From Diphasiastrum complanatum (lineage: Eukaryota > Streptophyta > Lycopodiopsida > Lycopodiales > Lycopodiaceae): a DNA stretch of 64,000 bases. The stretch's first letter is position 1. Every line of letters begins with the position of its first letter. Shown here one piece after another: positions 1-64,000 of this stretch. The DNA lies in NCBI GenBank assembly GCA_029204225.1, contig CM055104.1, positions 48,952,933-49,016,932 of the forward strand, written 5' to 3'. Under the pieces are notes generated by a model. That model was not told the DNA's origin. It made no database searches and saw only the letters and a program-made list of their open reading frames with translations. The translations under genes and the position numbers were made by a program.

Positions 1-3000
1 TGTGTATCATCCTGTGGGAGCGCAGTGCGGTGTTGTAGCAAAAACTGAAATGAGATGTACACTATTACTATCGCTGAAGACCGTCTATTTGAGAGAGCTA
101 GACGATACTAGATGCAGGGTGGCTAGGCTACTGGGTCATCTTGAGTAGTAGCAATACAGCGTCAGTACAATGGTAGTGTCTACAGGGTTTATTCTTTATG
201 CCTTCGGTCACTAAGCATTCTCCAGAGGCAGTGGGCGACTGCTTGTGGTACTAGGCGCCCAGTTAGGGAACATACGTGCATGTGGTCCTAGCATGTTGCA
301 CTAGGTGCACCTTGTCAAGCTGTAGGTTCTCACAAAGTTGTCGATGCCATCTCTGATCACAATGGTTTGAAGGAGATGACTGCATCATTTATCAACCTTT
401 GACATCGCTGGGTGACTATGCGCTTGAACCTTTTGGGGGCATCATCTGGAGAAAGAGAAAGATGTACGAGATGCGACATGCCTCTCTTCTCAAGTAAAAT
501 CCTCTCGTAGCATCATGGCAACTCAACTCATGTCTGGTCCTCTTATGACATGAAAAAGGGGAATTGCAACTGACTCATCTTGAAACCAGCAAATGATATA
601 CATCCCTCCAATCTCATAGTAGATCGACAGTATAAGACAATGCTCCTCTATCTTCGTCTCGCATCTGGCAAATTCTGTCCATTTTAAGGATCCTCTTGGA
701 AGCAACTTGTCTCTGCTTGTAGTTGACATGAACAGCTACCACTTAATCATCAATACCTTTCTATTAATTTTTACCAGTGCACACTGTTTGGTTATGGTTA
801 TCAATTTGGGGTGACTAGTCATTTGTGGGAATATTTGGGCCCCTAAAAAGCCTGAGATCCTGTTTTCATTGATCAGCTTGATCCTTTTTATTTGTACTTT
901 TTTTAATGTATTAGAAATCCATGTGTTTGTTTTTCAAGTTGGTTAGAATAATCACATTCACGTTTCCTCTTCCATGCTTCAAAAACTTTTTTGGAAGTTG
1001 GTGACAGAGTTTCCATGCGGTTAATGTCTGAGCATCTTCATTTTGGAGGCGTATTGGGCTTGTTCTTGGAGTAAACAGACTTTTCAGCACTATTTATGAT
1101 CACTATTTCCTCTTGCAACCAATCTTTTATTTAGTTTATTCACCTTATGATGAGCCTTTTACTCCCTCATCATGGCAATCATTTCATTCTGCATTGGTTA
1201 TCCCAGATTTTGTTGCTGTGCTTATTCCTACACATTCATATTATGCCTTGTTAAGCTACAAACAACCTTGCAAGATTTAGGTGTTTTAGAGAAAAAGAAA
1301 AAGCCTAGAAAGTTCAGAAAACAATGATATATATCAGTTATCATGATTACTAAATTATACACGTAGTTGCATCAGAACAAGTTTGCTTTGCTACTTTTCT
1401 GGATCACACAAAGCTCCATGGTTATGGCACCAGTTTCTATGCATCTGGAAGATGTTTTGAGTCCTGACATATCGTTAAGTCCTACTGGGAAGGTTTTTCT
1501 ACCGAGTCGTACCTTGTTGCACTTCATGCAAGGTATTGTGTTCTTTAACAGATATGGGACGAGCAATTACTGGTAACTAAAGCAAAGGAAAGGTTAGGAG
1601 TCTGATAACAATTGTAAATATAACAACAAAAAGTCAAATTACTTTAAAATATAAAAAATGAGACCAAAATGTTAACTTTGAATACCTTTTCTTAGTCACA
1701 TTTTTTGGACCTCCTCTCCTCAGAGATGTGATTGTTTGCATTATCTTAATCTTTTTTTCGGTTGATATATGACGTTACTCTATTTTCCGTAGTGACAACA
1801 CCAAAATATGGAGTTATTGTGGAATCAACAAAAAGTACATGCCCTCTCTTTATTTTCTCTTTTATTGATTTGTTGGACGACTTTGGTGTCTTTTGCTTGT
1901 ATTTTGGGCTCTTTGGTAGTACGTTCATGCAGAGGCATTGACGACACGAACTACCTATGGAGTTAAAGGTGTTAGTGGTATGAAATTGCAAAATGATATG
2001 ATACATAACTACGAATAGACCTGGTCTCATCGAAGAAAATGTGAGTAATTGCAATAACTCGAGTTATGATCACGAAGTCTATATATGACAACATGTTCGC
2101 CTTCTATCTTGAACTAGTATCAATTTGATTTGCATATGGTAGGTAGAAGGTTTAACTTTGCTTTAAATAACTTGAATGCTAATGTCGTAATTTGTGAGGT
2201 TCTTACATTTTTGGAGTGAAATAACTTGGGTCTTCATAAGTATAATTCAGGTTATAAAATTTGTCGATGGTAAGAGTTTTTTTGTGAAGAATAGCATTGT
2301 GAAATAGTACTTCTTTCCAAATTGTACCTATGAAGTTGTACTAGGTCCAAATTTATGGCACAAATGTAAGAAGTGGAATAAATGTGATTCTAGTGTTTTG
2401 ATTAGTCCACGTGTTTAGTGTTTTTGATCAGACCATTGCTTGCTTCTTATGGTTGCACTATTTCGTGCCGCTTGGTTTGTGCAATAATCCCATAAGCTAA
2501 CAATTAAGTAAGATTTTTGTAAAGTTTTTTGCATTTAAATGCTGATGGAGTCAGGAGGTTTTTAGAAATGCGCCTGGAACATGGGTGGGAATTAGAGTTT
2601 TGATGATGAAATGAATCAGAATGTAGATGAAAACTTTTATAAATAAATAGCTAAAATGTAAGCAATGATGGACAAGTTTCTTGCAACTTTATATCACTCT
2701 TAAGAATCACGGACAACACTTACATGTAGTACAATAGAAAAGTTGTTCCAAGGTAGGGTGATATATAGATAAAACATGTAGTCCAAAATCAAGATCTTAA
2801 AAAGAAGTCTAATTGAATTGCTATTTATTTTGTTTGAACAATTTATATCTTGTCAAGTATTATTCTTTTAGTTTAGTATGAGCTTAATTTTTATACATTT
2901 TGAAAAAAGCTTCTATGAACTCATTGTTATTGGAGATGGGTGCACCATAAAATTTAAGACTTAAATTAACACTCTTTGTTAAAAAAAAAATTCTTCTCGT

Positions 3001-5705
3001 TTTGTTCGTAAATTTTTATTTTGAATAAAGGAGGTCCTCTTTTGTCAATCATGATTAATGCTAATTAAGAAAGTGTTCCCAATCGAATCTTGAGAACTAG
3101 GATCAATTGGTTATTATGGTTTGACACATTTAAAGGTGAAGAATAAATCATGACATGGACCTAGAATTACACCTTATACATTGATTATTCCGATTGAACT
3201 TACCCATATTAATAGAAATGTGTAGTAGTCATAATAAAGTGTTTTTTTCAACTATGTACAAGTATTCAATCCATGCATGTTTGGATTTGGGATAATATTA
3301 ATCACAATCCCATAAAATTTGCTCATAGTGTTCTTCCTATTGAGGCAAGGACACAACAAAATACAATAGAATGAGCATTTATGACGGGCTTTCTTCTGTC
3401 AATTCTATAAGATCTACTTATTGAAGGTATCGTGAAAAGCTAAGTGAAAGTTAATATGAAAAAGCATCTCAAATTCTTCTAGTTTTTGTTTTAAAAGATT
3501 TTGAATGGCATAAAAATCATGCTTAATTGAATAATTTAAATGATGAATACATTGTATGAAAGTGATTTTATCCACTCGCTAAAGGGCAAAAAGTCAAACC
3601 TCAGTAGCGTTAGATCGCCCAATGACATTGGAAAGATTTTGATGATGGAAAATCTGTGTAGCCCTTGTTGTAGTAAATGCCACATATATGTTGATTCTTA
3701 TTCACATCTTTGTTTAGAATTGATGGAAATATTTCACTAGTAATTTTTTTGGCAATTTACTATGTATATCCATGCATTTTAGGTAGGAAATCATGCATAT
3801 ATTGATTGTGCATGATTAATATGACCAATTTGTGCATGCTTGAACTTTAGAAAAGATATGTATCAAGTAGGCGAATCTGAAGTTGGTGGTAAGCTTAAGC
3901 ATATTGGACATGCAAGGAACTACATGTATGAAATTCATAAAGTATATGATTGAATGTGTTTGCTATAAATATACATACCCCTTTTTTGTTTTGAAATTTT
4001 GGAGGGTATAAAAAAACATTGTTGATATTATTCCAAATCTGTGCTTTATCATAAATATTTGTTGGATCAACAATTTGCCAAGAAAGCATATACACATTCA
4101 ATAATTTGCCAAGAAAGCATATACATAGAGTAATGTAAGTAGGAGCACACACCATGCTCATCAAAGATGGAAAACCACAATACTTAGAAAGAGAAAATTG
4201 TACAATAAATCTTAAACTCTATTGGGCCAATAATAGTCCAGTTCATATTATGTAGAACTATTGAGCTAGTTACTTACACCAAAGTACAAAAATGAAGATA
4301 AGTTAGTACGAACTATGTTAGCCTATGTAAAAGTGATCACTTTCTAACACTTGTCAATGATCCATTGACATACTACTAATTTTGATAATGAATGAAGTTT
4401 TTCAAATTGAATATGCTCCAATAATTGCTATGATATCATTCAAAGTGATTTGTGATTTGAGCTTGAGTATTTAGATGATTGACATGTGAGGGAACTACGT
4501 GGCGTTGTATCATTCACTCCCGTGATATCATCAAATAGATCTTGTGAAATTTTGAGCTTAAAATTCTAGATCAATAACATCTTATAGAGATGATGCATTG
4601 ACCTAGTTATTCATTTCTAAAAAGCCTTCAAGGTAACGAAAACACCATATTTGTATACCACATGTTATTGTTTTCATTGATTGCATTGGATAGTGTCATA
4701 AAGTGGCAGGTATATCAACTATTTATACCAAATCTGAGCACTAGATTGATCGCCTCAACATCTAATTATTAAATCTATCATTGTGTGCTAAGTTTGAGTG
4801 CTAGATGCAGTGATCAATGAACCATCAATCAATCAACCATCTGTTCTTATTTTAAAATTTTATCACAATTTCGTTTTATCCTATTCGTCAATTGATTAAG
4901 AAGCCTTTTGGTTGGGAGACCATACAATCGATCATTAATCTCAAGTCATAAATACAATCATATTGAAGAAGAACAATACTAAGTTTGAGCATTGGACTAA
5001 ACTCTAAGATCCGATCGATCAGTTAGCAAGTACATTATCGTTGCCTTGGACATATCACTAGTTAGAACTAATTTTGATCAATATTTGTTGCAAAATCAGC
5101 TTGGACGTCAAAATTCGCTTGTACTTCTACCATCTACATTCTTGATTTGATATTTTCACCTCTATAATCAATTACAAACCACAAGGTTGGTCAACGATTA
5201 AGGTCCATTATTATCGATTTATTTTTTACTTGTTTAAAATTATTACATCATCAGAGCAAATGATCAATGAGCTATGATGATAGGAAAATCTTAGATATTC
5301 ACGTTAATTTTCTGATATTACCAAAATTTGTAAAAAAACATTAGGGCTTTTTGGACTAAAAAATGGTCCTTTTTTTGCACCCATTTTGAGATAATCCTTT
5401 TGGATAAACTAAATAATCTAAAATTCTATGTGGCACTTCAACCATAGTTCCAACTATTAGAAGTTTAACACTAAACTTCACTTTTCATATTGCTCTTAGT
5501 TAACTAGTTGTATTACAAATTGTAAGACAATCTATAGATATTAGTTGTAAGTTAGTTGTTATCAGCCATTACATAGACTGTAGGTTAACACTTAGAAAGT
5601 TCTACATTTCGTCTCATATGTATTTCTACCTTTCATTCAATTGATAATTAGCTGAGTGTTGTTTCTTCTTCTTTGTATGTTACAGTGTTTTTAAGACAAT
5701 AGTAA
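1..5705. other. Gene-poor AT-rich DNA, nothing recognised
   Basis: No reading frame here resembles a protein I know. Short frames at 523-729 (minus), 1367-1576 (plus), 1746-2054 (minus) and 3895-4164 (minus) have no motif, no splice-site pattern and no partner. The first ~500 bases are visibly less AT-rich than the rest but show no open frame of useful length. No tRNA, rRNA or LTR ends were seen. Confidence 0.6.
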
Positions 5706-6309
5706 ATTTCTAAAGAAAAGACCCTACACACTCTGCATAGCCGATATATCATATGGATTCAGATGAAAGAATCATTAAATGATGATTCTCCTTTTAAATT
5801 CACTGAAATCCATAATTTTATGCAAGAGTTTCTCGAAGTCACGACATCTCCAATATGGAGAGTTGTTATTTTTCTTTTATCTTGGCAATCAGCTTCAAAA
5901 TAGAAAGCTTCATTAACTTTTTGTAATGTGGGAATAGAAAATGTTGTGTGGTAAGTTTTTAAGTTCACGAATTATAAATTTGTATTTTAATTCAAAGTTT
6001 TACTTTAAATTAGTATAATCAATCATTTTAACTTAAAAAATTTGAAATTTTTTATTTATTTTAGCTGTAATGTTCCATGTTAGGTATAAGCCCAATGTCA
6101 GAAACTCGGGAGGAGCACGACTTTGCAATGAAATAGAATACATAACCATTGGTTATTATTCTTTGGACGGCAAGCACTCGATGCTTCACTACAATACCTC
6201 CGGGCTGACAAGTTTTGGAAAAGTGTTCCAGTATCCAGCCGTGACAAAGAAACTCAAAAATCCAATGACGGGTTCCGTGGCTGTCTTGAAATCTTTTTTA
6301 TTAGTTTAA
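5706..6309 (+). pseudogene. Decayed two-exon fragment, probably DNA-methyltransferase-like (N6/N4 type)
   Basis: Two coding-like blocks, 5706-5950 and 6084 to about 6290, are separated by a 133-bp GTAAGT...TTAG intron (5951-6083). Reading across the junction keeps frame: TG joins G to make Trp, giving IENVVW then YKPNVRN. Block 1 holds a hydrophobic strand and SWQSASK, then an in-frame TAG at 5901-5903. Block 2 holds EYITIGYYS and PAVTKK. From memory, N6/N4-type DNA methyltransferase-like proteins carry a hydrophobic strand, a Gln, a vvWyK block and a vTKK block in this order downstream of the DPP(W/Y) motif, so I infer that family. The DPP(W/Y) exon and the C-terminal part are not visible nearby. 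The stop codon and missing exons make it a pseudogene or an exon-capture remnant. The family call is moderate; the spliced coding nature is better supported. Confidence 0.45.
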
Positions 6310-6424
6310 TATTCTTAAATGTGTTTGTATTAAAAAAAGATTAACAGTTATATAATGATATGCAATTGAAAAATTTAAATATTTTTAAATATCCATGATT
6401 TTATTTCAACATTAATAACCATTA

Positions 6425-6808
6425 GCAAAACTAAAATTGCAATGAACTATTAAATTTTTAATATTCTCATTTTTTGAGGTGTTTTTATAATAATATTTTG
6501 GAGGTAATATTGTTAGAAATTTAAAGAAATGCAAAGCTTTTTTTAGGGTGATTTAAATATTTTCACAAGTCATCTACAATCATTTAATGTTTAATTTCAT
6601 TTGCAATCATTTAATGTTCTCATTTAATTATTTGCAATCATTTAAATTTTTAATATTCTTATTTTTTGATGTATTTTTATAATAATATTTTGGAGATACT
6701 ATTATTAGAGATTTAGAGAGATGTAAAGATTTTTTTCAAAGTGATTTAAATATTTTCACAAGTCATGTACAATCATTTAATGTATTATTTCATTTGCAAT
6801 TATTTAAT
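6425..6808. repeat. Tandem duplication, 192-bp unit, two copies
   Basis: The segment starting near 6461 (ATATTCTCATTTTTTGAGG) recurs near 6653 with scattered substitutions. It includes a shared TTTAAATATTTTCACAAGTC block at about 6551 and 6745. Very AT-rich; no coding potential. Confidence 0.75.
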
Positions 6809-7284
6809 GTTTAAATATTCAATGACCTTACATAAAAATTTGAAATATAACTTAAGATTTAAATAATATTAAAGTTTAAAAAATACTCATTAAAGTTTTT
6901 GTCATAATTTAAAAGCTATTTTTTAGGATACAAATATTGTCATTTAAAAAACTTTAAAATTGAAAAAAAAAATTAAAACTTTTGTTTTAATTAAGCAAAA
7001 ATAATTTTTTTAGTTATTGTAGTGGTTGTGTAATTTTATTTTGAACAGTATTATTATTTCATATAAGCTAATTTGCAATTATTAATCAGAATTTATTAAC
7101 AAAATTTTAGTAGCATAATTAATTTTCTTGCAAAATACAACATTTATTTTAGTATTACAATATTTTTTTTGAGGTATTTTAAATATGGCTATTTAAAAAA
7201 AAAATTGAAAAAAAATTGGTCTCCATGTCATTTCTTTTTTTTTTGGTAATCGCGTTCACAATAATTAATCATTTTAAATCTCAA

Positions 7285-8036
7285 TATGCAATCTTATGTA
7301 ATCTCCACCATAGTCATTGTGAAAATAATAAGAAGATGAGCATATGGATGGTTGATTTTCTGCATTTGCATGTAGTAGCATTAATCTGTTGCTATGTAAG
7401 TTAAGCAGTGTGAGAGCATGATAAGATAAGTGAGATTTAATGCACTTTCTAGGTGATTCATATCTAATTTATATTTGAAATTGCACAAAGCAACAATTTT
7501 CCTACATATTTTTGGTATTCTCTTTGAGATTTAGACAAATGCATCTATTAGTTTTTTTGCTAAAGAAATAAGTATCGGTAAGTTAAGTTATCATGATGAT
7601 TCATTTGTTTTTTTTAATATTTTAAGTTAAGAGAGCTTACACAATCACAATCACTACCAAAAAGTAGGTAAAAATTTTAGAATCGTAGAACAAATTAAAT
7701 ACTTATCCTATAGCCTTCATTGACCTCGAAGATCTATGATAGTTTTTACTTTCATCTAATCGGTGTTAGATTGGAAAGCTGAGGTGAGCAACAAATACAA
7801 GCTTATAAAAACATAGATATTTTAAGATTCAAAGTATACAACAATATATAAAGTAGACATGAATCACTTAGAAAGTACATTCAATCCTATTTATCTTATC
7901 ATGCTCTCATAATACTTAATTTACATAACAAATTGATTCTACTGCATGCAAAAGTAGAGAATCAATCATCTGCATGCTCATCTTATTATTATTTTCATAA
8001 TGACTATGGTGTAGATTACCAATCTTAATACTTACC
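7285..8036. repeat. Inverted repeat, ~185-bp arms, ~375-bp spacer
   Basis: About 7285-7475 matches the reverse complement of about 7850-8036 over most of its length, roughly 80% by eye. Shared blocks include CACCATAGTCATT, AATAAKAAGATGAGCAT and GAGAGCATGATAAGATAA. The spacer has no ORF. This could be a foldback or MITE-derived structure, or an inverted duplication. No clear target-site duplication was found. Confidence 0.65.
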
Positions 8037-8169
8037 TTACCCCATAGCCTTCGTTGACCTTGAAGATCTATGGCAATTTTTACCTATAGCCTTCATCGAC
8101 CTAGAAGATCTATGACAATTTTCACTTTTATCTAATCAATGTTAGATTGGAAAGTAGAGGCAAGCAAGA
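7707..8169. repeat. Dispersed direct repeats with TAGCCTTCATTGACC core
   Basis: A motif CCTATAGCCTTCATTGACCT followed by GAAGATCTATG starts at 7707, 8041 and 8084. The first and third copies extend about 86 bp, including ATCTAAT..GTGTTAGATTGGAAAG. They flank the right arm of the inverted repeat. Confidence 0.7.
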
Positions 8170-8439
8170 GTCTTTTCTAGAACAACTTTGCTTAGTTAAT
8201 TGTGTTGTCTAATACAATGAAATACAAATCATCAAGAAATCCTATCATGTCATGTCTCTTCATGTGAACTCAATTACAAGCCGATATTTAACAATTTTAG
8301 TTTTACAAGTCCAAAGTCGTCCTTTAAGAAAGAAACAAAAAGACGAAAGTTGTATTGTAAGAGATTGAAGTTTCTAGTGCTTGTAACGAACTTGGTTATT
8401 ATCTATTGAAATTCTAAATGTATGTATTCAAGTTATTAT

Positions 8440-8659
8440 TGTGTTATTATGTCACAAAGGCCTTGCCATAATGCAAAGATTGTTAGATTAACCAAAGAAA
8501 AAAAAAACATCATTATAATTTATAAAACATTTGCCTATAAAAGTTAAGAACAATCTTCAAAATTTTACTAAGCTATTTTTCTACGTTTTTTTTTAATTTT
8601 TACAAAAAGTTAAAATATGACAATATGACATGGCAAGGCCTTTGTGGTACAATACCACA
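8440..8659. mobile_element. Possible short MITE remnant with 30-bp terminal inverted repeats
   Basis: 8440-8469 and the reverse complement of 8630-8659 share TGTG..ATT followed by CACAAAGGCCTTGCCAT, about 25 of 30 bases. The 160-bp interior is AT-rich and non-coding. No convincing target duplication flanks it, so the transposon reading is tentative. Confidence 0.35.
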
Positions 8660-8740
8660 TCATTCTTGTTTTTTTATGGAACATGCATGTGGATAGTCAC
8701 AATGATAGGCGTTGATGCACATTCTATGTGAAATCATGAA

Positions 8741-8936
8741 ATGTGCATGTTGGTATGTGGCAACCTATCATTAACTCTGTCCACTTGAAAATTATAACAA
8801 CAATGCTATGTTGCCATGTCTTGAAAATTATAACAAAAATGCGCATGTTGGCATGTGGCAACTTGTCATTAACTTTGTCCACTTGAAAATTATAACAAAA
8901 ATTCTCTGTTGCTATGTCTTGAAAATTATAACAAAA
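8741..8936. repeat. Tandem duplication, 98-bp unit
   Basis: The unit beginning ATGTGCATGTTGGTATGTGG at 8741 repeats at 8839 as ATGCGCATGTTGGCATGTGG. Both contain TGTCCACTTGAAAATTATAA and end with CTTGAAAATTATAACAAAAA; a third copy starts and stops at 8937. Confidence 0.8.
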
Positions 8937-9059
8937 ATGCTCACAAAAATTTTTTGGTTTTCAATTTAGATAAACATTGTGCTTCTGAAGCTGCCTCCAA
9001 AATACAAAGAAAATCGAAACATTGGGCATTACATATACCCTAAAAAGTCACCCTAACCC

Positions 9060-9756
9060 TGTGAAAGTACTGTACTTTAGGACCATAAATGGATCTACAA
9101 AAGATCCACAAGAGTGATTGGATGCTTGCTTAACAATCTATCAAAAAACTAGACACAAAAAAGTTGATCTAGATTGGCAGTTTGACAAACAACAAGCATT
9201 AACAATCAAAAGCATTGATCAACATTGAAATCCGAGCCCACACGTGTGTACTACAGGCTGTAGTACGGCCTTCAACTTGAGAAAGAAGTAGAAATTGATT
9301 TGGTTTCATTTGGATCACAAAAACTCAATGTACATAGTGAACTAGCTTGAGATTGCCAATGAGCTCCAAAAATTTTCTATCTTCTCACTATGGAGAGAGG
9401 GAATACATAGCAAATTCGACTTCCTTCTTGAAGTTAGGTGGATTTCCAGCATGTAATAAGGAAGTTAACTCACTTTCCTTGACCTAAAATGAAACCCTAG
9501 TCTATTTCCTAGAGTTATGCTTGGTAGGTAGCTAGTTGGTCAAATTTTCACCTTAAACTTAGGTGTAGGTCCTATAAAGTAGGGATGACCACCAAATAGA
9601 CATGACCAACTCTCTTGAATTGACCAAACCTACATTAGGATGGGTTTTCCATGTGGCATCATGGCCTCACATGTGTGGGACCCACTTGTGTACACAATTT
9701 ACACTATTCTACATGGTTTTTGATCAAGCTAGATGCCAATTTTTGGCAATTCTTCA
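9060..9756 (-). repeat. 3' LTR of the 9-11 kb element (697 bp)
   Basis: In plus orientation it starts TGTGAAAGTACTG and ends TTCTTCA, giving TG..CA ends. Directly outside lies CACTCCTCCTCAAA, whose reverse complement is the polypurine tract. The inner edge matches the other LTR at 10780. Length agrees with the 683-bp LTR at 61397-62079 of a related element. Confidence 0.85.
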
Positions 9757-9967
9757 CACTCCTCCTCAAATTTAGCTTGATCTATCTACAACTCTCTTGC
9801 TAGATGAATGAATGCTTTTAGAAGTGTCTAACAAATCCAGCTACAAACAAGGAACTTTTGAGACTCCAATAGAGAATGATGTCCATGAAGGATCTTTCAC
9901 CACCTCTTAGAGGATCCCTTACAAGATGTTCCATAAATGTGTCTATATACATGTAGCACCTCTCAAA

Positions 9968-10510
9968 CTAAACATCATGCCAAGCCATGGATTCCAAGGC
10001 ATTTTGTGCACTTGAAGATACATCAATTAAAATATTAAGTGCATAAATAATGTTGCCAAAGACAACTTGCCTTTCTTGATCCATATGATTGAGCCTTGAT
10101 GGCTCCATCTTGATACTCAAGATTCTTCTTGGAGTCCTCGGGACTTGAGCTTGATCCTCCACTTGACTTGGCTCCAAAACATCAATGAACTGAATAAGGT
10201 GTTGATCCAAAGGTGCTTCTTCAAGTTTACAAATCTTCCACTCTTGAAAGATCACATTTCCACCATTGACAAATTCTTTGGTTGAAAAAGAGCAAAACAC
10301 TACCATTATTCCTATCATTGAAATAGGATAATCTGTGGTCCTTACATTGGAATGATCATGCACAAAGCATGTGGACACAAAGATTTCCAAAGCAAATGAT
10401 TTTTCATCTTTTATGACTCTATTCAAACTATTACAAAAATAGTTATCAACAAATGTAGATTTCAAAGCATCCCATTTCATTGTCTTGTCATACAAAGTAA
10501 TAAACACCAT
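9968..10510 (-). pseudogene. Copia polyprotein remnant, integrase-RT linker region
   Basis: This 180-codon frame contains PRTPRRILSIKMEPSRL, and its C-terminal part ends in QNALESMAWHDV. The related element at the right edge (63557-63994) has PITPRRSSRAKVEPSRL at the same place, ahead of its reverse transcriptase. Here the frame ends where the RT should begin, and the upstream half (FVDNYFCNSL, TTDYPISMIG) is not recognisable gag or integrase. It is a leftover of the polyprotein in a deletion derivative. Confidence 0.6.
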
Positions 10511-10766
10511 GAATCTTAAAGAAACAAGTCACCTCATGTCTACTACTACTTTCCAAAAAGTATTCAAAGATAGTAGACTCTCCAATGCTCACCACCCTTG
10601 CAAGATGCACACTTGAATGGACAATTTGCATGCAATTTGATGACTTGGCCATTGTCATTGAGGACTCCCTTGAAACTCTCATGCTTTGAGGCTGATCCTC
10701 AAGATCTTCTTCCTTTTGATGCTCCTCCTCAATGCAAGTAGATCAATGGCTTATGCTCTTGTACTT

Positions 10767-10779
10767 GGCTCTGATACCA
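10767..10779 (-). other. Primer-binding site, initiator tRNA-Met type
   Basis: The minus strand reads TGGTATCAGAGCC directly next to the LTR edge at 10780. This is the standard copia priming sequence in plants and fixes the element's orientation. Confidence 0.9.
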
Positions 10780-11121
10780 TGTGAAAGTACTGTACTTTAG
10801 GACCATAAATGGATCTACAAAAGATCCACAAGAGTGATTGGATGCTTGCTTAACAATCTATCAAGAAACTAGACACAAAAAAGTTGATCTAGATTGGCAG
10901 TTTGACAAACAACAAGCATTAACAATCAAAAGCATTGTTCAACATTGAAATTCGAGCCCACACGTGTGTACTACAGGCTGTAGTACGGCCTTCAACCTGA
11001 GAAACAAGCAGAAATTGAGTTGGTTTCATTTGGATCACAAAAACTCAATGTACATAGTGAACTAGCTTGAGATTGCCAATGAACTCCAAAAATTTTCTGT
11101 CTTCTCACTATGGAGAGAGGG
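10780..11121 (-). repeat. Truncated 5' LTR
   Basis: It matches 9060-9401 with 9 substitutions and no indels, then similarity stops abruptly after GGAGAGAGGG. About half of the LTR (the promoter-side part) is missing. Confidence 0.85.
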
Positions 11122-11239
11122 CCTTCTCTAAATTTTTTTACTCTCTCAAATGTAACCTATAGAAAATGAATTGTTTTTAAAAAGTCTGCATTTTTTAACT
11201 AATTGTCGCTACAGTCTGGTTTTTTACTCCATTTTTCCA

Positions 11240-11335
11240 CAGCCAAAAAATGCGAAAAACCTGACAGTGTTTTTACACTAAGTTTTCAACAACCGAAAAA
11301 TGCGAAAAACCCGACACTGTGTTTTTACACGGGGT
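11240..11335. repeat. Short tandem repeat, ~49-bp unit
   Basis: AATGCGAAAAACCTGACAGTG with a following TTTTTACAC near 11250 recurs near 11297 as AATGCGAAAAACCCGACACTG. It lies just upstream of the gag frame and is probably leader sequence. Confidence 0.6.
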
Positions 11336-11879
11336 TTTTGACAGGCGACAATTAGGGCAAAAAAATGTGACATTGAGGATGATCCTGATCGAGAAAGAGC
11401 TGTGGGGGTACGTAAATGGTTCAATACCCAAGTCGATAGAACCTGAATTGCTTCCAGCATGGGAAGCAGAGGATGGCAAAGCACTTGCCATTGTATCCCT
11501 GAATCTGAAAGACACTCAAATTGCTCACGTGTCAAACAACACCACCTCCAAAGAAGCATGGGATATCCTTACAAGCATCTACGAGACCTCAGATCTGTCC
11601 ACTCGCCTCTTTTTGAGGAAGAAGATGCCGACACTCAGAATGAGCGAAGGCACCTCAGTAAGCGACCATCTGAATGAGTTCAAACAGTTGCTAAACCAAC
11701 TGGCTGCAATAGGATCACCTATATTAGAAGAAGACTCTACCATGTCTCTTCTTGCCAGTCTCCCATCCTCGTATGACAATTTATTGTTGCTTCTTAGCAA
11801 CACTCATGCGCTGTCTCTACAAAAATTAAGAAGGAAGCATAAACAAATAGGCTCTATATTAGAGGAATTAATCACGTAA
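11319..11879 (+). pseudogene. Ty1/copia gag fragment (UBN2-type domain)
   Basis: An intact 186-codon frame with the copia gag signature: LWGYVNG, DGKALAIVSLNLKDTQIAHV, SKEAWDILTSIYE, LFLRKKMPTLRMSEGTSVS, LNEFKQLLNQLAAIG and LASLPSSYDNLL. These proteins assemble the virus-like particle. The usual N-terminal start is lost in the repeat-rich leader, and the zinc knuckle expected after about 230 residues is absent: the frame ends at a TAA after ILEELIT. RNase H remnants follow 800 bp later, so most of the element between is gone. No host function is likely. Confidence 0.85.
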
Positions 11880-12677
11880 AACTGTTCAATTCTAGAATAT
11901 GAGCATGGTTCATGAAAGTATTGTCCATAAAGATGTGTGTGTGTGTGTGTGTGATTAAGGATGAAAAAAGGGTAATATGTGTTTAAGCTTTGGATGCAAC
12001 AAGTGGTCCTTGGGGGGTATGTATCAAATCCTTATTGTATTCTTGAATACATGCTTAACTTGCTAAGCCATGTTTGAAAAAAGAAAGACTAGTAAGATTT
12101 AAATCTCATATGCTTCTTTTAAGCTATGTAGAGATGTTTCATTCAACATGAATTCTATTTGTGTTGTACCTCATTCCAATACGACTCTCTAAATTAGACA
12201 GGTGTTACATTTTGTGTCTTTTTGAATTATGTCACCGTCTTCACTACTAAGAATTAACCATCTAGCCCATGGTGGCAATATGCATGTGTCAATTTCTATG
12301 GCACATATTTCTCTTAGGGCTGTTGGGATGAGTAGGAGTTAGATTAAATTCCAACAACTACCATAGATTCAATCTACATGGCTATGATACTAGTGTTAGG
12401 AACAACATAACCACAAGAAGACAAAGCTAGTATGATCCACCCAGCCAATGCATCCTCTTATAGAATGCCCCTCCTAGCCCAGTGTGAGTTTGCATTTGGT
12501 AAGTGTCAGTTGCAACTACCACTCACCGTTCATGCTACTTGCAGGGGTTATTGATGCATGAGGAGTCCTAGTCAACTACTGAAGGACTACACGGTTCCTA
12601 ACTGTCATGCATGTGACTGCATGGGGGGAGGCGATTCCAAAGATAGAAAGTCCACAAATGGCAAGTGTTAATCATGG
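11880..12677. other. No gene; contains a (GT)n tract
   Basis: A (GT)10-11 microsatellite lies at 11933-11953. The rest has no coding signal and sits where the deleted middle of the copia element would be. Confidence 0.6.
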
Positions 12678-13041
12678 TTGGAGATTGGGACAACACCAAA
12701 CAAAACATAGTGGCATTGTCATATAGTCAAGTAGAGTACATTGGACTATGTCAAGCTATAAAGTACCAACTTAAACAACGAAACAAGAATTGATGCAACA
12801 AACTTCACAATCTACACTAAAACCAAGGTTTGTATGCAAAAATGACATCTTCCACAAGAGAAGAAAAAATATCAATTTGCAACACCATTTTGTCAAGGAT
12901 TTGGTAAAATTAGGATGCACAAATATAAGTTCTAGCAGGAATGATGACATTTTTGCTAATTACATGACCAAAGCATTAAGGACAGATAGATGTGTGAGAC
13001 TAAAAAATATGATGTGCATTATAGTCATAGATTGTAAATAG
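12678..13041 (+). pseudogene. Copia RNase H C-terminal remnant
   Basis: The frame from about 12678 reads NIVALSYSQVEYIGLCQAI, matching the copia RNase H block (consensus tVALSt.EAEYiAls.A). After frameshifts, FANYMTKALRTDRCVRLK appears near 12952-13005, matching the terminal aDi.TKaL..d.f..l block. A purine tract ATGGATGGGGG precedes a probable LTR. Several frame changes and stops show it is dead. It is on the same strand as the gag at 11.3-11.9 kb and may come from the same element. Confidence 0.65.
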
Positions 13042-13063
13042 CATATCATATGGATGGGGGCAT

Positions 13064-13420
13064 TGTGGATATGCCTTTAACTTATATGCAAGGTAATTGA
13101 TTTATAAAATCAATTAAATAATGAGAGTTAGTTGGTCACATTTATTGAGCGACCACGACCTAGCGGTGAACCACCCATATGAACAATGCTCACTTGGCAA
13201 ACATTAAGTAGTGGGATCATTTTCGGAGTCCTTGGCTCATGTACATTTCTTGCACATGAGACAAGCAAGACAAGCCTATTTAGTTACAAAGATTCCTTCT
13301 TGTATCATTTGTGTATGCCTTGTTGCAATTGTGATTACTTCTAATGTGCTTGATAGTTCCTAGTCAATAGTCTAAATTCATTGATAGTCAATTTATCAGT
13401 GCAAATGTAGGAATCTTACA
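13064..13420 (+). repeat. Putative 3' LTR (357 bp)
   Basis: It starts TGTGGATATGCC straight after the purine tract ATGGATGGGGGCAT and ends GGAATCTTACA. Only one copy exists in the window, so the right boundary rests on the CA end alone. Confidence 0.4.
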
Positions 13421-13740
13421 GGTTCTTTTAATGCCAATCACCACATCGCATTTTCAAGAGAAGTCGTTTTTGAAAGTAACTAATTGCCTTGCATTCCATC
13501 TTATTGAATGACCATTCTATTTTAAGTATTTGTATTTTCATACACTATCAATAAAAATATCATCTTTATGACAAGGCCTTTGGGATATACTATTCTTGTT
13601 TTGAGTATAGATGGGAATTGGTTAACAAGTATAATTAGTTCACAAACCAAATCCTTCACGACCAAATGGTAAAAAGACGTCATGACCATGATAATTAAGA
13701 TCCAAAACAACTCTTTGATGATGACATTTTAGATTGCCAT

Positions 13741-13873
13741 TGCATGGTAGAACATGCTCGATTTTGTTGGTTCCGCTGGATGGGACTAACTGGATTTAGA
13801 TTGCTTGTGCATGGTGGAACATGCTCGATTTTGTTGGTTCCGCTTGATGGGACCAATTGGATTTCGATGATTT
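13741..13873. repeat. Tandem duplication, 67-bp unit
   Basis: TGCATGGTAGAACATGCTCG at 13741 recurs at 13808 as TGCATGGTGGAACATGCTCG. Both are followed by ATTTTGTTGGTTCCGCT and a GATGGGAC block. It creates the 94-codon frame at 13744-14028, which I do not regard as a gene. Confidence 0.8.
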
Positions 13874-14375
13874 CGCCTGGAACAATTTGTTTGTGCTACA
13901 ATGCTTTTAGAGTTTCTTGGTGGAATTGGCTCAACCCAATTTCAAAATTACTTGGCAGAACCAATAAACCCAGTGGGTTCCACTATTCCACCATTTGGGC
14001 TCCAAGGCTAAGGGACTCACAAGCATGAATCTCTACTACACAAAAACGCAAACACAAATGGACATTCAATCCTCAAGTTTCTTAAACAATGATCTTGTAA
14101 CTTCTTTCCTCATTGGTCGCCTTTGTTTTGCAGCCACCTAAACAATCTGTTTTTCAAACCAAAGAGGCTCATATCTAAGTTGCCAACATGCCAAAACAGC
14201 CAGAATGAATCATATTGAAATCAGATATGTATGATGTATAGAAGTGTACAAAATGTGTCTATGAAAAGGAGAAAACCCCTTGAATGCTTTGAATTAACAG
14301 AAGTTTGGGGCCCATCTCTCTGGCTTGTTGTATAATGACGAAGTCTCGTCCAATGGGTACTGTTGTGTTGTCAGA

Positions 14376-15781
14376 TTATAATGTCATTGTTGTTGTCACA
14401 TTGCGAGCCATGATTCGAGCATGATCGTGCTCACCCTCGTAGGTAATTATCAGCATGGATGGATCGTCCAATGATCTCTCCACATGCTTCCTGGCACGAC
14501 ACCCTCTCATGGTGCTGCATTTGTAGTAACCCCTGAAGATCATGGCATAAACTTGGTGTTAGGATTTTGCTGGGAAAATTTGCTATGGATTCTGGATGAT
14601 TATAAGCATCATATGCAGCAGCACAAACAAATGTCAGACAATGCTGTATTGAATGCGATGGTTTACATACCTGGGATGGGGAGATCCTTTGATTGGCTTT
14701 TGCCCATATTTTCGCCATGAGTATTCGTCTGGTGGTATATCTGCTAGCTTGTTGCTGATTGCAGGCACTCTGATCGTCCTTTTGATTCTCAACTTCCTGC
14801 TAAGACGAAATAATGAAAAGAATGGTAAGGAATCAATTGTCAGGTAGAACAGTGCAACTAAGGATATTAATAACACACCGCAAGGAAGTTATGGTGATAC
14901 ACTGCGGAGCACAGATGTACACACATCACATTGACACATCATAAACCTCTATGCTTCTAGAGGTTACAGCATGCTCCATTTACAAATGGGTTACGCAATT
15001 TATCAGACGTTTCTTACTTGCGTTTAGAGCAATGGCATCTTCCGAGGCTTCCACACTTCCCGCTCATGTCTTCAACGTTGCCTAAGCATTTCTTCTTGAC
15101 TGATGATGATGTACGAGGCCAGAGTGGTGGAAGAGGCTGATGAAATGTGGAGGGCTTATCACTGGCAAGGCTACCATCGGCGCTCAAGGAAGACACGAAT
15201 GACCTAGATGCAGAGTGAGAGGGTACGCAGCTGGTAGAATATTCAAGAGTTCGGCCTAGTTTTCCTCCAACGATGCCGTTTGGGAAAATTTGAAAGTTTC
15301 TATACTGCTGTTGCAATTGTTGAAAAGCTGCAAGCTCAGCGGCACCAACGTTTGTTCCCGACGACAAACTTCTTTGGAATGGCATAAGCCGCCATGTTTG
15401 CTGTAACTGAGCAAACTCAGAAATAGGAGCAGGGGCGGATGGATTCGTATGGACCGAGGGACTCCGTGAATTGATTTGGAAGCGATCGATGGGTTCTGTG
15501 AAAGAAGATGAAAGTCCTGCCAAAGAAGAGTTTTGGGATCCCTTCGGTCCTTTGCGAAATCTTGCGTGTCCGTTTCTGCTTAGCAGGGAGACAACCTTTC
15601 TGAAATTGCTAATGGCTTGAACCGCATCGGAACTGTAGTCGTGCTGCAAATGGTGCTGATGTTGCTGCTGTGAAAGAATATGCAGAAACTGATGTGCATT
15701 TTCCAAGCCACTCCGCAAAGCCTCCTGGAGCTCATGGCCTCTATCGATCACGTCTGGACGAACATGAACAGCGACGTCCAT
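14376..15781 (-). CDS. WRKY transcription factor, group IId
   Basis: Three exons on the minus strand: 15781-15018, 14796-14671 and 14532-14376, with introns of 221 and 138 bp, both GT..AG. Spliced length is 1047 bases, 348 residues plus TAA. Group IId WRKYs are nuclear factors binding W-boxes (TTGACY), typically in defence and senescence. Residues about 52-79 form the conserved calmodulin-binding C-motif ([14 protein letters not shown]). Residues 248-261 are a basic nuclear signal (CHCSKRKKLRIKR). WRKYGQK is at 282-288. The zinc finger is C302-X5-C308-X23-H332-X-H334. Intron 2 falls inside the Arg codon after SPHP, the intron position typical of this class. The start is the first in-frame ATG below a TATA box; a TTG-initiated extension upstream was not used. 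The C-terminal tail after the finger is only 14 residues. No break is seen, so it is probably functional. The His/Gln-rich stretch at 38-47 is ordinary for the group. Confidence 0.93.
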
Positions 15782-15854
15782 AATGAAAATAAGGCAACAA
15801 AATGGCTCCAAGTTTTGCGATCTTCAACAGGATTTGCAGGTGCTTGCACCTGCG

Positions 15855-15864
15855 CATATAAATA
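15855..15864 (-). promoter_or_regulatory. TATA box of the WRKY gene
   Basis: The minus strand reads TATTTATATG about 75 bp upstream of the ATG. A start site ~30 bp downstream would leave a 5' leader of about 45-50 bases. Position and strand fit; not tested. Confidence 0.6.
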
Positions 15865-16308
15865 GCACTCAACAGTGAGAGTTTTTATCCACAAGATGCT
15901 TTTCCAAGCTGAAAAGGAATTGCCATTTTTGCTACTTTCTAACTTGCAGGGCCCAGTAACAGGAAGGATAGAGATTTAATTAGCACAAAAGGATGGGCCT
16001 TTTGCAAAACGAAGCTACAGTTACCACGTACGATATTGTAGCTCGCGCAGAAGTTGTGGTCTTTGAGACACGCTTTAGTCAGCTCCATACAGTGATAGTT
16101 CAAGATGCTTTTGGCACGTCATATACAAAATCTTCTAGTCGCTCAGGACCTTCTGGAATCATCCTTGTTTGGGAGGACTTTCTCATATATACAATTCCTA
16201 TTCACTTCGGCCTAACTAGGGATCTTCCTCATTCGTGATAACGTTTCTTTGGGTGCTATAACCAGAGGCTGGCGCAAGCAATGTGTGTTATTGGTGGAAG
16301 TCTGAAGG

Positions 16309-16496
16309 AGTCAACAGGAAGAAAAAGCGTGGCATAAACAAAGAAAAGACGAAGCTGAGCAATATTTGTTGGGTGTTGATTGACAGGGACTCTCTAGAGA
16401 CGTCTAAAATATAACTGCTCTATACAGGAGTCGAGAACTTGTCTCTACAGAACCTTGCAAGCATTAACAGTGTATCACCATTGCAACATAAGTCAA
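16309..16496 (-). promoter_or_regulatory. Two W-boxes upstream of the WRKY gene
   Basis: Minus-strand TTGACT at 16314-16309 and 16496-16491 lie about 530 and 710 bp upstream of the start codon. Another TTGACT is on the plus strand at 17085-17090. W-boxes in WRKY promoters often mediate auto- or cross-regulation, but a 6-base motif is expected by chance every few kb, so this is suggestive only. Confidence 0.35.
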
Positions 16497-16879
16497 ACAT
16501 CCACTTAAAATGTGAAAATATCGCATACAGATACACTAGACAAACGCAAAATGCCAAATCCTTAAGATAATCCTAATGTATCTACAAGCTGGAAAAACAT
16601 ACCAAAAATACGACAGCATCTAGAAACCGTATGAAGCCGAAAGGAAGGAGGCAAGCCCAAACTAAGCTTTGCCTCATTCAAAGCATAGCTCAGCAATATA
16701 TAACAGAACAGACAAGGTGGTAGAAAGCAAGCAATTGGGTCAATCACAGAGGAGCTTTCAAGCCAATTCAATCAAAATGCGTGCTGGTGGCAGATTCAGA
16801 TGCAAAGGTTCAAAGAGCGGGAACCAGAAAACACAACCAAAGTCATACAAATTTTCTGTATAAGAAATACTGGACATGG

Positions 16880-17190
16880 GCTTCGAAAAAAGCTCCCAGT
16901 CCTACTTGAAAACCCGGATGACGGTGAGGTGATACGATGAACAGATTGACAGGGGCCCAGAAAAGAACATCATATCCATTCTACGGCAGCTTTCCTCTTG
17001 CTCCTCATCATCACCATCACGATCCTTCCTCTCTCCCCCCCCCCCTCTCTCTCTCTGCTCCTCTCTGTTCGTAGGAATCAACTTTTGACTGGGAAGGAAG
17101 AAGCGTCTCCGTCAGTCAGTTTCCAGCACAACGCAGCAGTAGGAAGTTAACGGCGAATGTAGCGGCGTCAGCTTGCCTGCCCACAAAAAG
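16880..17190. other. GC-richer non-repeat block with pyrimidine tracts
   Basis: This stretch is clearly less AT-rich than its surroundings. It holds a C-run joined to CT repeats (about 17035-17057), CATCATCACCATCACGATCC and a W-box. It has no long ORF. It may be distal promoter or an upstream leader exon of the WRKY gene, or an unrelated remnant. A (CT)12 tract follows at 17348-17372. Confidence 0.4.
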
Positions 17191-17572
17191 AGAAAAAGAA
17201 CACAAAGGGGTTTTGCGTGTAAACGCGAGAAAAATACGAAAAGCTTTTCCAAAAGAAAATGATGCATGTAATATGCTAAGAAGAAGAAGGCCTCTTATGT
17301 TTCCTAGAAGAAAGAATTTTTTTTCTTTTTACCACAGCTGCTAATCATCTCTCTCTCTCTCTCTCTCTCTCTTGTTGGACAGAATATGTTTTTTCCTTCA
17401 ATCCTCCAATGGGACCAAAAAACATACGAAAAAGGGATGTTCCTGTCACCTCTACTTCCAATGCTTAATCATACAAGGTTTCGAGTTTCGAGAAAAAAAG
17501 GGGATGATACCCTTGATTTGTTAATCAAGAAAATACAACACAAATCAATGCCTGTCATGCACCCTTTTTGAC

Positions 17573-19107
17573 AACCCAACAAAAAAACATGCTCACCTTG
17601 ATTTTGATTTTGATAGGTTCTTTCAACATTCATGGACCAAAAGGTTGTTGCCTTCCATTTTGAGCAAGCTCAAGTTTTTCTTACACATTGTACACCTCTT
17701 ATGTGAATTCACTTTTTTAAGTGATGAAGAACTAATAGATATCAAAGCTTTTAACTTATAAAATTTGATTTATGTTTAAAATTAGTAAAGACCTTATAAG
17801 TATTTGTATTATTTTAATAATTTTTTGTTCTCATATGTCACAATTGGAGTTGAATCCTTGACCACGTAGGAATACTGATTTCTATAATTTAACATTCAAT
17901 TGGAAAAAGTTTATGGGCACCTTCTTACAGCTCTATTGTGAGCCAAGCCCCAAGACTACTAGAATCTAGATATAACCCAATTATCTTTTGAAACTATAAG
18001 CACACATCTTAAGCACTTTCATTACATAACTAGTTTACATGAAAAGAAAAACTCAAGCTTTAATATTTGACAGGTCCATAACCTTTAAGGGGCTAGAGAA
18101 TGTAGGTTATTGGAAACCTTAAAATATATTGTAGTACATTAAGTAAAATAGGTTCTTTTCAATGACTTAGGTTTCTCACAAGCCACGACAAAGATTTAAT
18201 GCAAAATGAAGTCATACTTGCATCCCTCTAAGTAGATAACTTCGATATGCATGTTGCTTTCACATTTTTGCCATCATTAGTGTTGTTGCATAATTGAAAG
18301 CATTCAAGACTTGGCGAGGTCATATGTGGCCTATAGAAAGGGCAATAGAATCATAAAATCACAATACTAGTGATGAAAACACTCTAGATTAGCCTCCAAA
18401 ACCAAGATTACTCTTCATTGATAATTATGGCCAATGTGGCTCTATATACATGAGTGGGAGCTCGAGCTGCTGCTGACTCAACTAATCTAGCACGTGTGAG
18501 AGTGCCTAGTCATCAATAGATCCACTAATCATATCTAACTTTGCACATGGTCCATGATTTTTTTGATTTAAGCCACCTCCTTGATTTTGGGCAATTTTCC
18601 TAATTCATAGGAACTTGGATAAATATCTCCTACAAATGCAAACTCGCATTCTACTGATGTTTCCACACTTCTGAGCAGTCCTCTACACATGGGAGATCAC
18701 TCCTAATCTCATGGTATAGCATTTCCTACCAATAAAATGATGCCAAGTGGCATATCACTAAAAAACAAGATTTTGGCAATTGTAGCCACTAGATGTCAAA
18801 TAGAATGAAATTTAAAAACTATATGACTAATCTAAATGGCATGAACATTAATTTCATATGTGGGAATAGGCTCCACACATCTGTAATGATGATATGTAAA
18901 TGGATTTTTCCTAGATCAAGCAACAATTTGACTATTTTCACACGTGAGAGGCTGTACAGTACTAGTTTTGAAGCTGTCCTTTTCAATTTGATGCAAAGTC
19001 CCACTCATACACCCAAAAAGAGAGCTTTTTAGTGCATTTTCAAGCTTGTCATGCATGTCTCTATTCCTATGATTAGTTCTTGGATTAGATCATTAAATTG
19101 ATTGATT
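17573..19107. other. Intergenic, nothing recognised
   Basis: No motif-bearing ORF. The 18.4-18.7 kb part has an LTR-like base texture (CTATATACATGAGTGGG) but I could not find paired ends or a primer site. Confidence 0.5.
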
Positions 19108-19586
19108 AAGAGCTTGTTTCAGTTAAGAATGTCTAAAGTAGATAGTGTTTTGAGCCATCTCAACACTTTCAAAAACCTTATGGAGTAGATGACTGCAACT
19201 GGATCAGTCATTGAAGATTCAGAGCAATGATGACTCTATTATCGAGTCTACCTGAAGCTTATGAAACCTGGGTTATGGCTATTTCAACCCAACAACATCT
19301 CACTCTATCAAGAGTCAATTCGATGCTACTTCAAGAGGATATCGGACGAAATGCATTCTCTTCTAGCTCAGGATCAGATCCTCAAGTTCTATTCTCAAAG
19401 TAAAATCAGAAGTTCAGATCCCAGAGATCTACAAAGTCAGATTATTTTGACAAGAGGAGCAACATGCAACTTGTATCAAATACAACATCAACTTCAAAGC
19501 CTTCATCATTCTAGCCGAGAGAGAACCTATTCTGTAAATATTGTAAGAAGACTGATAATCTTATCAAATCGGATTTCAGAAAAATG
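19108..19586 (+). pseudogene. Copia gag C-terminal fragment with zinc knuckle (family A type)
   Basis: Reads in pieces SVLSHLNTFKNLME, stop, MTATGSVIEDSE, then LLSSLPEAYETWVMAIS, SRVNSMLLQEDI and finally FCKYCKKTD. The same order is seen in the gag at 53433-54172. The CCHC knuckle has lost its His and last Cys (N and S instead), so RNA binding would fail. One CAG has become TAG. The fragment ends right after the knuckle and an oppositely oriented integrase begins within about 10 bp. Confidence 0.75.
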
Positions 19587-19597
19587 ATGTAAAGTTT

Positions 19598-20303
19598 CTA
19601 TCCAATGTTCTTCACATTCCAAATCTTACTAAAATCTGCTATATTGTGAGATTCATAAAAAAGTACATCTCGACTTACAACAACTTTCTTGGAAATAGGA
19701 TCAAATATCCTATAAGCTTTACTATTTTCACTATAATCAACGAAGATGTCTTTGAATGAAGTAACATCTTCCTTCTTCCTTACTTCTAAAGGAATGTGTA
19801 CATAACAAGTACAACCAAAAACTTTCAGATCACTAAGATTTGGCTTTTTGCCAAAAGGTGTGAATCCTTCAATGGCACCATTAGTTGAGTCTATTGCATA
19901 GAAAGTTTGCACATAAAATAGCTTCTCCCCAAAATGAAATAAGAAGAGATGCATCTAACCTCAATGCCTTAGCACACTCACATAAGGTTCTATTTTTCCT
20001 TTCGGCCACTCCATTTTGTTGAGGAGTCTATTTGGATATAAATTCTCTCCTAATGCCATTAGTTTCACAAAACTCTTTCGTCCTATTGGAGATGTACTCC
20101 CCTCCATTATCACATCTTAATACTTTTATGCTAGTATTAAGTTGCTTTTCCACAAAAGTTTTGAGCTTCACAAAGGACTCAAACACATGATTTTTCTTAG
20201 ACAAGAGGAAGATCCAAGAGTATCTTGATTTATCAATCACAAAAAAAAAAAATTGTGAGTATTGATATATTACCATACTTTTATTATTCTCATTCATAAT
20301 CAT
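19598..20303 (-). pseudogene. Copia integrase fragment
   Basis: From high to low coordinate: VIDKSRYSWIFLLSKK and LRCDNGGEYISNR carry the first two catalytic acidic positions. NGVAERKNRTL at about 20010-19985 carries the third. KPNLSDLKVFGCTCYVHIP and YSENSKAYRIFDP form the C-terminal region. A tyrosine codon before TPQQNG has become TAG, and a frameshift separates the two frames. It belongs to neither family A nor R by eye. Zinc-finger and RT parts are missing. Confidence 0.8.
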
Positions 20304-20339
20304 CTATTATTAAATAGCTAATCTGATTATTTATCTCTT

Positions 20340-20635
20340 GCAGATGTATATGAGTCCAACATAAATCTCTTGCAAGTGTGTTAGATATAGTACACATTAA
20401 TATTGGACAGTTTGGGCAAATAGTGCCAATTCCATTACCTAGTTCTGGAAGTGATGAATGGGTTACTCCAGATGTTGTAGTTTCAGAATCCTTTCATTGT
20501 AAGCTTTATAATGATGTTAAAAATTCATTAAAGATAAGCACGAGATCAAAAACAGTCCGATTAAGTTGGTTTATTTCTTTAAATATATTTGTGAATTTTT
20601 TTTCAAGTGTCAATGTACACAAAACTCCAACGTAG
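20340..20635 (+). other. Exon-like open stretch, unrecognised
   Basis: TTATCTCTTGCAG looks like a 3' splice site. The frame beyond includes LDIVHINIGQFGQIVPIPLP, SGSDEWVTPDVVVSESFHCK and TRSKTVRLSWF. The composition is protein-like rather than random AT-rich translation, but I do not recognise a family and no second exon is evident. Confidence 0.2.
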
Positions 20636-20879
20636 TTTAAATGCAAAAATTTATTGCATAGTTTATTATTTGAGCTTATGGATGAAGGCTGGGACAAAAA
20701 CTCAAATGGAGATATAGAATGCATAATCAAAATGTCTTTCGTTATCAAATAGAAAAACAAATGTTGAGCCTATGCTTCCATTACCAAATATGGAAAATGA
20801 TTAAAAGTCAATGGGTGCCACTCGATCAAGACTTTGAAGCTAGTGGTGTTGTCCGATTTTGAGAACGACATGGAATATT

Positions 20880-21968
20880 TTAGAATATGACAAGAGGGAT
20901 ATCATCGGCACATAAAGGTGTTGCATCTATATAAAATAGACATGCATCCGGTAACTTATCATTTATTGGCTCATCAAATGCTTCAACATTGGGTAATTGT
21001 GAAAGATGATCAGCCAAGAAATGTTGTGATCCTTTTTGAATAACAACTCTAAAGTTGAACTCTAGAAGTATCAACAACCATCATGCAATGCGTCATGTTT
21101 TGCATGGTTTATTCAGTAGATATAGGAGAGCATGATGGTTGGTATAAAAGACAAAAACCTGGCCTAGCAAATAATGACAAAATTGTTGAACAACATAGAC
21201 CATTGCTAATGCTTCTCTGTCTATAGTAGAATAGTTGACCTTAGCTGGAACTAGCTGATGGCTTAGGAAATGGATTGGGAAATCCTTTTCGAATTCTCTG
21301 GGTTGTGTTAAAATAGCACTAATGGCATACTTACTAGCATACGTATGCACATGGAACTCCTTATTATAATCAGGCACACGAAGAATCGGTGCGGTGACTA
21401 AAGTTTGTTTGAGGTCTTTGAAGGCTTTAATCTGTTCTTCAGTTGGATTAGTAACAATTTTCTATACTAACCTTGCTTTATCGACGAAGTGTATTATAAA
21501 AATTCGATAGTAACCCGTGTGGCCAAGAGAACATAAATTTCCTTCAATGTACCTGGTAGCATCATTTTGAGAATCACCCTAATCTTTTCGAGATTAGTGG
21601 CTATACCATTTCGAGAAATAATATGGCCCGGTACTACATGGGTAACCCAGATCTGGCACTTTTTGAGATTCAACAAAATTCCGAACCTTCGACAAAGAAT
21701 GAACACTTGTTCAAGGGCATTGAGATGCTTATCCTCAGATGAATGTACACCAAGATCGTCGAGATAAATCTCTAGATGCTTGTGTAACAGATCCTTGAAA
21801 GCTCGTTGCATCACCCTTTGGAATGTTGATGGGGCATTGCACAGACTGAATGGCATAACAATATACATGAACGTGCCAAACTCTATAATAAACATCATTT
21901 TCTAATAATCTTCAAGAGCAATTTGGACTAAGAAATAGCCACTAAAGCCATCCAGGAAGCTAAAAGCT
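20880..21968 (-). pseudogene. Ty3/gypsy reverse transcriptase and RNase H fragment
   Basis: From 21968 downward: FSFLDGFSGYFLVQIALED, stop, EFGTFMYIVMPFSLCNAPST, QRVMQRAFKDLL, YLDDLGVHSS (the YxDD catalytic box reads YLDD), then RNase H blocks VHTYASKYAISAILTQ, FLSHQLVPAKVNYSTIDREA and NHHALLYLLNKP. It closes with KGSQHFLADHLSQLPN. The last motif is typical of the Athila/Tat branch. Reverse transcriptase copies the element RNA and RNase H removes it. Frameshifts separate the parts, and gag, protease, integrase and LTRs are absent. This is the only clear gypsy polymerase in the window. Confidence 0.85.
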
Positions 21969-22400
21969 TCTACGGTCTTGCTGAGAGAAAGAACATAACC
22001 TTAGTCAAATCAACAAAGTGCATGTTATCAGATGCGACACTTCTAAAGTCCTTATGAGCTGAAGCTGTTTCAACAACATTCTATATTTAGAACAGATGTC
22101 CTACTAAAGGTCTCTCAAACAAAACACCATTCAAAGTTTGGATAGGTACCAAACCTTCTCTATCAAGCTTAGAAGTTTTTGGATGTACTGCTTATGCGCA
22201 GATTTCTCATGATCTCAGGAAGAAGCTCGACTTTCAGAGTATCAAATGTATTTTTATTAGCTACACTACTTCAGATGAAGCTTAGAAGTTGTTCGATCCT
22301 ATCGAATCGAAAATATTCACTAGCCGAAATGTCATCTTCATCGAAGATCGGTTTATCGACCTCAAGGAAAAAAACAAAGCCCATGTAGCCGACTTGTCTT
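21969..22400 (+). pseudogene. Copia family A integrase, C-terminal part
   Basis: Starts abruptly inside the catalytic Glu motif (GLAERKNITLV) and continues STKCMLSDATLL, AEAVSTT, NRCPTKGLSNKTP, FGCTAYAQI and LRKKLDFQ. Trp (TGG) has become TGA at 22055-22057 and Gln (CAG) TAG at 22088-22090. The catalytic core upstream is missing. The left junction touches the opposite-strand gypsy fragment directly. Confidence 0.8.
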
Positions 22401-22589
22401 GTCAACAACAAATCCGAAGATGACGATGTTGCAGTTCAACAACTACAACATGATGAAAATGATCAACTTCCTCTATTACCCAGAAGATCATCAAGAGCTA
22501 GCAGACCACATATCAAGTATATCGATGAGTCTGCAGCCTACCTTGTTCAGCAGTCGACGACTGTCGAAGAGGCACTCAATCAGCCCAAT

Positions 22590-23540
22590 TCTGATCTTTG
22601 GAAAGAAGCTATGGATAAAGAGTATTCATCTCTTATCAAGAACTAGACATGAACGATTGTCGAATTACCTGCTAGCACAAACGTAGTTGATTGCAAATGG
22701 ATTTTAGAAGTCAAGTACAAAGCAGACGGAAGCATCGATAGAAGAAAAGCTCGACTTGTCACCAGAGGATTTTCTCAGGTATACAATGTCGATTACACTG
22801 AGACCTTCAGTCCAGTAGTCAAACATTCTTCTATTCGACTTTTAGTATCGTTTGCCATTGCAGTAGATTTGTAAATACATCAAATGGATGTACATATAGC
22901 ATATCTCAATGGAATTATTGAAGAAGACATTTACATGGTGCAACCCAAAGGTTATATTATCGAAGGTAAACACAATCATGTATGTAAACTCCATAAAGCA
23001 CTTTATGGCTTGAAGCAATCTGCTCGAGCATGGTTTCAAATGATCAATACTTTTCTTATTGATCACGGCTACACACCAAGCTCCTCATATTCGAATGTTT
23101 ACTTTAAGACAGTGCAACAGTCTTTTATCAGTATCACTTTATATGTCGATGACACATTGCTTTTCGACAATAGTATCGATCTGATAAAAGAAGTCAAGAC
23201 AATGCTATCTTCCGAATTCGACATGACCGATCTGGTGGGCGAAGCTCATTTCTACCTTGGTATTCAAATCCACAGAGACATAAATTGAAAGTTGATCTAC
23301 ATTACTCAACATAGGTACATCTACAATATGTTAGTCAGATATAATCTGGTTAATTGCAAGTTAGCTCTCTCACCAATGAAACTAGGTCTCAAATTGTCAA
23401 AGGACCAGTGTCCTAAAACAATCAAAGAGAAAGAGCAGATGTGTGAGTATCCTCATCATTCAATAATAGGATCTCTTACGTACGCAATGATCTGTACCAA
23501 GCCAGACATAGCTTTTGCAGTCAGCTCCCTAAGTTAGTTT
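22590..23540 (+). pseudogene. Copia family A reverse transcriptase
   Basis: Contains DLWKEAMDKEY, VDCKWI, RRKARLVTRGFSQ, PVVKHSSIRLL, MDVHIAYLNGIIEEDIYMVQ, LHKALYGLKQSARAWF, LYVDDTLLF (catalytic YVDD) and FDMTDLVGEAHFYLGIQI. The palm motifs survive, but stop codons at several places (for example near 22645 and 22875) interrupt the frame. Closely related to the minus-strand copy at 45379-46275. Confidence 0.85.
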
Positions 23541-24154
23541 ATGAATAACTTTGGTATAACACATTGGAAGGCCCTTATCAGAGTTATAAGATATCTTCAA
23601 GCTACTATGACTTTTGCATTTGTTATGGAGTAGTCGACAATGACAAACTCAATTTACTCATAGGTTACACAGATACACGTTGGTCATGAGATGTAGCCAT
23701 CGACGTAAATCCACTTCTGGATTTACATTCCTCTTCAACAATGGTCCAAAAATGGTCCATTTTTTTGGAACAGTCACAAGCAACCTTTGACAGCTCTATC
23801 TTCTACAGAATCAAAGTATATCGCAGCCTCACAAGCTACAAAGAAAGCAATCTGGCTGAAGGACTTACTTTCAGATATCAGTCTGAATCAATATGCTCCG
23901 ACATTACTATTTTATGATAATCAAAGTGCCATTGCCTTGTCAGTCAACCCTAGGTTTCATTCTAGGAGTAAGCACATTGAGATTAAGTATCACTATGTTA
24001 GAAGCAAAGTTCTTGACAAAGAGGTCAGATTGCAGTACTGTCAAATGCAAGATATGACAGCAGATATTTTTACCAGAGCATTAAGCTTGGCTACACATAG
24101 AAAATTATGTGCAGAACTAAGTATCAAGGTCAAGGCATTCATGGATTCAGATTA
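23541..24154 (+). pseudogene. Copia family A RNase H
   Basis: The 122-codon frame at 23787-24155 reads ALSSTESKYIAASQATKKAI, LLFYDNQSAIALS, SRSKHIEIKYHYVRSKV and MTADIFTRALS, the full C-terminal half of copia RNase H. The N-terminal half (SDASWGGD-type) is present but damaged by a Gln to TAG change after SSLS and by indels. The frame ends 8 bp before the polypurine tract. Confidence 0.85.
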
Positions 24155-24480
24155 AGGGGGAGTGTTGGATTATTCTCCTACTAATCGACTAATCGACATT
24201 TTAATCTTCATCCAACTCATTATCCAGACCTGCACTTTTTTTTTTGTGTTTCTACACATTGTGCAAAACTATTTGGAAATGGCTCACAGGTGGCTCTGAC
24301 GTTTATTGACATCATCAACAAACTTCGAAACTCTCGGGCACTTCAGTGACTTCGGAGACTCCGGCCACTTCAACGACTTCGGAGATTTTGGCCACTCCGG
24401 CCACTTTGACGACTTCGGCTATTTTGTTAACTTCAACCACTTTGGAGACTTCGGCCATGGTTGATTGGCAATTAACGTTT
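24153..24480 (+). repeat. Polypurine tract and start of family A 3' LTR
   Basis: TAAGGGGGAG is followed at 24163 by TGTTGGATTATTCTCC. The minus-strand 5' LTR at 34588-33861 starts TGTTGGATTATTTTCC, and the two stay similar for about 150 bases (ATCGACTAATCGA, TTTTAATCTTCAT), identifying this as an LTR of the same group. Its right end was not found. Inside, 24325-24465 is a degenerate minisatellite of GACTTCGGAGACTCCGGCCA-like units about 30 bp long. Confidence 0.7.
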
Positions 24481-24484
24481 CAGT

Positions 24485-25384
24485 CATCTTGAAACTTGAA
24501 GAAATGAAATGTTTCTAATGCCAAAGCTTTGCTAGTTTTCAATCCTGAATTTTTGACAAAAGACGACACGACACGACGACACGATAAAACATGAAATCAG
24601 TCATGCTCCACAAACAGCCAAGAAGATCAGTCAAGTACCAAGGAGTACAAACATTTTGAAGAAGAAATGAGATCGCAATCGTGAAACTTTCGTGAAGACA
24701 AAGCAACCGCGATTCTCTTGCGGCTCAGATGGAGTTCAGATGCGTTCGCTAGACACTACCAGTTGAATCACTCCTACAGTCCTCCAAAATGTAGTCAGGC
24801 ACTGCTGATCTATGTTTATAAAATTAATGCAGCATTCAACATAGTTTCAACCAAGGTGCGAAATAAAAATGAACAAGAAACTTAGACACACGAAGAACAA
24901 CAAAGACATTTGCATTCGAGATCAGACACGACAAGAAAAAAACATCTATATTGATCTTTCTTTGATTCTTCAAGCACTGCATGCAAATCCATGAAGTGCG
25001 TTGGCATGGGAGAAACATGGTTCTCTCACGAGTAATCATCTCGCTTTACTAGCGGACAATTGGATCTACAGATCCTAGACAGAATTGTCTTTGCACGCAG
25101 GCAGACATGTATTCTGTAATTTTGTCTTGATTGCTTACTAGCATCAGACTACTTCATTACGCTACTTGTCAAGTATCATCCAATAAGTATATAGTCGCTC
25201 TATGTAACTTTTAGATTAGAGTGTTTAAGCATCTACAACTAATCAGGAAATTACAAGAGTGGAAAATTAGCCACAACCTAAAGTGTATCTACTGATGTCA
25301 TGCCATCAAATCAGACATCTGTACTTCTGGGTACTTGCATGATCTCGTTGGTACTCTTTATAGCGTGAAGGGCAGGAGAGGGTT
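24485..25384. other. Retroelement-derived, non-coding
   Basis: 24490-24570 matches, in inverted orientation, the segment 25625-25545 just beyond the RNase H of the family R element: shared GAAATGTTTCTA and CTTGCTAG. It therefore looks like the 3' part of a plus-strand family R relative. The rest up to 25384 has no ORF; part may be LTR, but ends were not found. Confidence 0.4.
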
Positions 25385-27242
25385 TCACGACGTTGGTTTT
25401 GTTTTCACCATTTTCCTTTTCTCATACTGGATCGCAAAGGATTCTCGTGCCAGACTGCAAAAGATTCTTGTTCGTGAATCTTTCATGTTCGCAAACCGTT
25501 CGTGTTCATTTCCTTTGACTTGCGTGTTCGCGAACCGTTCGTCTTCGTGTTTCGTGTCAGGCGGAGGGCTGAAAGCTAGCAAGGATTTGTAGCTAGAAAC
25601 ATTTCGTTTCTTCAACATTCTTTCAAAGCATGATAGCTTTACGATCTCGAGACTGCTCCTCTGTCTCTCAAAGAGTCCTTTGTCTAGGGCTTTGGTGAAT
25701 ATGTCAGCAACCATGTCTTTCGTTTCGATGAAGGTGGTTTGCAACATCTTCTTTTCAATTAGATCCTTGATCAAGTGATACTTGATCGCAATGTGCTTCA
25801 TTCTGAAATGGAACACGAGGTCTTTTGTTAGATGTATTGCAGAGGTGTCGTCCATCTGCAAGACCAGAGGCTCGTTTCTTGTTTTGCCCAATTCGTCCAG
25901 GAACTGCCTTAGCCAGATTATCTCGTTGGCCATCTTTGCTGCTGCAACGTACTCTAGTTTGCAGGATGACTGGGCTACAACGATCTGCTTCTTGTTGACC
26001 TAGAGAACTGCTGCTCCTGATGCGATGGTGCACCCTCCTGAGATGCTTTTACAATCGTCCTTGAGAGATGCCCAGCTAGCATCGCTGTAGAAAAGCATCC
26101 TGAAACCTGCACCACGACAATAACACAGCCCATAATCCCTCGTTAATTGAAGATATTGCAAAATTTGTTTCGCAATCTTCCAATGTGTCGAGCCTAGAAT
26201 TGTGCAAAATTGGCTCATCCTGAATACTGCACAAGCAATATCAAGACATGTGTTGTCTGCAAGGTGCATCAGCGATTCTATCAGCTTCTTGTAAGGTGTG
26301 AGCTACATCTATTCTCTCTCTTCCTTAGTCTTCGGACAGTCATCGCTTGTCAGCACCATCCCTTGCGAGCATTGCAGTATTCGCTCCTTTGCAGTTTAGC
26401 ATCCCAAAGTCCTCTAGGATCTTCTGGGTGTATCTGGACTGGTGAAGGTATAACTTACCTCCCTTGTAGTTCCTTTCAATTTGTAAGCCTAGGTAACACT
26501 TGGCTTCTCCCACATCCATGATCTCGAAATGTTTCAAGATGTCTGTCTTCACTTCAGCAATTAGCTGCTCACTCTTGCAAAGTATCAAGGTGTCATCCAC
26601 ATATACAACCACAATGATGATTTGCCCATCTGTAATTCTGACATAAACATTAGAATCAGCTAACAGAGGCTTGAATCCTAATGATTTCAAGGCTTGATCT
26701 TTCTTTTTATACCATTGTCGGGCTGATTGTTTCAGACTGTGGATACTTCTGTGCATTCTACATGCATAGTTAAGAAGTGAATTCGAGACGTATCCTGGGG
26801 GTTGATCCATATAGACCTCTTTATCTAGTTTGCCATGCAAGAAGGCTGTCTTCTCATCCACAATGTGGATCCAAAGGTCATAAGCTACTGCATATGCAAA
26901 AAACAGATGTAGGGACGAATGTTTGACAACATGAGAGAAGGTTTCAGAGTAGTCAATACCATATTTCTAAGAAAATTCTTCGCTAGTAGTCTTGCCTTGT
27001 ATTTCGTGATGTTCTCATCTGGTCCGTATTTGAGCTTGAAAACCCATTTGCATTTGAGTCTTGCGCCTATGTGGTAATGGCTCCAACGTCCATACCTGGT
27101 TCTTCCTCATGGACTCCATCTCTTCGTTCATGGCTTGGATCCATTTGTCCTTGTTTAGACTGTCAATCGCCTCCTTGAAAGTCTGTGGTTCGCCACTGAA
27201 TCCGTAGATCTCTTCTGATATGGAAGCTGAGCTACTTGGCAC
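25385..27242 (-). pseudogene. Copia family R reverse transcriptase and RNase H
   Basis: From 27242 down: KWIQAMNEEMESMRKNQVW, then a frameshifted KWVFKLKYGPD region, DEKTAFLHGKLDKEVYMDQP, VVVYVDDTLIL (YVDD box), VGEAKCYLGLQIERN, then RNase H with FYSDASWASLKDD, ANEIIWLRQFLDEL, RMKHIAIKYHLIKDL and KDMVADIFTKALDKG. The frame runs on past RNase H for some 80 codons into Asp/Glu/Lys-rich sequence. Breaks: a frameshift near 27060, a stop between the two RT frames and one at 26000. Sister copy at 50405-50806. Confidence 0.85.
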
Positions 27243-27451
27243 ATATCTTGCTGGCGCTAATCATGGTATTGTCGACCTTCTAAAAGATCTTCCCGGGACA
27301 ACAATGCCTTTATTGCTCTGCTCGGTCCAGAACCATCTTGGTTTACAGGAACTGTAGCAGTAGGCTGCCTCTCGAATCTTTCTTCTTCTGATTCTTCACT
27401 CGAATGGGAGACGACTCAAAAATCTTCGTTTTCGTGTTCGTCCTCTGCTCC

Positions 27452-28640
27452 CTATTTTACTAGCGGCAGGTCATAGTACTGTTTCTCCATAACTTCGTAG
27501 CTGACAGGATCGTCGTTGACCGTTATCCTGCTCTCATCAAATCTGACATCTCTCACTGTTTTCACAATGTTCGTGTCTGGCATGTAGATTCTGTAGTATG
27601 ATGAATTGTTGTCATAGCCTACCAGAAATCCCTGCTCGGGTTTCTCATCAAGCTTCTTTTGAAGCTTATCAGGAATATGTGCATAAGCTGCACAACCAAA
27701 GATTCTGACGTGAGACAGATTGGGCTTTCTACCCCACCATAGCTCATGTGGTGTCATGTGAGGAACACCAAACTTGCCTGTTCGGTTCTGGATGTATGCG
27801 GCTGTAGCTACTACTTCAGCCCACAATACCCTTGGAGCTTTCGAGTAGGCCATCATGCATCTGGCTGCTTCCATCAGGGTCCTATTCTTTATCTCAGCAA
27901 CACCATTGTGCTATAGTGTGTAGGCTGCAATTCTTCTATGAATGATGCCACGATCATTGCAAAAGTCAGTGAATCGATTCGAGATGTATTTGCTACCTCG
28001 ATCTATCCTGATCTGCTTAACCCTGTTGCCTGTACATCTTTCAGCCCAATTCACATATTTTGTGAATTTATCGAGTGGTTCATATTTATTCTGAATAAAG
28101 TACGCTCTGGAAAATTTGCTATAGTCATCAATGAAGGTTATATAATATTTTGAACCTCCTACTGAGATCACATTGAATGGTCCGCAGATGTTAGAATGCA
28201 CTAACTCTAGAATCTTGGTCATTCTGTAGGAGTCTTTGATGAATGTAGTGTGTGACATCTTGCCCTTCAAACATGCATCACAGGTGGTCGAACTGGTTGC
28301 ATTCAAGATGCTGACCCCTGTTATCACTCCATGATGGCTTGCCTGGTAAAGTGCCATTGAGTTCATGTGGCAAAGTCTTTTGTGCCACAGAGTGTCTGGC
28401 GAGTCATCATGAGTTTGATGCACCTGATCTGCAGGTAGGCATACCTTCAGATGATATAGGTTTCCTTTCCTTCTGCCTTGAGCGATCAAAGTACTAGTAC
28501 TGGCGTCAATCACGTTGCATGCTTCGTCAGAAAACATCACGTGCATCCTTGCATCTGCTATTCTTGCTACAGAGAGCAAGTCTTGTTGCAGAGTAGGCAC
28601 GAATAGAACGTCTTCGAGTCACCTGTCTCTGCTGTTGCTA
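27452..28640 (-). pseudogene. Copia family R pre-integrase zinc domain and integrase
   Basis: Starts near VLFVPTLQQDLLSVARIA (protease-integrase linker). LWHKRLCHMNSMALYQ and TTCDACLKGK form the HHCC zinc domain. FIDDYSKFSRAYF holds the first catalytic Asp and RIDRGSKY the second. The third (NGVAEIKNRTL) follows a premature TAG near 27912. The C-terminal part reads ELWWGRKPNLSHVRIFGCAA and LVGYDNNSSYYRIY. Single uninterrupted frames of 229 and 140 codons make this the cleanest R integrase here. Its empty CTGAC site at 27501-27505 marks where the sister copy carries a palindromic insertion. Confidence 0.88.
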
Positions 28641-29590
28641 TTGAGCCATAGTGCGGTCTAATGCGGTCTAGGGCGATGCTAGGGCGGATATGGTTGATTG
28701 TGGTTGAATGCAGTGCAACTGCGGTCTAGAGCGGTGCAAGGGCGGATGCAAAGGATATGTCCGTTGGATGTAACTCAGACTATTCTTTCTCCTCCTAAAA
28801 TGGTGCATGATCGAGACATATAGCGGTTGGGTTGTTGTTTGCTTGAACATCGAACGATGGTGTTTTGATGCAATTCGGATCTTAGAGAAAAGATGGAATG
28901 CGTGCTTGTGAAAAAGATGAATGCAAAAAGCAAGTAGGCAATCAGAATCAAGAAGAACTATAAAATTGACTGTTACAGTGGAGTTCTTCAGCAAGATTTA
29001 AGAAGATTATCAGTAGCAACCAGTGCCATTGTTAGCGGATTCTATTAGGTACAATGTTTGCTGACTTTGCCACCTAAGAGCAAGAATCTGATTGCTACCT
29101 TTTTGGTTCATGATCACTTTGTAGTATGGTGTATGTATCACACCTGTCAGTTCGACACATCTACGACTTGATCTCGATCCTTGACTGACAATGGAAGCTC
29201 AACTTAAATGCTTGATCTATCAAGACTCATATATCTACGTTCTATAGTCTGTTTCAGATTTGTCTTGGTTTCTTACAGAATGTAGATGATTGCTAGTCCA
29301 ATAAAAAAAAAAGAATAAGATTGAATCTACTCCTACTGAAATCACCAGATCCACAAAACATCTAACTAAGAACTGGAAGATCCTACAGAGTGCTTATAAA
29401 AAATATCACTCAACATTAATAATAAACATTTAATTAGGAGGCCATCCTTTAACTTACTCATTATTAAGAGCCTCTTTATTAAAAATACATCTCAAGTTTG
29501 AGAGGGCCCAAATTACTAGCTCCGGCATGGTTTTCAATCTTTTGGGAATTACCATGGGGCTCACAAAATGTACAACTTAACCTAGCACTG
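28640..29590. other. Non-coding; degenerate GCGGTCTAGGGCG repeats at left
   Basis: 28648-28745 contains several imperfect copies of TGCGGTCTAGGGCGATGC-like units. This replaces the expected gag/protease of the neighbouring family R element, so its 5' end has been lost or swapped. The remaining part has no recognised feature. Confidence 0.45.
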
Positions 29591-29748
29591 CAATATTTTT
29601 CCAACTTCATTCATAATGATATCAGTAATTGAAGCCTTATTGATATGAAATGGATTACCAACTTTTTCATTCACATGCCCCCTGAACCAATGTAATGTCC
29701 AATATTTTTCCAACTTCATTCATAATGATATCAGTAATTGAAGCCTTA
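29591..29748. repeat. 49-bp exact duplication, 109 bp apart
   Basis: The block beginning CAATATTTTTCCAACTTCAT at 29591 is repeated without mismatch at 29700. On the minus strand it encodes ITDIIMNEVGKIL within the coding-like region described next. Confidence 0.85.
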
Positions 29749-30693
29749 ATCTTTTTCATTTTGTTATTGTTTAACATTGATTTCATATATTTAGAACTTA
29801 AAATAGAACCTAATGAGTTTCCAATGGAAATCTCATCGGCCAAATGGTCTTCAACAATAAATGTAGATCTACATGGCAAATATCATGTTCATAGAAAAGT
29901 CAGTAGATATTTGGACACTCATTGTATTGACTGCGACACAATAAACAAATTCACAAAAGTGAAAATAAATAAATAATACAACTAGTGATTGCATTGAATC
30001 AAAAAGTTCAAACAATATTAAACCAAATAAGCTATGACTTACTTGGATGCATAGATTCTTCTTTTTGGATAAGCCCGTATAGATTATCAATTGAGTTACT
30101 AAATGAAAATCAGGATGTTGCAATGAATATGGACCAATAGGATACAATATTCCTAATGACCATAAATTTACATGCTTTAGCTTTTCCTCCCTGTAACAGG
30201 TCATATCAGAAGTTGATAATTTGGATTCTTTTGAATTTCTTGTCTTAAGCGGAGCATATTCTGGTGAAATGTCCACATGAAGATGATAAAGCTTAGTTAT
30301 CAGTACAGAAGTATAGTAGCAAACAACACAATGACAATAACAGAGCTAAAGATGGTGCTAATGACCTTGGAGATAGAGATGACGATAGCTTTATTTCTGA
30401 AATGTCACTCCTAATTTGAATTTTTGAGTGTTCTCAACTATTGTTTATCTGTAAAATACTCAAGGGTCAACATAACCCAAGGTAATAATAGTTCAAGGTC
30501 AAAATTCTAGGATCGATATTCTATTAAAATAATAAGCCCAGTTTATTTTCAATCGTTTCCAATTGATATGATGCTTTACTATAAAAAAACTTAAACTTTC
30601 AGTACACGATACAATGATGAGTGCCACATCAACAACATTTGAGTCAATGAGTTGAGACATATGTCCCGTAACAGGGACCGGTTTTCCATGCAA
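29667..30693 (-). pseudogene. Coding-like blocks of an unrecognised gene
   Basis: Three minus-strand blocks look protein-like: 30693-30590 (KPVPVTGHMSQLIDSN, VVDVALIIVSCTE), 30276-30090 (ISPEYAPLKTRNSKESK, KHVNLWSLGILYPIGPYSL) and 29879-29667 (VEDHLADEISIGNSLGSIL, ASITDIIMNEVGKIL). They lie in the order and strand expected of consecutive exons, separated by AT-rich stretches. I do not recognise the family. The third block contains a partial internal duplication, which argues for a decayed copy. No start, stop or convincing splice set could be assigned. Confidence 0.25.
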
Positions 30694-33179
30694 TGGTACC
30701 CCCCAAAAATTAATGATTATTATATGTGTTGTTTTTTTCTTTCAGTTAAGTAATACAACTTCAACGGTGTTTGTTATTTGCTTCAACTCTCGTGATTCTG
30801 ATGGATGGATAGCTTGTTAGATTGGCAGTTTAAAATTGTAGGATCATTCATTTATAGGGTATTGGAGTGAGGTTGGCTGCGGTTTTGCAGCTATCAAAAG
30901 CCAAAATTTTGGAGAATTCAAAAAATCGATAAAGTTGATGGCAAAGCTATCATTTTTTTTTTTTCAGTTTCTTGATTAGTTCAAAGTTATGAATTATCAA
31001 ATTGGATACAAAAGGACTCTGTATTCAATTAATTGATAGGACAAAGGTTTATACTACTTTAAGTGACGTTAAAATGAGTGTTTTTTCAAGTCTTAAATGG
31101 AGTAAACCATAAAATTAGATTAAAATCTAATTTTATTATTTTGTGGAAAGGAAGACGACAACTATATGTGCATTGCGTGGAGAAGATGGAATCAGACCTT
31201 GGAAATCAAGGAAGAAAGGTGCAAGTTTTTTAGTCATCTCCAAGTTTGAGTTCAAATGAATGATGGATATGAATTTTTATCGTTATAAAGATTTGGATGA
31301 GCTCAATGGAGTAGAAAAGACTTGGTTGTACACTCATTCTTCATTCTTTCAAATTCATGTTTGAATGACTTCACGTTATCTTATGATTGCTTCATGTGGA
31401 TGACACTGTTTTCACTATACATAGTGAAATGGCATTTGATAGGATTGTGTTTGGTCTTAGTCAAAGCTTTGGGATGAAGAATTAAATTTGTATACATGTT
31501 CTGTCAAAGCTAAGGATGTGGAAACATTAGAATATTATCTTTACTTTTGGTGTTCAAAATTCTAGTGTGAGGCATTGGTGCTTGGAAAGGGAAGTTTTGT
31601 GGCAAAACTTGGCAATTAGAGTTCTTGGCATGGATCTTGGAGGATAAAAAATGCATTAAACATATGTTTTAGGTTATTTAGTATTTTGAAGATCATTGTA
31701 ATGCATTGTTGATGTGCATCTCACTAATTTCATGGCAACAAATTGTTTTGCCAATCTTGACACATCTGGGTTTGCCTCGTTGTGTATGAAACTATTTTAC
31801 AATGTGTCCATAACAAGTAAAAACAAATAATTTGACATGCCCTACAATAGGATTCTCAATAAAGAAGACAAGTTGGTTTTCTCATCTACTTCCAAACCCT
31901 ATTTTCTAGATCCATACTATTTTCTAAAAAAAGTAGTTTCTCCTTTAGTTTGATCCCATGGGAGGAATAACTATTTCCAAGCTATAATACAAGCTTAAAA
32001 TGAAACCCTAATCATTAATTAAACGTTAAGCCTAGTCAAGCCACAAATGAGACTTATTTTTTCCTCTCTTTTGCTCTTCTTCCATAAAGAATGCAACAAT
32101 TACAAAATCCAAAAACCATAAAATCCGATAAACATCAACATCCAAATAACACGAGCCTTGTACTACAACAAATAACCAATGAATTTTTTGGTAAGTAAGT
32201 CAATTTTCTATTGAAGTTTTGGAGAAAATTGTGCATAAGAGACAAATCTTAATATTTTAAGGTGTTTGAAAAATGACTTTGTACTTGACAATGTCTCCTT
32301 TGACATCATATTATTGAAACTTGGTACAACAATGAGACTTAACATAGGTCATTCTTGCTATTGCCTTTGTCTAAAACTTTTTAAAAAATCTAAAATTTGG
32401 TATCATGGATTGTGTAGGCTATATAAGAGTCCAATTCTTATGTTTAAATGCCCACAACATGATCAACCTCAAGTTGACTCTAAGATTAGTGATAGGCCAA
32501 TGGAAGTGCGAAAGCCTAATGGCTTCCATGTACATAATTTAGAAATTAGATCTAAAATTCATATAGAAGCCATAAGAATATCCTTCATTGTTTTGGTAGG
32601 TCTTTAAAATTATGACTTTATAGATAATTTTGATTTTGAAATTTTAGATTTGCATCATTTTTTGATTTTGTTTTAGGTGGTATTCATAGTTTGCATCTCA
32701 GAAAGAGCCTGTAGACAGATATTTTCATATACTTGTCTTTTGTAGTGTTAGTGTGATCACTTGCTGGTCTAGCAGTGGAAGAAAGGAAGCTTCTTGTCTA
32801 AAATCACAATATTTACTAAGATTACAAAATGAAAATGGTGGTCATTTAAAAAACAACATTTTTTCTAGAAGCAATATGTCAGATGTTCAAAACTAGGAGA
32901 AATAAAGCAATTAAAGTTTGGAACGCTTTGTGTGTATGCATTTATGCATATGGAATGGGTTTGTTCTTTGACACAAAGGATCATATGCATAGCTTGACCA
33001 AAAATGATTATTACTTTCAATTGTCTTTTCAAAGTGGCTAGATTTCTTTTTTCTTAGTCAGATTTTGATCACCCGTGTAAGGACAATGTGGGTCCTTCCC
33101 TCACTAAGGCATCTTGGCTGGACAAATCCCTAGTCAAAACTTGCCCAAACAGATCATCACCCAGTTCTCATATGTAGAG
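30694..33179. other. Intergenic, nothing recognised
   Basis: AT-rich sequence with one 113-codon plus-strand frame at 32266-32607 that has no recognisable motif. No LTR ends or primer sites. Confidence 0.5.
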
Positions 33180-33630
33180 GTCAAGCTTGAAAGCAATGTC
33201 ATGATGCATCTTGATCACCTATGACTACTCCGATAGTGGCCATTTGTTATAAAAGATTTTGAATTGAATCACCATTTGACATCTTCAAAGTGAAGAATTT
33301 TTTTCGTAGGTATAACTTAGAAGTTACATACTTCACATCATATAGTGAACTCAGGATGTCCCATACTTGTTTTGAAGTTTGAGCTTCAGCTATGTGGCCA
33401 ATTTGAGTGTCTGATATATTGAGAATAATAAGCACGAAAGCTTTATCATCCTTCGACTTCCAATTTGAGTCGCCTGTGTCATCTTCAGGCTTCTCTTCTA
33501 TACCTGTGACAACATCCCACAACTCATTGGTGATTAGCAAGGTCTTCATCTTAAATTTTCACAAGTTACTATAGTAATTGGATCCATTAAGCTTGTCTGT
33601 GATAAGACCGACTTTATTATGAAAATCCAT
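33180..33630 (-). pseudogene. Copia family A gag, N-terminal part
   Basis: Begins at an ATG at 33630-33628 (MDFHNKVGLITDKLNGSNYY), then a TGA where the conserved Trp-Lys-Phe-Lys segment starts. It continues LLITNELWDVVTG, DDKAFVLIILNISDTQIGHI, SKQVWDILSSLYD and LYLRKKFFTLKMSNGDS. This is the UBN2-type capsid region. It breaks after about 130 residues, with gag-like codons in shifted frame (VIGDQDAS) to about 33180. The rest of the element is missing. Confidence 0.8.
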
Positions 33631-33794
33631 CTGGAACTTTAGTCTGTCGATGATGTTAAGAGAGAGATACCGTGCTGCGCTACATTTGGAAATCAACTCT
33701 CTGATACTAAAATTTGACACCACAAATTGAAGAATATGATACTGTAAAAAGTATCAAACGATATCGATTTGATATCGCAAGTATTAGAGCCCTG

Positions 33795-33860
33795 GTATAA
33801 CATATTGCTCTAATATCATGAAGGTATGCTTTGATATTATATATTAGAGCTCTGATATCA
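33795..33860 (-). other. Primer-binding site with a second PBS-like copy
   Basis: Adjacent to the LTR, the minus strand reads TGATATCAGAGC (33860-33849), one mismatch from the usual tRNA-Met site. A related TGATATTAGAGC lies about 37 bp further in (about 33823-33812). Confidence 0.6.
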
Positions 33861-34588
33861 TGTTGGAAAGAGGTGATAATGCAATAACACTAAGTCGATT
33901 GTGAACGACTTATCGAGCGCAACAAAATGAGCCTACTTTCATATGCATGACTACGCCTATCAATTTTGAAAAAAACATAATGACAAGAGTCACGTTCAAT
34001 CTTTTAGCAACTAACTTTAAAATCATCAGAGCTAAAGTGATTACATATCCAAACAAATGAAGAATTGAATTATCAGACGAAAGCAATATGAGATCACAGA
34101 GATTTTGACATGATATTGAATGCAATAAAGGATAGATGCACAAGACAAATTGCAGATAGAAACTACATACTCTAAGCTGTCTCTGAAAACTCTATTTGAT
34201 TTGCACTTCCACTGATAAGCAATTAGCACTAGCAAAACTCTAAAAGAACTGAGCTAAAATGCTCAAGAGAGTTCAAGCTTGAAAGCTTGAGAGAGTCGCT
34301 ATGTTATTCAAACTAATAAAAGTATGATCAGCTATTTATACTAAGCAAATGCGGCTAGTCTACTAGGACACTTGATTAGGTTGTAAGTCATAATGGTCAG
34401 TTGGCCATAGTGAGCCGACATCCGTCCAGTTAGTACTTTATGGAGATTCACTTGTGGAATCCACCTATGAGCGATTTTTGTGTACTTCTGTAGACTTTGT
34501 AGAAACATGCATAAAACTACAGAGTTGGGTAATAAGTAAATGAAGATTAAAAGATCGATTAGTCGATAATCAGGAAAATAATCCAACA
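33861..34588 (-). repeat. Family A 5' LTR (728 bp)
   Basis: Minus orientation starts TGTTGGATTATTTTCC and ends CTCTTTCCAACA. It is followed at once by the primer site and, 230 bp later, by gag. Its beginning matches the LTR at 24163. A TATA-like TTAGTATAAATAGCTG sits at about 34350-34335 on the minus strand, suitable for the element promoter. Confidence 0.85.
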
Positions 34589-34594
34589 AATAAG

Positions 34595-35270
34595 ACGATC
34601 GTAAACGGGAGTTTTATGGGCTCTTATGTTCAACACCACCATCATTGTCATGTAAGGAGATTTTTACAATCAGAGTAAAACCTGTGAATAAGGCTATTAT
34701 AAGAGGGCGTTTTATGGGCTCTTACGTAGGAGGGCATTTTATGGAATCTCATGTAGCAGCACCATCACTGTCACACAATGAGGTTTTTATGGTTACACTT
34801 AGTATGACCAAAATGCCCATTTTTATAGGGTCTGCTGACGATGAGTACCACCACACTACTTGTAAGTAGTCCTTATATGAGAAATTACGAACAAAATAAG
34901 ACCTGCAAATAAAACTACCATAAGAAGACATTTTACGGGCTCTTATGCAAGAGGGCATTTTATGGACTCTTATGAGCATTTTACGAGCTCTTACATAAGA
35001 GGGCGTCTTATGGGCTCTTATGTAGCACCACCATCATTAGTAAGCAAGGAGATTTTTATGGGGTACTTACATTGAGTACTGCTACATTGTCCATTTTTAT
35101 GGGGTCTGACACTCAATACCACCACATTGCCCATAAGGAGTCCTTCTATGAGACATTATAAATAGAGTAATACCTTCAAATAAGACTATCATAAGAGAGC
35201 GTTTCTCATTACCACCATCATTGCCACATAAATAGGTTTTTATGGGGTCTACGCTCAGTACCACCATGAT
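34595..35270. repeat. Degenerate tandem array, ~220-270-bp units
   Basis: Recurring blocks are TTTTATGGGCTCTTA, AGAGGGCGTTTTATG, ACCACCATCATTGCC and a RTAAKACCTKYRAATAAG segment at about 34676, 34899 and 35166. About three imperfect units lie between two LTRs of different families. No coding function is visible. Confidence 0.7.
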
Positions 35271-35696
35271 TGCCATGTAAGATCCAAGCAAATAGCCATT
35301 ACAATGGAAGTAAAGCTAGAAGCAAGAAAAGTACAAAGCATTCAAGATAGCAGATCCAAAGAAATCTATAAACAAGGAGCCTTATCCAAGCAATGGAAAT
35401 CCCAAGGCTCACATTCACAAGAGGAAGCTAGGAGCTCTTACTTGCAAATGAGCCAAGAGATCCTTAGAGTGATGTCTCTTCCCTACTTATAGACAATGCT
35501 CTAACTTTACTAAACATATCTATCCCGAGGGATATTTAGCCCTTTTTAAGTGTATTTTAGTCTACATTGGACCCTTATTGGTCTATTATCCTTATTAATT
35601 ACTTTGGATGGTTTTTGTCCTAAAAAATAAAGACTATTGTTTGATGAACTTGAGTACTCCATTTAAGTAGTCATGAAGAAGATGTCATGTCCAACA
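35271..35696 (-). repeat. 3' LTR of the 35-42 kb element (426 bp)
   Basis: Plus orientation begins TGCCATGTAAGATCCAAGCA and ends ATGTCATGTCCAACA, giving TG..CA ends. About 185 bp match 41648-41883 (AAGCAAATAGCCATT, GTAAAGCTAGAAGCAAGAAA, AAGGCTCACATTYACAAGAG), with indels between. Confidence 0.65.
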
Positions 35697-35869
35697 ATTT
35701 GCTCCATAGTTGTAGTTCCAAGGCTGTTTGAATTGAACCCATATGATAGCTTTAGTCTACAACTTGCTTTTCCGTTAAAGAGAAAAGATGACTGAAGAAG
35801 AGATGGATGAAACACCATATTGCTTTTGGACAACCAAATCGCAAATCCTCTTTTTCTACTTCTTTGACA

Positions 35870-36382
35870 TCATACCAATTCGGATGCATACCCGATTCCC
35901 TTGGATTCTTGTTTTTGTCTTGCATCTAGCTCTTTTGTCAAAGCTATCAATCCATGTTGTTTGACCAACTTGATAAAGAGAATTGCAATTCTTCCATAAA
36001 CAATGGTAGTCATGAATTGCTTTTCAAATATAAATACTTTATATAAAGTAGTCCTCATTAAGAATGATGCTTGGTCGTATGAGGATGAGACATATTGTTG
36101 GCCGAAGTATAATTCTTCAAATATGGACAAATTTTCATTCAAATTTCGCCAACACAAATGAACTCCCTTGAAAAGTGTTATTGGGATATTCCCATTAGAG
36201 TTGAATTTTGATTTTGCCAGTTTGAAATAACATTTACTTTTAGAGATTTGAAAACCATAGATGGCCATGAATATGCTTGAACACATTGGTTGAAGAGAAC
36301 ATATATGTATTCCAATATTGAAGCAAGGAACTAACAATTCTGCAATTCTGATTCTCCTACCATATGAAATCATTGTTGACAT
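35870..36382 (-). CDS. Unknown 170-residue ORF in a retroelement
   Basis: An uninterrupted ATG-started frame near the 3' LTR. It reads SYGRRIRIAELLVPCFNIG, FMAIYGFQISKSKCYF, NIPITLFKGVHLCWRNLNEN, YGRIAILFIKLVKQHGLIAL and ends KGIGYASELV. No transmembrane segment or catalytic motif is evident; no family is recognised. Upstream on the same strand, 36851-36468 is another open frame (QFDLEAFEIILIFGNDLMVY, SLDYCLMPRGSILQEAYIGE) that lacks its own ATG. It may be the continuation of the acidic region before the LTR-like insertion. They might be element cargo or remnants of a longer protein. Confidence 0.3.
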   Translation of the reverse strand: MSTMISYGRRIRIAELLVPCFNIGIHICSLQPMCSSIFMAIYGFQISKSKCYFKLAKSKFNSNGNIPITLFKGVHLCWRNLNENLSIFEELYFGQQYVSSSYDQASFLMRTTLYKVFIFEKQFMTTIVYGRIAILFIKLVKQHGLIALTKELDARQKQESKGIGYASELV

Positions 36383-36949
36383 TACTCAATTGGATATTGA
36401 TCAGGTTAGAATCCATTGCGCAATGCAAACTTCTCCAAAGAAACCGATACAAACTGATGTCATATTTTTATTTCAGCTTTTTATAGAGTGTTGGTAAACT
36501 GAGAGAATATTTCCAATCATTATTCACGTCCATGTATTTTGAATATACACATGAATTAGATATTGGCTGTTGAGTTCTAGAGAACCCACAAGAATAGGGT
36601 TCTCCAATATAAGCCTCTTGTAAAATGGATCCACGAGGCATCAAACAATAATCCAAACTATTGATATGAGTAGGATTACCATGGAATAATGAGTTCTCTT
36701 CATTTCTAACAATATCCATATTGAATACATCATAAACCATTAGATCATTGCCAAAAATTAAAATAATCTCGAAAGCTTCCAAATCGAATTGAAATGGTTC
36801 ACAGATCGGATCCTTAAAATAGCCACCTAATTCCATGTGAAAAATTGGCAAAATCTAGCTTGAATATTTTACAATTTCTTGTAAGTATGAAAATCTCACA
36901 CATGTGGAGCATGTTGCCATGTGTGGAAAATAGTCAACTATCATGTTAG

Positions 36950-37620
36950 ATCTATGTTGAGTTAGGGGTACTTGAAATTTTGTAGACATCTATCCACATG
37001 TTAGTAGGAGATAGGGCCAATATTGACTTTAGAGGCAAAATGGGCAAGTACACATGTAAAGTCATGACTAGGCCTAAAGCAGGATTTGATGTGGCTCGAG
37101 ATAGGTTAGGCTTGTTAAATTTTTCATGATGAGCTTGGATGTGTGACACTTCCCTATGTGTTAGCATGAGAGCTAGTGACCAATCAAAAAGCTAGAAATC
37201 TACCAAATTGGTCCAATCAAGTTTGAGGGCTCATAAGTCACTCAACCAATCATATTTAGAGGAGGAAAATAAGGGGACCAATCACGATTCACTCCCCTTC
37301 ACCCTAGATTGCTACTTATATGTGAGTTAGATCAATTCTATGTGAGTGTTTTGGAGTTAATGAGAGTTTCTACATTTTGAGCATTTTTTGGCTTTCTCTC
37401 TCTACCCAAAAGCAAGGCTATTTTGTACTTAGTTTTTTCCATCTCAAGTCTCCACATGTGTGAATGTACTTTGGAGAGTGATATATGCATGTTTCATTGT
37501 GCACTTGCCTTAGATTTGTGAGACATAAGATCTTCGACTTCAATCTATGCTTGATCTATTGTGCAATCACCCACATCTTAGGAGATCAAACACACTTTTG
37601 AGCTATCTCACATGTGTGAA
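36950..37620 (+). repeat. LTR-like block, same family as 48.85-49.42 kb
   Basis: Shares several blocks in order with 48850-49420: GGGCAAGTA, GGTCCAATCAA, CCAATCA..TTTAGAGG, GCTTTCTCTCTCTACCCAA and CTTAGTTTTTTC. It lies between two minus-strand coding stretches, consistent with a solo LTR or LTR fragment inserted in the larger element. Exact ends and target duplication were not found. Confidence 0.5.
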
Positions 37621-37622
37621 AT

Positions 37623-38398
37623 TCAACATTCCAATCCATGGAATATCGGTGCCATAAAGTCCTCGTAGTGAAAGTCAGGTGAATGTCTTGATCGACTCTC
37701 TTTGAGCATAGCACTATTCTCGATTTGACGACCCATAGTTGCTTGTCCACTGATCAAATTAAGACATTGATGTAAGTTTTGTCCTAAACTAAGATGGTTG
37801 AAATGAGACTCAAAAAGATGTTCAATAAGAAGTTGGACCTTATCTAGAACGTCAGGTTGCTCTAACTGCCAATGATAATCAATCGATTCTTGGATTTTCT
37901 CTTGATCAAGAGTTAACTCGTCCGATTGACAATTGATTGCATCTAAAATTTGCTCTTCCAACTGACCATCATGTGCTTTGGCAATATCATTCCTTTGATT
38001 AAATTTTGCATCTTAAAATAAACCCTGATCCTCATTGTCTTGATTAAGACTTTTGCTATATGTGAATGCTCTTTGATTTGAGTTCAAATTTTCTCCATCT
38101 GTCCTTGCATCATAATATAATTCATAACTTTCGTCTGAATCTTGATTTTCACCATCTATTGTCGCGTCTTATTTGAATCTTGAATAAGACTCTTTGTGTT
38201 TGCAACTGTTTTTGGATCTAGAACTTGACTTCCATCATTGCTTTGCTCATCTGCTTCGTCCTTGTCGCTTTGCTCATTAGACTCATTGCTGAAATTGTCT
38301 TCATCCTCAGAATCGTCTTTTTCTTGCACCTTTTTTGGTTGTCGATCCACTATTGCTTTGTTGTGAACGATCAAGTTTTGTATCCGCACATTCATTTA
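37623..38398 (-). pseudogene. Long acidic coding-like region of the 35-42 kb element
   Basis: Nearly open over 250 codons with a few breaks. It starts MNVRIQNLIVHNKAIVDRQP, then a Glu/Asp/Ser/Asn/Gln-rich part (DDSEDEDNFSNESNEQSDKD), then EEQILDAINCQSDELTLDQE and LIEHLFESHFNHLSLGQNLH. No known domain. Such linkers occur in gag or after RNase H in plant gypsy elements. It stops at the LTR-like block. Confidence 0.4.
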
Positions 38399-38568
38399 TT
38401 CAAACCATTCAAACTGTTCTTCTTTTCTTTTAGCTTCTAGTTTAAGCCTTTGTTCTCATTGCTCGTACTAATACATAATCCATTTTTTTCCCTTAATCAA
38501 AATCCAGACTGTAGAGAAGTACTTTGCAGATAATTTTCTACAATGCTCCGACATTGAGCTTGTAAGCC

Positions 38569-38594
38569 ATATATATATATGTATATATATATAG
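38569..38594. repeat. (AT)n microsatellite
   Basis: CATATATATATATG followed by TATATATATATAGC; self-complementary. Confidence 0.85.
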
Positions 38595-38640
38595 CATTTT
38601 ATAAGATATACTTCCCCATAGTCAACATTGGAACCATCAG

Positions 38641-39529
38641 CTAAAATTCTTGATTGTACTCAACAACTACAATTATTCGATTCGAAGAACACCATTGGAT
38701 GAAGTCGGATCGATTGAAAAGTTGTGTACAGACTGCTTCAAAAGCATTCCAATTCAAAATAAGAAAGTCTTGAACATTGTTCCACCAAGATTGAACACGT
38801 CCTTCGAAACCCAATGAAGCAAAGAGGAACATGCCATTGTCACAAATTCTAGTAGAATAATAGAAGTTATAGTCCAGATCTTCTAACCAATTCTCCACAT
38901 TAAAGGAATAAATACCAAATGAAGGACTAATGTAGTACAGTTGTTGATTGATAAAAGTATGGTTTCGTTTTGTAGAGATTTTTCACCAGTCTTTATTAGC
39001 TTGGTCTGTAGATAAATGTTCCATTACAAGTGCAGAATTCATCAAATCGTGTATATTCCATAAATGTAATTAGGAATAAGGGGCTTGAGAACATTTCTGA
39101 TAGTGGACTGAAGACATTTCACATAGAAGTTCAAGCATATCTTATAATCAAGTTTTGTCTTTGGAATCAACTCCAAACATTACTTGTTGAATTGTTGCAC
39201 ATATTCAGTATGTGTAAGAGACAAAATCGATTGTTTATAAAATTTTATAACATTGTCAACACATGCAATTTTTATTCATTCCAAATCTTGGTGACTAAAT
39301 ATTTTTTAGTGTCCTTGGACTTGTTTTTGAAAACACAATGAGGCAAAATGAATTTTATCCTCTTCAAAATAATGGTGAGACAAAAGTGGACCTCTAATGT
39401 AGTCAACCAATCTTCAATACTGATTGAATTTGGTTGTCCATCAAAAGCAAAGTCATAAAGTACGATTTCAGATGGTATTTCATCATTACATAGAAGTTGA
39501 ACATTTTTACTATAACAGTAGTCCATCAT
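38641..39529 (-). pseudogene. Gag-like frames of the 35-42 kb element
   Basis: 39529-39272 reads YDFAFDGQPNSISIEDWLTT then LEVHFCLTIILKRIKFILPH. 38898-38641 reads ENWLEDLDYNFYYS, MFLFASLGFEGRVQSWWNNV and AVCTQLFNRSDF. The order W..l...f, then hydrophobic, then ..g.a..WW resembles retrotransposon gag capsid domains of the gypsy type. The two frames each look like a partial capsid domain, so this may be a duplicated or split gag. Frameshifts separate them. Confidence 0.45.
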
Positions 39530-40069
39530 TAATGACTAATGAAGACTTTTGGACTATGAAATCACCTACTGGAATTTATGCAGAATGATATTTTATAGGC
39601 TTGTAAAACGCTCTTCTCCACCCACTTAAATTTTGAGTCCTCAAAGAATAAAGTGGTTGTGAATAAAAAATGTAACCAATTTTGCTTTTTACAACATTCA
39701 AATCCGATCTCAAATGGAAAAGATATGAAGCTTCAAAAAATGATAAGAAAAGAATGACAAGAGCGATAACTTAAAGAAAAAAGGTATATAATAAATAAAG
39801 TGAAAAGTAATAATTTCAAAATTTTGATAAATTCTCAATGTCAGGCTCATTGTTTTGATCACTTTTTGTTTTTACAACATTCAATCCTGAGATCAAATGT
39901 AAAAGTTATAAAACTTTAAAAATTGATAAGAGAAACAAAAATATAAAGAAATCACACATAGGATCCTAATACTTTTTTGTTAAACAAAACGGGAAATACG
40001 ACGGCAAATACAACGGAAAATGCCTGGAGATAGCCTATGCACATGGATTTATGCTTGTGTGTAGGAAGG

Positions 40070-40510
40070 AGTATAGCTCCCCGGTCCCCGTACTACTTAG
40101 GACAATAGTCTTGGCAACGCGCGTCTCCCTGCCGGTGCCCAGCGAACGCTATGCCCGTGGAAAATATTTTGCAGGCACTGGCGCCGACCTCCTGCCTATC
40201 GAGTGACTTAGTGCCAACTTGTCCCATGGACCTCCATGTGTCCCATCATGGACCCCCGACGCCCAAAGAGTCATGGCGCCCAAAGTGCCAACTTGCCCAT
40301 GGACCCCTGATGCCCAAAGAGTCATGGCACCCAAAGTCCCGGGCACCGTCCCCCACTCCCAGGCACATGCACACATGAGAGGTATTGGGCCAATTTGCTT
40401 TAATATGATATGGGAGATATGTCACTCAGCCACGTGGCACTCTGGGTCTCGGGCACCGAGCAGCGATGCCCAAGAGCCAGGCATTGGGATGCACAGGTTT
40501 TAAAGCCCGT
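40070..40510. repeat. GC-rich leader block with ~57-bp repeat
   Basis: Sharp GC-rich island in AT-rich surroundings. CCCAAAGAGTCATGGCGCCC at about 40262 recurs near 40313 as CCCAAAGAGTCATGGCACCC, each preceded by CCATGGACCCC. Open frames on both strands are a by-product of composition. Confidence 0.65.
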
Positions 40511-40559
40511 GCGTAAAGTACCTTGAAGCCTGGAAAAAATGATAGAATATAGACTGAAA

Positions 40560-41100
40560 ATAAGGCGTAGATAGAAAATAATAAAATACCACAAATAGTA
40601 CGTAAAGTTTTTTAGAAATAGCAAAATGTGTAAAATCTTACAAAAAATAGTACGGGCGAGTAACACTAAAATGAAAAGTGCAAAAATTCCAAAAATGGTA
40701 GGCGAGTAATATACTTACTAAAAATAAGAGGACAAATAATAGGCGAGTATAAACTTACTTAAAATAAAAAGTGAAAACTTTTGGAAGGTGAGTTAAAACT
40801 TAATGAAAATAGCAAGGTGAATAATGGGTGAGTTTAAAAATTACAAAAAATAAAATGTGCAAAATTTTGGAGGGTGAGTTGAAAATTACAAAAAATAGCA
40901 ATGCAAATAATGGGCGAGTCAAAAACTTATTAAAAATAAAAAGTATGAAATTTTGGAGAGCAAATAAAAAAACTTAATAATAATAGCAAGGCGAATAATT
41001 GGCGAGTAAAAAAACTCACAAAATTAAAAAAGAGTAAAATTTTCCAAGATTGGAGGGTTTGCGAAATAAACTAAAAATAGTAAGGGCGAATAATAGCGAT
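40560..41100. repeat. Tandem repeats of 82-94 bp
   Basis: AATAGCAAGGYGAATAATGGGYGAG-like blocks begin near 40646, 40723, 40808, 40894, 40982 and 41077. An ACTTANTAAAAATAAAAAGT.. and ATTTTGGAGGGTGAGTT segment lies between them. At least five degenerate units in the leader of the element. Confidence 0.75.
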
Positions 41101-41629
41101 AGATCCAAATATGTGGCAAGTAATGAGAAAGTAATTTTTTTTTTCCAAAAATTTCAGAATGAAGAAACTTGAAAAACAAATTACAAAGACTCCCAAATTT
41201 TCTCTCCAAAAACAAGAAATGAACCTACTCTACAATAATTTCCATAACTTTGCCAAATCTTAACCAAATTGGATGAAAATTGGTGCAAATTAAAGTTAAG
41301 ATAGAGATCTACAAATATGTACGATTACAATTAGAAATTTTGGCCAAAAATGAAAAAAAAAAGATGGTAAAAACTAGACCTAAAAGTATAAAGAAATCAC
41401 AAAAATAGCCATAATTTGGTCATTTATAGCTTCAAATCAAAAAAATTTAGTACCTCCATAAAGTAAGAGGAAGACCTACTGATCTAAAGTAAGAACTTAT
41501 AAAAAAACAAAGATTAATGTGTCTAAAATTTAATCAAAACATTCTAAAAATGGAAAAACCAAAAAACTAGTAAAAGAACTCTACCAAATCTAAAGAAAAA
41601 CCACCAAATATGATGGGAAACGGATCTAT

Positions 41630-41642
41630 GGCTCTGATACCA
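41630..41642 (-). other. Primer-binding site, tRNA-Met type
   Basis: Minus strand TGGTATCAGAGCC, separated by five bases from the LTR edge at 41648; perfect in the 13 bases. Confidence 0.85.
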
Positions 41643-41647
41643 AGAAA

Positions 41648-41883
41648 TGTCATGTGCCAAATCCAAGCAAATAGCCATTGCATTGGGAGTAAAGCTAGAA
41701 GCAAGAAAAGTACACACATAAATAAGGAGATATCCATGGAATCATAATAGGAATGAAAGAATGCATACATCACAATGAGTAGAACTTGGATTCATGTAGA
41801 TAAGACACATGAGACCTAGAAATGGAAATTCCAAGGCTCACATTTACAAGAGGAAGCTAGGAGTTCTCACTTGCAAATGAGCT
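41648..41883 (-). repeat. Truncated 5' LTR
   Basis: Plus orientation begins TGTCATGTGCCAAATCCAAG and matches 35271 onward. It stops at TTGCAAATGAGC, where plus-strand copia RT sequence begins without a gap. Confidence 0.7.
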
Positions 41884-42225
41884 ATAAAAGTTCCTATTAA
41901 AGATGATGAAAAATCTTTTGAGGACATCACTCTTTATAGGAGTCTTATTGGCTCACTTATTTGGTTAATAGTGACTAGGCCTTATCTAAGCTTTTGTGTT
42001 CATAAGCTAAGTCAACACATGTAGGATCCAAAGTTATATCATTGGAAGTTGGCTAAAAGAGTCTTGAGGTATATATCTTCTACCTTGGATTATGGACTAT
42101 ACTATGAAGGAGAAGATCTTACTTTGATTGCTTTTTCAGATCAGATTTTGCAGGAGATAGGTTGGATAGGAAATCCCTAAGTTCTTACACTATATTTCTT
42201 GGAGGAAATTTGGTTTCTTGGCTGA
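41884..42225 (+). pseudogene. Copia family B RT/RNase H fragment
   Basis: Reads KVPIKDDEKSFEDITLYRSL, GSLIWLIVTRPYLSF, HWKLAKRVLRYISSTLDYGL and LIAFSD before a frameshift, then the region equivalent to GGNLVSWLS. One Gln codon is TAG (after LSQHM). It ends abruptly where family A gag begins. It duplicates part of the family B fragment at 43964-44826, so the two are separate copies. Confidence 0.75.
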
Positions 42226-43100
42226 AACATCACGGATACCCAGATTGGCCATGTATCCAAGGCTCAGACATCGAAAGAAGTCTGGGACATCTTGAGCACA
42301 CTATACGAAGTGCGAGATATAGCTTCTAAGCTACATCTCAGAAAGAAATTCTACTCCCTCAAGATGACGAATGGTGATTCTCTGTAGAATCACATTATTA
42401 ACTCAAGAACTCGCTAAGAAAAATGGCCATTGTTGGATCTATCATAGACGATCAAGATGCAGTGATGCAAAAGCTTACCGTAGTTCTTACGACAGCTGGG
42501 TGATGATCATCAAGACTCATCCAGAATTGACTCTTTCGAGAGTCATTACTATGTTGTTGCAGGAAGACACACGAAGGAACGAAGCCTCGAGTTTCTCAGC
42601 TGATTCTCATCCCTTGTACACCAACAAGAGATGACAAAGCAGAAGAAGAAGAAAGGCCCGAAGCAATCAAAGCCAGACCAGAAACCAGCTCAACACAAGA
42701 AACAGTCGAATCCACAGACAAAGAAGAAGCTATTCTGCAGATACTAGGACAAGACTGCCGCATACTTCAAGCGAAGAACAACAGCAAAGGGCAGTCGACT
42801 CAAGTGGCGAATGCAGCTGCAGAAGCTCCACAACCTATTCAAGAAACGGATCATGATGCCTTCATGACCAACCATCAAGGAGCATCTGGCGATAGTTCTT
42901 GGTTTCTGGATTCCGGGACACTCAGCCTCATTGGATGTTTCGAGTCCTATACACCTAATTGTACTCAAAAATTTGTTCACCTTGGCGACAATAGCACACA
43001 AGCTATTAAAGGTGAAGGCACTGTAAGATTATGCTTTGCGAATGATCTACTAAAGTCCTGTATGTACCAAAGTTATCTACGAATCTGCTCTCTATAAGCA
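42226..43100 (+). pseudogene. Copia family A gag and protease fragment
   Basis: Gag part: DTQIGHVSKAQTSKEVWDIL, LHLRKKFYSLKMTNGDSL, then frameshifts; a Lys-rich linker and a broken zinc knuckle (LFCRY, stop). Protease part at 42804-43097: GDSSWFLDSG then directly SLIGCFESY and YTPNCTQKFVHLGDN. The sister copy at 47568-47843 has ATQHMT between these, so the segment just after the catalytic DSG is deleted here and the protease would not work. Confidence 0.75.
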
Positions 43101-43218
43101 GAATCACAGATCTAGGACATAGAGTAGAATTCAAATGTGATCAATGTAAAGTAGTTGATAGGACAGACAAGATCCTAGCACTTGGAAAGAGGCATGGATA
43201 CTTGTATAAATTAAGTCA

Positions 43219-43963
43219 TTGTTTTTTTGCTCTAGTCAGGCTCTCAGTACTTCAATTCATACAAATAAAGGTTTACTTTGGCATTATAGACTTGGTCATT
43301 TAAATCATGCTGCTGTACAGCGAATGTCTAGACAATCTATTGTTCTTGATCTCGACTATCCTCGCAAAAAAGTCGAGTTACCTGTCTGTCAAGACTGTCT
43401 AGTTGGTAAACAGACTAGGAAACCATTTAAGTCAAGCCATCAACATATTGCTAGAGGATTGCTAGATGTTGTACATTCAGATATTTGTGGCCCAATGAAA
43501 AATCCTCCGTTGAAGGATGCCAAGTATTTTATAACCTTTTTTGATGAATTCTCCAGAAGGACGATGGTGTATTTCATAAAGAAGAAATCAGAAGCTTTCA
43601 ACTGCTTCAGAATATTCAAGGAGTGTGCAAAACAGGAGACTGGAAGGACGATCAAGGCCCTAAGATTAGACAGTGGTGGAGAATACATCTCTGTTGAGTT
43701 TAAGGAGTACTGTCAAAGCCAAGGCATTGAGCAGCAATTCATCACTCCTTACAGTCCTCAGTCTAATGGCTTAGCTGAGAGGAAGAACTGTACTCTGGTT
43801 GAATCAACTAAATGTATGCTATCGCATGCATCGTTGCCCAAGAGATTCTGGGCTGAAGTTGTCTCCACTGCAGCTTACGTCCAGAACAGATGTTTGACCA
43901 AGGCCCTCTCAGACAAGACACCCCATGAGGTGTGGACAGGCTCTAAGCCTTCTTTAAAAAAAG
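43219..43963 (+). pseudogene. Copia family A integrase
   Basis: A clean ~245-codon frame. Zinc domain: LLWHYRLGHLNHAAVQRMS and LPVCQDCLVGKQTR. Catalytic core: VHSDICGPMKNPPLKDAKYF, FFDEFSRRTMVYF, ALRLDSGGEYISV (second Asp kept, Asn to Ser beside it) and SPQSNGLAERKNCTL (Glu). C-terminal part reaches VWTGSKPSLKK, then sequence switches to family B reverse transcriptase in the A-rich run at 43957-43966. Integrase inserts element DNA in the nucleus; here the core looks intact but is not linked to a working element. Confidence 0.88.
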
Positions 43964-44826
43964 ATCCATTACATTTTAGGCCTTGAGATTGATTTTCATG
44001 AAGAGTATGCTTTTATTTGTCAATCTAGATATGTCTTTTCTATGTTGAGAAAATTTAATATGCAAAATTGTAAAGGCATAGATACTCCCATGGAGCAACA
44101 TGTAAAAGATCCTATTAAAGGTGATGAAAGATCCTTCGAGGACATCACACTTTATAGGAGTCTTATAGGCTCTTTAATTTGGCTTACTATCACTATACCC
44201 GATTTGAGCTATTGTGTGCACAAATTGAGTCAATTTATGCAAGATCCCAAGATCCAACATTGGAAGATGGCCAAGAGAGTTCTAAGATATGTATCTTCTA
44301 CTCAAGATTATGGTTTATTGTACAAGAATGAAGATCTAACCATTGTTGGCTATTCGGATTCCAATTTTGCAAGTGATAAAATGGATCGAAAGTCCATTAA
44401 TGCATATACTATCTTTCTTGGAGGCAATCTTGTGTCTTGGCTTTCAAAGAAACAAGATACCATATCTCTATCATCTTGTGAGGCCGAGTACAAAGCACTC
44501 ACTACAACAACTAAAGAGGTGCTTTGGATCTAAAGTGCATCAAAGAGGATGATCTTCCCTTGATCAAATGTGACAACATATCGGCACAAGCTCTTGCAAA
44601 AAGTCCTATTTTTCATGCAAGAAGCAAGCATATAGAAGTGGCACACCATTTTGTAAGGGAAAAGCTCATTGGAGCTGAAATCAACCTGGAACATGTCGAC
44701 ACATCTTCATGTATTGCTGATCTTCTCACAAAGCCACTTTGCAAAAGTGCCTTCTCAAAGCATAGGTCTAATCTTGGTCTTATCTCAAGATCGATGCTTG
44801 ATCCACATTAGATACATTTTTAGGAG
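43964..44826 (+). pseudogene. Copia family B RT C-terminus, RNase H and polypurine tract
   Basis: Starts at HYILGLEIDFHEEYAF, a mid-RT position, and continues MLRKFNMQNCKGIDTPMEQ, ERSFEDITLYRSLIGSLIWL, SQFMQDPKIQHWKMAKRVLR, YSDSNFASDKMDRKSINAYT and LSSCEAEYKALTTTTKEVLW. After one stop it reads KCDNISAQALAKSPIFHARS, KHIEVAHHFVREK and SCIADLLTKPLCKS. AGGAGGAGTG at 44820-44829 is the polypurine tract. Closely related to 62163-63581. The catalytic YVDD part is missing. Confidence 0.85.
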
Positions 44827-44847
44827 GAGTGTCAAAATATTAAAAAA

Positions 44848-46275
44848 TCTCCTAGAGTGAAATTTAGGGTTGGCCGACAAGGCAATAACACTCTGATTAT
44901 CATAGAGGAAAATTGTAGGGTTGTATTGATACAAACTAATGTTTGACAATAAATTTCTCAACCAAAACGCTTCTTTAATAGATTGAGAAGCAGCAATGTA
45001 TTTCGCTTCTGTAGAAGAAAGAGCGATAGAGGTTTGCTTACGACTGTTCCATGAGATAGGACCACCGTTGAAGAAGAATGTAAATCCAGATGTGGACTTA
45101 GGATTGTCTACATCTCCTCCCCAACTTGCATCAGAATATCCACTGAGCTGATGAAGATTGTCGTTGTTGACTTCTCCATAGCAGATGCACTGGTCCATGG
45201 TAGCTCGAATATACCTCATGGCTCTTATGAGAGCCTTCCAATGGGTAATTCCAGGATTAGCCATGTATTGGTTGAGTGAGCTTATTGCAAAAGAGATGTT
45301 AGGTCTTGTACAGACCATTGCGTACATGAGAGATCCAAGTATCGATCGATAAGGATACTCTCTCATCTGCTCCTCTTCCTACTTGGTTTGGGGACATTGG
45401 TCCTTTGACAAATACAGGCCTGGATCCATCGGTGAGTGAGCTAACTTACAATTCATTAGATTGTATCTGTCAAGAACATTGTGAAGGTACCTTTGTTGAG
45501 TGATATAGATCAGTCGTCTCGCTCTGTCTTCGTGGATCTGAATGTCCAGACAGAAGTGAGTTTCACCTAGATCAGTCATGTCAAATTCAAAAAACAACCT
45601 CTGTTATTATTGTTGAAAAACAACATATCATTCACGTATAAGGGGATGATAATGAAAGACTGCTACACCGACTTGGAATAGACGTTGCAATCAGTAGTGC
45701 TTGGTTTGGAACCTTGTTCGATGAGGAATGTGTTGATCTTCTGCTCTGGTAGACTATTTCAAGCCGTAGAGTGCCTTATGGAGTTTACAGACATGATTCT
45801 TCATACCTTCCAGAACATATCCTTTGGGTTAGATCATGTAGATGTCTTCTTGTATAACTCCATTCATATAAGTTGTTTGTACATCAAGTTGATGCACTTC
45901 AAGGTCGGCAGCTACAACATATGATAGGAGGGCTCGGATCGATGAATGCTTGACTACTAGATTGAAAGTCTCATTGTAGTCAATGTTGGGGATTTGAGTG
46001 AATCCTGGTGCTACCAATCTTGCCTTCCTTCAATCAATTGCTCCATTGGCATTGTACTTGATCTTGAAGATCCATTTGCAATCAATGATATTGCAGCCAA
46101 TAGGAGCTTTGACTAGTGACCACGTCTGGTTCTTAATCCGAGAGGAATACTCTCTGTCCATAGCTTCTCTCCAAAGATCAGAGTCTGGTTGGCTGAGTGC
46201 CTCTTTGACTGTTGTCGGTTCCTGTATCAAGAGACATGCAGACTCAAGAGTATACCTTGTGGGCTGTGTGCACAC
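44848..46275 (-). pseudogene. Copia family A reverse transcriptase and RNase H
   Basis: From 46275: EALSQPDSDLWREAMDREY, IDCKWIFKIKYNANG, then MVAPGFTQIPNIDYNETF, VVKHSSIRALLSY, DVQTTYMNGVIQEDIYM. The HKALYGLK block follows, then a frameshifted gap over the YVDD region and DMTDLGETHFCLDIQI. RNase H: GSLMYAMVCTRPNISFAISS, YSDASWGGDVDNPKS, SSTEAKYIAASQSIKEA, LYDNQSVIALSANPKFHS. It stops after HSR: the last ~45 residues are replaced by 20-odd bases of a family B LTR. The YVDD box is not in a clean frame. Confidence 0.82.
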
Positions 46276-46298
46276 TCAACTTGATCTTATGGGAGGAA

Positions 46299-47540
46299 TC
46301 AACTGATGAACCACTCTTGGAACTTGTTGTTGGGTAGCAGCAACGTCTTCGTCTGATTCACTATCAAATAGTGGGTTGTCAATGGACACGTCTGAGCCCA
46401 AAGCTTTGATTGTCGTGTCAATGACAGGTGATGAAAGTTCTCCTGGAACAATATCCTTGCCTTTGATGTCAACAAATTGATCCTCGAAAAAGACTGTATC
46501 TCAGCTATACAAGACTTGGGAATATCAGGATCATAAAGCTTATATGTGTTATCAGATGAAGTATATCCAATCAGGATGGTCTTGAGACCTTGGAAGTCCA
46601 ATTTCTTCCTTGTATTTTTTGGGATCTGCGCATAGGCAATGCATCCAAACACTCTTAGGTTCTTCATAGAAGGCTTAGAGCCTGTTCACACCTCATGGGG
46701 TGTCTTGCTTGAGAGGGCCTTGGTTGAACATCTGTTTTGGACGTAAGCTGTAGTGGAGACAGCTTCGGCCCAGAACCTCTTGGGTAGCAATGCATGCGCT
46801 AGCATACATTTGGCTAATTCAATTAGAGTATGGTTCTTCCTCTCAGCTAAGCCATTCGACTGGGGACTATAAGGAGTGATGAATTGCTGCTCAATGTCTT
46901 GGCTTTGGTAGTACTCCTTAAACTTGGTAGAGATGTACTCTCCACCATTGTTTGACCTTAAGGCCTTGATCGTTCGTCCAATCTCTTTTTCTGCATGCTC
47001 CTTGAGGATTCTGAAGCAATTGAAAACTTCTGATTTTTTCTTGATAAAGTATACCATAGTCCTTTTGGAGAATTCATCAATAAAAGTTATAAAATACTTT
47101 GCATCCTTCAGTGAAGGATTTTTCATCGGGCCACAAGTGTCCGAATGCACAATGTCTAACAATCCTCTAGCAGTTTGTTGATGGCTTGATCTAAATGGTT
47201 TTCTAGTCTGTTTACAAACTAGCTAGTCTTGATAGACAGGTAACTCGACTTTCTCTCTAGGATAGTCTAGATCAAGAACAATAGAATGTCGAGACATTTG
47301 TTGTACAGTAGCATGACTCAAGTGACCAAGTCTATAATGCCAAAGTAAACTTTTATTTGCATGAATAAAAGTACTGAACGCCTAACTAGAGATAGAAAAA
47401 CAATGACCTAAACTACACAAGTATCCATGCCTCTTCTCGAGTGCTAGGATCTTTCCTGTCCTATCAACTACTTTGCACTGATCACATTCAAATTCTACTC
47501 TATGTCCTAGATCTGTGATTCCGCCTACAAAGAGTAGATT
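46299..47540 (-). pseudogene. Copia family A integrase
   Basis: Zinc-domain codons lie at about 47360-47170 with a stop. Core: VHSDTCGPMKNPSLKDAKYF, FIDEFSKRTMVYF, ALRSNNGGEYIST and SPQSNGLAERKNHTL. The second catalytic Asp has become Asn (SNNGGEY), so the enzyme is dead. A TGG to TGA change after TPHEV splits off the C-terminal part (RVFGCIAYAQIPKNTRKKLD, LIGYTSSDNTYKLYDP). About 85% like the plus-strand copy at 43219-43963 by eye. Confidence 0.85.
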
Positions 47541-47567
47541 CATAGATAAATTGGGTACATACAGGAC

Positions 47568-47850
47568 TTAAGAAAGTAGCTTAGATTGATCATTCGCAAA
47601 GCTCAATCCCACAATACCTTCACCTTTAATAGCTTGTGTGCTATTATCGCCAAGGTGAACATATTTGTTGGTACTATAAGGTGTATAGGACTCGAAACAG
47701 CCAATGAGACTGGTCATGTGCTGAGTGGCACCGAAATCCAGAAACCAAGAACTGTCGTTGGATGCTCCTTGATGGTTGGTCATGAAGGCATCATGATCCG
47801 CTTCTTGAATAGGCTGTGTAGCTTCTGTAGCTGCATTTGCCACTTGATTC
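47568..47850 (-). pseudogene. Copia family A protease
   Basis: Reads NDSSWFLDFGATQHMT then SLIGCFESYTPYSTNKYVHL and DNSTQAIKGEGIV. The aspartic protease active site Asp-Ser-Gly is Asp-Phe-Gly here. A one-base C to T change explains it. Confidence 0.8.
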
Positions 47851-47899
47851 GATTGTCCCTTTCTGTTGTTCTTAGCTTGTAGTATCCGATAGTCTTGAA

Positions 47900-48450
47900 T
47901 TTTGTGGTTGTTTCACTTGCAGTATCATGTGCTCAAGATGTCCTAGACTTCTTTGGATGTCTAGGCTTCGGATACATGGTCAATCTGAGTATCCAAGATG
48001 TTGAGGATGATTAGCGCGAAAGCCTTTTCATCCTTCAGTTTCCATTTGGCGATTGTTGTGTCGTTAGCTTCGGGTTTCCCTTCTGCACTTGTAACAATGT
48101 CATATAATTCTTTAGCCATTAGCCACTGTTTTCATCTTAAATTTCCATAGACGGTAATTGGCTCCATCAAGCTTGTCCATGATAGGACTGGCTTTCCCTT
48201 GGGAATCCATGCGAAAGATTAGTCTAGGTGATTGGAATAACTATCAGTGACTTAAGTATGAAAATCTGATGTTTGGCTATGTAATTAGATTGAACGTGAT
48301 TTCTGTCTCTAATATTCTGTTCGAGTCTGATAGGTGTAGTCATGCTTAAGGAAAGAAGGATATAGCTCATTCCACTGCGCACGAACACTTTCCATTCATG
48401 TTCGTTTCTTTTTGGGCTATTTTCATTTCTCACACTCTGATATATGCTTT
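47900..48450 (-). pseudogene. Copia family A gag N-terminus and probable primer-site edge
   Basis: Minus-strand ATG near 48181 gives MDKLDGANYRLWKFKMKT, then after a frameshift AKELYDIVTSAEGKP, TIAKWKLKDEKAFALIILNI and DTQIDHVSEA with two stops. The zinc knuckle region is missing before the protease. At about 48446-48433 the minus strand has TATATCAGAGTGTGAG, a mutated tRNA-Met site, so the LTR border should be near 48450. The region 48450-48700 is LTR-like but its far edge is not defined. Confidence 0.65.
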
Positions 48451-48849
48451 AAGATTTGATTTACAGGGTGCCTTCGCTTTTCTATAAGGGCACCTATTAC
48501 ATTTGTAGGGCAATGTCACCTTTTTCGCCTTTTTCGCCCGTGGAAATTTACTTGTATTTATGCAGACAGTCGCGGTTTTTGCCTATCTTACATGTAAATA
48601 TGCAGACTGTGCGAGAACATGAGTAAACATGCATCAGCATGAATGGAGGCAAATTTACATAGGATTTAGGAGAGTAAAGGAGATAAATCTAACACTATTT
48701 GCATTATCCAATTCATGCTTTAAAATAGCTTGTTTTTCATAACAGTGTGAAACTAGACAAAAGCTAGTCATGTAGAAGCATGTCAACATGAGGTTAAGCC
48801 TCAATCCCCTCATGACTTGTACAAATTAAAATGCATGTTTAGGTTAGGC

Positions 48850-49420
48850 AAAGACATCCATCCTGAGTCCCATTAGTTGTGGACACATGTCCTAGATTAT
48901 AGGGATGAAATTGGCAAGTATTGCACCATAGGTCAAAATCCTCACCACAGTGACTTTTGAGGTCCAATCAAATTTTGGGGTACAAATCATGGATCCAATC
49001 ACTTTTAGAGGTTACTACATGCCTTATTGAGTAGGAGCTTGAGCTACCACTATGTCAATGTGGAGTTCCATTGTATTTGAAGGACTTTTGAGAGTTAATC
49101 AAGTCTTTGTCTTGTAAACTTTTGGTCTATTTGCTCTCGAGCTTTGCTTTCTCTCTCTACCCAAGAGCTAGGTGCTTTTTTGGCTCCTCCATAATGAGAT
49201 CTACTTAGTTTTTTCAAGGATATGCATGAAACTTGCTTGACTTTGAATGGCCATTGCCCTTTGTGTTCATGAGCTCTTGCCTAGATCCAAATTGTGTTTG
49301 ATAGCTCATCAAGATCCAAGTTGATCAAGAGTAATTTGATAGTGTGCAACCTCTCATGCATGTAGGTCATGGATGATTTATTCAAGGTCCTCAAAAGTAA
49401 CTTTTTTTACATAAAGACTA
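48850..49420 (+). repeat. LTR-like block, sister of 36.95-37.62 kb
   Basis: See the shared blocks listed for the other copy. Contains CTTTCTCTCTCTACCCAAGA, common near the U5 side of LTRs. Ends undefined. Confidence 0.5.
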
Positions 49421-50404
49421 TATCTAAGTTCTTTCTACCAAAAAAATCTCTCTACAAATTTTCTAAGTGATTTCCACTAAAAAACAACAATTTTTAACCT
49501 TCAACAACATGAAAATTGCTAGAAAATGACAAAAACTACAACGTCACCATTTAAATAGATTTAAATTTTTTCAATCCTACCCTAGCTTTCTCAATGCCAC
49601 TACAAATGTTTTTCATTCTCTACTAATGAGTTTTGTGGCTCCAAGTTTGCAAGAAACTAGAAACAAATATTTTTGGCCACTAAGTTACCAAAACCTATTT
49701 TCACTTTCTATGAGGGATTTCTCACCTCAATACAAATCCTATGGCAGCTGAATCCGTGAATATTATGATCCAAAATGCACTTAATGGATCTTTGATCTTG
49801 GGTCAATTTGATCAGCACATCTAGAACTAGTTAGAAGGTAGAAATCAACAATTTTGAGCATGCTAGTCTTGCATAAATCACATAGATCTGATCATGAACA
49901 TAAAAATATAGTAAGATATTGTCCTTGTCTTTACAAAACTAGCAGCCTAATGTCGTTACTTGTGGATTCAAGATCTACAAGAAAATCAACATTCTACACA
50001 TAAAAACTCAAGATACATGAGAAAATGACATGAGATGGACATAGAATCAACAAAGCTGAGATCTCCACACAAATGATCAACTAATGAATATGTTCTCCAT
50101 ACAAATACAGATATTTATAGCAGCCATATTTCTTTTAGCTCTATTCTCCAACTATGCCCTAAAATGACAACTTCTAGGTACTTAACCAAAAACCTAGAAA
50201 AACTAGTCCAAATGCAATGTACCAAGTTTAACCAATTAGAATGGGTCCAAAATTGACCTCATCCACTTAGATACTTGTTAAAAATAGTAATAAAAGTATT
50301 TAGAGCTCTATTGACATTTATGAAACTAACTCTAAGTTGAGATTTCACTTTAGCCTCCAGAATTGCTAAATAAAATGTCAAAACTAGTTGACAATTTTCA
50401 CACT
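49421..50404. other. No gene seen
   Basis: AT-rich sequence between an LTR-like block and the truncated family R RT. No motif-bearing frame. Confidence 0.5.
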
Positions 50405-53400
50405 CGGAAGTGAATTCCAGACATATCTTGGGGGTTGATCCATATAGACCTCTTCGTCTAGGTCACCATGCAAGAAGGTTGTCTTCTCGTTCACAATATG
50501 GATCATGAGGTCATAAGCTGCTACATATGCAAATAATAGACGTAGGGATGAATGTTTGATGACAAGAGAGATGGTTTCAGAGTAGTCAATACCATATCTA
50601 TGAGAGAATCCCTTTACTACCAGTCTCGCCTTGTACTTTGAGACATTTCCATCTGGTCCATACTTGAGTTTGAAAACCCATTTGCATTTGACAGTCTTGC
50701 GCTTATGTGGTAATGGCTGCAACATCCATACTTGGTTCTTCCTCATGGACTCCATATCTTCGTTCATGGCTTGGATCCATCTGTCCTTCTCTAAACATTC
50801 AATCACCTCCTCAAAAGTCTATGGTTTGCCACTGAATCTGCAGAACTCTTCTGATGTGAAAGTTGAGCTGCCTGGCACATATCTTGCTGGCACTCTTCGT
50901 GGTCTTGTTGATCTTCTAGGAGATCCTCCTAGGACAACAATGCCTTTGCCTTTGTCTGCTCTGCTAGGTCCGAAATCATCCCGGTTTACAGAAACTATAG
51001 TAGTAGGCTACCTCTCGAATCTTTTGTCTTCAGATTCGTCACTCAAATAGGAAACGACTCAAAAATCTTCATTTTCGTGTTCGTTCTCTGCTCCCTCTGT
51101 CACTTGCGGTAGGTCATAGTACTATCTCTCTAGAACTTCATAGCTGACTGTGAAGATGTGTATTTATTAAACAACGAATATACATCCGAATGAAGCAATA
51201 TATATTCACATAAGAAAAATATAGGCAGGTCCCTTCATTATAAATGTATCCAGCTCTTGTCTTCTTATGTGAATATATATTGCTTCATTCGGATGTATGT
51301 GTATTTATTAAACAACGAATATACATCCGAATGAAGCAATATATATTCACATAAGAAGACAAGAGCTGGATACATTTATAATGAAGGGACCTGCCTATAT
51401 TTTTCTTATGTGAATATATATTGCTTCATTCGGATGTATATTCGTTGTTTAATAAATACACATCTTCACACTGACAGGATTGTCATTGGCCATTGTCCCG
51501 CTCTCATCAAATCTGACATCTCTCACTGTTTGCACAACATCCATGTCTGGCATGTATACTCTGTAGTATGACAAATTGTTGTCATAACCCACCAAAAATC
51601 CCTGCTCGGCATTCTCATCAAGCTTCTTCCTAAGCTTATCAGAAATATGTGCATAAGCTGCACAACCAAAGATTCTGACATGAGACAGGTTCAGCTTTCT
51701 ACCCCACCATAACTCATGTGGTGTCATGTGAGGGACACCAGACTTTCCTGTCCTTTTCTAAATGTATGTGGCTGTAGCTATTGCTTCAGCCCACAATACT
51801 CTTGGAGCCTTTGAGTAGGCCATCATGCATCTAGCTGCTTCCATCAGGGTATTCTTTTGTTCTGCAACACCTGTGCTGTGGTGTGTAGGTTGCAGTCCTT
51901 CTGTGAATGATTCCATGATCATTACAGAGGTCAATGAAGTGATTCGAGATGTATTCGCCACCTTGATCTGTCCTAATCTGCTTCACTTTGTTGCTTGTAC
52001 ATCTCTCGGCCCAGTTCACATATTCTGTGAGTTTATCAAGTGCTTCAGATTTATTCTGAATAAAATACACTTTGACAAATTTGCTATAACCATCAATGAA
52101 GGTTATATAATATTTTAAACCTCCTATTGAGATCACATTGAAAGACCCACAGATGTCAGAATGCACTAATTCCAAAATCTTGGTCGTTCTGTAGGAGTCT
52201 TTGATGAATGGAGTGCGTGACCTTCAAACATGCATCATAGGTGGTCGAACTGATTGCATTCGAGATGCTGACCCATGTTATTGCTCCATGATGGCTTGTT
52301 TGGTAAAGTGCCATAGAGTTCATGTGGCAGAGTCTCATGTGCCACAGAGTGTCTGGCGAGTCATCATGAGTCTGATGCACCTGATCTGCAGGTAGGCATA
52401 CCTTTAGATGATATAGATTACCTTTTCTTCTGCCTTGAGTGATCAAAGTACTGGTACTGGCGTCAACCACGTTGCATGCTTCGTCAGAAAATGTCACACG
52501 CATTTTTGCATTTGCTATTCTTGCCACAGAAAGCAAGTCTTGTTGTAGTGTAGGCACGAACAGAACATCTTCGAGTCGTCTGTCTCTGCCATTGGTGTTG
52601 AGCCAAAGTGAACGAATACCATTCACTTGATGTTTAGATCCATCTCCAAGAACTATGAATCTGGAGGGATCGGCACTTCTGAAATCAGACATGATTCATC
52701 TTGATATCACGAAGTGTGAGGTGGCTCTCAAATCTAGGATCACTTCGTGTGTGTCAAATGTTGATGCTGCACACACATCTTCACAAATGTAGGTGGTCGA
52801 ATAATTTTTGTTCGATCTTTCCTCACCCATTTTTGAGCTCTCAAGCTCCTCGACATAGGATAAATTGTTGCTGTTCTCTTGTTTGTTCTGCGCTAATTTG
52901 TTTTTTAGGTTCTGTCCATAGTTGCATGACCTTCTTGTGACAGTGGATACACTCAATCTTTGGATTGAGCCAACATGTATCAACCGTGTGCCCATCTCGT
53001 CTGCATCTCATGCAAGTCTTCTTTTCTCCACCACGTTGTTTTGACATTCCTTTGCTTTTTCAGTTTCCTTTGCTGGTCCTCTCTGCTTGTTGATCATGAT
53101 CTTGCCTCTGATTCAACTCCCTCTTAGGCTTAATTTATTTCTTGGATTTCTCTTAGTTGATGTAGAGGGCCTGGTCAGAACCATCTTTGTGATCAAGATG
53201 TTCTCTTGCCTTGACTTCCTCTAGAAACTCGCCTTTTTGAGGTTCATGGTAGGATCTTTCGCGAGCAGGGTGCTCGTTGTCTGAAAAGATTTGGGTAAGG
53301 CTCTCAACAGGTATGTGAGCTGCTTCTCAGCTGGCACTGCGTTCTCTGCTCCAGAGTTATGTAGTGATAGAAATAGATCTTTCATCTTTCTTACAAAAGA

Positions 53401-53434
53401 GGTGAGGTCTTTTCCATCTCACTGTAGATTTGTC
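50405..53434 (-). pseudogene. Copia family R polyprotein, gag C-terminus to RT N-terminus
   Basis: High to low: gag remnant (DLTSFVRKMKDLFLSLHNSG, YLLRALPKSF), zinc knuckle CMRCRRDGHTVDTC near 53010, protease with VILDLRATSHFV (catalytic DSGAT degraded to DLRAT), and linker LEDVLFVPTLQQDLLSVARI. Integrase follows: LWHMRLCHMNSMALYQ, FIDGYSKFVKVYF, RTDQGGEYISN, the Glu region with a frameshift at about 51885, RKLNLSHVRIFGCAAYAH. RT N-terminus: DRWIQAMNEDMESMRKNQVW, VKCKWVFKLKYGPDGN, YKARLVVKGFSHRYGIDYSE, GDLDEEVYMDQP. It ends inside RT at 50405. Integrase C-terminal codons are split by the palindromic insertion at 51149-51470. Confidence 0.85.
51149..51470. mobile_element. 322-bp perfect palindromic insertion with 5-bp target duplication
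   Basis: Left arm 51149-51298 is the exact reverse complement of right arm 51321-51470, 150 of 150 bases checked by hand. A 22-bp spacer (51299-51320) separates them. It starts TGTGAAGATGTG and ends CACATCTTCACA. CTGAC flanks it on both sides (51144-51148, 51471-51475), and the sister element has a single CTGAC at 27501-27505 in the same codons, a paralogous empty site. It encodes no protein. Each arm has its own 36-bp inverted repeat (ATACATCCGAATGAAGCAAT.. and its complement) around a ~47-bp core, and the spacer repeats the arm's outer 22 bp. TGTNR ends with a 5-bp duplication are described for Ginger-type DNA transposons; TG..CA with 5 bp also fits a retroelement integrase. Which one applies is inference. 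Confidence 0.9.
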
Positions 53435-54200
53435 AGTTGATTAAAGTTCGGCAGTCCTTAATTTCGTGGCCAGTCCTCTTACAGTATCTGCAGAAAAGTT
53501 TATGCACTGGTTGAAATGATGAAGAGGTTGAATTCGATTCTAAATTAGAATTTCGTCCAGACTGCATGTTGCTCTTCTTGTCAGTAGAGCCTGAATTTGT
53601 AGATCTCTTGGATCTAAACTTCTGATTTTTTGAATACAAAACTTGAGGATTTGATCCTGAGCCTGAGGAGGATGCTGGTCTTCTGATCTCTTCTTGTAGG
53701 AGCAGCGAAATCACTCTAGATAGAGTGAGGTGTGCTTCTGGGTAGAAATTGCCATTACCCAATTTTTGTAGGCTTCAAGTAGACTCGATAATAGAGTCAT
53801 GAGTGCATCAGAATTTTTTATGACTGACCCTGTTGCAGTCATCTGCTCCATAAGATTTTTGAAAGTGTTGAGGTGGCTCGAAACACTATTTGCGTCAGAC
53901 ATTCTAAGGGTGAATAATTTCTTCCTCAGATGAAGCTTGGATGTAATGTCTCTAATGTCGTAGAGAGTTGCTAGGATGTCCCATGCAGTCTTAGCTATCT
54001 GAACAACACGTATGTGGTTGATTTGAGTGTCCTTGATATTGAGGGTGATCATGGCAAATGCTTTGCCGTCTCTCAGTTTCCACTTGGTGATGACGACTGC
54101 ATCACCTTCTGGTTTGAGCTCTGTGCCATCAACAATGTCCCATAGTTCTTTGGCTAGAAGTATAACCTTCATCTTGAATTTCTAGAGATGGTAGTTATCT
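53433..54200 (-). pseudogene. Copia gag with zinc knuckle (family A type)
   Basis: Starts near LLAKELWDIVDGTELKPEG, then WKLRDGKAFAMITLNIKDTQ, AWDILATLYDIRDITSKLHL, LFTLRMSDANSVSSHLNTFK and EQMTATGSVIKNSDALMTLL. After a frameshift at about 53750: SRVISLLLQEEI, a Ser/Asn/Lys-rich linker and an intact CCHC knuckle CRYCKRTGHEIKDC. It stops right after the knuckle, where family R gag takes over. This is the most complete gag in the window. Confidence 0.85.
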
Positions 54201-54375
54201 CCATCGAGTTTGTCAATGAGAGATGAACTAGATGATGGATCCATTCTGGTTGAACAAGTTCGTTGGTAGAAACAACGACTGTCGGAATACTGTTGGCTGC
54301 GCGTTTGCTAGAAAGACGTCTTGATAGAAACAAGATTGATAATCTACAATAGAAATGCAGATTAATTAAATGCTC

Positions 54376-54387
54376 GCTTTGATACCA
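54376..54387 (-). other. Primer-binding site, tRNA-Met type
   Basis: Minus strand TGGTATCAAAGC, one G to A change from the usual site, touching the LTR edge at 54388. Confidence 0.75.
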
Positions 54388-55448
54388 TGTCGTAAAATCG
54401 CGTGTGGGCATGAGCGGCAGCAGAAGCTCAAGGATTGGAGCACGGCATGTAGGAACAGAATAGTTAGCAGCAGAATTATTCAAGTAGAAGAATTCATACA
54501 GAATGCGCAAATGAACGATGCAGTAGTGAGACAAAAATTGCACTCTGATAAAAATATCAACAATGAGTACAATAGCTTGAAGTAATAACTTCAGCTTGTT
54601 GAGCGTGATAATGCTGGCTATAGAAAACTCTGATTAAAAGAGAATTTCAATTAACTCAAAATTCTCAAAAATTAACATTTACATAGCTTGAATCAGCTAA
54701 TATATAGATTTACAAGTGTCGAGGAACAAAATATCTTACAAGCCTTTAATGCTATTTACGCCAGTCTTTGCATATGTACAAAGTTGGTAACCGCCAACTG
54801 CCTTTGGGATATTTGGTTGTCCAATTGTTTTAGGGTTGCTGATAAGTTGGCGACGTCGGTCAGCCAAAGTAGCAAAATGCGAAAAAGCCAAAAAACTCGA
54901 AGGTGCCCTTAGACTAAAGGTTTGCAACTCTTGAAGGTGCCCTTACACTAAAGGTATGTAAATCCCTAAGGCGCCCTTAGATTCAAGACAGCGAAGAAGG
55001 CAAAAAAGCCGAAAAAGCCGAAAAGTGCCTTACATTGAAGGCAGAGAAGAAGGCGAAGGTGCCTTAAATTAGAGGCAGTGAAGAAGGCAAAGGTGTCTTA
55101 GATTACAAGCAGCGAAAAAGGCAAAAAAAGAGAACATGCCTAAAAAATGATTTCTAAGGCATTCTGGCCATTTGGCCATTGTGTCGCATTTTTTGCTACT
55201 GCAAAAAGGCGAAGGAGGCGGAAAAACAAAGGTGCTTTAAAAATGGCTTCTAAGGCATTCTGGCCACTTTGGCCAGTGTGTTGCATTTTTTTGCTAAGGA
55301 GCGAAAAAGGGCAAAGGTGCCTAAAAATTGTTTTAAGGTAAAAGAAAGGAAAAATGTGAAGGTCCGAAAATATGAAGTCGGCATTCGGTTTTTCAGGATA
55401 CTCATTACTTAAACAATTTTGTTTAAGGCTGAGCATAAAAATCTAACA
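54388..55448 (-). repeat. 5' LTR of the 50-55 kb chimera (~1.06 kb)
   Basis: Inner edge fixed by the primer site: plus orientation TGTCGTAAAATCGCG. The outer edge at AAATCTAACA (55448) is a best guess. It contains repeat arrays, annotated separately, that dominate its right half. Confidence 0.55.
54885..55330. repeat. Minisatellite arrays inside the LTR
   Basis: 54885-55135 has six or so degenerate units of GAAGGTGCCCTTAGAYTAAAGG plus RGCGAAGAAGGCAAA, ~40-45 bp each. 55144-55330 has two ~97-bp units with TTCTAAGGCATTCTGGCCA at 55152 and 55248 and a GCATTTTTTGCTA block. Confidence 0.75.
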
Positions 55449-59230
<3,782 letters not shown>

Positions 59231-59239
59231 CAAAATTTC

Positions 59240-59436
59240 ACAGTATTTTGGTGCTCGTCAAATACTCCGCAACTACTTTGCTCAATATTAGTCCGATTTT
59301 TGGAGTCAAAAATTCGGTTAACACATGATCATCCAAAAAGCCATTAAGAACTACTTGAACAAGTTGTACATTCTTAATGTTCTCATCAATACATGCAAGC
59401 TCATCATTGTATGCTTTAACCCTCAAAGCTAGCAAA
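59240..59436 (-). pseudogene. Copia gag fragment
   Basis: Reads KAYNDELACIDENIKNVQLV, then VQVVLNGFLDDHVLTEFL and LSKVVAEYLTS. The VlnGLp.dy..... and l..LvaeLL pattern belongs to UBN2-type gag. About 65 codons survive; the opposite-strand fragment starts beside it. Confidence 0.5.
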
Positions 59437-59650
59437 AGGATGGATCTAGACAATGTCCTTCTTGTACCATCAATTACCAAAAGCTTGCTTAGTGTTGGAC
59501 AACTAATGGATGATGGTTTAGATGTTCACTTCAAGCATGGAGTTTGTTCCATCATGAATAATGATATTTGCATAGCAAATGGTGTTAAACAAGGTAGTTT
59601 GTTTAAGTTGGATGCTAAAATTGCTATGGCAAAAGTGGAAATCATTCATT
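59437..59650 (+). pseudogene. Copia protease/pre-integrase linker fragment
   Basis: Reads LDNVLLVPSITKSLLSVGQL, MDDGLDVHFKHGVCSI and GVKQGSLFKLDA, the conserved segment between protease and the integrase zinc domain. About 70 codons; the HHCC domain that should follow is absent. Confidence 0.7.
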
Positions 59651-60430
59651 CAAATGTACACTCAACTTGAGGGCTTCATCAAGAAGGAAGTTGAAGTAAG
59701 ATGTGTAATGACTCATTTGAAAACAAGTTTTTATGTTTTAGTGATTTAAAAATTGTTATGAACCAATTAAGAGTAAATTGGTTGTTTGATCAAATGAGTG
59801 CTCTCAGATTTTGGAAGAGCAAAAATGAGTTAATCACTCATTGTTTTGAAAAATGTGTTTTTTCTTTTGGAGAGGCAAATTGTAAGCTTCTTATGAGAAT
59901 AAGTGAAACATCCTTGAAGGACACTTATATCCATAAGCAAGTATGTAGCCTCATGAAGTTCAAGATCACTTGTAATTAGAAGATTAGGAAAATCATGCTT
60001 ACTTTTGATGGTTTGTGCACTAGTCACTCTAGCATGATAAATCTTGGACTAGCCAAACGTATTGAAATACGTCCACATGGGTTGGACTAGACAAGATGTA
60101 ATTTGGTAGAATATGTGGCCAGATTGGGGTCGTCAGTATGCTCATGGACATATGGACACCACCAATTTAATCGAGCAAACTTGGCACTATCTCAAATATA
60201 CTATTTTGGGAGCAAGAGTGAACCATAAGATTATAGAATTGGTGGGGGCCCTGATAGGCTCGTCCTCAACCAGAATTGTTACGTCCATGTCCTGTACAAG
60301 GGAATCGGAATAATTCCTAACGTGGATAGCCGGTCACTCCAGGTGTATATGGTTATTAGTTATGCCTCGTCATTCCGGGCTTGGCCTGTAAAGTAATCAG
60401 ATCTATAATTGGACATAGGAGCACATGCAT
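59651..60430. other. No gene recognised
   Basis: A 92-codon frame at 59701-59979 (plus) has no known motif, though it follows the copia linker fragment on the same strand. Confidence 0.45.
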
Positions 60431-60757
60431 TGTGAATGACTACTTTAATGCAAGAATAGGAGGTCAATAGCTCAATATAGGTTGCATGGGAATCCTAGGA
60501 GAATATTCTCTCTCTCACGAGGAGAATATGTCCATTGGAAACTCACCCATCCTCCTATTGGAAATTCAGTTTCTTGAGCCAGTTTCTCCTCCTCTCTCTT
60601 AGGTTCTTCACTATGGCTTGGGGGCTAGGTCCAGGAGGAAACTCCAGGAGGGATCTAGGTTTGGTTGGGTGGTTTTGCTCCACAGGTGCCTTTTGGTTGT
60701 TTTGCAACAGGATCTAGTCAGATCTTCATTTGATTATCCTTACAGTGGTATCAGAGC
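60430..60757 (+). repeat. LTR end and primer-binding site, plus-strand copia-type element
   Basis: CCTTACA ends at 60744, then one base, then TGGTATCAGAGC at 60746-60757. The sequence before it has CTCTCTCTCACGAGG and a purine-rich GGTCCAGGAGGAAACTCC stretch, as in LTR leaders. The left LTR edge was not found; 60430 is nominal. Confidence 0.65.
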
Positions 60758-61396
60758 TATGAATTTGCATCAATCAGAAGGTGGAGCTACTTCTTGTATT
60801 TTCTCAGTTTTTGTGGATTTCTCCTTGCATGTTACTTCCAGGTGGTGGAATTGATCTCCAAGTAGGTGGCTTCTCTACATTTGGTGTACTTTCAGCCTAA
60901 AGATCATAACTATGGGATTTCTCCATAGTTTTTGTTGGAAATCAAAGGATTTTTGACGATTTTAGTGGATTTTTCACTAGAATTGAAGGTTTTTGCTTGA
61001 AATTGATCATAGGTACTGCTGTAGAATGTTTTCCAGATGTTTTACAGTCATTATTGATTGGATCTAATTATTGCATGATGTTGGAATAGTCAAAAGGTGG
61101 ACTAGATAGTGATTTGGACCAAAAATTGGGGTTTTTGGACCATAAATGGGCTATAGAAATCGTGTTTGACTAGAATCAGAGCTTTTGGTGCTTGCATGCA
61201 ATGGATTTACAGGGATTTGGATCTGATTGCACAAATTTGTGGATTTTTCCCACAAATTTTGGTCAAAATTGGTCAAAAACCAAGGTTTTTTTTAAAATGT
61301 TTTTTGGACTAATTTTGGGGTAGATCTCAAAATTCTCAGACAAGACTTGGTGTGAACGTTTTTAGAGATGTAATGAAGCTATCTCTGAGCTGTCAT
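60758..61396 (+). other. Untranslated leader of the plus-strand element, cut by the next LTR
   Basis: No gag frame appears. The sequence stops at 61397, where the LTR of the opposite-strand family B element begins, suggesting that element inserted into or replaced this one. Confidence 0.4.
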
Positions 61397-62092
61397 TGTA
61401 AAAATTACAGCAAATAAGGATCCTAAAACACTTGAAATGATGAGGGAAACAATAGATTATGATTTCATAAGATTAGCACAAGTGAACCATCAAAATCCAT
61501 CAAAAATCTATGCTTGAACCTCACTAAATGGCCTAAATCCTTGAAGAAGGCTTCACACGTGTGAAAGTACGGCCTCCCACAGTCTGAGTACTGTACACCA
61601 GACCTACATTCAATCCTATAATCATTAGTAATCACAAGTGTTCAAACAATCATGAACATAGAGAGCAATTGCACCATTATGAGAGAAAAATCATGAAATT
61701 GCTTGATTGATTTTGGTGAGATATCATCACCTATATATACATGATCCATCATGGTTTTGGGCAGGTATGAGTAGCCCTAAACCTATCCCTAATGCTAATT
61801 TTGGTGGATCTTTCATCACTACCAAGTTAAGGTTGGAATCTTGGAGATCCCTCAACAATGCAAAAATTACCAAAAATAGCTCCTATTTTTTCTCCCTTGT
61901 ATCTAAGCATAATTTGGACTCATTCCAAAGGTTCTAACACTTAGGTCTACTTGAGAACATCTTTATGAATGGAATCCTATGCTATTTGGCATGTGTGACA
62001 CAAGCCACATCATGACCATCTAACTATTTACAAGTCATATGACCAAAACTAGTCAAGCTAGAATTGTGAATTTTTAACACTCCTCCTCACTA
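61397..62092 (-). repeat. Family B 3' LTR (683 bp) and polypurine tract
   Basis: Plus orientation TGTAAAAATTACAGC .. TTTTTAACA. It aligns at its left end with the LTR at 9060 and shares an ACACGTGTG..GTACGGCCT region. Outside it, CTCCTCCTCAC at 62081-62091 is the complement of the polypurine tract. The matching 5' LTR lies beyond the window. Confidence 0.75.
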
Positions 62093-62162
62093 TCTAGCTT
62101 GGTTCAATCATTGCTTTACTAATCACTCCAAGTGATAATCCGAACTTCATAAAAGGTGTCTT

Positions 62163-63612
62163 TTAAAGTGGTTTAGTAAGTAGATCAGCTACACATTCAT
62201 TGCTTGGAACAAAAGCAATCTCCTTGGCTTGCACCATTTCTCTCACAAAGTGATGGCATATCTCAATGTGCTTAGATCTTGCATGGAATATTGGGTTAGA
62301 TGCAAGGTGTTGGGCTGATATATTGTCATTGTAGATGATTGGTGCCTCTTCTGAATCCATGATCTTTAGCTCCACCAATAATCTCTTGATCTAAAGTACC
62401 TCCTTTGTAGTGGTTGTCAGAGCTTTGTACTCGGCCTCGGTTGAAGATAGAGATATAGTTTCTTGATTTTTTGAAAGCCATGAAACCACACCTTCTCCTA
62501 TGAAAGTTGAATAGGCACTTGTTGATTTCCTATCCCTCTTGTCCCCTGCAAAATCTGAATCACTAAATGCATGAAGGTTAATCACATCTCCTCTATATAG
62601 AATCCCAAAATCCAATGTACCCGAGATGTATCTTAGAATCCTCTTAGCCTTTTTCCAATGGATATTCAATGGCTTTTGCATGGATTGGCTCAACCTACAT
62701 ACACTAAAGCTAAGATTTGGTCTAGTTATAGTGATCCACATTAAGGAACCTATAAGTTGCCTAAACAAAGTGATGTCCATGAAGGATCTTTCATCATCTT
62801 CATTTGGCACTTTTACATCTTGCTCCATTGGTGTGTCAACACTTTTGCATACTTCCATCTTAAACTTCTTCAAAAGACTTTGAGCATAGTTTACTTGACT
62901 TACAAAGATAAAATCAGACCCTCTAAGTACTTCTATGCCTAAGATGAAGTGAAGACACCCTAGATCTACCATCTTGAACTCCAAGGATAGATCTATCTTG
63001 ATTTTTTCAATACCATCAATACTATTTCCACTAATGATGATGTCATCTACATAAATGAGTAAAAGTACAATACCAACATCATCAAACTTAATGTAAAGAG
63101 TGGGATCATATTCACTTTGAACAAAAGAAAGTGAAATAAGATAGCAATGTAGTCTTGAATTCCAAGATCTCGAGGCTTGCTTCAAGCCATAGATGCTTCT
63201 TTGGAGATGGCATACTTTGTTCTCCATTCCATGCTTGATGAACCCTTTTGGCTGCTCCATATAGATATCCTCTTCCAAAAAAACATTCAAGAAAGCATTA
63301 GAGACATCCATTTGACATAGAATCCATCCAAAATGTGATGCAAGTGCAATGATTAGCCTTATTGTGACCATCTTGGCCATGGGTGCAAAAGTTTCCTCAT
63401 AGTCTATCCCTCTCTCTTGAGCATAACCTTTTGCAACTAATCTTGCTTTATGTTTGTTAACACTCCCATTTGCATTCAACTTAAGCTTGAAGACCCACTT
63501 GCATCCTATTACATTCCTTTGAGGTCTCTCAACAAGCAACCAAGTTTCATTCTCAATCAAGGCATCATACTCATCCAACATAGCTTTATACCATTCTTTG
63601 GATTCAATGCAT
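62163..63612 (-). pseudogene. Copia family B reverse transcriptase and RNase H, near-intact
   Basis: A 396-codon uninterrupted frame (63581-62391): MLDEYDALIENETWLLVERP, GCKWVFKLKLNANGSVNKHK, MDVSNAFLNVFLEEDIYMEQ, LIYVDDIIISG (YVDD), LGCLHFILGIEVL, ERSFMDITLFRQLIGSLMWI, FSDSDFAGDKRDRKSTSAYS, LSSTEAEYKALTTTTKEVL. A conserved Trp codon is then TAG (62393-62391). RNase H resumes (NDNISAQHLASNPIFHARSK, VADLLTKPL) and ends at an early TAA (62165-62163). A frameshift at about 63610 separates it from the upstream linker. These few lesions make it the youngest-looking polymerase here. Confidence 0.92.
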
Positions 63613-64000
63613 CTTCAACATTAGATGGTTCTTCAAAACTAGATAAAGCATAAGAAGTGGATGAGATACCCTCAACTTGATGTCCTTTGCCTTGATATGT
63701 GAGCCTTGATGGCTCCACTTTTGCCCTTGAAGATCTCCTTGGTGTGATAGGTGGGTTTGGTGCTTGCTCCTCCATGAGCTCCTCCTCAAAACCAAGATCT
63801 TGCTCCTCGGCCATCTTCTTCTTGATTGTTGGAGCACTTGAGCCTTCTTCAACCACCTTGGATGGAAAGCCTATCCATCCTCTCTTGCATTTGGCTTCTT
63901 CTTGATTCCTCGGCCATGAGTGTGCCTTGGAGTTCTTCAAGTATGGGTAGCTTACCCATAATTGCATATCCCTGAACCAGATTGTCAAATTCAAAGCTTA
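63557..64000 (-). pseudogene. Copia family B integrase-RT linker, runs off the window
   Basis: The frame contains NPPITPRRSSRAKVEPSRL and GISSTSYALSSFEEPSNVED, equivalent to the remnant at 9968-10510. The start and the integrase are outside the window. Confidence 0.75.

Follow-up and report, generated by a model that had tools for sequence, protein, structure and literature searches.

A nested palindrome in Diphasiastrum complanatum that reads as an inverted dimer of Ty3/Gypsy U3 ends, apparently inserted by integrase

We analysed a window of 64,000 nucleotides from Diphasiastrum complanatum (C13:48952933-49016932 of the 1.74-Gb assembly), in which a decayed copia copy is split by a palindromic insert. 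Judged from its sequence the insert is a U3-to-U3 inverted dimer, i.e. U3 bases 1-68 joined to reversed U3 116-1 and then mirrored, and it very probably arose through faulty reverse transcription of a young Ty3/Gypsy LTR retrotransposon and was inserted by the integrase of that same element. Integration of a cDNA with two U3 ends is strongly supported, and the route by which the dimer was formed is one that we infer.

The insert comprises 322 bp at 51149-51470, has TG..CA ends with TGTGA at the terminus, and is flanked on both sides by the 5-bp duplication CTGAC (51144-51148 and 51471-51475), giving a total gain of 327 bp at the site (322-bp insert plus 5-bp duplication). Together with both copies of CTGAC it occupies C13:49004076-49004407. 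Its arms, 51149-51298 and 51321-51470, are complementary at 150 of 150 positions and are separated by a 22-nt spacer. A paralogous copia copy at 26774-28653 carries the empty site with a single CTGAC at 27501-27505. Alignment of the two flanks of the insert with this copy resulted in identities of 83.6% and 86.7%, and the two alignments overlap by exactly these 5 bp. The features of the site are as follows:

51144..51148, no strand, target duplication CTGAC, left copy, single in the empty paralogous site 27501-27505
51149..51298, plus strand, left 150-bp arm, exact reverse complement of 51321-51470
51299..51320, plus strand, 22-bp spacer, same as LTR bases 10-31
51321..51470, minus strand, right 150-bp arm, exact reverse complement of the left arm
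51471..51475, no strand, target duplication CTGAC, right copy, single in the empty paralogous site
27501..27505, no strand, empty target site in the paralogous copia copy, CTGAC once
50407..52610, minus strand, host, decayed copia copy (RT to integrase region) split by the insert, from alignment to the paralogue, frames with stops

Re-measurement gave the same exact repeat, spacer and CTGAC flanks as had been reported in the initial annotation, and we likewise found the uninterrupted site that it had placed in a relative at 27.5 kb. Its description of the host copia as full of stops agrees with the best minus-strand frame, which contains 4 stops in 50407-51148 and 14 in 51471-52610. In the paralogous copy RVT_2, gag_pre-integrs and rve were detected in frames at 26340-26861 and 27911-28600. 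The fold of the insert is 40 sd better than that of shuffled sequences (n = 100). An Rfam scan and a tRNA scan gave no match, nor did an exact 22-mer comparison with viral contigs, a set from which the source genome is possibly absent.

Three other observations were made in the window. A 13-base exact match to the U3 terminus lies at 52773-52785 within the host copia on the minus strand and is probably due to chance. Two direct repeats of 346 bp with 97.1% identity (9056-9401 and 10776-11121), 1.7 kb apart and shortly before a copia gag frame at 11319-11879, could be the LTRs of a short element. The copia protein encoded at 62391-63581 matches a Diphasiastrum complanatum protein with 98% over about half its length.

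The inverted repeat had been described as a perfect palindrome; its exactness stands, but it is nested, which had been missed, as a fold-back of 181 bp, with 68-bp arms and a 45-bp spacer, is mirrored a second time. The arm is made up of L (68 bases), reversed M (45 bases) and a 37-base part of reversed L, and the spacer corresponds to bases 10-31 of L. The fold-back L68-M45-L68 thus amounts to 181 bp (68 + 116 - 3) and the whole insert to 322 bp (150 + 174 - 2). The insert can be divided into four segments, all of which match bases 1-116 of the LTR of a Gypsy family base for base:

51149..51216, plus strand, segment A, LTR U3 bases 1-68 of the Gypsy family, base-for-base match
51214..51298, minus strand, segment B, LTR U3 bases 116 down to 32, reversed, 3-bp overlap GAA with A
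51297..51405, plus strand, segment C, LTR U3 bases 8-116, 109 bp, 2-bp overlap AT with B
51403..51470, minus strand, segment D, LTR U3 bases 68-1, reversed, ending at the U3 terminus

Whereas an LTR retrotransposon has a U3 terminus at one end and U5 at the other, the insert carries the U3 terminus at both outer ends and contains neither a U5 end nor element interior. As the U5 end is absent, integrase apparently used a cDNA with two U3 ends.

Segment C recurs with 100% identity at at least 39 other places, many of them paired 6 to 14 kb apart, as found with 40 of the 198 first-look candidates scored. We read 28 of these 39 places, and all of them turned out to be LTRs, 26 with the full length of 1,218 bp (TGTGAAGATG...CACGACA). 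Thirteen are preceded by the polypurine tract GAGGAGGGGGATA and are 3' LTRs, another 13 are followed by a primer-binding site, and two are solo LTRs. Over bases 1-116, 25 of these 28 LTRs are identical, a figure that is biased upward by best-match selection. Copies of the family start with TGTGAAG and end with CACGACA, the target duplication is 5 bp long in all eight copies with both flanks at hand (by eye), and solo LTRs were seen at nine loci.

Two separate internal pieces of one copy contain Retrotrans_gag, CCHC, a weak protease match below the Pfam cut-off, RVT_1, RNase H, integrase H2C2 and rve, a domain order that is that of Ty3/Gypsy. No Pfam family matched a 423-aa piece after the integrase or a 965-aa frame downstream of it (221-3118 of the internal piece), the latter possibly being an env-like or Athila/Tat-type extra frame. 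A TATA-like motif, ATTTATAAT, is located at LTR 85-93 (by eye), and ATATATAAT is present in both arms of each of two further inserts, C20 and C22 (see below). The spacing between TATA box and start in plants puts the transcript start at about LTR 117, so that transcription is predicted to begin near this position, which would make it the probable U3/R border.

These data also bear on which enzyme comes into question. The initial annotation had taken TG..CA ends plus 5 bp as pointing to an integrase, in line with the ordinary copies of the family, which share the TGTGAAG end and the 5-bp duplications, and the longer relative with the same ends encoding an integrase or transposase that it had envisaged exists as an ordinary Gypsy LTR retrotransposon. 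Its suggestion of a copia integrase gives way to one of Gypsy type, since the insert consists of Gypsy LTR U3, and the insert is not a Ginger derivative. A search of the genome for more copies of the hairpin revealed the palindrome once (40 of the 198 candidates scored), the 28 relatives read being LTRs. The notion of a non-coding hairpin moved by an integrase-like enzyme holds with regard to the enzyme, which apparently is an integrase, but the hairpin is a derivative of an LTR U3 and not a member of a hairpin transposon family.

Three further loci of the family share this layout: each is bounded by U3 termini on both outer sides, has an internal junction in inverted orientation and is flanked by a 5-bp duplication. 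At C9:41860343-41878710 (18.4 kb) element bases 1-7522 are joined to reversed 4531-1, the duplication being GGCTT; C20:19162934-19165936 (3.0 kb) comprises element 1-2889 and reversed U3 117-1 between copies of ATGAT; and C22:3818410-3820618 (2.2 kb) comprises element 1-2142 and reversed U3 117-1 between copies of CATCA. The C9 dimer is itself interrupted by a 6.3-kb sequence (C9:41864662-41870964) that has no similarity to the Gypsy element and is accompanied by an 8-bp overlap of element bases 4316-4323, perhaps the target duplication of another transposon. Exact U3 termini adjoin both copies of the duplication at all four loci (window, C9, C20 and C22), and the simplest reading of this is the action of integrase on two U3 ends. 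Three of the four events (window, C20 and C22) have a reversed arm beginning at U3 116/117, the arms of C9 stop at the unrelated positions 7522 and 4531, and the second mirroring is confined to the window insert.

At the inner junctions the joined sequences overlap by 3 and 2 bp in the window, 6 bp in C20, 8 bp in C9 and 5 bp in C22. Random junctions of the same sequences have a mean overlap of 0.71 bp, with P = 0.006 for at least 5 bp and P = 0.0002 for at least 8 bp, and a sum of at least 19 bp over four overlaps (C22 excluded) was not reached in any of 300,000 random draws. The overlaps in C9, C20 and C22 are unusually long compared with random junctions, indicating that joining probably made use of microhomology. 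Taken by themselves the window overlaps are not unusual (random P 0.06 for 3 bp and 0.17 for 2 bp).

The frequency of such inserts was approached by a census of U3 ends. The first 28 bases of the LTR have 178 exact matches in the genome; all ends preceded by C, G or T (87) or by A after a non-T base (17) were covered, and the remaining 74, which are preceded by TA and hold most ordinary 3' LTRs, were covered in part. Facing U3 pairs were chosen by eye, and the census comprises exact 28-mers. Beyond the loci with identical LTRs 79 further ends (60 + 19) were read. In 61 of these a primer-binding site follows, seven are solo LTRs with a 5-bp duplication, three are ambiguous (two with a 4-bp match, one 3' LTR with a changed polypurine tract), and eight are shortened, namely the C22 insert (LTR 117), one at a contig end and six others. 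The LTR match of these six stops at 214, 311, 913, 943, 946 and 1131, and they could be other aberrant inserts or the result of later damage. The 91 ends read that are not ordinary 3' LTRs have 73 distinct 12-bp flanks, one of which belongs to C22. When the other three events are added, U3-U3 inserts account for about 4 per roughly 75 distinct insertions, a rough figure with TA-preceded and diverged copies imperfectly covered. For comparison, among 55 U5 ends not followed by T no inverted U5-U5 pair was seen within 100 kb (by eye), about two being estimated at the U3 rate; with zero against about two expected a strand bias of U3 over U5 is not proven.

Based on these structures the dimer may have formed as follows. 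A truncated plus-strand cDNA, begun at the polypurine tract and so carrying the U3 terminus, would pair with its 3' end over 3-8 nt with another plus-sense strand and would then be extended along it. The pairing site would lie within U3 112-117, the probable U3/R border, in three of the four cases, resembling the first strand transfer carried out with the wrong DNA end: the 3' end of the plus-strand cDNA would take the place of minus-strand strong-stop DNA and be extended through U3. A second priming at the polypurine tract could then supply the other U3 terminus of the new molecule, and integrase would bring together two U3 ends instead of a U3 and a U5 end. In vitro, purified retroviral integrases are able to join two ends of the same kind. 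In the window a further mirroring of the 181-bp product (150/174, 2-bp overlap) would have taken place, either before insertion or after it. Instead of the U3/R border, the run TTTTTCG at LTR 111-117 may by itself favour pairing.

The main rival differs from this scheme solely in how the dimer is formed: two broken double-stranded cDNAs, each with a U3 end, are joined tail to tail by microhomology-mediated end joining of the host, and integrase then inserts the dimer. Similar junctions would be expected from such joining, and both the overlaps of 2-8 bp and the unrelated arm stops of C9 are in agreement with it. By itself, however, end joining leaves unexplained why the arm stops at U3 116/117 in three separate events, and it predicts U5-U5 dimers equally often, with none observed among the 55 U5 ends, a weak test. 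We consider this route possible, but on the unlikely side.

Far less probable is that the site first received a plain solo LTR or element, the palindrome arising later by replication template switching in the chromosome. The outer mirroring (150/174) could be such a step, as the 181-bp fold-back may stall replication. An ordinary insertion, however, has U5 (CACGACA) beside one duplication, and base-exact U3 termini would be needed next to both duplications at four loci.

That the inversion was made by autointegration is still less plausible, even though the family probably does undergo this reaction. At C1:98360277-98376537 (16.3 kb) an ordinary U5..U3 insertion with outer CTAGC duplications harbours an inverted half element, the facing pair of U3 ends spanning C1:98366928-98376537. 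The exact U3 end of this half abuts internal base 4809, and the adjoining arm ends at 4814. The 6 bp of element common to both sides (4809-4814) fit the 5-bp stagger of an autointegration with one extra base, so that from its sequence the locus looks like autointegration followed by end joining. The other junction contains a 20-bp filler repeating nearby sequence, and a twin of the locus at 99.40 Mb is identical at the ends fetched. We rejected the C1 pair as a U3-U3 insert, since the same element makes up its left flank and CTAGC adjoins a U5 end on one outer side and a U3 end on the other. In autointegration an LTR terminus remains at the inner junction; the window, C9, C20 and C22 have none there, and this reading was therefore discarded for the window insert.

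That the insert is a MITE, or belongs to a Ginger/GingerRoot-type family of DNA transposons making 5-bp duplications, is hardly credible: arms resembling TIRs, TGTGA ends fitting TGTNR and the 5-bp duplication agree with it, but a MITE should have many copies and a single palindrome was found (40 of the 198 candidates scored), and the 28 relatives read belong to an element with LTRs, polypurine tract, primer-binding site, gag and RT. Hairpin reads can produce palindromes in assemblies and this assembly holds repeated segments, yet an artefact is just as improbable, as it would also mirror the flanking copia, would not yield a 5-bp duplication with two exact LTR termini, and would have to account for four concordant loci.

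The repeated segments became apparent as 16 groups of two or three U3 ends with a common 12-bp flank (on C1, C2, C3, C5, C6, C7, C9, C10, C13, C14, C17 and small contigs), indicating that the assembly contains duplicated segments or unpurged haplotypes. The arms of the insert do not differ at any of 150 positions, and the insertion looks recent, as had been proposed. At a substitution rate of 7e-9 per site and year this puts the age of the insert below about 1.4 million years, provided that neither arm has been corrected from the other.

Comparison with known systems reveals several partial likenesses. A solo LTR also consists of LTR sequence only, with TG..CA ends and a 5-bp duplication, but it spans U3 to the U5 end, whereas the window insert consists of four pieces of U3 1-116 in alternating orientation. 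Mu killer of maize is an inverted duplication of a transposon end, and so is the window insert; such a repeat could yield a silencing hairpin RNA if transcribed.

LTR insertions that are fused or arranged in tandem and have a single duplication of 5 bp (or 4 bp) have been described (PMC1950507, PMC11899658). Complex insertions in Triticeae are attributed to template switching, two elements in the same orientation being fused through a third LTR that they share (Sabot and Schulman 2007, PMC1950507); they share with our insert the aberrant strand transfer in reverse transcription and the single insertion of the whole product with one 5-bp duplication, but have the same direction throughout, whereas our insert has inverted halves and U3 at both outer ends. 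Tandem LTR-retrotransposon structures (PMC11899658) are also dimeric products of a single insertion with a 4-5 nt duplication, but are tandem and not inverted, opposite orientation not being described in the portion of that source considered. Ginger1, Ginger2 and GingerRoot resemble the insert in their integrase-type ends TGT..ACA and duplications of 4-6 bp (5 bp for TDD-4/5 of the Ginger2 group, 6 bp for GingerRoot from the clubmoss Selaginella), but are TIR transposon families, whereas the relatives of the insert are LTRs (PMC2836005, PMC10045372). Inverted U3-U3 insertions were not found in the open-licence literature by title and start of abstract.

In genome annotation an insert of this kind could pass for a MITE or for an orphan hairpin, while it is actually a relic of faulty reverse transcription. 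Taken together, the four loci indicate that the integrase of a plant Gypsy element is able to integrate a cDNA bearing U3 at both ends in vivo, and they suggest that switching has a preferred site at the probable U3/R border. We tentatively propose, without giving it even chances, that the family regularly makes inverted U3-U3 cDNAs (about 1 in 20 recent insertions) because plus-strand cDNA ends can carry out the first transfer at the U3/R border, and that integrase accepts two U3 ends in vivo. Promoter-end inverted repeats would in this way be scattered through the genome, and hairpin RNA directed against the family itself could originate from some of them. LTR retrotransposons may have here a means of generating inverted copies of their own promoter ends, which could in turn trigger silencing by small RNAs.
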